This document shows, one piece after another, positions 1 through 50,127 of a DNA stretch of 50,127 nt (its first letter is position 1; each line of letters opens with the position of its first letter). This DNA is from Pseudomonadota bacterium (GTDB lineage: Bacteria > Pseudomonadota > Alphaproteobacteria > Geminicoccales > Geminicoccaceae): the NCBI GenBank assembly GCA_030549795.1, contig JAUQQO010000048.1, forward strand, positions 1 to 50,127, given 5' to 3'. The notes beneath the pieces were generated by a model. The model was not told where the DNA came from. It saw only the letters and a list, made by a program, of their open reading frames with translations, and ran no database searches. Made by a program: the position numbers and the translations under genes.

Positions 1-237
1 TTGGACGAGCGCCTCGCTCCAGCCGCCGTGCACGATCATATTTTGCGGTACCATGACAAAGGCCATGGCGAGGGCGACGAGACCGTAGCTCTCGGGGCCG
101 AGCAGACGCGCGAGAAGGGTGAACGACAGGAGTTGGATGAGCTCCGTTCCCCATACCTCGAGCGTCACCCAGGCGGCTGCGCGGGCAACGTTGCGGGCCT
201 CGACTTTCGCGTGAGCCTCGCGCGCGCCCATGGTCAT
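1..237 (-). CDS. Polysaccharide/oligosaccharide flippase, N-terminal fragment
   Basis: A minus-strand reading frame opens at ATG 237 and stays open to the window edge, giving 79 residues with no stop. GAGG lies just upstream of the ATG. After a charged, alanine-rich N-terminus of about 20 residues comes a first membrane segment, followed by ARLLGPESYGLVALA and a second hydrophobic stretch. This is the pattern of the first two helices of Wzx/RfbX-type flippases (MATE-like superfamily), which move lipid-linked sugar units across the inner membrane. The rest of the gene lies beyond the window, so substrate and full length cannot be judged. It is divergent from the MetX-like gene at 406. Confidence 0.72.
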   Translation of the reverse strand, partial: MTMGAREAHAKVEARNVARAAAWVTLEVWGTELIQLLSFTLLARLLGPESYGLVALAMAFVMVPQNMIVHGGWSEALVQ

Positions 238-405
238 CGCCCGCCTCGCTGCGGTCGCCTCGTCCCCGGCCGCCCGAGCGCCGCCGCGGTGGGCGCAGAG
301 CCGCGACGCCGACCGCGCCTCGGCCACGGCCCGCATCTTAGCGTTCCAGCTGGACGGAGACCGGCTCGCTCGATACAGGATCGTAAGAGAAATGGGGAGG
401 CGATC

Positions 406-1593
406 ATGGCTCGGCTGGCTCGGTTCACCCTTTCGCTCGCGCTTCTCTTCGCTGGCGCCGCAAGCTCCGCATACGCAGCCGACGTCGGCCTGGTTGAAAA
501 GAAGATCTTCGAACTCCCCTCTTATACAACCGTAGGCGGTAAGACGATCGCACCGGTTCGGGTGGGTTGGGAGAGCTACGGAAAACTCAACGACGCCAAA
601 GACAACGCCATCCTGATCACCCATTTCTTCAGCGGCACGAGCCACGCAGCCGGGAAGTACAGCGAGAGCGACCCCGCACCGGGCTATTGGAACAGCATCA
701 TCGGACCCGGTAAAGCCATCGACACCAATCGTTGGTTCGTCTTGAGCTCGGATACGCTCGTCAACTTGAACGCCTATGATCCCAAGGTGATCACGACCGG
801 CCCAGCGACGATCAATCCAACCACCGGCAAGCCCTGGGGCACCGAGTTCCCGATCGTCACCATCCGCGATTTCGTAAACGTGCAAAAGGCCCTCCTCGAG
901 AGCTTGGGGATCAAGAAGCTGCACGCGGTGATCGGGGCTTCCATGGGGGCGTTGCAGGCCTTGGAGTGGGCTGCTTCTTATCCCGAGATGGTGAACCGGG
1001 TGGTGCCGGTGATCGGTGCCGGGTGGGTCGATCCCTTTCTCGTCGGCTGGCTCGATGTGTGGGCCACACCGATCCGCCTCGATCCCAACTGGAACGGCGG
1101 GGACTATTATGGCAAGACGCCGCCCTCGGCCGGGCTTGCCGCCGCCTTGAAGCTCGTCACCTTGCACGCGCGCTGGATCGAATGGGCGGATAAGAGCTTC
1201 GGTCGTGCGTGGGCGGAAGAAAGCAAGGACCCTGCCGCCTCGCTCGCCCACCGCTTCAAAATCGAGGCCGCGTTGGATGCCGCCGGCGCAGCCCGAGCCA
1301 AAGTCGCGGATGCCAACCACTTTCTTTATCTTGTTAAAGCGAACCAGCTCTTCGTAGCGGGCGGTGAGACGATCGAGAAAGGTCTCGCTCGCATCCAAGC
1401 TCCGGTGTTGCTGATCGCTGCCAAAGAAGATCTCATCTTCTTCCCGCAACGCATCGAAGAGACGGCGCGCCTGATCGGCGCCGACGGTACACCCGTCGAG
1501 ATCGTCTGGCTCGACGGTACGGATGGTCACCTCGACGGCATCACCGCGATCGGCCAGGCGGCGGAGCGGCTCAAGGCCTTCCTCGAGCGCTGA
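406..1593 (+). CDS. Exported MetX-like alpha/beta hydrolase
   Basis: 395 residues starting at ATG 406, preceded by GGGGAGG. A longer reading frame runs upstream, but its composition is not protein-like. Residues 1-24 form a Sec signal peptide with a likely AYA|AD cleavage site, so the protein probably acts in the periplasm. The mature part is an alpha/beta hydrolase of the homoserine O-acetyltransferase family. It has the nucleophile elbow GASMGA (Ser178), an acid residue in AKEDLIFFP and a histidine in GTDGHLDG near the C-terminus. True MetX is cytosolic and uses acetyl-CoA, which is not expected in the periplasm, so esterase or another acyl-transfer activity is more likely than methionine synthesis. 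A MetY gene lies 5.4 kb downstream but is not in the same operon. Confidence 0.85.
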   Translation: MARLARFTLSLALLFAGAASSAYAADVGLVEKKIFELPSYTTVGGKTIAPVRVGWESYGKLNDAKDNAILITHFFSGTSHAAGKYSESDPAPGYWNSIIGPGKAIDTNRWFVLSSDTLVNLNAYDPKVITTGPATINPTTGKPWGTEFPIVTIRDFVNVQKALLESLGIKKLHAVIGASMGALQALEWAASYPEMVNRVVPVIGAGWVDPFLVGWLDVWATPIRLDPNWNGGDYYGKTPPSAGLAAALKLVTLHARWIEWADKSFGRAWAEESKDPAASLAHRFKIEAALDAAGAARAKVADANHFLYLVKANQLFVAGGETIEKGLARIQAPVLLIAAKEDLIFFPQRIEETARLIGADGTPVEIVWLDGTDGHLDGITAIGQAAERLKAFLER

Positions 1594-1870
1594 GCTCTCT
1601 CGCCAACACGCCTACGCGCGGCTTGCGTCTCGCGCCGCGCCGGTTCGCGCTCCGCTGCAGCCTCCACTTTTGCGCGCGCCGAAACCCAACCCCAACCGGT
1701 CGCCGAACGGAGCGGCATGCACGGAGATCGCCCCCTCCCTCGCGCAGCAGCGACCAATCGCGCGATCCCACCGCGAGCGGAAGATTCGGCTATGGCACGG
1801 TTCACGAAGGCTTAACCGGATCGCGCTAGGGTCGGCGTCGCGCCTTGGGCGGGTGGAAGGGAGCAAGCGG

Positions 1871-2203
1871 ATGGCTCGGCGCGGATGGCGGGCAGCTTTC
1901 GGTGCTGTGATGTCCTTTCTTGTGCTCGCGGGCTGTGCCGGGCCGTCCGCTTCGCCCTGGCGCGAGCCGGCGCCCGTTGCCGCCCCCGCGACCACCCTCG
2001 ATCCCGTCTTCTGCTATCGCACCTTGGCCGAGGTCAGCTGCTATTTCGCGCGCGATCCGACCGTGCCGGGGCAGCTCGTTGCCGTCTATCCGCGCCCCGT
2101 GGGCGATCCGCTGAGCGCGAGCTTTTGGCGGCGCGCCGCGGCGCTCGGACCGGTTCCGGAGACGACAGCGGACGCGCAGGCGCAACCGGAGACGCACCCC
2201 TGA
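1871..2203 (+). CDS. Small lipoprotein, unknown function
   Basis: 110 residues from ATG 1871, with GGGAG about 9 bases upstream. The N-terminus is a lipoprotein signal: basic MARRGWR, a hydrophobic core, then lipobox VLAGC with the lipidated cysteine at about residue 22. The mature part is proline/alanine rich and holds one conserved-looking block, VFCYRTLAEVSCYFARD, with two cysteines, then a low-complexity tail. Short lipoproteins with a CYRTL...CY block seem familiar from other Alphaproteobacteria, but I cannot name a function. It stands alone, 277 bases after the MetX-like gene, and I see nothing else in that gap. Confidence 0.7.
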   Translation: MARRGWRAAFGAVMSFLVLAGCAGPSASPWREPAPVAAPATTLDPVFCYRTLAEVSCYFARDPTVPGQLVAVYPRPVGDPLSASFWRRAAALGPVPETTADAQAQPETHP

Positions 2204-2310
2204 TGCACCCGCCCCGCGCGCCCGATTCACCCACCGCGTCGGCCATTGCCACAGCGTGCGCGAATTCGCCGGCGATGCAACCGCCCCGCGCGCCCGATTC
2301 ACCCGCCGCG
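2202..2310. repeat. Two 37-bp direct repeats in a convergent intergenic gap
   Basis: A 37-base unit (2202-2238) recurs at 2274-2310 with only two mismatches, 72 bases apart. The unit contains CCGCCCCGCGCGCCCGATTC. It lies just after the stop of the lipoprotein gene; the first copy overlaps the stop codon. There is no third copy nearby and no stable hairpin inside the unit. Confidence 0.75.
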
Positions 2311-2613
2311 AGCGCGCCCGCGCTCAAGGGACCGCCTCGCCCTCCTGCGGGGCGCTCCCGATATCGCACCCGCACGCGCTTGCAAAATAGGGTGATGCGG
2401 GTGCCAGAACGGTTGGTCGTCCTCAAGCGAGCCCGTCTGTGCACGCAAAAGCGCGCCACCGTCTGGGCCCGCGACGGGGCACGCGCGTCGCGCCCGCAGG
2501 CATACGAAAAAGCCCCGGCTCATTGCCGCCGCGCCCAACCCAAGGGGCACGCCGCGTCGGTCCTGTTGGCGCCCATAACGATGCGCCGCGGCGGCTCGCG
2601 CGACGGATCGTCC
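2204..2613. other. 410-bp intergenic region between convergent genes
   Basis: Apart from the 37-bp repeat pair at its left end, I see no convincing gene here. Open frames cross it on both strands, but they are GC-biased, proline/arginine-rich translations and mostly continue as antisense of real genes. I found no clear intrinsic terminator, although the region must hold the 3' ends of two converging transcripts. Confidence 0.6.
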
Positions 2614-3156
2614 CTAAAAGGCGAGGCTCGCACCGAAGGTGATGCGCAGGCCGAACAGTTCCAAGCCGTACGATTCGGGGTAGGGATCCGGGAAGAGGCG
2701 GGCGGTTGCCCGCCAGATCGCCCGTTCGCGCTCGACGCGCTCCGCTGCCGCCTCCACCTCCACCCGTGCCACGGCGCGCTCGCCCTCGCACCACGCCGCA
2801 ACGAGCGGCGCTGCGTCTTCGATCGCCCGCGGCGCGGCGGCAGCGGTGCAGATCTGCACCGGCTCGCGCAGCCCCCAAGGCGCCACGACGAACCGACGCC
2901 CTGCCGTCGACGGCGCAGCCGGTGCGAAGCGCACCGACAACCCGCCGATACCGCGCGCCGCCAAGGCGGCCGCTTCGCTCGCCGTCGGTCGGCCGTTGGG
3001 TGCGACGACCACGATCGGCACCGGCCCCGCCGCGGCCGCTTCGGCGAGCTGGCGGCGGGCTTCGGCCGGGTCGGAAGCAGGAGCCAGCTGCGGCAGCGGT
3101 TCCACCGCGCAGGCAGCCGGGAGGAGCAGCACGAGCGCGCGAGCGATCCGGGTCAT
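2614..3156 (-). CDS. Putative lipoprotein, last gene of AEC/AhpD operon
   Basis: 180 residues. The start is ATG 3156, which overlaps the stop of the AhpD-like gene in an ATGA, indicating translational coupling. The N-terminus MTRIARALVLLLPAAC looks like a short lipoprotein signal, although proline at position -3 of the lipobox is unusual. The mature part has a run IVVVAPNGRP, a cysteine pair (QICTA... and AAWCEGE) and an alanine/glutamate-rich helix, and ends in a hydrophobic-aromatic block with a terminal Phe. I do not recognise a family. Expression with the transporter and AhpD-like protein is the only functional hint. Confidence 0.65.
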   Translation of the reverse strand: MTRIARALVLLLPAACAVEPLPQLAPASDPAEARRQLAEAAAAGPVPIVVVAPNGRPTASEAAALAARGIGGLSVRFAPAAPSTAGRRFVVAPWGLREPVQICTAAAAPRAIEDAAPLVAAWCEGERAVARVEVEAAAERVERERAIWRATARLFPDPYPESYGLELFGLRITFGASLAF

Positions 3157-3542
3157 CGCTGGAACTGTGCGTCGACCGGCACCCCCCATCCCTGGACGAG
3201 CCGGTTGGTCTCATTGGCCATGCCGACCACCGCCACCAGTTCCGCGAACATGGCATCGGTCATCCCCTTCTTGCGGGCGGCGGCGGTATGACTGGCGATA
3301 CAGTACTCGCAACCGTTGGTGATCGAGACGGCGATGTAGATCAGCTCCTTCACGAGCGGGTCGAGTGCTCCCGGCGCCATCACCTCCTTGAGGCTCTCCC
3401 AGGTTCGCTTGAGGGTTTTCGGATCGTTGGCGAGATACTTCCAGAAATTGTTGACGTCGGGAACGCCGCGGGTGCGCATGATGTCCTCGAACACCGCCCG
3501 CACTTCCGGCGTCGCTTCGGCATATTCGATCGGTTTTGGCAT
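3153..3542 (-). CDS. Carboxymuconolactone decarboxylase/AhpD-like protein
   Basis: 129 residues from ATG 3542, chosen because GGAG lies about 8 bases upstream; an earlier in-frame ATG lacks this. The central block CEYCIASH is the CxxCxxxH thiol motif of the CMD/AhpD fold, used by AhpD-type proteins as a peroxidase or disulfide-reductase centre. It is preceded by KELIYIAVSITNG, also typical of the family. The length fits single-domain members. The gene lies 19 bases after the AEC transporter and overlaps the following lipoprotein gene. A thiol-based antioxidant or reductase role is likely; the partner reductase is not in the window. Confidence 0.85.
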   Translation of the reverse strand: MPKPIEYAEATPEVRAVFEDIMRTRGVPDVNNFWKYLANDPKTLKRTWESLKEVMAPGALDPLVKELIYIAVSITNGCEYCIASHTAAARKKGMTDAMFAELVAVVGMANETNRLVQGWGVPVDAQFQR

Positions 3543-3561
3543 CCGTGGTCTCCGCAAGCGC

Positions 3562-4488
3562 TCAGCTCAACCACACCAGTAACACGGAGAGCGTCAGGAT
3601 CGAGGCGGCATGGGTGACGAGCACGATGGTCGAACTCGAGGGAAAACGCTCGGCGCGCTGGGCCATGACGAAAACGGTGGCGGCGGTGGGCAGAGCAGCT
3701 GTGATGAGCGCGGCGCGCAGCACCTCGAAGGGGACGGGATGGACGAACATGGCGGCGAACCACACCAGCAGCGGGTGAGCGACGAGCCGCACGAGGGCAA
3801 CGAGGCTGACTTCGCCGAGCGAGCCCGTCACCGGCACAGACGCAAGAGCGGTGCCGAGCGCGAACAGCGCACAGGGGCTCGCAGCGCCACCCAACAGTTC
3901 GGCGAGCCCGCGCACGGGCCCGGGAAGACTTTGCCCCGAGAGTGCGAGCAGTGCTCCAATCAGCACCGCGAGGACGAGGGGATTGGCGAACACGCCTTTG
4001 AGCGTGCGGGCGAGGACGGCAAAAAAACCGCCCCGCTGGCCTCCCCCTTCGATCAGAGCCACGGTCAAGGGTATGCTCACGAACTGGTCGAGGAGCAGCG
4101 CCAGGATGGAGGCGAGCGCCGCATCCGGCCCGAAGGAGGCGATCAAAAGGGGAATGCCCATGTAGCCCGAATTGGGGAAGGTGGCGGCGAGGGCGCGCAG
4201 TGCCGCGGTGCCGTTGTCGTCGCGCCGCACGAGCCGACCGTAATCGAGTATCGTAAAATAAATGATCATCGCCGGACCGAAATAGATCACGAGGAATCCC
4301 GGGTCGAGGAGACGCTCGATCGGCGCCGCACCCACCTTCAAGACCAAAAGCGCCGGCAAGGCGAACCAGTAGACGAAGGCGTTGAGCCCTTTGGCCGTCG
4401 TCGCATCGACCGCGCCCAGGCGAAAGGCGAGCCAGCCGCAGGCGATCACCGCGAAGAAGGGCAGAACGACCTCGAGGATGACGCGCAA
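3562..4488 (-). CDS. AEC-family transporter (auxin efflux carrier family)
   Basis: 308 residues, almost entirely hydrophobic, with about ten predicted membrane segments in the two-repeat layout of the AEC family. The family hallmarks are visible: FPNSGYMGIPLL in the first half, and ALITAALPTAATVFVMAQ with a terminal THAASILTLSVLLVWLS in the second. Bacterial AEC members export or exchange small organic anions such as malate or malonate; the substrate here is unknown. It is the first gene of a three-gene minus-strand operon and is divergent from the SMP-30-like gene across an 81-base promoter region (4489-4569). Confidence 0.88.
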   Translation of the reverse strand: MRVILEVVLPFFAVIACGWLAFRLGAVDATTAKGLNAFVYWFALPALLVLKVGAAPIERLLDPGFLVIYFGPAMIIYFTILDYGRLVRRDDNGTAALRALAATFPNSGYMGIPLLIASFGPDAALASILALLLDQFVSIPLTVALIEGGGQRGGFFAVLARTLKGVFANPLVLAVLIGALLALSGQSLPGPVRGLAELLGGAASPCALFALGTALASVPVTGSLGEVSLVALVRLVAHPLLVWFAAMFVHPVPFEVLRAALITAALPTAATVFVMAQRAERFPSSSTIVLVTHAASILTLSVLLVWLS

Positions 4489-4569
4489 GCGAATCGACGC
4501 TTCGGGACGGGACGGTCGGTCGCGAGGCTAGGAACGCCCACTGTCCTGTCAACCGCCACCGAAGCGGGC

Positions 4570-5631
4570 ATGTGCGCACGCGCGCGTCTTTTCAAAACGG
4601 TGCTGCGTGCAGCGCTCGCGGTCTTAAGCGCGCTGTGCGCCGCCTTTTTGGGCGCTGAGCTCGCCGCGCAGGAGGCTAAGGGGCCCGCTTTCGAATTCCT
4701 TATTCCCGGTGAGGCACCGGTGCGGGTGGTCGACGGGCGGATCCACGACCTCGTCTTCACCGAAGGCCCGGCGGTGGCCTGCGACGGTAGCGTGTTCTTC
4801 TCGGACATCACCTGGAGCCACGGGCCGCGCGGACCCACAGGCGGCTTTCGCGCGGGCCATATCATGCGCTTTGATCCGAAAAGCGGTGCCCTTTCGGTCT
4901 TTCGCTCGCCTTCGGGAATGGCCAACGGCCTCATGATCGACGCTCGCTGTGCCTTGCTCGCAGCCGAAGGGGCGGATCGCGGCGGACGGCGCATCACCCG
5001 CACCGATCTCGCAACCGGTCGCGCCGAGATCCTCGCCGATTCCTTCGCCGCTCGACCGCTCAACAGCCCCAACGATCTCGCGGTCGACCGGTTGGGGCGC
5101 ATCTGGTTCACCGATCCGCGCTATCTCGGCCACGAGCCCGTGGAGCAGGAGACGCACGGGGTCTACCGGCTCGACCCGGACGGCAGGCTCCGGCGCGTCC
5201 TCGTCCCGGAGGGCCGACCGAACGGGATCGCCGTCTCGCCCGATGCCACGCTCCTCTACCTCGCCATCCAAGAGCCCGGGGAGCGACGCCTGTTCGGCCG
5301 CTCCGTGCCGCGTCGGATGGCGATCGAACGCTGGGCGATCGATGCGCGCGGGGAGCTGCGCGAGCGGCGGGTGCTGGTCGACTTCGGCTCTGAAGAGGGC
5401 GCCGACGGCCTCGCCACCGACCGCGAGGGCAATCTGTGGGCAGCCGTTCAGCGACGCGATCGGCCGGGGATCTACGCTTTCGATCCCGAGGGGCGCGAGC
5501 GCGCCCATCTGCCGGTGCCGGCTCCCACCAACCTCGCCTTCGGTCGCCCGCCCGAGGATGATGTGCTCTGGATCACCGCCGATCGTGGCCTGTGGCGGGT
5601 GCGGGTGGCCAAGCGCGGCTGGCATCCCTGA
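4570..5631 (+). CDS. Exported SMP-30/gluconolactonase/LRE-family protein
   Basis: 353 residues from ATG 4570. A basic N-terminus and hydrophobic stretch (about residues 8-35) form a signal peptide, so the enzyme should be periplasmic. The rest is a six-bladed propeller of the SMP-30 family: LVFTEGPAVACDGSVFFSDI in the first blade, SPNDLAVDRLGRIWFTDPRY with the metal-ligand asparagine, then RPNGIAVSPD and GADGLATDREGNLWAA. These Asn/Asp/Glu positions carry the divalent metal. Family members hydrolyse sugar lactones, so gluconolactonase-like activity is expected but the substrate is not fixed. The upstream Shine-Dalgarno is weak. Confidence 0.87.
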   Translation: MCARARLFKTVLRAALAVLSALCAAFLGAELAAQEAKGPAFEFLIPGEAPVRVVDGRIHDLVFTEGPAVACDGSVFFSDITWSHGPRGPTGGFRAGHIMRFDPKSGALSVFRSPSGMANGLMIDARCALLAAEGADRGGRRITRTDLATGRAEILADSFAARPLNSPNDLAVDRLGRIWFTDPRYLGHEPVEQETHGVYRLDPDGRLRRVLVPEGRPNGIAVSPDATLLYLAIQEPGERRLFGRSVPRRMAIERWAIDARGELRERRVLVDFGSEEGADGLATDREGNLWAAVQRRDRPGIYAFDPEGRERAHLPVPAPTNLAFGRPPEDDVLWITADRGLWRVRVAKRGWHP

Positions 5632-5643
5632 GCTGGACGATAA

Positions 5644-6901
5644 TACGAAGTCCCTGCGCCAGAAAGTGTTTCCGGCTACGAAGCTCTGTTCACGAGCACC
5701 TTGCTCGACGTCTGGCGTAATCCGCCAGCCGAGCTGATCGGTTACGTCGGCTCCTGCCCCGTCATCGGCAATCGGGCTTTGAAAACTTATCTCAAGAACA
5801 CGATCCGAAGGGTCATCCAGACGCGATGGCCCGGTCGCGATCATCAACCCGCAATCATCTGCGAGGGCGCTGACGAGGTTCACTCCGCGCGCGCCCCCGA
5901 TCCTGGCCACCGCCCTGAAGCGGGTGCCTTAAGTCCTCCGGGCACGGCCGCGGTCGAATTGAAACCACAAAGCAAAGTGCTCGAAGCCTTCGGCAAAGAG
6001 AGCGCCGGGTACCGCATCGAGAACCTCGACGCAGCATTGCAGCGGGTCGGTCTGAGCGAAGCCATCCGCAAGTTCGTCGGCCAAAGCACAGCGGTCGCCA
6101 TCCCCAAGGTCGACGGCTTGATCCTGTTCGTGCACGGCACAAAGGTCCGCGCGCTCGCAGCGAACCCTGTCTACGAACTGAAAATCAAGGAAGGGTCGAA
6201 GGGGGCTTGTTGCTCGAGAAGCGGACGCCGCCGCGCGTGGCAACGAGCGTCCTCATCGAGTTCTCGGACGGCTCGGGGATCGTCGTGCCGTTCCTGGAGC
6301 GTTTGAGGAGATCCGACGCGAGGCAGGGATACCGGATGCGGCGGTCGACGATGCCTATGGCCCCAATCCAAAAGAGCGGGCAGCGTGGAACTGGGAATGG
6401 GTGCAGGCGATCCTGCGGGCGATCGAAACAGGATTTCCGGAACTCACCGCCAAAGTGCTCGAAGCCTTCGTTCTGGATGTATTTTTGTATTTGCGGCGCG
6501 TCGTGGTCCGCGACGACATCAACCGCTTGGTTCGACCCCATCTTGCGACCGGGCCGACCGTCGTCGTCGGCCATTCGCTCGGGTCGATCGTCGCTTACGA
6601 GGTTCTTCGGGAGCTGCCGGCCACCCCCGGCGTTCGCCTGTTCGTGACCGTGGGTTCACCGCTCGGTTTGCAGGTGGTCCGCGATTGGCTCGTGCGCGGG
6701 TTCCCAAAGCCGGTTGCGGCGTGGCGTAACGCCTATGACGAGCGCGACGTCGTGGCGCTTCGCCCCGTCGAAGCGCGCCACTTCGGTGGTCCGATCGAGA
6801 ACTTCAACAAGGTCCGCAACCACACGAGCAATCACCACGGGATCGACGGCTATCTCGACGATCCGGTGGTCGCGGGTTGGATCCTCGACGCGCTCAGCTG
6901 A
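5644..6901 (+). pseudogene. Frameshifted remnant: possible caspase-like region plus alpha/beta hydrolase
   Basis: Protein-like sequence is spread over three frames. Frame 1 (5644 to about 6205) reads GYEALFTSTLLDVWRNPP..., PAIICEGADEV and GLILFVHGT. Frame 3 (about 6204-6296) continues with ATSVLIEFSDGSGIVVPF. Frame 2 (about 6296-6901) carries an alpha/beta hydrolase block with nucleophile elbow VVVGHSLGS and a C-terminal NHHGIDGYL. The first break is at a G5 run (6201-6205) and the second near 6296-6302; each equals the loss of one base. There is no start codon or ribosome site at the 5' end, which directly follows a stop. Parts resemble, from memory, proteins that follow a caspase-like peptidase with an effector domain, but no Cys-His catalytic dyad is present. 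A translated hydrolase from ATG 6401 (166 residues) is possible but would lack the N-terminal strands. Confidence 0.6.
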
Positions 6902-6971
6902 GCCTCGCGCGCCTGTGGACCCGCGCGGCGGGCTGCGCTAAGCGCCCGCTGCACGGTTGGAGGAGACCGAG

Positions 6972-8255
6972 ATGAGCGAGCGGCGCTATGGTTTCGAGAC
7001 CCTGGCCATCCACGCCGGCGCGGCACCGGACCCGACCACGGGTGCGCGCGCGGTGCCCATTTACCAGACCACTTCCTATGTCTTCGACGACACCGATCAC
7101 GCCGCGGCACTCTTCAATCTGCAGAAGTTCGGCTACATCTATTCGCGCCTGACCAATCCCACCGTTTCCGTACTCGAAGAGCGCGTCGCTGCCCTGGAAG
7201 GCGGCACCGGTGCCTGTGCTACCGCCTCCGGCCACGCGGCACAGTTCCTCACTTTTTTGAACCTCATGAGCGCCGGCGACCACCTCGTCGCCTCCTCCAA
7301 GCTCTACGGCGGCTCGATCAGCCAGATGCGGCAGACGTTTCCGCAGTTCGACTGGCACGTCACCTTCGTCGATCCGCGCGAGCCCAAGAACTTCGAGCTG
7401 GCGATCCGCGATCGCACCAAGGCGATCTTTATCGAATCCTGCTCCAACCCCGATGGCATCGTGCCCGACATCGAGGCGATCGCCGAGATCGCGCATCGCC
7501 ACGGCATCCCGCTCGTGGTCGACAACACCGTACCCACACCCTACTTGTGCCGCCCCTTCGAATGGGGCGCGGACATCGTCGTCCATTCCCTCACCAAATA
7601 CATGGGAGGACACGGCAACTCGATCGGCGGCATCATTGTCGAAAGTGGCAAGTTCAACTGGGACAACGGCAAGTTCCCGCAGATGACCGAGCCCTGCGCC
7701 GCCTATCACGGGCTGCGCTTTTACGAGACCTTCGGCAATTTCGCGCTCACCGTGCGCAACAAGGCGATCGGCCTGCGCGACATGGGGCCCTGCCTTTCGC
7801 CCTTCAACGCCTTCTTGATCCTCACCGGCATCGAGACCCTGCCCTTGCGCATGGAGCGGCACGTCGCCAATGCCGATCGCGTAGCCGAGTTCTTGGCCGG
7901 CCATCCGCAGGTGGCCTGGGTTTCCTACCCGCGCCTGCCGCAGAACCGCACGCCCCTTGTCGACAAATATTGCCCTAAAGGTTGCGGCTCGCTGTTCACC
8001 TTCGGGGTCAAGGGTGGTTACGAGCAGGGCAAGAAGCTCATCGATTCGGTGGAGCTGTTGAGCCACGTGGCCAATATCGGGGATACGCGCACGCTCATCA
8101 TCCACCCCGCCTCCACCACCCACCGGCAATTGAGCCCAGAACAACAGCGCGCCGCCGGCGCCGGGCCGGAAGTCATCCGCATCTCGGTGGGGCTCGAGAC
8201 GGTGGACGACATCATCGCCGATCTCGACCAGGCCCTGCGCCGGTCGGCGGTGTGA
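6972..8255 (+). CDS. metY: O-acetylhomoserine (thiol)-lyase / sulfhydrylase
   Basis: 427 residues from ATG 6972, with GGAGGAGA upstream. This is a PLP-dependent Cys/Met-metabolism enzyme. It has the phosphate-binding ATASGHAAQ loop, VVDNTVPTPYLCRP with the PLP-pairing Asp184, and VHSLTKYMGGHGN with the Schiff-base lysine Lys209. The length and the blocks RLTNPTVSVLEERVAALEGG and HPASTTHRQLS match the O-acetylhomoserine sulfhydrylase branch. That branch makes homocysteine from O-acetylhomoserine and sulfide, rather than the shorter cystathionine enzymes' reaction. It is monocistronic, convergent with the glycerate kinase (12-base gap). The 70-base leader shows no recognisable S-adenosylmethionine riboswitch. 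Confidence 0.93.
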   Translation: MSERRYGFETLAIHAGAAPDPTTGARAVPIYQTTSYVFDDTDHAAALFNLQKFGYIYSRLTNPTVSVLEERVAALEGGTGACATASGHAAQFLTFLNLMSAGDHLVASSKLYGGSISQMRQTFPQFDWHVTFVDPREPKNFELAIRDRTKAIFIESCSNPDGIVPDIEAIAEIAHRHGIPLVVDNTVPTPYLCRPFEWGADIVVHSLTKYMGGHGNSIGGIIVESGKFNWDNGKFPQMTEPCAAYHGLRFYETFGNFALTVRNKAIGLRDMGPCLSPFNAFLILTGIETLPLRMERHVANADRVAEFLAGHPQVAWVSYPRLPQNRTPLVDKYCPKGCGSLFTFGVKGGYEQGKKLIDSVELLSHVANIGDTRTLIIHPASTTHRQLSPEQQRAAGAGPEVIRISVGLETVDDIIADLDQALRRSAV

Positions 8256-8267
8256 AGCCGTGCGGGC

Positions 8268-9446
8268 TCAGGCGGCCCGGGGCATGCTGGCGCGTGCTGC
8301 GAGCTTGCGGCCGACTTCGACCATGCGCAGCGCCGCCTCTGCCGCATCGCGCACGAGCTCCGCGGCGCGGGCAATGGCGTCATCTAAACTGCAGGGGCCG
8401 CGGACCACGGAGGTGAAAGCCGAGATGCCATGCGCGAGCGTGGCCTCGGCACCCGTGCCGAGCGTACCTGCGAGCGCGATTACAGGCTTGCCCTTGGCCG
8501 CCGCCCGCCTTCCGACCTCGCACGGCACTTTGCCGAAGGGCGTTTGTTCATCGAGCGCGCCCTCTGCGGTGATGACAAGATCAGCTTCGTCGATCAGCCG
8601 GTCGAGGTCGAGGTAGCGGAGCAAGAGCTCATAGCGCGGATGGAGCGTCGCGCCAGCGAAGGCCACAAGACCAGCACCGAGACCACCCGAGGCTCCACTT
8701 CCAGGCAAGGAAGCGACATCGAGGCCGAGTTGGTCACGGATCACTCGAGCAAGTTGCTCCATTGCGCGCTCGAGCAGCTCGACCTGTTCCGGGCTCGCGC
8801 CTTTCTGTGGCCCGAAGACACGCGCCACCCCCCGCGGTCCCAACAAATGGTTGTGCCAGTTGACTGCGGCCTCGATCCGTACGCGCTCAAGGCGCGGGTC
8901 GCGCCCCGTAAGGTCGATATGTGCGAGGTCGACGAGGGCAGAGCCGCCTAAGGGGAGCTCTTCGCCCCGGCGGTTGCGCAAGCGAACCCCCAGAGCCTGC
9001 GCCATACCCGCGCCACCATCGTTCACCCCGCTATCACCGCAGCCCACAAGGATCGTTTCCGCGCGTAGATCGAGGGCCGCGCGGAGCAGCTGGCCCACGC
9101 CGTAGCTCGTGGTGCGCGTGGGATCCCGACGGTTGCGCGGAACCAGGCGCAGCCCGGCGGCGGCCGCGATCTCGATCACTGCTGTCTTCGGCCCCACGCC
9201 CCCGAGCAGCCCCACGAAGGCCGGCACGGGATCACCCAAGGGCCCCATGACCTGCACGGGATGCAGGGTGCCCCCGCTCGCGCGGACGAGCCCCTCGGTC
9301 GTTCCCTCACCACCGTCGATCACCGGAGCAAGCAAGACGCGCGCGGTAGGGAAGACGCGACGCACGCCTTCGGCGATCGCCTCCGCAACCGCCTCAGCTG
9401 AGAGCGACTCTTTAAATCCGGAAGGGGCAATGAGAATGCTCAGCAT
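8268..9446 (-). CDS. Glycerate kinase (GarK/GlxK family)
   Basis: 392 residues from ATG 9446, with GAGGAG upstream. It starts MLSILIAPSGFKESLSA and contains VIDGGEGTTEGLV, GCGDSGVNDGGAGMAQALG, FGPQKGAS and a late AEGALDEQTPFGKVP. These are the ordered hallmarks of the GarK/GlxK glycerate kinase family, which phosphorylates D-glycerate, usually to 2-phosphoglycerate. The length is normal. It follows the SLC13-type permease by 58 bases on the same strand, so the pair may take up and phosphorylate glycerate or a precursor. The pairing is inference; the kinase family call is firm. Confidence 0.92.
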   Translation of the reverse strand: MLSILIAPSGFKESLSAEAVAEAIAEGVRRVFPTARVLLAPVIDGGEGTTEGLVRASGGTLHPVQVMGPLGDPVPAFVGLLGGVGPKTAVIEIAAAAGLRLVPRNRRDPTRTTSYGVGQLLRAALDLRAETILVGCGDSGVNDGGAGMAQALGVRLRNRRGEELPLGGSALVDLAHIDLTGRDPRLERVRIEAAVNWHNHLLGPRGVARVFGPQKGASPEQVELLERAMEQLARVIRDQLGLDVASLPGSGASGGLGAGLVAFAGATLHPRYELLLRYLDLDRLIDEADLVITAEGALDEQTPFGKVPCEVGRRAAAKGKPVIALAGTLGTGAEATLAHGISAFTSVVRGPCSLDDAIARAAELVRDAAEAALRMVEVGRKLAARASMPRAA

Positions 9447-9504
9447 CGCGAGGACTCCTCAAGGAAAGGCGGGTTGAATTGGGCCGCGAACGAACGGCGC
9501 GAGC

Positions 9505-11358
9505 TCAGTCGCGCACGGGCGAGATGGGCAGCTGGGCGTCGCTGGAGCCTCCAGCGGCGAGCGACCCGATGAGCCAAAGCGCAGCGCTAGGCGGCGGTAC
9601 CGCTACCGATACTGGGGCCGGCCGCTCGCTGCTCGCCCCGTGCTTGGGTGGCCGCGCGCGGTCGGTTGGACTCGCGCCTGTGCCTTTGGCCGTGGAGGGC
9701 CGTTGCGGTCGCGTCGCGCTGCGCGCACTGCCCGCGTTTGCTCGCGCGCTGAGGGTGGCCGGCGATGCCGGCGCTGGGCTCGAGGCCGCGCTCTCGCGCG
9801 CGGATGCCGGTTCGTGTGGCGGTAGAGCGAAGGCGGGTTCGGCTGCGGGCAGCTGTTGCGGTTGAACCGCGCTCAAAACAGAGGCAGATGCGGCAGCGGG
9901 CGCTTTCTGCGCAACCTGCGCCTCGTTGAGCTGCAGCGGCCAAACGAAGAGCGCGAAGACGCTAAGAACCGCGATCTTGATCGGCGCGAGCGGGACAGCC
10001 AAGCGGATGAGATCGTGTACCGTAAAGCTGTTCTCCTGCGCGGCGAAGATCGCCACCGGCTTGGCCGAGGCCGGCAAGGTCTGACAGAAACCGGAACCCA
10101 AGGTTACGAGCAGAACCATAACCGTAACGTCCTGCCCGAGGCCTGCTGCGGGCAGAGCGAGCGTCGGCACGAGGATCGCCGCGCGGGCCGAACGCGAGGT
10201 CACGAGAAGGTGCGCGAGCACGGCCACAGTGGTCGTAAGCACGACCGTGAGCACACCGTTAGCGATCAGCTCAGAAGACAAGCCAGCGAAGGCACGGTTG
10301 GCAAACCAGCGATCAGCACCCGATGCGGCCATCGCTTCAGCGATGACCAGTGTTGCTGCCAGGAACAACAGAAGCTCGAGATCGACCTGTTTGAGCACCT
10401 CTTTGGGCTTGCGCGCCGCAAGCGGCGGAAGCAACAAGACGACAGCGCCAACCAGCGCCACCACGGCCGATCCGATGCCGTGCACCGGCTCACAAAGCCA
10501 CAGTACGACGAGCGCGAGGAGCACCACGAGCACCGCCCGCTGGCGCGGCTCCGCAGGCGCCCTGCTCGCGATCGCAGCCACGCGCGCCCGACGCAGGTCG
10601 GGCGGCACCGTCGCGAGGATCAGTGCGGTACCGGCGGCGGTGACGAGAAGGGCCGGCGGGCCGGCGATCAGGAGCCAATCGAGGTAACTGAGCTGCGGAC
10701 CGCCGCTGCGGACGATCGCTTCGACGGCGATCAGATGCGCGCCAGCGCCAATAAGCGATCCGCCGGCCGACAACAGGATCGCAGTCGGGAAGAGCAGCGC
10801 GAGCGGACGGCGCAAACGCGGATCGGGAAGAATTGCGGCAAGGGACGAAAACAGCGGCACGAAAAGGGCAGCGCGACCACTCGTCGAGGGCAACACGAGG
10901 GCGGTGCTGGCAACAAGGAGCGTGAGCGCCCAAAATAGGCCGGCTACGGTCGGTTGGCGCGCCAAAAAGGGTGCCACCAGCCGTTCCACAAGACCGCATT
11001 CGCGGACCGCGGCCGCAATCACGAAAGCCGCGATCAACAGCCAGACGAGCTCGGTGCCCAAAGTCGCGTACAGCCGTTCGGCGGGCAGCACCCCGGCGAG
11101 CACGAAGACAAGGGCAGCGGCAAGCGCAACCAGAGTTTCCGGAAGCGGGGTAAGAACCCAACCGATGAGGGCAACGATGCTGACCGCCAAGGCAAGACGC
11201 GCCGAGGCGGAAAGGTCACTCGGGACGAGCCCGATCGTCAGGCTCGCCGCAACCGCGAGGAAAAGCACCACTGCCGTGCGGAAGCCCGGCTCCGCCATCA
11301 GCCGAAGGCGGCGTAGGGAAAAAGAGAAACCCGTATGCGCGAGCGCGATCGTACCCAT
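9505..11358 (-). CDS. SLC13/DASS-type permease with long disordered C-terminal tail
   Basis: 617 residues from ATG 11358; a second ATG at 11298 lacks a ribosome site. Residues 25 to about 490 are a multi-helix permease of the divalent anion:Na+ symporter/ArsB-NhaD superfamily. It has STSGRAALFVPLFSSLA in the first half and QTLPASAKPVAIFAAQ before the last helices, typical of DASS hairpin regions. About 125 further residues form an alanine/proline/serine-rich, low-complexity tail with no helix or domain, presumably cytoplasmic or periplasmic and disordered. Typical family members stop near 450-490 residues. The glycerate kinase follows by 58 bases, suggesting a C3/C4 carboxylate substrate. Confidence 0.83.
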   Translation of the reverse strand: MGTIALAHTGFSFSLRRLRLMAEPGFRTAVVLFLAVAASLTIGLVPSDLSASARLALAVSIVALIGWVLTPLPETLVALAAALVFVLAGVLPAERLYATLGTELVWLLIAAFVIAAAVRECGLVERLVAPFLARQPTVAGLFWALTLLVASTALVLPSTSGRAALFVPLFSSLAAILPDPRLRRPLALLFPTAILLSAGGSLIGAGAHLIAVEAIVRSGGPQLSYLDWLLIAGPPALLVTAAGTALILATVPPDLRRARVAAIASRAPAEPRQRAVLVVLLALVVLWLCEPVHGIGSAVVALVGAVVLLLPPLAARKPKEVLKQVDLELLLFLAATLVIAEAMAASGADRWFANRAFAGLSSELIANGVLTVVLTTTVAVLAHLLVTSRSARAAILVPTLALPAAGLGQDVTVMVLLVTLGSGFCQTLPASAKPVAIFAAQENSFTVHDLIRLAVPLAPIKIAVLSVFALFVWPLQLNEAQVAQKAPAAASASVLSAVQPQQLPAAEPAFALPPHEPASARESAASSPAPASPATLSARANAGSARSATRPQRPSTAKGTGASPTDRARPPKHGASSERPAPVSVAVPPPSAALWLIGSLAAGGSSDAQLPISPVRD

Positions 11359-11592
11359 GATCCCGGCCCCGTCATCGAATCGTCACGAAGCAGAACGGAG
11401 CCGGGCGCGCGCTATTCCCCGCACCGCTCATCCAACCGTGTCGGGAAAGGGTGCGGTTGGCGCGCAGATGCGCGCTCATCACCCAAGGCGAAGGTGCGAA
11501 GCCCGCACGCGGCGCGGACGCGGGGCGGTGGGCACGGTACCACCGCGCGCGGGCGAAAAAGGCGAAGGGAGGCCGGGGGTCGCGAACGCAGC

Positions 11593-12765
11593 CTAGCCGG
11601 TCTTGGCGAACAGCTCGCGGCCGATCAGCCAGCGGCGGATCTCGCTCGTCCCCGCCCCGATCTCGTAGAGTTTGGCATCGCGCAACAGCCGCCCGGTGGG
11701 ATAGTCGTTGATGTAGCCGTTGCCGCCCAAGAGCTGAATGGCATCGAGGGCCATCTGGGTCGCCCGTTCGGCAGCGAACAAAAGACAGCCGGCCGCATCC
11801 TCGCGGGTGAGCTGGCCCCGGTCCGCCGCCTGCGCGCACAGGTAAACATAGGCGCGCGAAGCAGCATGGGCGGTGTACATGTCGGCGAGCTTGCCCTGGA
11901 CGAGCTGGAAGGTGCCGATCGGCTGACCGAACTGCCGGCGCTCGTGCACATAGGGCAACACGACGTCCATACAGGCCTGCATGATGCCCAAGGGTCCGCC
12001 CGCGAGCACGAGGCGCTCGAAATCGAGCCCGCGCATGAGCACTCTGACCCCGCCGTTGACCTCACCGAGCACGTTCTCTTCGGGAACTTCTGCGTCTTCG
12101 AAGACAAGTTCGCAGGTATCAGAGCCGCGCATGCCGAGCTTGTCGAGCTTCTGCGCCGTAGAAAAGCCCGGTGTGCCTTTTTCGACGAGAAAAGCTGTGA
12201 TCCCCTTCGAGCCGGCTTCCGGGTCGGTCTTGGCGTAGACCACCACGACATCGGCGTGCGGGCCGTTGGTGATCCACATCTTGCGGCCGTTGAGCACCCA
12301 GCGATCGCCTTTTTTGATTGCGCGGGTGCGCATCGAGACGACATCGGAGCCGGCCTCGGGCTCGCTCATCGCCAGCGCCCCGACATGCTCTCCTGAGATG
12401 AGCTTGGGCAAAAAACGCCGCTTTTGCTCGGGCGTTCCGTGCAGGCGGATCTGGTTCACACAAAGGTTGGAGTGGGCGCCATAGGACAGGCCGATCGCAG
12501 CTGAGGCGCGGGAGATCTCTTCCATCGCCACCACATGGGCGAGATAGCCGAGCCCCGCCCCGCCGTACTCCTCCTCCACCGTGACCCCAAGCAGCCCAGC
12601 TGCGCCGAGCTTGGGCCAAAGCTCGCGCGGGAAACTGTTGGTCCGGTCGATCACTTCGGCGAGCGGTGCAATCTCGCGTTCGGCGATGGTCGCGGCGAGC
12701 TCGCGGATGGCCTCGATCTCTTCCCCGAGTGCCACCGGAAGCGCAGGTGCACGGAATTGCGGCAT
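11593..12765 (-). CDS. ivd: Isovaleryl-CoA dehydrogenase
   Basis: 390 residues from ATG 12765, with GGAGG about 6 bases upstream; the longer upstream frame is an artefact. This is an acyl-CoA dehydrogenase with signatures [13 protein letters not shown] (residues 130-142) and [22 protein letters not shown], ending [17 protein letters not shown]. The block [15 protein letters not shown] places the catalytic base at Glu250, the helix-G position used by isovaleryl-CoA dehydrogenases rather than the helix-K position of short-chain enzymes. It oxidises isovaleryl-CoA in leucine breakdown, passing electrons via ETF to the ETF-ubiquinone oxidoreductase encoded at 42511. No other leucine-pathway genes adjoin it. 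The 234 bases before the permease gene hold no gene I can support. Confidence 0.9.
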
Positions 12766-12948
12766 AGTGCCTCCTCGATTTTCCCTAGGCGATGTCGCGC
12801 GCACAGCGCCTGCCGGCAAGAGACCGGGCCCCTCCATGAATGGCACGTGACATGCTAATGAACGGGCGGGCGAGGAGGCCGTCCGGCTCGGGTCGACGAG
12901 CGACGCCTCCTCGTGTCCCAGCCGGCGCCCCGCCCCGGAGGACCTGCG

Positions 12949-13191
12949 ATGTGGTACGTCACGCTCACCTTCTGGCTCTGTGCTGCGGGCGCGAGCGGGG
13001 ATCTCGAGGCCGGCTGCGAACGCATCACGCTTCCCTGGTACGGCTCTTTCGTCGCCTGCCAGATGAACGGCCAAGCGGAGATCGCCGCCTGGGTGCGGCG
13101 GGCCGGACGCGAGGACGCGCGCGTATTGCGCTATCGCTGCACGGCCGAGCCGGTACCGGAAAAACTTGCCCGGGTAGGCATCCCCGGCTGA
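12949..13191 (+). CDS. Small conserved-looking protein, unknown function
   Basis: 80 residues from ATG 12949, with CGGAGGA about 7 bases upstream. The protein starts [14 protein letters not shown] and contains four cysteines, one in GCERITLP, one in FVACQMNGQ and one in LRYRCTAEP. The layout, a hydrophobic start, TLP, a middle AC.M and a late RC, resembles a group of short alphaproteobacterial proteins that I know only as hypothetical. The first 15 residues could be a membrane or export segment, and spaced cysteines suggest disulfides. It is divergent from ivd and convergent with hutF. Confidence 0.6.
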
Positions 13192-13195
13192 GCAC

Positions 13196-14548
13196 TCATG
13201 CGAGCAACCGAGCCAATAGCGCGCGGTAGCGCGCGAACAGGCGGGCACGCGCGAGGTGGCGGCCGTCCGCGACGAGCCGGCGGCCGCGCACCCACACCTC
13301 TTTGACCGCGCTTTTGCCAGCGCAGAAGATCCAACCGTCGAGCAGCTGGTCGCCGCGCCGACCGACAAGGGCAGGATGGTCGGGATCGAGGACCAGGAAA
13401 TCGGCCCACCCGCCGGGGCACAAGCCCGCCGGTTGGCGGTCGAGGGCGCGGGCACCGCCCAAAAGCGCGGATTCGAACAACACCCGCCCGGTCGAGCGCA
13501 TGGGCTCGGCAAGGCAGTTGCGCCGACCCAAGGCCAAGCGCTGGGAATATTCGAGTTGCCGCAGCTCGGCTGCGGCATCGATCTGCACATTCGAATCGCT
13601 GCCCACCCCGAAGCTGCCGCCTGAAGCGGCGTAGGCAACGGCGGGGAAGATCCCATCACCCAGATTGGCCTCGGTGATGGGACAGAGCCCCACCGTGGCG
13701 GGCGAAGCGGCCAGACGTTGCCGCTCTTCGGCACTGGCATGGGTCGCGTGGATCACGCACAGCCGCGCTGAAAGCCCGATCGTCGCCTCGATGAGGGCGA
13801 TCGGCGTGGTGCCGTGCACCGCCCGACAGGCCTCGACCTCGCGCGGCTGTTCGCTTGCGTGGATGTGCACGGGACCGCTCGGGAACTGCTCGAAGAGCGC
13901 CCGCAGTTGCGGTGGCGTCACCGCGCGGATCGAATGCGGCGCAATCCCGATGTTCGCGCCCGAAAGCGTACGCACCGCGCGCCCGGCTGCTTCGTGAACC
14001 CGGGCAAAGAGCTCAAGATCGCACACAAAGCGCCGCTGCGCTGGGCTCGGTGCTGCCCCGCCGACATCGCCATGGGCGTAAAAGCTCGGCAACAGCGTAA
14101 GGCCGATGCCGCTTGTGCGCGCCGCCTCGACGATCCGCCAGGACAGCTCACCCGGATCAGCATAAGGGCAACCGTTCGGATCGTGATGCACGTAGTGGAA
14201 CTCGCCCACTGCCGTGAAGCCGGCTTCCAGCATCTCGGCGTAAGCAAAGGCGGCGATCGTCTCCACCTCATCGGGGCCGAGGCGGGCGAGAAACCGGTAC
14301 ATGAGCTCGCGCCAGGACCAGAAACTGTCCTCTCCCGGCCCCGCCACCTCGGCCAAGCCGGCCATGGCGCGCTGGAAGGCGTGGCTGTGGAGGTTGCACA
14401 GGCCCGGCAGCACGATCCCGCGCAACAGTTCCCCCTCCCCCGCCCCCGGCGTGACCGCGGCGATCCGCCCATCGGCGTCGATGCGCAGCGTGACGCCCTC
14501 GCTCCATCCTTCGGGGAGGAGTGCGGTTTGCAGGCAGAGGACGGTCAT
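13196..14548 (-). CDS. hutF: Formimidoylglutamate deiminase
   Basis: 450 residues. This is an amidohydrolase-superfamily enzyme with metal-site [12 protein letters not shown] near residue 55, [10 protein letters not shown], an IHASEQ block, VIHATHAS and [17 protein letters not shown] containing the catalytic Asp. These are the HutF hallmarks. It converts N-formimino-L-glutamate to N-formyl-L-glutamate and ammonia, the step that makes HutG a formylglutamate deformylase here. It is transcribed divergently from hutI across 82 bases that hold a putative HutC site. The first residues [15 protein letters not shown] fit the family start. Confidence 0.94.
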
Positions 14549-14576
14549 CGGGCATCTCCACGTCGGGCGGGGTTGA

Positions 14577-14590
14577 CCTGTCTATACAAC
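14577..14590. promoter_or_regulatory. Putative HutC operator in hutF-hutI divergent region
   Basis: The sequence CTGTCTATACAA (TTGTATAGACAG on the minus strand) forms an imperfect palindrome TGT-N4-ACA centred near 14583. It resembles, from memory, the TTGTAT-type sites bound by GntR/HutC repressors, and a HutC protein is encoded at the end of this operon. Its position between the divergent starts would let one site control both directions. No other copy of the palindrome was noticed in the locus. Confidence 0.45.
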
Positions 14591-14630
14591 CAGCGCACAA
14601 AGGGGGCCAGGTCAGCGCGGGGAGGCGCGG

Positions 14631-15829
14631 GTGCGAGTCGACCGGCTGTTCACCGATGTACGGCTTATGACGATGTCCCCCGACCGACCGGGACTGGGGG
14701 TGATCGAGAAGGGCGTCCTTGCCACCCGCAACGGCCGCATCGCCTGGGTCGGGCCGCACTGCGAAGCCCCCGTCTTCCACGCCGCCGAAGAGATCAAGGG
14801 CGAGGGGCGCTGGCTCACCCCTGGCTTGATCGACTGCCATACCCATCTCGTGTGGGCGGGCGATCGCGCCCGCGAGTTCGAGCTGCGCCTCGAGGGCGTA
14901 TCGTATGAGGAGATCGCCCGTCAGGGCGGTGGGATCCTCGCGACCGTGCGGGCGACCCGCGCCGCCTCGCGCGAGGAACTCTTGCGCGCGAGCCTTACTC
15001 GGCTCGATGCGCTGCTCGCCGAGGGTGTGACCACGGTTGAGATCAAATCCGGCTACGGGCTCGAGCCAGCGACCGAGTACCGCCAACTCGAGGTGGCGGC
15101 AGCCCTCGAATCCGCGCGTCCGGTGCGCATCGCGCGCACCTTTTTGGGAGCCCACACTGTTCCTCCCGAGTATGCGAGCGACCGCGCCGGCTACATCGAG
15201 CTCTTGTGCTCAACCATGATCCCGCACGTGGCGCGTGAACGGCTCGCCTCGGCGGTGGACGTGTTCTGCGAGCGGATCGCTTTTTCGCCCGAAGAGACCA
15301 AGCGTATTTTCGAAGCGGCGCGCGCTCATGGTCTTGCCGTCAAGCTCCATGCCGATCAGCTCTCCAATTCGGGCGGGGCTGCGCTCGCCGCCGCCTTTCA
15401 CGCCTTAAGCGCCGATCATCTCGAGTACACCGACAGCGAAGGCGTTCAGGCGATGGCGCGCGCCGGGACGGTGGCGGTGTTGCTCCCCGGCGCCTTTTAT
15501 TGTCTGCGCGAGACCAAGCTGCCGCCGATCGAAAACTTCCGCCGCGCCGGGGTACCGATGGCGGTGGCGACCGACTGCAACCCCGGCACCTCGCCCATGG
15601 TCTCACTGCTCTTGGCGCTCAACATGGCGGCCACACTCTTTCGCCTCACGGTCAGCGAATGTCTGCTCGGCGTGACCCGCCACGCGGCGCGGGCGCTCGG
15701 GCTCGAGGACGACCGCGGCACGCTCGAGATCGGCAAGCGAGCCGATCTTGCGCTCTGGTCGATCGAACAGCCGGCCGAGCTCGTCTACTGGATGGGCGCG
15801 CGGCCGCTCCATCAGCGCTGGGTGGGGGC

Positions 15830-15833
<4 letters not shown>
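14631..15833 (+). CDS. hutI: Imidazolonepropionase
   Basis: 400 residues from GTG 14631, with GGGGAGG upstream. Amidohydrolase fold with metal-binding [18 protein letters not shown] around residue 70, [35 protein letters not shown] and [10 protein letters not shown]. It hydrolyses imidazolone-5-propionate to N-formimino-L-glutamate, step three of histidine breakdown. It is the first gene of the plus-strand hut operon and overlaps hutH by an ATGA. Length and motifs are standard. Confidence 0.95.
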
Positions 15834-17370
<1,537 letters not shown>

Positions 17371-17374
<4 letters not shown>

Positions 17375-18204
17375 GCGCGGTCGACCGCATCGGCCCAATC
17401 GAGATCTCTTGGGGCGATTCGCCGCTCGTCCTCAGCCAGCCCCACGCCGGTACCTTCCTTCCACCCGAGGTGGCCGCGGCACTGACCGAGGAGGGACGCG
17501 CGCTGCCCGATACCGACTGGTGGATCGATCGGCTCTATGCGCCCTTGGCGGCGCAGTTCGCCGCCACCGTCGTGCGCACCCCGATCAGCCGCTATGTGAT
17601 CGACGTCAACCGGGATCCCTCGGGCGCCTCGCTCTATCCCGGGCGGACGACGACGGATCTCGTGCCCAAAGAGACGTTCGATGGCGAGCCTCTCTGGCGC
17701 GCCGGGGCGGAGCCTTCGGCTGAAGAGGTGAACCGGCGCAAAAGGCTTTATTTCGAGCCCTATCACGCGGCGCTCGCAGCAGCCATCGCGCGCACGCGGC
17801 TGCGCTTTGGCTTTTGCCTCTTGTGGGATTGCCATTCCATCCGCTCGGTGGTGCCGCGGCTCTTTGAGGGAAGGCTCCCGACCGTCAATTTCGGCACCTT
17901 CGATGGGCGGTCCTGTTCGCCTGCTCTGCGCGCCGCAGCTGAGCGCGTGCTCGCAAGCGCGCAGGAGAGCTTCGTCATCGACGGGCGCTTTAAGGGTGGC
18001 TGGATCACCCGCTATTGGGGCCGGCCGGCGGAGAAGATCGAGGCGGTGCAGATGGAGCTCGCCCAGCGGGCCTATATGCACGAGGCGCCGCCTTGGACCT
18101 TCAGCGAAGAACGGGCCGAGCGCATCCGCACCCTCTTTGCCCAACTCCTGACCACCTTGCTCGAGGAGGCCGGGCGGCTGCACGCCCCCGGAAGCAACCC
18201 ATGA
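17371..18204 (+). CDS. hutG: N-formylglutamate deformylase
   Basis: 277 residues from ATG 17371, overlapping the hutH stop by four bases. It contains [44 protein letters not shown] and [11 protein letters not shown], the ordered blocks of the HutG N-formylglutamate amidohydrolase family; the HAG, D/W and DCHS histidines and acids are the expected zinc ligands. It releases formate and L-glutamate from N-formyl-L-glutamate, the last step of this route. Its presence with hutF shows the two-step formylglutamate branch rather than direct formiminoglutamase. Confidence 0.94.
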
Positions 18205-19886
18205 CCGATCCGCGTCTCGACAACAGCCGCAAGATCCGCGCCCCCCGCGGTCCCACGCGCCGCTGCAAGAGTTGGGCGGCGGAAGGGGCGCTGCGGATGC
18301 TCATGAACAATCTCGACCCCGAGGTGGCCGAGCGGCCGGAAGCGCTCATCGTTTACGGCGGCATCGGCCGCGCGGCGCGCAACTGGGAGTGTTTCGACCG
18401 CATCGTCGCCGCCCTCGAGCGGCTGGAGCCGGATGAGACGCTCCTCGTGCAGTCCGGCAAGCCGGTCGGCATCTTCCGCACCTTCCCCGACGCGCCGCGG
18501 GTGCTGATTGCCAATTCCAACCTGGTCGCCAAATGGGCGACCTGGGAGGAATTCGACCGGCTCGATCGCCTCGGGCTCATGATGTACGGTCAAATGACCG
18601 CCGGCTCTTGGATCTACATCGGCAGCCAAGGCATCGTGCAGGGAACTTACGAGACCTTCGCCGAGGTCGGCCGGCGGCACTATGGCGGGAACTTGCGCGG
18701 CAAGTGGATCTTGACCGCGGGCTTAGGGGGCATGGGCGGTGCTCAGCCGCTTGCCGCGACCATGGCCGGTGCTTCGATCATCGCCATCGAGTGTCGGCCG
18801 TCGGCGATCGAGGCGCGGCTTAAAACGCGCTATCTCGACACCAAGGCGGATAGCCTGGACGAAGCGCTCGAGATCATCGACCGCCACCACCGCATGGGCA
18901 AACCGGTCTCGGTCGGCCTGCTCGGCAACGCGGCGGAAATCGTGCCCGAGATCGTACGCCGCGGCATTCGCCCCGATGTGGTGACCGATCAGACCTCGGC
19001 GCACGACCCCCTGCACGGCTATCTGCCCGCCGGCTGGACGCTCGCCGAGTGGGAGGAGCGCCAGGAGCGCGACCCCGAAGGCGTCAAGCTCGCCGCCAAG
19101 CGCTCGATGGCCATCCACGTCCAGGCCATGCTCGCGCTCTATCGGCAAGGCGTGCCGACCCTCGACTATGGCAACAACATTCGCCAGATGGCCAAAGATA
19201 TGGGGGTGGAGGACGCCTTCGCCTTCCCCGGCTTCGTGCCGGCCTACATCCGACCGATGTTCTGCCGCGGGCTCGGTCCCTTCCGCTGGGCGGCGCTCTC
19301 CGGCGATCCGGAAGACATCTACAAGACCGACGAAAAAGTCAAAGAACTCATCCCCGACGATCCGCACCTGCACAATTGGCTCGACATGGCGCGCCATAAG
19401 ATCACCTTCCAAGGCCTTCCCGCGCGCATTTGCTGGCTGGGTTTGGGCGACCGCCATCGCGTCGGCCTCGCCTTCAACGAGATGGTGGCCAAAGGCGAGC
19501 TCAAAGCCCCGATCGTGATCGGCCGCGACCATCTCGATTCCGGTTCGGTCGCCTCGCCCAACCGCGAGACCGAGGCGATGAAGGACGGCTCGGATGCGGT
19601 CGCCGACTGGCCGCTCCTCAACGCGCTTTTGAACTGCGCATCAGGGGCGAGCTGGGTGTCCATCCACCACGGCGGCGGAGTGGGCATCGGCTATTCCCAG
19701 CACGCGGGGATGGTGGTGGTCGCCGACGGCACGCCCGAGGCGGCGCGCCGGCTCGAGCGGGTGCTCTTCAACGACCCCGGCACCGGTGTGATGCGCCATG
19801 CCGATGCCGGCTATGAGGAGGCGATCGCCTGCGCCAAGGAGAAGGGGCTGGTTCTGCCGGCGCTCGGCATCAACTTCCCGCTTTAA
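18201..19886 (+). CDS. hutU: Urocanate hydratase
   Basis: 561 residues from ATG 18201, overlapping the hutG stop. It has the opening [65 protein letters not shown], the NAD-binding [12 protein letters not shown] and [20 protein letters not shown] with the cysteine of the active site. It uses tightly bound NAD+ as an electrophile to hydrate urocanate to imidazolonepropionate. Length is typical (about 555-560). It sits between hutG and the second hutH-like gene, 10 bases from the latter. Confidence 0.96.
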
Positions 19887-19896
19887 GGCGCTCCCC

Positions 19897-21408
19897 GTGA
19901 TCGTCCTCGACGGCCGCTCGCTTTCGATCGCCGACGTCGTGATGATCGCCCGCGAGGGCGCTTCGGTCGTCCTCGCCCCAGCAGCACGCGCGCGCGTGGC
20001 CGCCTGCTCCGACTTCCTCGATCGGCTGATCGCCGATGGCACCCCCATCTACGGCATCACCACCGGCTTCGGCGCCCTCGACGGGCGCAAGGTGGGCCAA
20101 GAGGAGAGCGATCAGCTGCAGCTCAACCTCATCCGCAGCCACGCCGCCGGCGTGGGTGAGCCGATGGCTGCCGATGAGGTGCGGGCGATGATGGCGATCC
20201 GCGCCAACTGTCTTGCCGGTGGGCAGACGGGGGTGCGCCCCTCGACCCTCGAGGCCCTGCTCGCGCTCCTCGAGGCGCAAGTGATCCCGCGCGTGCCGCG
20301 CCGCGGCTCGGTCGGTGCCTGCGGCGATCTCGCGCCGCTTGCGCATATGGCGCTCGTGCTCGTGGGCGAAGGGCAGGCCCGGCTCGCTGAGGGGCCCTGG
20401 CGTCCGGGAGCGGACGTGTTGGCCGAAGTGGGCCTCGCGCCCATCCGCTTGAGCGGCCGCGACGGCATTGCGCTCATCAACGGCACCGAACAGACCACCG
20501 CGATCGGCTGTCTTGCGGTCGCCGATGCGCGCCGGCTCGTGCGCCTTGCGGAAGCGGTCGCCGCCATGAGCCTCGAGGTGCTGGGAGCGGTCGAGGACAG
20601 TTTCGATGCGCGCGTAGCGCTCGCCAAACCGCATCCCGGCCAGATCGCCACCTCCGAGGCCCTGCGGCGGTGGTGCGCCGGCTCGAAAGCGGTCGCTGCA
20701 CCGCGCGCCGGACGGCTACGGGATGCGCTTTCCTTGCGCTGCATCCCACAAGTGCTGGGCGCGGTGCGCGATGCCGTCGAACGCGCCGCGGAAGTGCTCG
20801 AGATCGAGATCAACGCCACCAACGACAATCCGATCTTCGACCGGATCCAAGGCTTCGTGACCTCGAACTCGGGTAATTTCCACGGCCAAGCAGTGGCCGA
20901 AGTGCTCGACCATCTCGCCCAAGCGCTCACCTCTCTTGCCGTGATCAGCGAGCGGCGCACGGCGCGCATGGTGGACGAGAAGCTCTCCAACGGTCTGCCG
21001 CCCTTTCTGATCCATCCCAAGGCACCGGCCGGTCTCAACAGTGGCCTTATGCTCGCCCAATACACCGCAGCGGCGCTCGTAGCCGAGCTGCGCATGCGGG
21101 CGGTGCCGGCCGCGATCCAGTCGATCCCGACCTGTGCGAATACCGAGGACCATGTGCCGATGGCACCGCTCGCCGCCGAGCGGGCCCGCTTTGCGGTCGC
21201 AACCGCCCGCACGGTCGTTGCCATCGAGGCCTTGTGCGCAGCGCAGGCCTACGCCATCCGCGAGCTCGCGCCCGCACCCGCTCTCGAGCCCATTCTCGCG
21301 GCGATTCGCGCACGCGTCCCGGTCCGCATCGCGGACCGCGAAGTGGGCAGGGACATCGAAGAGGTCGAGGCGGCACTCGCGGAACTCCCGGCGGAGCTTC
21401 TCGCGTGA
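19897..21408 (+). CDS. HutH-like MIO-family enzyme with Ala-Cys-Gly triad (variant paralogue)
   Basis: 503 residues from GTG 19897, with AAGGCG upstream. The fold is clearly that of aromatic amino acid ammonia-lyases: Tyr52 in IYGITTGFG, His82 in RSHAAGVGEP, Asn195 in LINGTE, NFHGQAVAEV and Glu417. Two key sites differ. The cofactor triad is Ala141-Cys142-Gly143 in [14 protein letters not shown] instead of ASG, and the block RDALSLRCIPQ has Leu in place of the conserved Tyr (Tyr280 of canonical HutH), keeping Arg281. The late motif is NTEDHV, not NQEDHV. A Ser-to-Cys change at the cofactor site is known to keep activity in P. putida HutH, so MIO may still form. It may act on another amino acid or imidazole compound, or be a mutase or weak lyase. 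Confidence 0.85.
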   Translation: MIVLDGRSLSIADVVMIAREGASVVLAPAARARVAACSDFLDRLIADGTPIYGITTGFGALDGRKVGQEESDQLQLNLIRSHAAGVGEPMAADEVRAMMAIRANCLAGGQTGVRPSTLEALLALLEAQVIPRVPRRGSVGACGDLAPLAHMALVLVGEGQARLAEGPWRPGADVLAEVGLAPIRLSGRDGIALINGTEQTTAIGCLAVADARRLVRLAEAVAAMSLEVLGAVEDSFDARVALAKPHPGQIATSEALRRWCAGSKAVAAPRAGRLRDALSLRCIPQVLGAVRDAVERAAEVLEIEINATNDNPIFDRIQGFVTSNSGNFHGQAVAEVLDHLAQALTSLAVISERRTARMVDEKLSNGLPPFLIHPKAPAGLNSGLMLAQYTAAALVAELRMRAVPAAIQSIPTCANTEDHVPMAPLAAERARFAVATARTVVAIEALCAAQAYAIRELAPAPALEPILAAIRARVPVRIADREVGRDIEEVEAALAELPAELLA

Positions 21409-21439
21409 GTGGCACGAGATCTGCAACCAGTTGGTCCGT

Positions 21440-21456
21440 GCCGGCCGTCGGCCGGC
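21440..21456 (+). promoter_or_regulatory. Intercistronic hairpin before dctP
   Basis: GCCGGCC-GTC-GGCCGGC is a perfect 7-bp stem with a 3-base loop inside the 70-base gap between hutH2 and dctP. It has no T-run, so it is not an intrinsic terminator. It is flanked by direct repeats GCAACCAG (21423-21430 and 21458-21465). Such hairpins commonly stabilise the downstream binding-protein message; that role is inferred. Confidence 0.5.
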
Positions 21457-21478
21457 CGCAACCAGGGAGGAAGAGACC

Positions 21479-22573
21479 ATGAAACGGCGCGCTGTGGTTT
21501 TCGGCACGGGGGCGGCCGCGGCAGCGGCGGCTTCGAGCTTTCCCAAGCCCGCCATCTCCCAGCAGCGGATCGAATGGCGGATGGTCACCGCTTGGCCGCG
21601 CAACCTGCCCGGCCCGGGCGTGGCGGCGCAGAAGGTGGCGGACCGCATCGCCGCGGTGACCGGCGGTCGCATCACCGTGAAGCTCTTCGCCGCGGGCGAG
21701 ATCGTTCCCGCAACCGGCGTGTTCGACGCGGTTGCGGCCGGTACCGCTGATCTCTACCACGCGGTTCCCGCTTATTGGGTGTCGAAGTCGCCCGGCATCG
21801 GCTTCTTCGGCTCCTTCCCCTTCGGCATGACGGCTTACGAGCAACAGGCCTGGCTCATGCACGGGGGTGGCCAAGCACTTTACGATGAGATCTACGCCCG
21901 CTTCAACATCAAGCCTTTCAATACCGGCAATTCGGGGCCGCAGTGGCTCGGCTGGTTCCGTAAAGAAATCAAGTCGATCGACGATTTCCGCGGCCTGCGC
22001 TTCCGCACCGCCGGGCTCGGCGCTGAAATGTTCCGCCGCGCCGGCGCTTCCGTGGTGACGCTTCCGGCGGGTGAGATCTTCCAGGCGCTGCAGTCCGGCA
22101 CGATCGACGCCGCCGAGTTCGTCGGTCCCTTCTCGGATGCGCCCTTGGGCCTGCACCAGGTGGCCAAGAACTACTACTACCCGGGCGTGCAGGAGCCTTC
22201 CTCGGCTGAGGAGATCGGCATCAACCTCGAGCGCTGGAACGCGCTCTCCGATGATCTCAAGGCAGCCATCCGCTACGCCTGCCAGTCGGTGGCAGAAGAA
22301 GTGACCACCGAATACGACACTCGGCATCCGCAAGCACTCGCACAACTGGTGAGCCAACACGGCGTGCAGGTCAAAGAGGCGCCGCAAGATCTCTTGATCG
22401 CGCTGGGCAACGCCGCCGGTCAAATGCTCGCCGAATACCGCGAGCATCAGGACCCGCTCGTCAAGAAGATCGCAAACGCCTACGCCGAGTTCCGCAACCG
22501 TAGCCAAAGCTACATGATGCAGAGCTACGGGGCGATCTTCAACGCCCGCGCCCTGCCCATCAAGTGGGGCTGA
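21479..22573 (+). CDS. dctP: TRAP transporter solute-binding protein (DctP type)
   Basis: 364 residues from ATG 21479, with GGGAGGAAGAG upstream. The N-terminus MKRRAVVFGTGAAAAAAASS is a twin-arginine-like export signal, followed by FPKPAIS. The mature part has WRMVTAWPRNLPGPG, the family arginine block FRGLRFRTAGLGAEMFRRAGA that salt-bridges a ligand carboxylate, and ALQSGTIDAAEFVGP. The FPKPAI...W.M.TSWP pattern places it near the TakP-type branch for keto- or aromatic acids. Its place inside the hut operon suggests urocanate, histidine or another imidazole acid as ligand. That is inference. Confidence 0.88.
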   Translation: MKRRAVVFGTGAAAAAAASSFPKPAISQQRIEWRMVTAWPRNLPGPGVAAQKVADRIAAVTGGRITVKLFAAGEIVPATGVFDAVAAGTADLYHAVPAYWVSKSPGIGFFGSFPFGMTAYEQQAWLMHGGGQALYDEIYARFNIKPFNTGNSGPQWLGWFRKEIKSIDDFRGLRFRTAGLGAEMFRRAGASVVTLPAGEIFQALQSGTIDAAEFVGPFSDAPLGLHQVAKNYYYPGVQEPSSAEEIGINLERWNALSDDLKAAIRYACQSVAEEVTTEYDTRHPQALAQLVSQHGVQVKEAPQDLLIALGNAAGQMLAEYREHQDPLVKKIANAYAEFRNRSQSYMMQSYGAIFNARALPIKWG

Positions 22574-23160
22574 ACTCGTCGCAGGGCACGCGGCCGCGGG
22601 GAGCGATCCGCCTGCTCCTCGCGGCTGCACGCGGGCTCGATGCGCTCGTCCGTACGGTCGGGCGCACCGTGCGCTGGCTGGCCGTCGTCTTGGTGCTCGT
22701 CCAGCTCGCGGTCGTCATCCTGCGCTATGCCTATGGTTCGAGTTTCATTTGGATGCAGGAGAGCGTGATCTATACCCACGCCGCGCTGTTCATGCTGGCG
22801 ATCGGCTATACCTTTCTCGTCGACGGACATGTGCGCGTGGATGTCTTTTTCGCCCGCTGGTCGCCGCGCACCAAGGCGCTCGTCGACATTGTGGGCATAC
22901 TCTTCGCCGCCTTACCTTTTTGCGCCCTCGTCATTTGGGCCTCTTGGGGTTACGTCGCGGTCTCCTTCCGCTTGGGCGAGGGCCCCATGCAGGTGGGCGG
23001 GTTGCCCCTCTTGCCCTGGCTTAAGAGCCTGATCCCGGCGATGGCGGTCCTGCTCGCGCTCGCATCGCTTGCGGTCCTGCTGCGCGCGCTGGCCGTCCTT
23101 CTGGGCGGAGCAGCGAGCCATCTGCCCGAACGCGGCGGCCACGGCGCCCCCACGCCATGA
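22564..23160 (+). CDS. dctQ: TRAP transporter small membrane subunit (DctQ)
   Basis: 198 residues from GTG 22564, overlapping the end of dctP by 10 bases; this is the most upstream start and could be a little later. Four membrane segments are visible: about residues 38-58, 75-93, 108-130 and 155-180. The block RYAYGSSFIWMQESVIYTHAALFMLAIGY is typical of DctQ subunits. It forms the membrane unit with DctM. It overlaps dctM by an ATGA. Confidence 0.86.
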   Translation: MGLNSSQGTRPRGAIRLLLAAARGLDALVRTVGRTVRWLAVVLVLVQLAVVILRYAYGSSFIWMQESVIYTHAALFMLAIGYTFLVDGHVRVDVFFARWSPRTKALVDIVGILFAALPFCALVIWASWGYVAVSFRLGEGPMQVGGLPLLPWLKSLIPAMAVLLALASLAVLLRALAVLLGGAASHLPERGGHGAPTP

Positions 23161-24728
23161 GCCCGGTTTGGCTTTCCGGCGCGCTCGATGCGCTCATGTT
23201 CCTTGCGCTGTGCGGGCTCATCCTCACGGGCGTGCCGGTCGTCTTCATCTTGACCGGGACCGCGATCGTCTTCGGCGGGCTCGGGATCCTCTTGGGCGTC
23301 TTGGACCCCTTTTTGTTGCGCGCCCTCGCCCAGCGCATCTTCGGCACGATGACGAGCGAAGTGCTCATCGCCATCCCGCTCTTCGTCTTCATGGGGATGA
23401 TGCTCGAGCGCTCGCGCATCGCTGAAGAGCTTTTGGAAGCGATGGGCCGGCTCTTCGGCCGCGTGCGCGGCGGGCTCGCGGTTTCGGTTTCGGTCGTAGG
23501 CGCGCTTCTTGCCGCCTCCACCGGCATCGTCGGCGCCACGGTCGTGACCATGGGCCTTATGGCGCTGCCCGCCATGCTGCGCCGCGGCTACGACAAGTCC
23601 TTCGCCTCCGGGTCCATCTGCGCCGCCGGCACGCTTGGCCAGATCATCCCGCCCTCCACCGTCATGGTGATCCTGGGCGAGGTCCTCTCCGCCGCCTACC
23701 AACAGGCCCAGCTCGCGCAAGGCAAGTTCACGGTCGAAACGGTTTCGGTCGGCCAGCTCTTCGCCGGTGCTATGGTCCCCGGCCTCGTGCTGGTCGGCCT
23801 CTACATCCTCTACCAGCTCGTGCGCGCCTGGCTCGATCCGCGCTGTGCCCCGGCCATCCCGGTGGAAGAACTCGGCCGCGTGCGCAGCCGCGAGCTCGTT
23901 GCCGTGCTCGTCCCACCGGTGGTCCTCATCGTCGCGGTCTTGGGCTCGATCTTGGGTGGAATCGCCACCCCGACCGAAGCCGCCGCGGTGGGCGCTGTGG
24001 GTGCGACGCTGTTGGCGGCGCGGCGTGCGGGCGGACTCGCAGCGCGCCTTGCCCCTTTCGCTGGCCTCGCCGCCTTGGGCCTCGCGCTCTTGGGCGCCCT
24101 CTTCGATATGCGCATCGGCCGCGAATTCGTGCCCATGGGCGACCGTCTTGCCATGCTCGTCGCCTTCGGCCTCGTCCTCGTGCTCGCTTTTGGGATCCTC
24201 GCGGCGCTCATCCAGTTGTGGCGGTCGGGCGTGCTCGGCCAAGTCGCCGAGAGCACGATGACGATCACCGCGATGATCTTCGCCACCCTTTTGGGTGCCA
24301 CCCTCTTCGCCCTCGTCTTCCGCGGCCTCGGCGGCGAAGAGACGGTGCGGGAACTTTTGAGCTCTTTGCCCGGCGGTCAGTGGGGGGCGCTGCTCTCGGT
24401 CATGGCCGCCATGTTTTTTATGGGTTTCTTCCTCGATTTCGTCGAGATCACCATCATCATCATCCCAATCGTCGGTCCCATCCTTTTGGGGATGGGCTTG
24501 GATCCGATCTGGCTCGGCGTGCTCGTCGCGCTCAACATCCAGACGAGTTTTCTCACGCCCCCCTTCGGCTTCGCACTCTTCTATCTTGCGGGGGTGGCCT
24601 CGCGCGAGGTGAGCGCACGCGACATCTACCGCGGCATCGTGCCCTTCGTTGCGCTGCAGCTCGTGGCCCTTGCCATCGTCATCGCCTTCCCCGGGCTTGC
24701 CACCTGGTTGCCGAACCGGCTGTTCTGA
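23157..24728 (+). CDS. dctM: TRAP transporter large permease subunit (DctM)
   Basis: 523 residues from ATG 23157. It is a polytopic membrane protein with DctM hallmarks: IPLFVFMGMMLERSRIAEELLEAM, GRVRGGLAVSVSVVGALLAASTG, GTLGQIIPPSTVMVILGE and, near the C-terminus, NIQTSFLTPPFGFALFYLAGVA. Ordinary DctM is about 430 residues. Here an extra stretch of about 80-90 residues with two added helices (about residues 285-375) separates the two halves, as seen in a subset of TRAP systems paired with TakP-like binding proteins. It forms the ion-driven channel for the DctP ligand. Confidence 0.9.
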   Translation: MSPVWLSGALDALMFLALCGLILTGVPVVFILTGTAIVFGGLGILLGVLDPFLLRALAQRIFGTMTSEVLIAIPLFVFMGMMLERSRIAEELLEAMGRLFGRVRGGLAVSVSVVGALLAASTGIVGATVVTMGLMALPAMLRRGYDKSFASGSICAAGTLGQIIPPSTVMVILGEVLSAAYQQAQLAQGKFTVETVSVGQLFAGAMVPGLVLVGLYILYQLVRAWLDPRCAPAIPVEELGRVRSRELVAVLVPPVVLIVAVLGSILGGIATPTEAAAVGAVGATLLAARRAGGLAARLAPFAGLAALGLALLGALFDMRIGREFVPMGDRLAMLVAFGLVLVLAFGILAALIQLWRSGVLGQVAESTMTITAMIFATLLGATLFALVFRGLGGEETVRELLSSLPGGQWGALLSVMAAMFFMGFFLDFVEITIIIIPIVGPILLGMGLDPIWLGVLVALNIQTSFLTPPFGFALFYLAGVASREVSARDIYRGIVPFVALQLVALAIVIAFPGLATWLPNRLF

Positions 24729-24735
24729 GGCGACG

Positions 24736-25455
24736 GTGTCGAAACGCGACCTCCCGCTCTACGAACGCATCAAACAGGCGATCCGCGTCGACATCGCCGA
24801 GGGACGGCTCGTCCCCGGCGCGCGGGTGCCCTCCGAACACGAGCTCATGCGGCGCTTCGGCTGCTCGCGGATGACCGCGCACCGCGCCCTGCGCGAACTC
24901 GCAGCCGAAGGGCTCGTGGTGCGCGCCGTCGGCTCGGGCAGCTATGTGGCGGAGCGGCGGCTCGAGCTCTCAGCGCTCTTGGTTCCCGACATCGCGCAAG
25001 AAATTCGCAGCTCGGGGCGCAGCTATCGGGGCGAGGTGGTGGCGTGTGCGCGCGCCCCGGCACCGGCCGAGATCGCTTGCGCGCTCGAGCTCCCACCCCA
25101 TACAGAAGCCTTTCACCTCCTCATGGTGCACTGGGCGGATGCGGTGCCGCTGCAGCTCGAGGACCGCTGGGTCAATCCCGCCTTTGCACCCGACTTCCTC
25201 GCCCAAGACTTCAAGACGCGTACGCCCAACGCCTATCTGACCGCGGTTGCCCCGGTGGACGAGGCGGAAGAGACGATCGAGGCGATCGCCGCCGATCGCA
25301 AGGTGGCGCGGCTATTAGGGATCCGCACCGGCGAGCCCTGTCTTGTGCTCACCCGGCGCACCTTCGCGCGCGGGATGTGGGCGACGACGGCGCGGCTCGT
25401 GGGGGCGGGCAAGCGCTGGCGCCTGTTCGCGCGCTTCCGCCCGCCCCAGCCCTAG
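24736..25455 (+). CDS. hutC: Histidine-utilisation repressor (GntR/HutC family)
   Basis: 239 residues from GTG 24736, seven bases after dctM. An N-terminal winged helix (residues 8-73) carries YERIKQAIRVDIAEGRLVPGARVPSE and CSRMTAHRALRELAAEGLV. A UTRA ligand domain follows, with LEDRWVNPAFAPDF and a closing LVGAGKRWRLFARF close to the HutC consensus. HutC family repressors release DNA when they bind urocanate. It closes the operon, so the repressor is probably under its own control. The palindrome at 14577 is the candidate site. Confidence 0.92.
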   Translation: MSKRDLPLYERIKQAIRVDIAEGRLVPGARVPSEHELMRRFGCSRMTAHRALRELAAEGLVVRAVGSGSYVAERRLELSALLVPDIAQEIRSSGRSYRGEVVACARAPAPAEIACALELPPHTEAFHLLMVHWADAVPLQLEDRWVNPAFAPDFLAQDFKTRTPNAYLTAVAPVDEAEETIEAIAADRKVARLLGIRTGEPCLVLTRRTFARGMWATTARLVGAGKRWRLFARFRPPQP

Positions 25456-25461
25456 CCCCGC

Positions 25462-26313
25462 TCAGCGCATGAGCCAGCGCACGACCGGTTCGATCTGGCC
25501 CGGCTCGACGAGCGCCGGCGCGTGGCCGCACTCGGGGAAGACCAGCACCTCGCACTCCGGCCCCCGCCGCAGCATGGCGCGCGCCGTCTCTTCGCTCAAA
25601 AGCCTGCTCTCGGCACCGCGCAAGACGAGAACCGGTGCCGCGATCGCCTCCCACAGCCCCCACAGCTCGACATCCGCGGCCGCGAGCTCCGCGTACGGCA
25701 CACGAATGCCGGGATCATAGTGCAACTTGAGCCCCTCGGGCGTGCGCCGCACCGAATGCTCCGCCAAATGCCGCCAAGCGGCGTCCGGCAGATTTCCGAA
25801 GGGCGCGTAAATGCGCCGAAAATAGGCCTCGGCCTCCTCCAGACTGGAAAAGGAGGGATCTTCGCCGAGATACGCCCGGATCTCTTCGAGTGCGGCCTTA
25901 GGTATGAATGGACCGATGTCGTTTAAGACCAAGCGGCGGATGAGCTGTGGAGCGGAAGCAGCCACCGCCATGCCGATCAGCCCACCCATGGAGGTGCCCA
26001 CCCAGTCCACCTCCTCGATGCCCTCGCGTTCGAGCAGCCGGCGCAGCTGCGCAGCATAGGTGGGAAGCGTGTACTGCGATTTGTCGGCGAGCCAGGAGCT
26101 GCGTCCGCGTCCTACCACATCCACCGCGAGTACCCGCATACCCGAGCGCGCAAGCGCAGCGGCGAGCACGTCGAAATCGCGCGCGTTGCGGGTAAGGCCG
26201 TGAACGCACACGACGGTACGCCGGGCGTCGCTTTCGCCCCATTCCACAAGACCGAGGCGAACCCCGGCGAACGGCCCGTCGAGCTCGACATCGCGCAGGC
26301 GCATCGCGACCAT
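25462..26313 (-). CDS. Alpha/beta hydrolase
   Basis: 283 residues from ATG 26313, with GGGGGA about 8 bases upstream; ATG 26304 is an alternative. Complete alpha/beta hydrolase: oxyanion block VVCVHGLTRNARDFD, nucleophile elbow WVGTSMGGLIGM (Ser about 109), a lid of about 60 residues, then the acid in VLRGAESRLL and His in CGHAPALVEP. No substrate-specific signature is visible; the lid resembles esterases and C-C hydrolases. It is convergent with hutC (6-base gap) and shares its strand with the aminotransferase upstream, 36 bases away. Confidence 0.85.
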   Translation of the reverse strand: MVAMRLRDVELDGPFAGVRLGLVEWGESDARRTVVCVHGLTRNARDFDVLAAALARSGMRVLAVDVVGRGRSSWLADKSQYTLPTYAAQLRRLLEREGIEEVDWVGTSMGGLIGMAVAASAPQLIRRLVLNDIGPFIPKAALEEIRAYLGEDPSFSSLEEAEAYFRRIYAPFGNLPDAAWRHLAEHSVRRTPEGLKLHYDPGIRVPYAELAAADVELWGLWEAIAAPVLVLRGAESRLLSEETARAMLRRGPECEVLVFPECGHAPALVEPGQIEPVVRWLMR

Positions 26314-26349
26314 GGATGCCGTCCCCCGCCCTCGCCCGCGTCCTTTAGC

Positions 26350-27300
26350 TCAAAAGGCGCGGGTCGGCACGTTCTCGTCCAAGCGATCGAGATATTGCTT
26401 GACGAAGTCGAAGTCTACGAGGCGGACGTAGGCATCCTTGAGCCGCGTGGTGAGCGGCCCCCACACGCGGGCGGGATCGCCGATCGTCACTCCATTGATC
26501 GAGCGAATGGGACAGATGCACAAAGAGGTCGAGGTCAAAAACGCCTCATCGGCGTTGTAGGCATCGTAGAGGTCGAGATCGGCCTCGCGGCAGGGAATGC
26601 CGAGTTCGCGCGCGAGCTCGATCACCGTGCGGCGGCTGATCCCGGGTAATACGAAGCGCTCGCGCGGGGTCAAAAGTTCCCCGTCCTTGACGAGAAAGAT
26701 GTTGGAGCCTTGGCCCTCGGCGAGGTTGCCGTTGACATCCAACAAAACCGCCCAAGCCTCCGGATCGAGAGCGTGCACCTCTTGGCTCGCGACGATGAGG
26801 TTCAAATAGTTGTGGGTCTTGGCGCGCGGAGAGAGCGCCTCCGGTGCGGTGCGTCGGGACGAAGGGGTGATCACCTTGATGCCGTCGCGGAACAGCTTCG
26901 CGCGCTGCGCCAAGGGCAAGGGCATGCACTCGACGATCACGGTGGGACCATAGTGATCCCAATTGTCTCCCTCGACGCGGCGTACGCCACGGCTCACCCG
27001 CTGAGCCAACCAATAGTCGTCGTTGGGGCCCAAAAGGTGCCGGTTGCGTTCGAACACCTCGCGCGAGACGGCGATCATCTCCTCGGGCGATAGGCCGGGG
27101 TCGATGCGCAGATAGCGGAGCGAGCGGTAGAAGCGCTCGATATGCTCTTCGAGCCGAAAGATACGATGGCCGAAGCTGCGGGTCATATCGAAGGCGCCGT
27201 CGCCATAGATCCAGCTCGAATCGCGAAACGGCACCCGCACCTCGCTTTCTGGAACATAGCGACCGTTGAAATAGCAGATCCGCTCGTTCGCCCGTGCCAT
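26350..27300 (-). CDS. Class IV (branched-chain/D-amino acid type) aminotransferase
   Basis: 316 residues from ATG 27300, with GGGGAGCG upstream. PLP fold type IV: YFNGRYVPESEVRVPFRDSSWIYGDGAFDMTR at the start, LEEHIERFYRSLRYLRI, PRAKTHNYLNLIVASQEV with the likely Schiff-base lysine, and a late GQGSNIFLVKDGELLTP and LPGISRRTVIELARELG. Branched-chain aminotransferases, D-amino acid and R-selective amine aminotransferases share this layout. I cannot separate these by sight; the YGDGAFDMTR block leans towards a branched-chain-like or D-type enzyme. It is divergent from purB across 182 bases. Confidence 0.83.
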   Translation of the reverse strand: MARANERICYFNGRYVPESEVRVPFRDSSWIYGDGAFDMTRSFGHRIFRLEEHIERFYRSLRYLRIDPGLSPEEMIAVSREVFERNRHLLGPNDDYWLAQRVSRGVRRVEGDNWDHYGPTVIVECMPLPLAQRAKLFRDGIKVITPSSRRTAPEALSPRAKTHNYLNLIVASQEVHALDPEAWAVLLDVNGNLAEGQGSNIFLVKDGELLTPRERFVLPGISRRTVIELARELGIPCREADLDLYDAYNADEAFLTSTSLCICPIRSINGVTIGDPARVWGPLTTRLKDAYVRLVDFDFVKQYLDRLDENVPTRAF

Positions 27301-27482
27301 GGCTCGCTCCCCGTTGTGGGGCAAGGCTAAGCGGCGGCGCTGCGGTTCACAATCGTGCGCGCAACACGGGCGTTTGCACCCGCTTGCGGTGCGCGACGGG
27401 ATGGCATTGGCTTTGATGTTCCGCTCAGCCCGCGAGCTGCTAAAAGGCGCGCGCGCCTCGGTCCCGTGGAGAGCTGCTCGCG

Positions 27483-28808
27483 ATGATTCCCCGCTATGCG
27501 CGCCCACAGATGGCCGCGCTCTTCGCCCCCGAAACCAAGTACCGGCTGTGGCTCGAGGTCGAACTCGCCGCCGCTGAAGCGATGGCCGAGCTCGGCTTGG
27601 TCCCGAACGACGACGTCCGTGCTTTGCGCGCGCGCATCGAAGCAAAAGGTGCGGCGCTCATCGATCCGGCGCGGATCGAGGCGATCGAAGCCACCACGCG
27701 CCACGACGTCATCGCCTTTTTGACCCATCTCGAGGAACAGCTGGGGCCGGAAGCACGCTGGTTGCACCAGGGCATGACCAGCTCCGACCTCCTCGATACC
27801 GCCTTTGCGCTGCAGCTTTCGCGCGCAACCGACCTTCTGCTCGAGGGCCTCGATCGGGTGCTCGCGGCGTTGCGCGCCCGCGCGTGCGAACATCGCGACA
27901 CGCCGTGCATGGGCCGCAGCCACGGCATCCACGCCGAGCCCACGAGCTTCGGCTTGAAGCTCTTGGGCCATTTCGCCGAGTTCCGCCGCTGCCGCGATCG
28001 CCTGTTGCGCGCCCGCGGCGAGATCGCGACCTGTGCGATCAGTGGTCCTGTGGGCACTTACGCGAGCGTGCCGCCCGAGGTCGAAGCGCGCGTGGCAGCC
28101 AAGCTCGGCCTCTCGGTGGAGCCGGTCTCTACGCAGGTCATCCCGCGCGATCGCCACGCCGCGTTGATGTGCGCGCTCGCCTTGCTCGCGAGCGCGATCG
28201 AGCGGCTCGCGACCGAGATCCGTCATCTGCAGCGCACGGAAGTGGGCGAGGTCGAGGAATATTTCCACGAAGGCCAGAAGGGCAGCTCGGCCATGCCCCA
28301 TAAGCGCAACCCCATTCTTTCCGAGAACTTGTGCGGGCTCGCGCGCATGATCCGGGCTGCGGTCGTGCCAGCACTCGAGAACGTGGTGCTCTGGCACGAG
28401 CGCGACATCGCGCACAGCTCGGTCGAACGGGTGTTGGTTCCCGATGCGTGCATCCTCGCCGATTTCGCGCTCGACCGCTTGGCCGGGCTGATCGAGCGGC
28501 TCGTCGTCTATCCCGAGCGGATGAAGCGCAACCTCGAGCTCTCGCGCGGGCTCTACAATTCCCAGCGCGTGCTCTTGGCGCTCACCCACAAGGGGCTTGC
28601 GCGTCAAAAGGCCTATGAGCTCGTGCAGCGCAACGCCATGCGCGCCTTTCGCGAACAACGGCCGTTTCTCGACCTGTTGCGCGCCGATCCCGACATTCGC
28701 ACCCACTTGAGCGAGGCTGAACTCGAAAAGCTGTTCGATCTTTCCTGGTACCTGCGCTTTGTGCCGACCATCTTCGCGCGGGTTCTCGGCGAAGCGGAGA
28801 ACCGATGA
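27483..28808 (+). CDS. purB: Adenylosuccinate lyase
   Basis: 441 residues from ATG 27483, with GGAGAGC upstream. Fumarase/aspartase-superfamily enzyme with TTRHDVIAFL, QGMTSSDLLDTA, the general-acid region GRSHGIHAEP (His147) and the mobile signature loop GSSAMPHKRNP (residues 267-277). It makes AMP from adenylosuccinate, and also AICAR in purine synthesis, releasing fumarate. Length matches the short bacterial form. It overlaps the following secreted-protein gene by an ATGA, so the two are translationally coupled. Confidence 0.95.
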   Translation: MIPRYARPQMAALFAPETKYRLWLEVELAAAEAMAELGLVPNDDVRALRARIEAKGAALIDPARIEAIEATTRHDVIAFLTHLEEQLGPEARWLHQGMTSSDLLDTAFALQLSRATDLLLEGLDRVLAALRARACEHRDTPCMGRSHGIHAEPTSFGLKLLGHFAEFRRCRDRLLRARGEIATCAISGPVGTYASVPPEVEARVAAKLGLSVEPVSTQVIPRDRHAALMCALALLASAIERLATEIRHLQRTEVGEVEEYFHEGQKGSSAMPHKRNPILSENLCGLARMIRAAVVPALENVVLWHERDIAHSSVERVLVPDACILADFALDRLAGLIERLVVYPERMKRNLELSRGLYNSQRVLLALTHKGLARQKAYELVQRNAMRAFREQRPFLDLLRADPDIRTHLSEAELEKLFDLSWYLRFVPTIFARVLGEAENR

Positions 28809-29440
28809 GGCGAAGGGCCTTGCCTCAGGGATGTGTGCGTTGGGCCGTGCTCGCGCTCGCCTGCTTGACGGTCGCCCACGCGCGCGCCGCTGTGCTCATC
28901 GAGGCTGAGCTCGAGGGCACCCCGATCCGGCTCGAGCTCGGGCTGCCAGGCGAGGCGGTGCGTGGCGCACTCGTCCTCACGTTCGACGGCCGCCGCCTGC
29001 TCATCGAGCCCGAGCTCGGGCACATCGAGCCCCGCGACGGGAGGGCGGTCTCCGGTTCTGCTAAGCGTTCGCGGAACGAGGCGCCCTCGGGGGCGGAACT
29101 GCAGCTGCAGCGGCTGCCCAGCGGGGCCGTGGTGGCGGGACACGCCGGCTTTTACCATCTCGCCCTCTTCGAAGGGCGCATCTGCGGGGAAGTCCTCGCC
29201 GCCCCCTGGATGGTGGACCTGTTGCGGCCCGCGGCCGTTGCGCTCGACCTTCTCGTTCGCTTCAAGCCCGAGCTTTCGCCGCAGCCCCGTCACGGCTGTC
29301 CCGCCTTCGCTTTTCGCGAGTGGGCCAAAGCCGGTTGGCCACTGCTCGTAAGCGGCCGCGAGGTGGCGATCTTCCGCACGCGGACGATCCGTTTCGACCA
29401 TCCGCTGCCGCCCGAGCTTCGCGCCGTCAACCAACCCTAA
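28805..29440 (+). CDS. Secreted protein of unknown function, coupled to purB
   Basis: 211 residues from ATG 28805, overlapping the purB stop. A signal peptide is evident: basic MRRRALPQGCVRW, hydrophobic AVLALACLTVAHA, likely cleavage ARAA. The mature part has a beta-rich pattern (GALVLTFDGRRLLIEPELG, GAELQLQRLPSGAVVAGHAG, FYHLALFEGRICGEVLAAPWMVDLL) with cysteines in GRICGE and HGCPAF that could pair. I recognise no family. Coupling to purB may reflect shared expression only. Confidence 0.65.
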   Translation: MRRRALPQGCVRWAVLALACLTVAHARAAVLIEAELEGTPIRLELGLPGEAVRGALVLTFDGRRLLIEPELGHIEPRDGRAVSGSAKRSRNEAPSGAELQLQRLPSGAVVAGHAGFYHLALFEGRICGEVLAAPWMVDLLRPAAVALDLLVRFKPELSPQPRHGCPAFAFREWAKAGWPLLVSGREVAIFRTRTIRFDHPLPPELRAVNQP

Positions 29441-29476
29441 GCTCGCGCTGTTTCGATCGCGATCGCCGGTTCGTCC

Positions 29477-31960
29477 CTACTTTCGTGCGCGCGTTTGCAA
29501 CGGCACCGGTGCGGCTTGCACCTGCCAGGGCGCTTCCGGCCAAAGGTGCTTGGGATAGCGGCCGCGCATGGCCTTGCGAACGTCCGCCCAGCCGCCGCGC
29601 CAGAAGCCGGGCAGATCGCGTGTGACCGCGATCGGCCGCTCGGCCGGAGAGAGAATCTCGAGCACGAGCGGCGTGCGGCGCGGGCCTACGACCGGATGCT
29701 GGTCGAGGCCGAAGAGCTCTTGCGCGCGCACGCGCACAAGCGGCGGATCACGGCCGTAATCGATCGGGACCCGCCGACCGGACGGAAGCTGCAGAAAAGG
29801 CGGGGCCAAACGATCGAGCTCGGCGCAGACGTTCCCATCGAGCCATGCGCGCAACGCCGCTTCGAGATCGAGCGCGAGCACTTCCTGCCAGCGCCGTGCG
29901 CCTTCGAGCCAAGGCCCGAGCCAATCAGAAAGTCGCGCGGCGAGTGCGGCATCAGAAAGATCGGGCACCGCCAACGCCGGCTGTTGGCTTTGCAGCCAGA
30001 GGATGCGCGCGCGCAGGGCGAGCGCCTTGGGGGTCCAGGGCAGCGCCTTGAGCCCGCGGCGGCGGATGGCGTCGAGGAGCACGGCGCGCGCGCGTTGCGG
30101 ATCCGGCTCGACCGGCCGGCGGCTCAAAACGAGCGCATCCAACCGCTCGACTTCTTCGGCGACCACCACCTCCCCGCGCTCGTCCCAAAAGACCGTGCGC
30201 TCGGTTTGAATTTGGGGCCCCGCTGCGGCCCGCAGCGCCGCCTCATCCAGCGCCGCGGCGGCGAGAATACGAGCATCCGCCCCGACGTCGTCGAGTTCGG
30301 CGACGGCGAGAAAAGCGGCGCGGGCAAGCGCAGAGCTCGGCTCGAGCCAAGCACCGCGTCCGCTGCGCAGGATAAAGCGGCCCGGCGCGCTCGCGCGGGC
30401 GCGCGCAAGACGATCGGGATAAGCGAGTGCGAGAAGCGCGCCCGTGTGCTCGGGAAGCAGCGGCGCAAGGGGAACATCGAGCAGGCGGGCGAGCTCCGTT
30501 TTGATGCGCGCGAGCTCAGCTTGTGCGGCGGGCTCGCCCGCTTCGTCCCGGCCAAGACGGGCGAGCTTGAGCGCGAGGTCGGGATCGCGCTCGGCACGAA
30601 AGGGATCGCGGCCGGAGAGAAGCGCTGCGAGCGCCACCGCGGTCGGCCCGAGTCCGCGCGCGCGGCCCTCGAGCAGCATGCGCGCAAGGCGCGGATGTAC
30701 CGGCAGCTCCGCCATCGCCCGCCCCTGCGCGGTAAGCTGCCCCCGTTCGTCGAGCGCGCCCAGAGCAAGGAGCAACGCCCGCGCCGCCGCGACCCCTGCC
30801 TCAGGCGGCGGATCGAGCCAGGCGAGCCGCGACGGATCATCGACCCCCCAACGCGCGAGCTCGAGCATGAGCGGGGCGAGGTCAGCATCAACGATCTGCG
30901 GGCGCGCGAAGGGTACCATGGCGTGCTCTTCGGCTCTCGCCCACAGCCGAAAGCACATGCCCGGCGCCTGCCGGCCAGCGCGGCCGCGGCGCTGCTCGGC
31001 CGAGGCGCGCGCGATCTTGACGGTGACAAGACGGCTCGTGCCGGTGCGCGGATCGAAGCGCGGGCGGCGGGCGAGGCCGCTGTCGACCACTACCGTCACC
31101 CCTTCGACCGTGAGGCTCGTCTCGGCGATGTCGGTGGCGAGCACGACCTTGCGCCGTCCCGCAGGGTCCGGGCGCAGCGCGCGGTCCTGCTCGGCACGCG
31201 GCAGATCGCCGTGGAGGGGAAGGACCGCAATTGCACCTTCGAGCTCGGCGAGCGCCCGCGCAGCGGCACGGATCTCGCGCGCCCCGGGTAAGAAGACGAG
31301 CACGTCCCCCCTCGAGCGGGCGAGGGCTTCGCGCACCACGCTCGCGAGATGGCGCTCGAACGGTACCCCGGGCGGCGGCGGCCGATATTCGGTGGTGACG
31401 GGATGCGACTGGCCAGTGACCCGCAAAACCGGTGCCTGGCCGAGAAGCCGCGCGACAGCTTCGCTCTCAAGCGTCGCGGAGGCGACGAGCAGGCGCAGAT
31501 CGGCGCGCAGTGCGGCGCGCGCTTCGGCCAAAAGGGCAAGGGCGAGGTCGGTCTCGAGGGCGCGCTCGTGGGCTTCGTCCACGATCACAAGGCCAACGCC
31601 CTTAAGTTCGGGATCGCTTTGGATCCGCCGCAGGAAGAGGCCGTCGGTGAGCACTTCGATGCGCGTCTTGGGGCCGAGCACGCGTTCGAAGCGAACCGCA
31701 TAGCCCACCGTGGCACCGAGCGGCTCGCCCAACAGCTCGGCCATGCGGCGGGCGAGCAGCCGTGCGGCGAGGCGACGCGGCTCGAGCATCCAGATCCGCT
31801 TGCCGGCGAGCCACGGCGCCTCGAGCAAAGCGAGCGGCACGAGCGTACTCTTGCCCGCACCCGGCGGAGCGACGAGTACGGCGGCGCCAGCGCCTGCGAG
31901 CGCGGCTTCGAGTTCGGGCAAAGCAGAGCGGAGCGGCAGATCGGGTAACGTGCGGACCAT
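29477..31960 (-). CDS. hrpB: ATP-dependent helicase HrpB
   Basis: 827 residues from ATG 31960. DEAH/RHA helicase: Walker A APPGAGKST (residues 31-39), MLEPRRLAARLLA (motif Ia), DEAH (128-131), SATLESEAVA, a second RecA domain with LATDIAETSLTVEGVTVVVDSGLAR and the arginine-finger motif QRRGRAGRQ. HA2/OB-like and HrpB C-terminal domains follow, ending in VVGPRRTPLVLEILSPAERPIAVTRDLPGFW and DVRKAMRGRYPKHLWPEAP, the diagnostic HrpB tail. Length is typical (about 810-840). Its cellular job is poorly known. It lies 63 bases downstream of radC on the same strand. Confidence 0.95.
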   Translation of the reverse strand: MVRTLPDLPLRSALPELEAALAGAGAAVLVAPPGAGKSTLVPLALLEAPWLAGKRIWMLEPRRLAARLLARRMAELLGEPLGATVGYAVRFERVLGPKTRIEVLTDGLFLRRIQSDPELKGVGLVIVDEAHERALETDLALALLAEARAALRADLRLLVASATLESEAVARLLGQAPVLRVTGQSHPVTTEYRPPPPGVPFERHLASVVREALARSRGDVLVFLPGAREIRAAARALAELEGAIAVLPLHGDLPRAEQDRALRPDPAGRRKVVLATDIAETSLTVEGVTVVVDSGLARRPRFDPRTGTSRLVTVKIARASAEQRRGRAGRQAPGMCFRLWARAEEHAMVPFARPQIVDADLAPLMLELARWGVDDPSRLAWLDPPPEAGVAAARALLLALGALDERGQLTAQGRAMAELPVHPRLARMLLEGRARGLGPTAVALAALLSGRDPFRAERDPDLALKLARLGRDEAGEPAAQAELARIKTELARLLDVPLAPLLPEHTGALLALAYPDRLARARASAPGRFILRSGRGAWLEPSSALARAAFLAVAELDDVGADARILAAAALDEAALRAAAGPQIQTERTVFWDERGEVVVAEEVERLDALVLSRRPVEPDPQRARAVLLDAIRRRGLKALPWTPKALALRARILWLQSQQPALAVPDLSDAALAARLSDWLGPWLEGARRWQEVLALDLEAALRAWLDGNVCAELDRLAPPFLQLPSGRRVPIDYGRDPPLVRVRAQELFGLDQHPVVGPRRTPLVLEILSPAERPIAVTRDLPGFWRGGWADVRKAMRGRYPKHLWPEAPWQVQAAPVPLQTRARK

Positions 31961-32023
31961 CGCCTGGCAGCTGGGAGCGCTGTGGCGAAAGGACAAGGGC
32001 GGCACACGCTCACGGCACCCCGC

Positions 32024-33088
32024 TCAAAGCAGACCCTGGGCGCGAAAGCTCAAGCAGCGATGCTTGCCGACGATGACGTGGTCGTGGACCGTCACGCCGA
32101 CCGCTGCGAGGGCATGGACGACCGCGCGGGTCATCTCGACGTCCTGGCGCGAGGGGGTGGGATCGCCCGAGGGGTGGTTATGGACCATGATGATCGCGCA
32201 GGCACCGAGCTCGAGCGCGCGCTTGACCACTTCGCGCGGATACAAGGGCGTGTGGTCGACAGTGCCGCGGCTTTGCACTTCGTCGCGGATGAGGATGTTC
32301 TTTTTGTCCAGGAAGAGGATGCGGAACTGCTCGGTGGCCTCGTGCGCGAGCGCTGTTCTCAGATAGTCGAGAAGTGCGTTCCACGAGCCGATCACCGGGC
32401 GATCGCGGATCTCTTCTTTGAGCACGCGCAACAACAGCACGTGGATCGCCTTCAACAAGACTTGGGTGAAGCGCAGATCGTCCTCGCGCTGGCGGGCGCG
32501 CTCCGGGTCCGAGTCGGCGGGCAAAGGCGCGAGCCCAAAACATTCGGCATAGCGGGCAGGATCGGCGGCGAGCACACCACCCAGCGAACCGAAGCGCGCG
32601 AGCATCTCCTTGGCGAGTGGCTTGGTGTCCCGCCGGTAGACCGAAAAGAACAACAACAGCTCCAAAAGCTCGTAATCGGCCAGCGCCTCCGGCCCGACGT
32701 CGAGGAAGCGCTGCCGCAGCCGCTCGCGATGGCCGTGATAGTGCCGCACCGGCTGCTCGGGCGCGGGCGGTGTCACCGCCGGTGCCGGTGCTTCCGCGAG
32801 CCCGGCCGCTCCCTCGGCGGCGAGCAGCGGCGCCAAGGCCTCGAGCATGGCGCGCGAGGCGAGCCGCCAGGCGCGGCGCTCACGCGACCATTGCCCGCCC
32901 ACGCGCTTGATCGCCTCGCGATAGTGAAAGGTGTAGCCGGACAGCCAGAACGCGCCGTCCGCGCTCGGCTCGAGCACAAGCCCGCGCGTTGCCAAGAGCT
33001 CGTGAAGGCCCGGCTCGAGCGCCGTGGTGCTGTTGCTCGAGACGGCCGCCGGGGAAGGGTCGGCACGGTCGCGCGAATCCTCGGCCAT
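32024..33088 (-). CDS. radC: RadC/JAMM-domain protein with N-terminal extension
   Basis: 354 residues from ATG 33088. The C-terminal two thirds is RadC (DUF2466): a helix-hairpin-helix region, YELLELLLFFSVYRRDTKPLAKEMLARFG, and a JAMM zinc-protease-like motif HNHPSGDPTPSRQD (residues 303-316). About 115 residues precede it. They contain YREAIKRVGGQWSRERRAWRL (within residues 52-76), a compact module resembling the small DUF5710-like motif (K..GA.WD...K.W), then an Ala/Pro linker. RadC proteins are about 225 residues, so this is an added domain. The enzymatic role of RadC is unsettled. It is divergent from the molybdopterin-domain gene. Confidence 0.88.
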   Translation of the reverse strand: MAEDSRDRADPSPAAVSSNSTTALEPGLHELLATRGLVLEPSADGAFWLSGYTFHYREAIKRVGGQWSRERRAWRLASRAMLEALAPLLAAEGAAGLAEAPAPAVTPPAPEQPVRHYHGHRERLRQRFLDVGPEALADYELLELLLFFSVYRRDTKPLAKEMLARFGSLGGVLAADPARYAECFGLAPLPADSDPERARQREDDLRFTQVLLKAIHVLLLRVLKEEIRDRPVIGSWNALLDYLRTALAHEATEQFRILFLDKKNILIRDEVQSRGTVDHTPLYPREVVKRALELGACAIIMVHNHPSGDPTPSRQDVEMTRAVVHALAAVGVTVHDHVIVGKHRCLSFRAQGLL

Positions 33089-33130
33089 GCCGATTGTTTA
33101 AACTTACACGCGAGAGCTAGCTAGTACATT

Positions 33131-33180
33131 CTCGCAAAACGCGAGATCCGACGCTAGCCCGACGGCGTGGCCCGGGCTAG
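33131..33180 (+). promoter_or_regulatory. Two hairpins in the leader of the molybdopterin-domain gene
   Basis: CTCGC-AAAAC-GCGAG (33131-33145) and CTAGCCC...GGGCTAG (33154-33160 with 33174-33180) can form two stems. They lie ahead of the start codon at 33209, downstream of an AT-rich patch (33094-33108) that may hold promoters of the divergent pair. No known riboswitch class is recognised; the stems could also be operator-like inverted repeats. Confidence 0.35.
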
Positions 33181-33208
33181 GAAAGGGGCGAGCTTGAGGC
33201 GAGGAACG

Positions 33209-33961
33209 ATGGCCGAGACACCCACCGCCGCCGTGCTCATCATCGGCAACGAGATTCTCTCGGGCCGCACCCAGGACGCCAATCTCGCGCACATCGCGCG
33301 CGTCCTCGGCACGCGCGGCATTCGGGTCAAAGAGGCGCGGGTGGTCGAAGACGAGGTGGCGGCGATCGCCGAGGCCGTTAATGATCTGCGCGCGCGCTAC
33401 ACCTATGTCTTCACCACCGGCGGCATCGGCCCCACCCACGATGACGTGACCGCCCTGGGCGTAGCGCACGCCTTCGGGCGGCCTCTCGTACGCGATCCTG
33501 AAGCCGAGCGGCGCCTGCTCGCCTACTACCCGCCGGAGAAGCGCACCGCAGCGCGTATGAAGATGGCGGACGTACCGCAAGGGGCGGCGCTGATCGACAA
33601 TCCGGTCTCCGCCGCGCCCGGCTTTCAGGTGGACAATGTCTTTGTCCTGCCGGGTGTGCCGAGCATCCTCAAGGCCATGTTGGACCTCTTGCTTCCCCGC
33701 CTCGAGGGCGGCCCGCCTTTGATTTCGCGCACCATCGTCGCCTATGTACCAGAAGGCGAGATCGCCGAGCAGCTCGCGGCGGTACAAGCGCGCCACCCCG
33801 CGGTGACGATCGGATCCTATCCGTTCATGCGGATCGGCACCCCCGGCACCAGCCTCGTCTTCCGCGCCGCCGATCCCGATCTGGTGGCGCGCGCGGTTGC
33901 GGATTTTCTCGAGGTTGCGCGCGCGGCCCAAATCAATGTCGATGAAGAGGTTCTGGCGTGA
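33209..33961 (+). CDS. Molybdopterin-binding-domain protein (CinA/MoaB-like)
   Basis: 250 residues from ATG 33209, with GAGGCGAGGA upstream. The N-terminal half is a MoCF_biosynth (MoaB/Mog/CinA) domain with LIIGNEILSGRTQDANLAHIARVLGTRG and TTGGIGPTHDDVTALGVAHAFG, the GGIGPTHDD loop being the ligand site. NVFVLPGVPSILKAMLDLLLPRL is also characteristic of the CinA N-terminal domain. The C-terminal nicotinamide-nucleotide deamidase domain of full CinA is absent. It resembles stand-alone COG1058-type proteins of unknown or FAD/ADP-ribose-related function. Confidence 0.87.
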   Translation: MAETPTAAVLIIGNEILSGRTQDANLAHIARVLGTRGIRVKEARVVEDEVAAIAEAVNDLRARYTYVFTTGGIGPTHDDVTALGVAHAFGRPLVRDPEAERRLLAYYPPEKRTAARMKMADVPQGAALIDNPVSAAPGFQVDNVFVLPGVPSILKAMLDLLLPRLEGGPPLISRTIVAYVPEGEIAEQLAAVQARHPAVTIGSYPFMRIGTPGTSLVFRAADPDLVARAVADFLEVARAAQINVDEEVLA

Positions 33962-34016
33962 GCGGCTCTCGTGATGTCCTTTGTAGCCTGCGCTCGGGCG
34001 AGCCGCCGCGCCGTGC

Positions 34017-34104
34017 GCCCGCTTGGCGGAACCGGCAGACGCAGGGGACTTAAAATCCTCGGCCCTTAACGGGCGTGCGGGTTCGACTCCCGCAGCGGGC
34101 ACCA
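34017..34104 (+). tRNA. tRNA-Leu (anticodon TAA)
   Basis: A complete cloverleaf can be folded. The acceptor stem GCCCGCT pairs with AGCGGGC (34094-34100), the discriminator is A and CCA is encoded (34102-34104). The anticodon stem GGGGA/TCCTC encloses loop CTTAAAA with anticodon TAA at 34051-34053. A long variable arm follows, as in a class II leucine tRNA, and the T-arm GCGGG-TTCGACT-CCCGC is perfect. It reads UUA and, by wobble, UUG, rare codons at this GC content. Confidence 0.97.
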
Positions 34105-34241
34105 TCGCCATTGCGTCTTGCTCCATCGCAGGCGGGCGATCGCCCTCACCAGCGTTCAAAAGCGCGTGCCGCTGCGCTGTATTGCCCGTGCGCTTCAGCC
34201 GCTATGCACGGAGGCGCGAAAAACCGGCGAGGGACGAGACC

Positions 34242-35288
34242 ATGGCAGCCGCTCCGGTGCGGATTGCAGTGGCGGGATATGGACTGATCGGGCGCGAGCA
34301 TGTGGCGCGCATCCGCGCGCTGCCTGAGGCCGAGCTCGCCGCCGTCATCGAACCCGATCCGAGCGCGCAGGAAGCCGCTGCCGCTTTGGGGGTGCCGGTC
34401 TTCACCCGACTCGAGGCCTGTTTGAAGGCCCGCGCAGCAGAAGCGGTGGTGCTCGCCACCCCGACGGCGCTGCACGCCGAACATGCTCTTGCCTGTCTCG
34501 AGGCGGGGGTACCGGTACTCATCGAAAAGCCCCTCGCCCACGAGCTCGAGGCTGCGCGCGCGATCGTGCGCGCCGCCGCACGCACGGGCGTTCCCGTCCT
34601 GGTCGGGCACCACCGCCGCCACAGCGCTCTGATCCGCGCCGCCAAGGACATCATCGCCTCGGGTGCGCTCGGCCGCATCCTCTTGGTCGATGCCCTCACC
34701 TGGTTCGCCAAGCCCGAAGCCTATTTCGCCTTGGACTGGCGCCGGCGCCGCGGCGGCGGTCCAGTGCTCACCAACCTCGTCCATGTGATCGACGATCTGC
34801 GCAATCTCGTGGGCGAGATCGCAGAGGTAGCAGCCTTCGCTTCCAATGCCTTTCGCGGCTTCGAGACCGAAGACACGGCTGTGGTGCTCGTGCGTTTCGC
34901 CGATGGTGCGTTGGGCACGCTCTCGGTGTCGGATGCGGTCGCCGCCCCTTGGAGCTGGGAGCACGGCTCGGGTGAGAACCCATGGTTCCCGCGCGCGGGC
35001 GAAGCCTGTTACCGCATCGGCGGAAGCCGCGCTTCGCTCGCCTTGCCGGGGCTCGAACTCTGGCGGCACGAGGGCGATGGCGGCTGGATGACGCCTTTTG
35101 AGCGCATGCGCCGCGTCCTGCGCGATGAGGATCCGCTTGCGCGCGAGCTCGAACATTTCTGTCGGGTGGTGCGCGGCGAAGAGGCGCCGGTGCTCGATGC
35201 CGAAGGCGGCTTTCGCACGCTTGCGGCTACACTTGCCGTTCTGGATGCGGCTGCGCGGGGAACGACGGTGCGGCCCGAAGAGCCTTAA
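34242..35288 (+). CDS. Gfo/Idh/MocA-family NAD(P)-dependent oxidoreductase
   Basis: 348 residues from ATG 34242. An N-terminal Rossmann fold with VAGYGLIGREHVARI is followed by VLATPTALHAEHALACLEAGVPVLIEKPLA, where the EKP lysine is the conserved catalytic/cofactor contact. The second domain has GHHRRHSALIRAAKDIIASGALG and a metal/sugar-binding GGGPVLTNLVHVIDDLRNLVGEI block with the HVID histidine/aspartate pair. These proteins oxidise cyclic polyols or sugars, such as myo-inositol; the substrate cannot be told. The gene stands alone between tRNA-Leu and tRNA-Lys, so the neighbourhood gives no help. Confidence 0.88.
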   Translation: MAAAPVRIAVAGYGLIGREHVARIRALPEAELAAVIEPDPSAQEAAAALGVPVFTRLEACLKARAAEAVVLATPTALHAEHALACLEAGVPVLIEKPLAHELEAARAIVRAAARTGVPVLVGHHRRHSALIRAAKDIIASGALGRILLVDALTWFAKPEAYFALDWRRRRGGGPVLTNLVHVIDDLRNLVGEIAEVAAFASNAFRGFETEDTAVVLVRFADGALGTLSVSDAVAAPWSWEHGSGENPWFPRAGEACYRIGGSRASLALPGLELWRHEGDGGWMTPFERMRRVLRDEDPLARELEHFCRVVRGEEAPVLDAEGGFRTLAATLAVLDAAARGTTVRPEEP

Positions 35289-35313
35289 GCGGAAAGGGGT
35301 GTCGGGGGGTTAG

Positions 35314-35386
35314 TGGACGCCCTGGGACTCGAACCCAGAACCTGCGGATTAAAAGTCCGTTGCTCTACCGATTGAGCTAGGCGTCC
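35314..35386 (-). tRNA. tRNA-Lys (anticodon TTT)
   Basis: Read on the minus strand, acceptor GGACGCC pairs with GGCGTCC, discriminator A. D-arm GCTCAATCGGTAGAGC, anticodon stem ACGGA/TCCGC (A-C at its base) with loop CTTTTAA and anticodon TTT, and T-arm CTGGG-TTCGAGT-CCCAG are all present. The 3' CCA is not encoded. It is a 73-base gene, convergent with the oxidoreductase gene. Confidence 0.97.
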
Positions 35387-35418
35387 GCCGCTTTAAGTCG
35401 GCCCTTCCCGCCCTCGGG

Positions 35419-36552
35419 TCAAGCCTCAAAGGGTGGAATGTCGCCTTGCGCCTGCTCTTGGAGGATGGCTGCCGCTTCCTCTTCGAGCCGTCCGGCGGCG
35501 ATGGCCGTGCGCAGGCGGCGCATGAGATCCTGATAGAACCACAAGTTGTTCCAGGTGAGCAAAATCGCTCCCAGGATCTCGTCCGACTTGACGAGGTGAT
35601 GGAGGTAGGCGCGCGAATAGTCCCGCGCTGCCGGGCAATCGGAGGTCTCGTCCAACGGCCGCGGATCGCGCGCGTGGCGGGCGTTGCGCAGGTTCACCGG
35701 ACCAAAGCGGGTAAAGGCCTGAGCGGTGCGGCCGGAGCGGGTGGGCAGCACGCAGTCGAAGAGGTCGATGCCGCGCATGACCGCGCCCACGATGTCGGCG
35801 GGCTTGCCCACCCCCATAAGATACCGGGGACGGTCGGCCGGTAGAAACGGCACCGTGGCCTCAAGCGTCGCGAACATCTCGGCTTGCGGCTCGCCGACCG
35901 CGAGCCCGCCGATCGCATAGCCATCGAAGCCCAAAGCGACGAGCCCTTCGGCGGAACGGCGGCGCAATTCGGGGTCGGTCCCACCCTGGACGATGCCGAA
36001 GAGCGCGTAGCCCGGGCGCGGCGCGAAGGCCTTCTTGCAGCGCTCCGCCCAGCGCAAGGAGAGCTCCATCGCGCGCGCGACCTCAGCGCGCGGGGCGGGC
36101 AGCCGAATGCACCAATCGAGCTGCATGGCAATGGTGGAATCGAACAGCCGCTGCAGCGCGATCGCCCGCTCAGGTGTGAGCTCGTGGCGCGAGCCGTCGA
36201 GGTGCGAGGCGAAGATCACGCCGTTCTCGTTAAGCGTGCGCAAGGCAGCCAGCGACATCACCTGGAAGCCACCGGAATCGGTGAGCACCGGACCCGGCCA
36301 GTTCATGAATCGGCGCAGCCCGCCCAATTCCGCGATGCGCTCCGCGCCCGGGCGCAGCATGAGGTGGTAGGTGTTGGCGAGCACGATCTGGGCGCCCGTC
36401 GCCGCCACCATCTCGGGCGTCATCGCCTTGACCGTGGCGGCGGTGCCGACCGGCATGAAAGCCGGCGTCTCGATCGCCCCGTGCGCGGTTAAGAGCCGGC
36501 CGCGCCGCGCTGCGCCATCGCGGGCGAGGATCTCGAAGCGAAAGGCGCTCAT
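35419..36552 (-). CDS. tgt: Queuine tRNA-ribosyltransferase with degenerate zinc site
   Basis: 377 residues from ATG 36552, overlapping the queA stop. A TIM-barrel Tgt with intact substrate residues: Asp92 in [11 protein letters not shown], Asp146, Gln189 in [15 protein letters not shown] and the nucleophile Asp266 in [17 protein letters not shown]. It would swap preQ1 for guanine-34 in GUN-anticodon tRNAs. The usual CxCxxC...H zinc cluster is broken: Ser304, Cys306, Ala309 and Asn335 ([19 protein letters not shown], then [11 protein letters not shown]) stand where Cys, Cys, Cys and His are expected. DNA codons are unambiguous. The usual DEC near Asp146 is also DWC. The fold may be stabilised another way, or the activity may be altered. 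Confidence 0.92.
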
Positions 36553-37595
36553 GCCGGGGGCGGTTCGTCGAAACGGTGCAAAAGGCACGCGTCGCCGTAC
36601 GAAAAAAAGCGGTAGCGGTGGGCTATGGCATGGTCATAGGCGCGGCGCATGCGCGCATAGCCCGAAAAGGCGCACACGAGCATGAACAGCGTCGAGCGCG
36701 GCAAGTGGAAGTTGGTCAACAGCCGATCGACGACGCGGAAGCGAAAGCCGGGGGTGATGAAGAGCTCGGTGGCGAAGGGGCCGGCGCGCACCGAGCCGTC
36801 GGCTTCCACCTGACTTTCCAGCGCGCGCAGCACGGTCGTGCCCACCGCCACGATCCGACCGCCCCGCTCCCGGGTACGAGCGATGGCGGCGGACGTCTCG
36901 GCCGGGATCTCGCCCATCTCGCGGTGCATCTTGTGCGCGCGGGTGTCGGCGACCTTGACCGGGGCGAAGGTGCCGAGACCGACGTGGAGGGTGATGAAGG
37001 CGCGCGCAACACCGCGCGCTGCGATCCGCTCGAGCAGAGCGGGGGTGAGGTGCAAGGAGGCGGTAGGCGCGGCCACCGAGCCGTCTTTGCGCGCGAGTAC
37101 CGGCTGATAGTCGCGCAGATCGCGCGGATCGCCCCCCTTGGGCCGCTTGATGTAGGGGGGAAGCGGCATCGCCCCCTGAGCGCGGATGGCCGCAAGGAGC
37201 GCTTCGCCCGCGCGATCGAAGGCCAAGAGCACCCGGCCCTCTTCGTCTTTGGCTTCGACTGCGGCGGTGAGGTCCTGCCCGAGTTCGACCCGGTCACCAA
37301 GGCGCAGGCGCTTGCCCGGCCGCGCGAGCGCCCACCAGCGCCGGTCGTCTTCCTGTTCGACGAGGGTCGCCTCGATCGCCACCGTGCCGCGGTGTCCCCA
37401 AAAGCGCGTCGGCAGCACGCGGGTGTCGTTGAGCACCAAGAGATCACCCGGATCGAGCAGCTCGGGCAGATCGGCCACCGTTCGGTCTTCGAGCCCGTTG
37501 CGGACGACGAGCAGCCGCGCCGCCTCGCGCGGCTCGATCGGGTGCTGCGCGATGAGCTCGGGCGGCAAATCGAAGTCGAAGAGATCGACCCGCAC
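36549..37595 (-). CDS. queA: S-adenosylmethionine:tRNA ribosyltransferase-isomerase
   Basis: 348 residues from GTG 37595, which gives the usual family start [17 protein letters not shown]; a TTG five codons earlier is also open. Blocks [74 protein letters not shown] and [19 protein letters not shown] are diagnostic for QueA. It transfers and isomerises the ribosyl of SAM onto preQ1 in tRNA, forming epoxyqueuosine, the step after Tgt. It is co-operonic with tgt (ATGA overlap) and coaD (26-base gap). Confidence 0.94.
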
Positions 37596-37621
37596 GGCCA
37601 AACGGGGCAAAAGGGTGGGGA

Positions 37622-38137
37622 TCAGGCGCGGCCGCGCTTTTTGTCGAGCATCTTGAGCACGTTGGGCGTGACCATCGAGGACACGTCGCCGCCCAAAAGA
37701 TGGATTTCTTTGACGAAGCGGGAGGAGATGAACTGGCTCGTCTCCGAGGCCATCAAGAATACCGTCTCGAGCCGCGGCACGAGACGCTTGTTGTTGAGCG
37801 CCATTTGGAATTCGTATTCGAAGTCGGACACGGCGCGCAAACCGCGGATGATCATATCCGCCCCTTCTTCGACCGCAAAGCGGACGAGGAGACAGGAGAA
37901 GGGTTTGACTTCGACCCGCGCGCCATTGCTGGCATTGGCGGCGAGCAAGGAGTTGACGTCCGCCTCCACCATGCGGGTCCGCTCTTCGAGCGTGAAAAGG
38001 GGATCCTTGCCGGCGTTGATCGCCACCGCCACCACCAGCCGGTCGACGAGGGCGGTTGCCCGGCGGATGACGTCGAGATGCCCGAGGTGGATGGGATCAA
38101 AGGTACCGGGATAGACTGCGACCCGTCTGCGCGCCAT
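37622..38137 (-). CDS. coaD: Phosphopantetheine adenylyltransferase
   Basis: 171 residues from ATG 38137. Nucleotidyltransferase with GTFDPIHLGHLDVI (residues 11-24, HxGH), GLRAVSDFEYEFQMALNN and SETSQFISSRFVKEI (ISSxxRK-type motif). It couples ATP to 4'-phosphopantetheine, giving dephospho-CoA, the penultimate CoA step. The position between gyrA and queA is a common alphaproteobacterial order. No deviation from the family is seen. Confidence 0.96.
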   Translation of the reverse strand: MARRRVAVYPGTFDPIHLGHLDVIRRATALVDRLVVAVAINAGKDPLFTLEERTRMVEADVNSLLAANASNGARVEVKPFSCLLVRFAVEEGADMIIRGLRAVSDFEYEFQMALNNKRLVPRLETVFLMASETSQFISSRFVKEIHLLGGDVSSMVTPNVLKMLDKKRGRA

Positions 38138-38231
38138 CGCTCATTCCCTGGTCGTCGCGGCAGGGATCTTAGACCATCCCCCAGGAGCCGGCGATGCTGC
38201 GATGCAAAAATGCCGCACGCATGGCGCGCGC

Positions 38232-40970
38232 TCACTCCTCCGCCGACCGCTCACCCGCTTCGTCCCCTTCTGAGGTCTCGCCGTTCTCTGCTTCCGGCAG
38301 ACGAACCGCCGCCACCACCCGCTCGCCCTCGCCCACTTCCAAAAGCCGCACCCCCTGGGTCGCGCGCGAGGCGATGCGGATCTGAACGGCGGGAATGCGA
38401 ATCAACCGCCCCTGGTCGGTGATCAAGAGCACGTGATCGCTTTCGGCGACCGGGAAGGTGGCGGCGACATGGCCGTTGCGGCTTGTGACCTCGATGCCGA
38501 TGATGCCCTGCCCGCCGCGCTGGGTGATGCGGTATTCGAAGGCGGAGCTGCGCTTGCCGAAGCCGTTCTCGGTAATCGCGAGTACGAACTCCTCTTTGGC
38601 GGCGAGCTCTTGCAGCCGCTGTGGAGAAAGGACGACCGGTTCGACGCGCTCGCCTTCGCCCTCCTCTTCCCCGCTCGCCCGACGGCGTGCCGAAGCCCAG
38701 CGCAGATATTCTTCCCGTTCTTCGGCTGTTGCCTCGACATGGGTAAGAAGCGACATCGAGACCACTTCGTCTCCTTGGGCGAGCTCCATGCCGATCACGC
38801 CTTCTGAAGCGCGCGATTTGACGATGCGCAGGCTGCGCACCGGGAAGCGGATCACCTTGCCCATGCGGCTCGCGAGCAGCACGTCTTGGTCGTCGCGCGC
38901 CACTTCCACCCCCACCAGCCGATCGCCGTCTTCAAGACCCATGGCGATCTTGCCGGTGGCCGGCACGCGCGAGAACTCGACGAGCTCGTTGCGGCGCACA
39001 TTGCCACGGGCGGTCGCGAACACGATCGAGAGATCCCCCCAAGCTCCTTCGTCTTCCGGCAAGGGCGCCACCGCGGTGATCGTCTCCCCGGCTTCGAGCC
39101 CGGCGAAGAGCTGGACCATGGGTCGGCCGCGCGCCTGGGGAGTCCCCAAAGGCAGCCGGTAGACCTTGAGTTTGTAGACCCGGCCGCGGCTCGTGAAGAA
39201 CAGCACCGGGGCGTGGGTGGACGCGACGAACAGGCGGGTGACCGCGTCGTCCTCGTGCGGTCGAACTCCGGTGCGCCCCTTGCCGCCGCGCCGCTGAGCA
39301 CGGAAGGTGGACAGGGGCACGCGCTTGATATACCCGCGCAAGGTTACGGTGACGACCATGTCCTCGCGCTGGATCAGGTTCTCGATGTCCTGATCCGGCT
39401 CGGTCTCGGTGTCGATGGCGGTGCGACGCGGGCTCGCGAATTGTTCCTTGAATGCGAGAAGTTCAGCTTTGATGACATCCAGCAACTTTTCACGCGAGGC
39501 AAGAATCGCGCGCAACTCGGCCATTTTGGCCGCGATCTCTTCGAGTTCCTTTTTGATCTTTTCGCGCTCGAGACCGGTGAGCCGGCGCAGTGCGAGCTCG
39601 AGGATGGCTTGGGCTTGGCGTTCGGAGAGGCGGAAGGTTTCCGCCTGCGGCAAGCTCTCCTCTTCGGTCGCGACCAGCGCGAGCAGAGGCGCGATGGCCT
39701 CCGGCGGCCAGGCACGGGCCATGAGCTCTTGCCTTGCGACCTCGGGCGATGGCGCACGGCGGATGAGCTCGATCACCGCATCGAGATCGGCGACCGCCGC
39801 CGCGAGTCCCAACAAGATGTGCGCCCGCTCGCGGGCGCGGGCGAGCTCGAAGGCGGTACGCCGCGTCACCACCTCTTCGCGGAAGGCCAAGAAGGCCTCG
39901 AGCATGTCTTTGAGGCCGAGGCTCTGCGGGCGGCCGCCCACGAGCGCCACCATGTTGATGCCGAAGGTGGTCTGCAAAGGGGTGAATTTGTAGAGCTGGT
40001 TGAGAACCACCTCGGCATCGACATCGCGCTTGAGCTCAACGACCACGCGCACGCCGTGGCGGTCGCTTTCGTCGCGAAGATCGGCGATACCGTCGATTTT
40101 CTTCTCGCGCACCACTTCGGCGATGCGCTCGACCATTTTGGCTTTGTTGACGAGATAGGGGATCTCGGTGATGATGATGGCTTGCCGCCCCTTGGACCGC
40201 TCGATGTGCGTCTTGCCGCGCACGATCACCGTCCCGCGGCCGCGGCTCTCGGGATCCTCGCTTGCGTAAGCGCGCAGGATCCCGTGCCGGCCGAGGATGA
40301 TGCCACCGGTCGGGAAATCGGGGCCCACGACGATGTCGCAGAGCTCCAAGGGGGAGATGTCCGGCCGCTCGATGAGCGCGATCACCGCATCCACGACTTC
40401 GCCCGGATTGTGGGGCGGGATGTTGGTCGCCATCCCCACCGCGATGCCGCCGGCCCCGTTGATGAGCAGATTGGGAAATCGCGCCGGCAGAACCGCAGGC
40501 TCTTGCGCGCTCTCATCATAGTTGGGGCGAAAGTCGACCGTGTCCTTGTCGATGTCGGCCAACAGCGCATCGGCGGCGCGCCCGAGCCGCGCCTCGGTGT
40601 AGCGCATGGCAGCGGGTGGATCGCCGTCCATCGAGCCGAAATTGCCTTGGCCGTCGATGAGCGGCAGGCGCATGGTGAAGTCCTGCGCCATGCGCACCAT
40701 CGCCTCGTAGATCGCGGCATCGCCATGGGGATGGTACTTACCCATGACGTCGCCGACGATGCGCGCGCTCTTGCGGTGCGGCTTGTCCGGGCCATAGCCG
40801 GCCTCGTGCATCGCGAAGAGGATGCGGCGCTGCACCGGCTTGAGCCCGTCGCGAACATCGGGAAGCGCCCGCGCCACGATCACGCTCATCGCGTAATCGA
40901 GATACGAGCGCTTCATCTCCTCTTCGATGGGAACGACCTCGAAGGGACGCGGCTGAGCGATGGTGGACAA
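38232..40970 (-). CDS. gyrA: DNA gyrase subunit A
   Basis: 912 residues from TTG 40970; no ATG or GTG lies upstream in frame and the N-terminus matches GyrA. Motifs: [27 protein letters not shown], quinolone-region [19 protein letters not shown], catalytic Tyr124 in AMRYTEARL, and a GyrA-box QRRGGKG in the C-terminal wrapping domain, separating it from ParC. The quinolone-resistance region has Ala85 and Glu89 where E. coli has Ser83 and Asp87. The C-terminal end is rich in Glu and Asp. It heads the coaD-queA-tgt cluster, with a 94-base gap to coaD. Confidence 0.96.
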
Positions 40971-41086
40971 TGTTGGGATCTTTTCCGATGCGCGGGTCGG
41001 ACCCGCTGGAACTCGACAAGGATTGAAGTCGCGAACGCTTTTAGCAGTCGGCGTCGATCACCTCAAGCTGCCCGGCGGCCGCGCGC

Positions 41087-42259
41087 CTAGCGCGCCTGCG
41101 GCGCGCTCGTGCCGCTCGGCCGCGCAAGGCGCGCCTTGTCCCGATAGAGCGCCGAATCGGCGAGGCGTAACAAGCCCTCGAGCTCCTCTCCCTGGTCGGG
41201 GAAGCGAGCGATCCCGATGCTCGCGCCCATGCCCACGAGCTGCCCGTTGACGCGAAAGGCGCGCGCAAAGCCGCTGCGGATGCGCGCGAGCACCGCTGCA
41301 AGCGCCGCTTCGCCCGCAGGTGGCTCGAGCAAGAGAGCGAACTCGTCGCCGCCCAGCCGCGCGACAGTGTCCGAGCCGCGTACGCACGCGCGGAGCCGGC
41401 GTGCGACCGCCTGCAACAGCTCATCCCCGCCAGCATGCCCGAAGCGGTCGTTGATGGCCTTAAAGTCGTCGAGATCGAGGAGTACGAGAGCCCCTTGGCC
41501 TCCTTGGCGGCGATGCCGCGCCATCGCCTGTTGGAAGCGATCGGCGAAGAGGAGCCGGTTGGGCAGGCCGGTGAGCGAATCGTGAAGGGCGAGCCTGCGG
41601 CTCTCGGCCACCTCGGCGCGCAAGCGCGCAAGCCGCCGCACGAGCCACCAACCGGGCACGGCTGCAAGCCCGGCACAGATCGCGACCATCGCGATGAGCG
41701 GCCACAGCGATGCGAGCCCGAGCGGTTCGGGAAGCCGGCGCAGTTCGACCTCGAGGTGGAGAAACGCGAGGAGGGTATCGGCGCGCGCAATCGGCACCAC
41801 CACCGCAGCGGAACGCGCGGCACCGTCGGCTCCCGACCCCATCAGCTGGGCAACGGCGCTGCGCGTGGATGCCGCCTCTGTGAGCAGCGCAGCCGGGGCG
41901 GCCGCGGAAGGTGCCGCTAGCGCGGGCGCGCCCGAGCGCATGGGCAGCGGACGACCCTCCGCGGAGAGCACAGCGGCGGCGCGCACGCCCGGCACCGCGT
42001 GCAGGAGCGCGGGCACGTCTCTTGGCGTGCGCTGTGCGTGCGGATCGAAGGCCGAGCCGGCCTCGCCCGCGGCGAGAAGAGAACCCGCGATGGCGCCGAT
42101 CGTGCGGGCCTGGAGAAGAGCGTCCTCATGGATGCGTGCGCTCGAGATCCATCCGGCGAACAGCAGCCCCACGGCAACGACGAGAGCCGGCGATCCCAAG
42201 AGGATGAGCGCAACGGCGCGATCCACCGCGGCAAGAGGCGGCCGGGGTCGCAGCTGCAT
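41087..42259 (-). CDS. Membrane-bound diguanylate cyclase (GGDEF)
   Basis: 390 residues from ATG 42259, with GAGGCGGGA upstream. A membrane segment at about residues 15-37, an Ala-rich periplasmic region (about 40-180) and a second segment (about 184-205) lead into a GGDEF domain. The active-site motif GGDEF (303-307) is intact, HDSLTGLPNR and LDLDDFKAINDRFGHAGGDELL are present, and RGSD (294-297) five residues upstream is a full inhibitory I-site. It should make cyclic di-GMP and be product-inhibited; the periplasmic part, which has no recognised fold, presumably senses a signal. No EAL domain follows. Confidence 0.9.
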   Translation of the reverse strand: MQLRPRPPLAAVDRAVALILLGSPALVVAVGLLFAGWISSARIHEDALLQARTIGAIAGSLLAAGEAGSAFDPHAQRTPRDVPALLHAVPGVRAAAVLSAEGRPLPMRSGAPALAAPSAAAPAALLTEAASTRSAVAQLMGSGADGAARSAAVVVPIARADTLLAFLHLEVELRRLPEPLGLASLWPLIAMVAICAGLAAVPGWWLVRRLARLRAEVAESRRLALHDSLTGLPNRLLFADRFQQAMARHRRQGGQGALVLLDLDDFKAINDRFGHAGGDELLQAVARRLRACVRGSDTVARLGGDEFALLLEPPAGEAALAAVLARIRSGFARAFRVNGQLVGMGASIGIARFPDQGEELEGLLRLADSALYRDKARLARPSGTSAPQAR

Positions 42260-42309
42260 GGCGTCGTCCCGCCTCGGCCCAGCATGGCCTCCATCCGAGC
42301 GAGCTTAAC

Positions 42310-42327
42310 CCCGCCGCGGCGGGTTTT
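42310..42327 (+). terminator. Terminator-like hairpin in etfQO leader/divergent region
   Basis: CCCGCCGCGGCGGG is a perfect palindrome followed on the plus strand by TTTTC, the shape of an intrinsic terminator. No plus-strand gene lies upstream; the hairpin sits between the divergent diguanylate cyclase and ETF-QO genes, about 190 bases before the latter. The minus strand lacks a T-run. It may end a short transcript or attenuate etfQO. Confidence 0.45.
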
Positions 42328-42510
42328 CTACTCTGAAAATAGCTCGAGCTGCCGGCCCTCAACCAAGATCCAACTGCGCCCGCGAAAGCCCCTTTTTGGC
42401 CCTTGCGCATGGATGACCGGATCTTATGCCCCGTGCTATCGCCCGCACGCCATAGGTGAGCCGCCTAGCGCGCGGCTGGGGCTCAAGCCGGGACAAAGGC
42501 GGGGGCGAGG

Positions 42511-44145
42511 ATGGAACGCGAGGTCATGCAGTTCGACGTCGTGATCGTGGGCGCCGGGCCCTCGGGCCTTGCCGCTGCGATCCGCTTGAAGCAGCGCGCC
42601 GCCGAGCAGGGGCAGGAGCTCTCGGTGTGCGTGCTCGAGAAAGGCTCGGAAGTGGGTGCCCACATCCTTTCGGGCGCCTGTATCGAGCCGCGCGCGCTCG
42701 ACGAGCTGTTGCCCAACTGGCGCCAAGAGGGGGCACCGCTTGCGACCGAGGCCAAGGAAGACCGTTTCCTCTACCTTACGGCCAAGCGCGCTTTCCGCCT
42801 GCCCACCCCGCCGCAGATGCGCAACCACGGCAACTACATCGGCAGTCTGGGCGATCTCTGCCGCTGGCTCGCGCGCCAAGCAGAAGCGCTCGGGGTGGAG
42901 ATCTTCCCCGGCTTCGCGGCGGCGCGGTTGCTGCTCGACGAACAGGGGCGGGTGCGCGGGGTGGGCACGGGCGATATGGGCGTGCGCCGCGACGGCACGC
43001 CCGGTCCCAACTTCCAACCCGGCATCGATCTGCACGCGCGCTTCACCATCTTGGCCGAGGGCTGCCGCGGTTCGCTCACCAAACAGGTCATGGAGCGCTT
43101 TGGGCTGCGCGAAGGCGTTCAACACCAGACCTACGGCATCGGCATCAAAGAGCTTTGGGAAATACCCAAAGAGAAACACAATGCCGGCCTTGTCATCCAT
43201 ACCATCGGATGGCCGCTCGATTCACGGACCTACGGCGGCTCTTGGCTATACATGTACGGTGAGAACCTCGTCTCCTTAGGCTTCGTCGTCGGGCTCGATT
43301 ATGAGAACCCCTGGCTCTCTCCTTTCGGTGAGCTCCAGCGCTGGAAGACCCACCCCGCCATCCGCCATTTCCTCGAGGGCGGTCGCCGCATCGCCTATGG
43401 CGCGCGGGCCCTTTCCGAAGGCGGGCTGCAATCGCTGCCCAAGCTCGTCTTCCCGGGCGGGGCGCTCATCGGCGACTGCGCCGGCTTTTTAAACGTGCCC
43501 AAGATCAAGGGTACGCATGCGGCGATGAAATCCGGCATGCTGTGTGCCGATGCGGCCTTCGAGGCGCTCGCAAAGGGTGCCGACCGGCCGCTGCTCGAGG
43601 ACTATCCCCGCCGGCTCAAGGCCAGCTGGCTATGGGACGAGCTCTACCGCGCGCGCAACATCCGCCCAGCGTTCAAATGGGGCCTTTTCCCCGCCCTCGC
43701 CTATGCCGCCATCGACACCTATGTGCTGCGCGGCAAGGCCCCGTGGACTTTGCGCCATCACGGCCCCGACCACGCCATGCTCAAGCCGGCGGCCGAATGT
43801 CCGCGGATCGACTATCCCAAGCCGGATGGCGTGCTCACCTTCGACCGTCTCTCCTCGGTCTTCATCTCCAACACCAATCACGAAGAGGACCAGCCCTGTC
43901 ATCTCGTCTTGCGCGATCCGGCGCGGGCGGTGCCGGTGAACTGGGAGACCTTCCAAGGCCCCGAAGAGCGCTATTGTCCGGCTGGCGTCTACGAATGGCT
44001 CGATGACGGTAAGGGGGGCAAACGGCTGCAGATCAACGCGCAGAACTGCGTACACTGCAAGACCTGCGACATCAAGGATCCCACCCAGAACATCGACTGG
44101 GTGCCACCCGAGGGCGGTGGGGGGCCGAACTATACAGGCATGTGA
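42511..44145 (+). CDS. Electron transfer flavoprotein-ubiquinone oxidoreductase
   Basis: 544 residues from ATG 42511, matching the family start MEREVMQFDVVIVGAG. FAD-binding GAGPSG (residues 14-19), LEKGSEVGAHILSGACIEPRALDELLP, YGIGIKELWEIP, GGALIGDCAGFLNVPKIKGTHAAMKSG and a C-terminal 4Fe-4S cluster motif (Cys513, Cys516 and Cys519, with another cysteine earlier in EDQPCHLV). It moves electrons from ETF to the ubiquinone pool in the membrane; isovaleryl-CoA dehydrogenase at 11593 is a likely donor. No etfA or etfB gene is in the window. A 39-residue ORF follows directly. Confidence 0.95.
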   Translation: MEREVMQFDVVIVGAGPSGLAAAIRLKQRAAEQGQELSVCVLEKGSEVGAHILSGACIEPRALDELLPNWRQEGAPLATEAKEDRFLYLTAKRAFRLPTPPQMRNHGNYIGSLGDLCRWLARQAEALGVEIFPGFAAARLLLDEQGRVRGVGTGDMGVRRDGTPGPNFQPGIDLHARFTILAEGCRGSLTKQVMERFGLREGVQHQTYGIGIKELWEIPKEKHNAGLVIHTIGWPLDSRTYGGSWLYMYGENLVSLGFVVGLDYENPWLSPFGELQRWKTHPAIRHFLEGGRRIAYGARALSEGGLQSLPKLVFPGGALIGDCAGFLNVPKIKGTHAAMKSGMLCADAAFEALAKGADRPLLEDYPRRLKASWLWDELYRARNIRPAFKWGLFPALAYAAIDTYVLRGKAPWTLRHHGPDHAMLKPAAECPRIDYPKPDGVLTFDRLSSVFISNTNHEEDQPCHLVLRDPARAVPVNWETFQGPEERYCPAGVYEWLDDGKGGKRLQINAQNCVHCKTCDIKDPTQNIDWVPPEGGGGPNYTGM

Positions 44146-44151
44146 GGTGCC

Positions 44152-44271
44152 GTGAGTCGATTGAGCGCACGCGATCGCTTTTTTCTGCTGTTGGCAGCGA
44201 AGATCCTGCTCGTCTTGGCAGCGAGCGGGATCTTAACACTTCTCGCCTTGCGCAGCGTCGGCTTTCTTTAA
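44152..44271 (+). CDS. 39-residue putative membrane protein after ETF-QO
   Basis: A GTG start at 44152 with GAGG 5 bases upstream opens 39 codons to TAA 44269-44271. The sequence has an Arg/Asp-rich N-terminus (SRLSARDRF), one long hydrophobic helix (FFLLLAAKILLVLAASGILTLLAL) and a C-terminal RSVGFL. The gene starts six bases after the ETF-QO stop, so coupling is likely. Small single-helix proteins often associate with membrane enzymes, but I recognise no family; it could also be a chance ORF. Confidence 0.5.
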   Translation: MSRLSARDRFFLLLAAKILLVLAASGILTLLALRSVGFL

Positions 44272-44283
44272 CGCGCGGTCGGC

Positions 44284-45144
44284 TCAGACCGGATAGGGCG
44301 GCTTGTCGAAGCCGGCAGGTGAGAGGGTGAACACCTCCACCCCGTCCTCGGTAACCCCCACCGTGTGCTCGAATTGCGCCGACGGCTCGCGGTCGCGGGT
44401 CACCGTCGTCCAGCCGTCGGCGAGGATCTTCACCTCTGCCCGGCCGGCGTTGATCATCGGCTCGATGGTGAAGAACATGCCGGGTTCGAGGACCAGCCCT
44501 TCGCCCGGCTTGCCGAAATGGCGTACCTCGGGCGCGTCGTGGAACTTGCGGCCGATGCCGTGGCCGACGAAGTCGCGCACCACCGAAAAGCGCGCCGCCT
44601 CCGCGACGCTTTGGATCGCGTGGCCGACATCACCCAGCGTGGCACCCGGCCGCACGGCGCGGATCCCCGCCCACATCGCCTCGAAGGTGACCTCGATCAG
44701 CCGGCGGGCTTTGACCGGCACTTTTTCGGGCCGGCCGACGATGAACATGCGGCTCGTGTCACCGTACCAGCCGTCGAGGATCACGGTGACGTCGATGTTG
44801 AGCGTGTCGCCCTCCTTGAGTTTCTTGGAAAAGGAGGGGATGCCGTGGTTGACGACGTGGTTCACCGAGATGCAGGAGGCGGCGGGAAACGGGTTGTTCG
44901 GCTGATCGCGGTGCGGATAGCCGATGGTAGCTGGAATCCCGCCGTGGGCGCGCATAAAGCGCTCGATCTCGCGGTCGAGCTCGCCCGTCGACACCCCAGG
45001 CTGCACCATGGGCGTGATGTGGTCGAGGGTCATAGCGGCGAGCCTGCCGGCGGCGCGCATACCCTCGAACGCTTCCGGCCCCCAGATGGGAACCGGCTTT
45101 CTCGTGCCGTCGACATCGAGGACGGCCCGAAGCATTCTGCTCAT
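44284..45144 (-). CDS. map: Methionine aminopeptidase, type I
   Basis: 286 residues from ATG 45144. Pita-bread fold with dinuclear-metal ligands in HVVNHGIPSFSKKLKEGDTLNIDVTV, DGWYGDTSRMF, FVGHGIGRKFHDAPEVRHFG, FTIEPMINAG and a last glutamate in SAQFEHTVGV. It removes the initiator methionine. The N-terminal extension up to about residue 35 lacks the zinc-finger SH3 region of eukaryotic enzymes and is somewhat longer than in E. coli. It is the last gene of a four-gene minus-strand run, 17 bases after the 2-hydroxyacid dehydrogenase fusion. Confidence 0.93.
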   Translation of the reverse strand: MSRMLRAVLDVDGTRKPVPIWGPEAFEGMRAAGRLAAMTLDHITPMVQPGVSTGELDREIERFMRAHGGIPATIGYPHRDQPNNPFPAASCISVNHVVNHGIPSFSKKLKEGDTLNIDVTVILDGWYGDTSRMFIVGRPEKVPVKARRLIEVTFEAMWAGIRAVRPGATLGDVGHAIQSVAEAARFSVVRDFVGHGIGRKFHDAPEVRHFGKPGEGLVLEPGMFFTIEPMINAGRAEVKILADGWTTVTRDREPSAQFEHTVGVTEDGVEVFTLSPAGFDKPPYPV

Positions 45145-45161
45145 GTTGGGATCTCGTACGC

Positions 45162-46487
45162 TCAACCTCGCGCAACCAGTTGGGCGCGCTCCGCTGCTTT
45201 GCGCGCGAGGACCTCGGGATTGAGCACGAGCCCCTCGCCCGGATCGCGCCCCTGCAGCACGCTTAGAACATTCGCCACGCTGCGGGCGGCCATGGACTCG
45301 ATCGCCCATTCGCTCGCCCCCGCCGCATGTGGTGTCAAAACCACGTTCGACAAGGTGCGCAGCGGCGAATCGGCGGGCAGCGGCTCGACCTCCATGACAT
45401 CGAGCCCCGCCCCGGCGATCCGACCAGCGCGCAGAGCCTCGATGAGTGCCGCCTCGTCGACGAGCCCGCCGCGCGCCGTGTTGATCAAATAGGCGGTGGG
45501 TTTCATGAGCGCGAGCCGGCGCGCGTCCACAAGATGCCGCGTCTCGGCGGTCAACGGCGCGTGCAGGGAAACAAAGTCAGCGCGTGCGAAGAGCTCATCC
45601 AACCCCACAAGCGTATAGCCGAGCCGCGCCACCGTCTCCTTCTCCACATAGGGATCGGCGACCAGTACCTCCATGGCGAAGCCCTGGCAGCGCTTGGCGA
45701 GCGCGCGGCCGATGCGGCCGAAGCCGACGATCCCCACCGTCGTGCCGGTCAAGCGCCCATGGTAGAGCAAGCGCCATTCGCCCGCCCGCACGAGCTGGTC
45801 GTAGCGCGGAATGGCATGCGCCAAAGCCGCCATGAGCGCGAAGGCGTGATCGGCCACCGCTTCGTGGTTGGTGCCGAAGGCCATCGCCACCACGACGCCG
45901 TGGCGGGTGGCGGCGGCGACATCGACCGCATCCCACCCCACCCCGAGCCGGGCGACCACCTCCAACCCCGGCGCAGCTGCGAAGACGCGCTCGGTGTAGG
46001 GTTCCTGACCGGCGATGACGGCCACGCAGCCGGGCAAAAGGGCTCGCAGCTCGTCTTCGGTGAGCGGGCGGTCGTGAGGGTTCCAGACCAATTCGAGCCC
46101 GGCATCGATGAGCGGCTTCAACAGATGTGCGCGTCCTTTGAGGTGGACGGGGGCGATCAGCACCCGCCGCGGCCGCCCCGGCCCGGGCGCAGCGATGCGC
46201 CGGTGCACCGAGACCTTGCGCTCGAGCAAAAGAGGATCGGCGCGCTCGCGGAAGGTTGCGAGATAGGCAGCGGCCTTGTGGGCTTCGAAGGCGGCTTCGT
46301 CGCGATAGACTTCGTAGACGAAGGCGCGCTCGGGATCGCTTCCGTCCACCACCACGTCGAACTGGAGGCAGCCCGGCTCATGGAGCCGGGTGGTACGCGC
46401 ATGTTGCTCGAGCAAGGGCAAAAATGCGGCCATTTGGCCCGGACGGACCTTGAACTCGGCCACCACGACGAGCGCTTGCTCGCTCAC
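45162..46487 (-). CDS. ABM-monooxygenase-domain / D-2-hydroxyacid dehydrogenase fusion
   Basis: 441 residues from GTG 46487, with AGGAGAAGG upstream and a GTGA overlap with the EamA gene. Residues 1 to about 95 (ALVVVAEFKVRPGQ..., HEPGCLQFDVVVDG, VYEVYRDEAAFEAHK) match the ferredoxin-like ABM/quinol-monooxygenase fold. Residues 105-441 are a D-2-hydroxyacid dehydrogenase: Rossmann VGIVGFGRIGRAL, INTARGG with Arg339, GLDVMEVEP with Glu366 and TPHAAG with His387, the Arg-Glu-His set for reducing or oxidising a 2-keto/2-hydroxy acid. The two parts are joined without stop or frame change; I do not know this fusion as standard. Confidence 0.85.
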   Translation of the reverse strand: MSEQALVVVAEFKVRPGQMAAFLPLLEQHARTTRLHEPGCLQFDVVVDGSDPERAFVYEVYRDEAAFEAHKAAAYLATFRERADPLLLERKVSVHRRIAAPGPGRPRRVLIAPVHLKGRAHLLKPLIDAGLELVWNPHDRPLTEDELRALLPGCVAVIAGQEPYTERVFAAAPGLEVVARLGVGWDAVDVAAATRHGVVVAMAFGTNHEAVADHAFALMAALAHAIPRYDQLVRAGEWRLLYHGRLTGTTVGIVGFGRIGRALAKRCQGFAMEVLVADPYVEKETVARLGYTLVGLDELFARADFVSLHAPLTAETRHLVDARRLALMKPTAYLINTARGGLVDEAALIEALRAGRIAGAGLDVMEVEPLPADSPLRTLSNVVLTPHAAGASEWAIESMAARSVANVLSVLQGRDPGEGLVLNPEVLARKAAERAQLVARG

Positions 46488-47425
46488 GGTCCCTTCTCCT
46501 CGCCTTGGTCGGTCGTTTGGGCGCGCGCTGGCCCAGAGCGCACATACTCGCGCCAGGCGGCGTAGCACCCGGCGCCGACGACGATGAGGGCGCCACCGAT
46601 CGTCCAAGCGTCGGGGAAATCGCCGAAGACGAGATACCCCATCACCACCGCCCAGACGAGCATGGTGTAGCTGAAGGGCTGGATCACCACCGCGGGCGCA
46701 CTGGCGAGCGCGCGCACGAGCAGATAGTGCCCCCCGGCACCCAGAGCCGCGAGCGCCAACAGCTGCAGCCAATGGACCGGTGAAAGCGGCACCCAGAACC
46801 AAGGTCCAACCAGGCTCAAAAGCGCCGCTGATGCCGCCGATTGCCAAACGAAACTGGTATGCGGCGGATCGAAGGCGCCCACCATGCGGGTGAGCACATT
46901 GTAGAGCGCATACATCGCTGCCGCGAGCACGGCCAAAAGCGATGCCGGATGGACCACCGTAAGGCCGGGGCGGACGATCACGAGCACGCCCACAAAGCCC
47001 ACGGCGACGGCCACCCAGCGCCGCCAGCCGACCCGCTCGCCCAATATCGGCGCGGAAAGCGCGGTCACGATCAAAGGCGTAACCGCGAGCACCGCGTGCA
47101 CATCGGCAAGCGGCAGGGCCCGAAAGCAAAGGAAAACGATGCCGATCTCGGTGACCAGAAGTCCGGCGCGGGCGATCTGCATAAACGGCCGCGCCGAGCG
47201 CAAGCCGGTTCTCACCACCGCCGGTCCGAGCATGAGAAGGGTAAGAGGCAGCGCCACGAGATGGCGCAACCAAAGGATGAGGGGTACGGGATAATTGGTC
47301 ACCAAGAGCTTGGAGAGCGCATCCATGGCCCCAAAACAGGCCATGGCGATCACCGCAAGCGCGATGCCCTTAAGCTCACTCGAGCCGGAGGATGCGCGTG
47401 CGAATGCGCCGTTATGCGCGCGCAC
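46484..47425 (-). CDS. EamA/DMT-family transporter
   Basis: 313 residues from GTG 47425, with AAAGGA about 7 bases upstream; the start overlaps the amidase stop by 14 bases. Ten hydrophobic segments in two EamA repeats (GIALAVIAMACFGAMDALSKLL in the first and LAVLAAAMYALYNVLTRMVGAFD in the second), with IGIVFLCFRALPLADVHAVLAVTPLIVTALSAPILGERVG between, typical of DMT exporters. Substrates of such carriers include amino acids and metabolites; unknown here. It is in the same operon as the amidase and dehydrogenase fusion. Confidence 0.86.
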   Translation of the reverse strand: MRAHNGAFARASSGSSELKGIALAVIAMACFGAMDALSKLLVTNYPVPLILWLRHLVALPLTLLMLGPAVVRTGLRSARPFMQIARAGLLVTEIGIVFLCFRALPLADVHAVLAVTPLIVTALSAPILGERVGWRRWVAVAVGFVGVLVIVRPGLTVVHPASLLAVLAAAMYALYNVLTRMVGAFDPPHTSFVWQSAASAALLSLVGPWFWVPLSPVHWLQLLALAALGAGGHYLLVRALASAPAVVIQPFSYTMLVWAVVMGYLVFGDFPDAWTIGGALIVVGAGCYAAWREYVRSGPARAQTTDQGEEKGP

Positions 47426-49049
47426 CGGGTGTCCTTTGCGTATAGCCGGTGGCGCGCTCGAAGGCGTGGGCAGCCCGCAACACCAACGCCTCCGCAAAGG
47501 GCGGGCCAACCAGCTGCAAGCCCGTCGGCATCCCCGCGGAATCGAAGCCCATCGGCACCGAGACGGCGGGAAGCCCGAGATAGTTGGCAAAGCCCACAAG
47601 CGCGCCCATGGCGTTGGAAAGGGCGAGGAAGCGCTGATCACCGCTCGTGTCGCTCTCGGCGACGGTGGGCGTGCGCACGGGACAAGTCGGCAAGGCGAGA
47701 AGATCGCAGCGCGCGAAGACTTCGGCTGCGAACCGCTCGAGCATGGGCGCACGAAGGGCCACGGCCTCGAGATAGTCGACCGCCGAGAAAGCGAAGCCGG
47801 GCGCCATGCGGGCGAGGGTCTCGCGGTTGTAGTCCGCTTCCCGCGTCGCCACGAGGCGGCGGTGCAGGGCAGCGCATTCGCAAGTCAGCACCACCCGGCG
47901 CAAGGCGTTGAGGAGCTCGAGATCAAAAGCGGGTGCCGCGATCACGATAGCACCGAGATCGCGGAAGACGGCTTCGGCCTCCTTGGTGAGCTCAGCGATC
48001 TCGGGATCGACCGCAACCGGCAGGCGATCGCGCACAAAGCCGATGCGCAGGCCACCCACCCCGGCCTCGAGCGCGGCGAGAAAATCGGGTACCGGGCGCG
48101 CACTCGTCGTGCGGTCGCGGGAATCCTGCCCGGCGATGACCTGAAGCAGGAGGGCGGCATCGGCGGTCGTGCGGGTAAGCGGGCCGATGTGATCGAGCGA
48201 AAACGAAAGCGGCATGGCTCCGGCCCGGCTCACCCGGCCGTAGGTGGGCTTGATCCCCACAAGCCCGCACAGGCTCGCTGGCACGCGGATGGAGCCACCG
48301 GTATCGGAACCGAGCGAGCCGAAGATGCAGCGCGCGGCAACCGCCGCCGCAGAACCGGAAGAGGAGCCACCCGTAATGCGCGTCGGGTCCCAGGGGTTCT
48401 TGGGATGACCGGTGTGGGGGTTGTGCCCGGTGATGCCGAGCGCGAACTCGACCATGTTCAAGCGACCGAGATCGACCGCACCGGCAGCATCCAGCCGCTC
48501 GATCACGGTCGCCGTGATGGATGCGCGCCGGCCGCGGAAAATTAGCGTGCCCCATTCCGAGAGCTCGCCTGCGCGCGGGAACATGTCCTTGTGCGCGAGC
48601 GGCACCCCGTGCAGCGGCCCCGCGAGCTTTCCTTGCGCGCGGGCACGGTCGAGCTCCTGCGCGCGGGCGAGCGCGCGCTCGGCATCGAGCCGGGCTACGG
48701 CGTTGAGGGCACGGCCTTGTGTGGCAAGCGCTTCCAGACAGGCCTCGGTCGCGGTGCGTGCGCTGATCGCGCCGGATCGCAAGGCGGCTGCGAGTTCGCA
48801 CAAGGAAAGCGCGAGGATCTCCCGCGCAGCGGCGCTCAGCTGTGCGCCTTCGGCCGTCTCGGTGCGCTGCGCGCGCGGCTCTTCTGCCCCCGCATGGCGC
48901 TCGAGCGCGAGCAAGAAATCGGCCGGCTCGCCGCCGAAACCCGCGTCCGGAAGCCTAAGCTCGCGCAGGGCCGCGGCTGTTTCTTCGGCCAGCCGAAGCT
49001 GCGCTTGCGCAATGCGGATCCCCGAGCAGGTTTCGACCGTGGCATCCAT
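47412..49049 (-). CDS. Amidase-signature-family hydrolase with N-terminal extension
   Basis: 545 residues from ATG 49049, with GCGGAGGCA upstream; an earlier ATG at 49091 lacks this. The Ser-cisSer-Lys triad is complete: Lys154 in HGVPLAHKDMF, GGSSSGSAAAVAA (cis-Ser about 230) and GSDTGGSIRVPASLCG with nucleophile Ser253. Other family blocks are LAALTRTTADAALLLQ-like PLTRTTADAALLLQ and VGFANYLGLPAVSVPMGF. Residues 1-85, with an alpha-helical IRIAQAQLRLAEETAAALRELRLP part, precede the standard start and may be an added helical module. It hydrolyses an amide or urea-type substrate, unidentified. First gene of the EamA-dehydrogenase-map run. Confidence 0.88.
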   Translation of the reverse strand: MDATVETCSGIRIAQAQLRLAEETAAALRELRLPDAGFGGEPADFLLALERHAGAEEPRAQRTETAEGAQLSAAAREILALSLCELAAALRSGAISARTATEACLEALATQGRALNAVARLDAERALARAQELDRARAQGKLAGPLHGVPLAHKDMFPRAGELSEWGTLIFRGRRASITATVIERLDAAGAVDLGRLNMVEFALGITGHNPHTGHPKNPWDPTRITGGSSSGSAAAVAARCIFGSLGSDTGGSIRVPASLCGLVGIKPTYGRVSRAGAMPLSFSLDHIGPLTRTTADAALLLQVIAGQDSRDRTTSARPVPDFLAALEAGVGGLRIGFVRDRLPVAVDPEIAELTKEAEAVFRDLGAIVIAAPAFDLELLNALRRVVLTCECAALHRRLVATREADYNRETLARMAPGFAFSAVDYLEAVALRAPMLERFAAEVFARCDLLALPTCPVRTPTVAESDTSGDQRFLALSNAMGALVGFANYLGLPAVSVPMGFDSAGMPTGLQLVGPPFAEALVLRAAHAFERATGYTQRTPGARA

Positions 49050-49218
49050 CGGCTGTGCCTCCGCCCGTGCTCCCACAGCCGCCCCTACCATTGCGCGCTC
49101 GACCCTTGAACCTGCAGCAGTGGCGGCTGGGCATGCTTTCGCTCGCGGCCTCGACGTTGGTTGCACGCCTTCACGCGGCTAGAAGAAGTGCCGACGAGGC
49201 CGGGTCGGAGAGGAAAGC

Positions 49219-50127
49219 ATGACCACCACGCGCGCGGCCGAGAGCGGGGTGCGCGACCCCCAAACGCTCGCGATGCTGCGGGCAATCGAGAAAAAGCTGC
49301 TCTGGCTTTCGGCGTGGACCATCCACCACGCCAACCATCTGCGTCCCTCGCGCGACAAGCTCAAGGTGGGCGGCCACCAAGCTTCCTGCGCCTCGGTCGC
49401 CACCATCGTCACCGCCCTGTTCTTCGACAGTTTGCGCCCGCAGGATCGCATCGCGGTCAAGCCGCACGCGAGCCCGATCTATCACGCCGCGATGTATCTT
49501 TTGGGCCGCCAGACGCGCGAGCGGCTCGAGCGCTTCCGCGCTCTGGGCGGCGCCCAGGCTTACCCCTCGCGAACCAAGGACGCGACCGGCGTGGATTTCT
49601 CGACCGGCTCGGTCGGGCTCGGGGTGGCGATGACCCTGTTCGCTTCGCTCGCGCAAGACTATGTGCGGCTTCACGGCCTTGTGCCGGCCGAGGAGCCCGA
49701 GGGCCGCATGGTGGCGATCGTGGGCGATGCCGAACTCGACGAGGGCAACGTCTTCGAAGCTCTGCTCGAGGGCTGGAAATATGATGTTCGCAATCTCTGG
49801 TGGATCATCGACTATAATCGCCAGAGCCTCGATCGCGTCGTCCCTGAGAAACTCTTCGCCAAGATCGAGCAGTTCTTCGCTACCGTCGGCTGGGAGGTGG
49901 TGACGATCAAATACGGCAAGAAGCTCCAGGCCGCCTTCGCCGAACCGGGCGGGCTGGCGCTCAAAGAGTGGATCGACGCCTGCCCCAATGATCTCTACGC
50001 CGCGCTGACCTTCAAGGGCGGGGCCGCCTGGCGGGCGCATCTCGAGAGCGATCTCGGGCGCAACCCCGCCATCCGCCGCATCCTCGACAGCCACGACGAC
50101 GCGCGGCTCGCCCAGCTCATGACCAAT
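49219..50127 (+). CDS. AceE-like pyruvate dehydrogenase E1/transketolase family enzyme, N-terminal part
   Basis: 303 codons from ATG 49219 (GGAGAGGAAAGC upstream) to the window end, open throughout. Blocks AWTIHHANHLR, LKVGGHQASCASVATIVTALFF, RIAVKPHASPIYHAAMYLLG, DFSTGSVGLGVAMTLFASLAQDY and the thiamine-diphosphate motif GDAELDEGNVFEALLEGW...WWIIDYNRQSLD match the homodimeric E1 (AceE) family. AceE itself starts with about 80 further residues, and several insertions are shorter here, so it may be a compact E1-like relative of unknown keto-acid substrate. It is divergent from the amidase; the C-terminal half lies outside the window. Confidence 0.85.
   Translation, partial: MTTTRAAESGVRDPQTLAMLRAIEKKLLWLSAWTIHHANHLRPSRDKLKVGGHQASCASVATIVTALFFDSLRPQDRIAVKPHASPIYHAAMYLLGRQTRERLERFRALGGAQAYPSRTKDATGVDFSTGSVGLGVAMTLFASLAQDYVRLHGLVPAEEPEGRMVAIVGDAELDEGNVFEALLEGWKYDVRNLWWIIDYNRQSLDRVVPEKLFAKIEQFFATVGWEVVTIKYGKKLQAAFAEPGGLALKEWIDACPNDLYAALTFKGGAAWRAHLESDLGRNPAIRRILDSHDDARLAQLMTN

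Follow-up and report, generated by a model that had tools for sequence, protein, structure and literature searches.

An Ala-Cys-Gly paralogue of histidine ammonia-lyase in a hut-TRAP operon

The DNA analysed here, which we refer to as the window (the whole stretch of 50,127 nucleotides, contig 4 of a 3.16 Mb genome in 57 contigs), carries a hut operon with two genes of the histidine ammonia-lyase (HAL) family. One is a canonical hutH; the other, hutH2, has lost residues that mark histidases, and its presence raises the question of what a second, altered HAL does in a histidine pathway. Here we describe the gene, its distribution and its neighbours, and weigh the functions that it may have.

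A second HAL-family gene in the hut operon

Nine + strand genes run from hutI to hutC, overlapping or separated by no more than 70 bp, and hutF is divergent:

13196-14548, - strand: hutF, formiminoglutamate deiminase, divergent (TIGR02022)
14631-15833, + strand: hutI, imidazolonepropionase (TIGR01224, 483 bits)
15830-17374, + strand: hutH, canonical histidine ammonia-lyase with Ala-Ser-Gly (ASG) and Tyr (TIGR01225, 638.7 bits)
17371-18204, + strand: hutG, N-formylglutamate deformylase (TIGR02017)
18201-19886, + strand: hutU, ordinary urocanate hydratase, stop codon 10 bp before hutH2 (TIGR01228, 959.6 bits)
19897-21408, + strand: hutH2, HAL-family paralogue with an Ala-Cys-Gly (ACG) triad, Arg275, Leu278 and Thr416-Glu417
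21479-22573, + strand: dctP, TRAP solute-binding protein, nearest to keto-acid-binding TRAP proteins
22564-23160, + strand: dctQ, small TRAP permease subunit (no NCBIfam match; named from its position between dctP and dctM and from homologues in the same place)
23157-24728, + strand: dctM, large TRAP permease subunit (TIGR00786)
24736-25455, + strand: hutC, GntR-family hut repressor (TIGR02018)

The initial annotation had described hutH as canonical, and hutH2 as a paralogue with ACG at the cofactor site, Leu for the conserved Tyr and Thr for the Gln before the late Glu, and each of these readings was borne out. HutH, read at 15830-17374, has A142-S143-G144 and Tyr280. The hutH2 frame starts with GTG, encodes 503 amino acids without internal stops, and its product is 43% identical to HutH over the local match. 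Its triad codons at 20317-20325 are GCC TGC GGC (A141-C142-G143), and GCG CTT TCC encodes Ala-Leu-Ser, the Leu278 codon being 20728-20730. In phmmer alignments Leu278 lies opposite residue 280 of the Pseudomonas putida HAL (one structure of which, 1gkj, is a Y280F mutant according to its PDB title) and Thr416 opposite Gln413; HutH2 also has a one-residue insertion, Asn324. A change absent from that annotation is Arg275 (codon 20719-20721), which matches P. putida Gln277.

The remaining active site is largely preserved. In GkHAL, eight active-site residues were mutated (Tyr52, His82, Asn194, Gln274, Tyr277, Arg280, Phe325 and Glu411), and changes at Tyr52, His82, Asn194 and Glu411 gave inactive enzymes (PMC11432326, excerpt). 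HutH2 keeps six of the eight, the exceptions being Gln274 to Arg and Tyr277 to Leu; its Tyr52, His82, Asn195 and Glu417 are the four essential residues, and Arg281, Phe328 and the Ser81/His82 pair, the substrate switch of GkHAL (PMC11432326, excerpt), are also retained. The initial annotation had pointed to Tyr280, here Leu278, as a catalytic residue in HAL/PAL/TAL; its loss alone predicts no inactivity, because the inner-loop Tyr52, of a kind essential in HAL and PAL, is retained.

HutH2 matches PF00221 with 559.7 bits and scores 542.6 bits on TIGR01225 ('hutH'), 3.5 bits above the cut-off of 539.15, as do its relatives in loci L003 (542.8) and L014 (542.1); four of the seven clade members scored fall below (L006, L016, L020 and L019, whose N-terminus is cut). 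Because the window protein passes this NCBIfam cut-off, it would be named a histidase by automatic annotation, and a possible new route into the hut pathway would be concealed. The aminomutase role that had been proposed finds no support in TIGR03832, on which HutH2 scores 389.2 bits, under the cut-off of 501, and HutH 314. The X-Ser-Gly triad from which MIO is described as derived (PMC9002059, excerpt) is not present, the middle residue being Cys. An AlphaFold model, made from a 17-row alignment that includes canonical HutH (mean pLDDT 88.8), gives query-normalised TM-scores of 0.89-0.92 against HALs (0.90-0.92 for the P. putida chains) and 0.90-0.91 against ergothionase. Residues 276-278, the changed stretch, form the only segment with pLDDT below 50, and the model is therefore silent on the geometry there. 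HutH2 has a HAL fold but lacks two sequence features that define canonical histidases, and it is not to be counted as one.

Conservation and loss of hutH2

Relatives were sought in genome_contigs (one genome per species, 84,980 species), where exact peptide matches are needed and the counts are therefore lower bounds. Nineteen relatives were found. By the terms of the initial annotation, the idea of a special function would have fallen had close relatives all kept ASG and Tyr, but 18 of the 19 share ACG, RLRDxL and Thr/Ser-Glu; the exception, in L021, is an ASG/Tyr protein that is 39% identical and the most distant of the set. A whole-genome search among alphaproteobacteria, in which six of 385 genomes matched (E <= 1e-115) and the window's genus accounted for two, added one distinct species (G225, a complete genome, locus L089). 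The class of the gammaproteobacterial bin gave matches in 19 of 321 genomes (E <= 1e-90; 20 loci) and the phylum of the Chloroflexota bin in 42 of 251 (E <= 1e-110; 30 loci read), each set of loci containing only the clade member already known. Order-level searches around G415 (3 of 17 genomes matched) and G421 (1 of 150) gave no clade members beyond those known. The clade has 20 members including the window's, mostly from alphaproteobacteria.

We aligned 112 rows, comprising the 20 ACG proteins, 87 rows of other HALs (85 genes) and five very divergent sequences. Cys142, Arg275 and Leu278 each occur in 20/20 clade rows and in 0/87 of the others, where the middle triad residue is always Ser (87/87), Tyr280 is always present (87/87) and Gln277 is replaced once, by His (86/87). 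At the Gln413 position the clade has 18 Thr and two Ser, and since Thr also occurs in two of the 87 other rows this change is a weaker marker. Eighteen positions in all separate the clade from other HALs at the thresholds used, whereas Ser81, His82, Tyr52, Arg281, Phe328, Glu417 and Asn195 are each retained in all 20 clade rows. Cys142 is encoded by TGC in 16 members and by TGT in four; Ser is one base away, and there are no reversions (0/20). We conclude from the alignment that the Cys/Arg/Leu set is neither a collection of private mutations nor due to chance.

A phylogeny asking whether ACG+Leu proteins form a clade with conserved hut-TRAP context had been suggested; they do form one clade, and hut or TRAP genes recur beside them. 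In quick trees without bootstrap, the 20 ACG rows fall on one side of a branch (SH-aLRT 99), and without the 18 diagnostic positions and the rows of greatest divergence the support is 100; four HALs from the Chloroflexota sample may be the sister group (support 58). Across six pairs from four genomes of the window's genus, dN/dS was 0.16-0.21 for HutH2 and 0.15-0.23 for HutH, with no stops (0.05-0.09 for HutU and 0.04-0.08 for DctP). In the genomes tested, purifying selection thus acts on HutH2 much as on canonical HutH, and the description of an intact gene in a tight operon holds.

A plasmid or phage origin was rejected: all 872 matches to plasmid records are below 60% identity (the 60 listed reach at most 47.6%), and a scan of viral contigs gave no relative. 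Our search of the open-licence literature, with subscription journals outside its scope, found no report of an Ala-Cys-Gly HAL. Two clade records have curious titles. L016 is titled Oceanobacillus sp. and has 70.7% G+C, which is odd for Oceanobacillus, and L009 is titled Anaerolineae although its genome falls into the same order as the genomes of L010 and L013, which are titled alphaproteobacteria; either the titles look wrong or the assemblies look mixed.

Natural deletions were found close to the window. In its genus, four of six genomes searched have hutH2; the other two, G004 and G005, lack it and retain the rest of the hut-TRAP operon, with DctP 94-96% identical to that of the window. Their hutU-dctP intervals measure 290 bp (G004, L179 7943-8232) and 178 bp (G005, L178 12077-12254) against 1592 bp in the window. 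In searches of these two stretches only, the G004 interval retained a remnant of HutH2 residues 463-502 (67.5% identical, E 3e-12, with a weaker N-terminal match) and that of G005 a remnant of residues 478-503 (73%, E 6e-8). From these remnants we conclude that hutH2 was formerly present in both genomes and was then lost while the TRAP genes were retained, probably on two occasions. As the operon outlived the gene, hutH2 is an optional extra on it, and the hutH2-deleted sister genomes offer a natural comparison with and without the gene.

Neighbouring genes and partner enzymes

We surveyed the context of hutH2 in 20 loci (the window, L003-L020 and L089). HutU lies within the same fetched stretch in 13 of them, and a TRAP system of one orthologous type adjoins HutH2 in nine; L018 shows only dctP before its contig end, and the system of L013 is divergent. 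Absences in L018 (3.4 kb) and L013 (8.3 kb) mean little because the fetched stretches are short. A branched-chain-type ABC system adjoins HutH2 in L014 and L020 (2/20), with solute-binding proteins below the curated PRK15404 cut-off and the other ABC genes judged from N-terminal sequence only, and L017 encodes, directly downstream, a PF02133 permease of the NCS1 type that scores under the NCBIfam ncs1 cut-off. Altogether, HutU, an importer or both stand beside HutH2 in 18/20 loci. By tblastn, L015 and L019 have neither a hut gene nor a TRAP homologue nearby, though importers of other kinds may flank L015. A stretch of about 0.8 kb in which no gene is called separates hutU from hutH2 in L006 and L007.

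HutH2 and HutH occur together in six of the 20 fetched loci (the window, L003, L004, L005, L014 and L020). At the genome level, a full canonical HutH was found in 17 of 19 (the window's own genome and the 18 of L003-L020), with a contig-end fragment only in G417 and none in G414. The latter bin, the source of L012, has HutH2 and HutU and may be a case of HutH2 without HutH.

A dedicated second HutU was rejected, as 20 of 22 genomes (the window's own, the 18 of L003-L020, G225, and G004 and G005 without HutH2) have a single HutU match. G413 and G415 each have two contig-end pieces that together fit one gene, and the single match of G420 is a contig-end piece below the cut-off. The HutUs of all four HutH2 loci tested are ordinary, scoring 930-966 bits on the hutU model (cut-off 375); on the models for thiourocanate hydratase (cut-off 930) and S-methylthiourocanate hydratase (cut-off 880) they reach 639-735, so that in these four loci HutU is no thiourocanate hydratase partner. 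The window's HutU, which is below both of these cut-offs, is the sole match in its genome.

Among themselves the nine DctPs linked to HutH2 share 56-96% identity, versus 32-54% with two other DctPs from these loci. The PDB entries that match best are 7ug8, a 'ketoacid-binding protein', 4yzz/4yic and 2hzk/2hzl, the last of which we take to be the alpha-keto-acid protein TakP; these similarities suggest a monocarboxylate ligand. The TRAP importer is no proof of a special substrate, because TRAP genes also sit in hut operons without HutH2. A literature search on TRAP together with urocanate or histidine yielded, by title among the matches listed, no urocanate TRAP system. We also considered N-acyl-histidine as a substrate, since deacylase, amidase and oligopeptide ABC genes lie upstream of hutC in L006 (scanned) and L007 (likened to the L006 set by N-terminal sequence only), but they are not at that place in L008 and the idea was dropped.

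Possible functions of HutH2

Tentatively, and a little short of calling it probable, we favour the reading that HutH2 is a catalytically active HAL paralogue with a changed substrate or chemistry, one that probably feeds another compound into the histidine pathway. The substrate would be an imidazole carboxylate without a free alpha-ammonium group, candidates including imidazole-lactate, N-substituted histidines and isomers of urocanate. It would enter through the TRAP system, and beta-elimination or isomerisation would turn it into trans-urocanate for HutU. Loss of Tyr280 and the cation gained in the pocket would disfavour plain histidine, left to canonical HutH, and Cys142 could either cyclise to MIO with loss of H2S or remain a free thiol.

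We take Tyr280 and Gln277 to be situated at the amine/cofactor end of the HAL site, and Gln to Arg and Tyr to Leu would then leave the ring side intact and alter the other end. Tyr280 and the Ser-Gly triad are kept jointly in 87 of 87 rows and lost jointly in 25 of 25, and ergothionase, with Leu at this position, has no MIO (PMC13405746, excerpt); it is for these reasons that we place the change at the amine/cofactor end and suppose a substrate without free ammonium. In GkHAL, Asn194, Gln274 and Arg280 jointly bind the ammonium and anchor the carboxylate, without being assigned singly; Gln274 may hold the geometry of Arg280 and Tyr52, and Tyr277 may assist Glu411 (PMC11432326, excerpt). Another aromatic amino acid, named in the initial annotation as a possible substrate, is unlikely because the Ser/His switch is of the HAL type (PMC11432326, excerpt). 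With this switch and the essential residues complete, histidine may still bind and react in HutH2. The P. putida S143C laboratory mutant is reportedly active, so ACG alone need not change function.

A rival reading is an ordinary histidase isozyme, in which Cys142 would form MIO as in that mutant, the enzyme would put up with the Tyr and Gln changes, and HutH2 would serve as another L-histidine ammonia-lyase whose kinetics differ (e.g., in temperature or histidine concentration). Its place within a hut operon, the TIGR01225 score of the window protein, the retention of Ser81-His82, Tyr52, Asn195, Arg281, Phe328 and Glu417, and Met385, invariant in 17 rows at the site of a Met described as conserved in all bacterial HALs, agree with this. 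However, the window's operon already has a canonical HutH, the three coupled changes are fixed in all 20 members without reversion, more than half of the clade members scored are under the TIGR01225 cut-off, and in GkHAL the Q274N enzyme was less efficient and Y277F could not be produced (PMC11432326, excerpt). We consider the isozyme unlikely. HAL active sites are shared between subunits and mixed tetramers could matter, and the initial annotation had offered a regulatory pseudoenzyme; an inactive HutH2 might regulate HutH in this way, or sense urocanate, given that the cofactor serine is replaced along with two active-site residues and that hutH2 and hutH are co-operonic in the window. Yet six of the eight active-site residues are invariant, which disfavours it, purifying selection equals that on HutH, the replacements are fixed rather than drifting, and the two proteins meet in only six of 20 fetched loci, making this the least probable of the explanations considered.

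Two further alternatives, both very unlikely in our view, concern specific reactions leading to urocanate. A trimethylamine lyase of the ergothionase type could convert hercynine (histidine betaine) to urocanate and trimethylamine without MIO, a product that would suit an ordinary HutU, and Tyr280 is Leu as in the ergothionase of T. denticola; against it, the triad is ACG rather than Gly-Glu-Gly-Asp, identity is only 27-28%, we know of no TakP-like TRAP protein that acts as a betaine importer, and no trimethylamine dehydrogenase was seen among the part of the neighbours scanned. Two FMN/NAD flavoproteins taken up as candidates for that enzyme were rejected on their best PDB matches, in L010 (2,4-dienoyl-CoA reductase, 748 bits versus 127 for trimethylamine dehydrogenase) and in L016 ('NCR', 6qkg, 222 bits versus 141). 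A cis-to-trans urocanate isomerase would use Cys142 as the nucleophile of a reversible conjugate addition and supply HutU from imported cis-urocanate. A bacterial cis-urocanate isomerase appears in the title of Hug et al. (1999); HutH2 proteins always have the Cys and have exchanged Tyr280 for Leu and Gln277 for Arg, HutU is often a neighbour, and the permease directly downstream in L017 is of the NCS1 type, as is a urocanate permease of Pseudomonas. However, the titles of the carrier records do not suggest cis-urocanate habitats, and urocanase-positive bacteria, to which a 2025 title (Patra et al.) links cis-urocanate use, may not need HutH2. Micrococcus luteus converts cis- to trans-urocanate (PMC8145394, excerpt), but no Micrococcus appeared in the genome_contigs scan, with its exact peptide matches.

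We also speculate on a bolder reading, itself quite unlikely: the ACG clade may be a natural HAL derivative without classical MIO, in which a free Cys142 thiol and Arg275 convert a non-amino imidazole acid (cis-urocanate or imidazole-lactate) to trans-urocanate. If so, HutH2 would open a side entrance into histidine breakdown and, were cis-urocanate the substrate, hutH2 would be a candidate for the gene of the published bacterial isomerase. With a clade that always has Cys, together with Tyr280 to Leu and Gln277 to Arg, one can test directly whether a HAL fold in nature works with a MIO derived from Cys or with none, and which coupled changes this requires.

Our searches also returned other unusual HAL-family proteins. 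L096 (5900-7489), L097 (5790-7397) and L098 (5430-7646), found in genomes related to that of the window, carry Leu in place of Tyr280 and no intact ASG, and group with the T. denticola ergothionase, subject to a long-branch warning; they are candidate ergothionase-like lyases. Very divergent PF00221 proteins in L087 (4557-5984) and L088 (235-1716) lack the Ser/His switch, have Asn in place of the late Glu, and read Gly-Gly-Ala-Gly-Glu in the region of the ASG triad. In L070 (311-2746, G411) and L071 (547-2982, G412), both on the - strand, one 812-codon frame joins an N-terminal HutH to a C-terminal HutG that is 50-51% identical to the window's, apparently a natural HutH-HutG fusion. PA5093 was dropped as a histidase, since it is called hutG in PMC12772324 (excerpt).

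HutH1 of Pseudomonas fluorescens SBW25 counts among the known systems nearest to HutH2. As for the others, HutH2 shares its superfamily with tyrosine 2,3-aminomutase and outscores HutH on the TIGR03832 model, but it remains below the cut-off, has a HAL-type Ser/His switch and belongs to a hut operon, not a biosynthetic cluster. With the T. denticola ergothionase (6s7j) it shares a PF00221-type fold, Leu at the Tyr280 position and the lack of ASG; the two differ at the triad site and in overall identity, and they occupy separate tree branches, with the warning that the ergothionase branch is long. A further near system is HutH itself, represented by the P. putida HAL (1b8f/1gkm) and TIGR01225, with which HutH2 has in common the fold, the Ser/His switch, the Glu, Asn, Arg and Phe residues, the inner-loop Tyr and the hut operon, and from which it departs in having Cys for Ser143, Leu for Tyr280, Arg for Gln277, Thr or Ser for Gln413, and the inserted Asn324.
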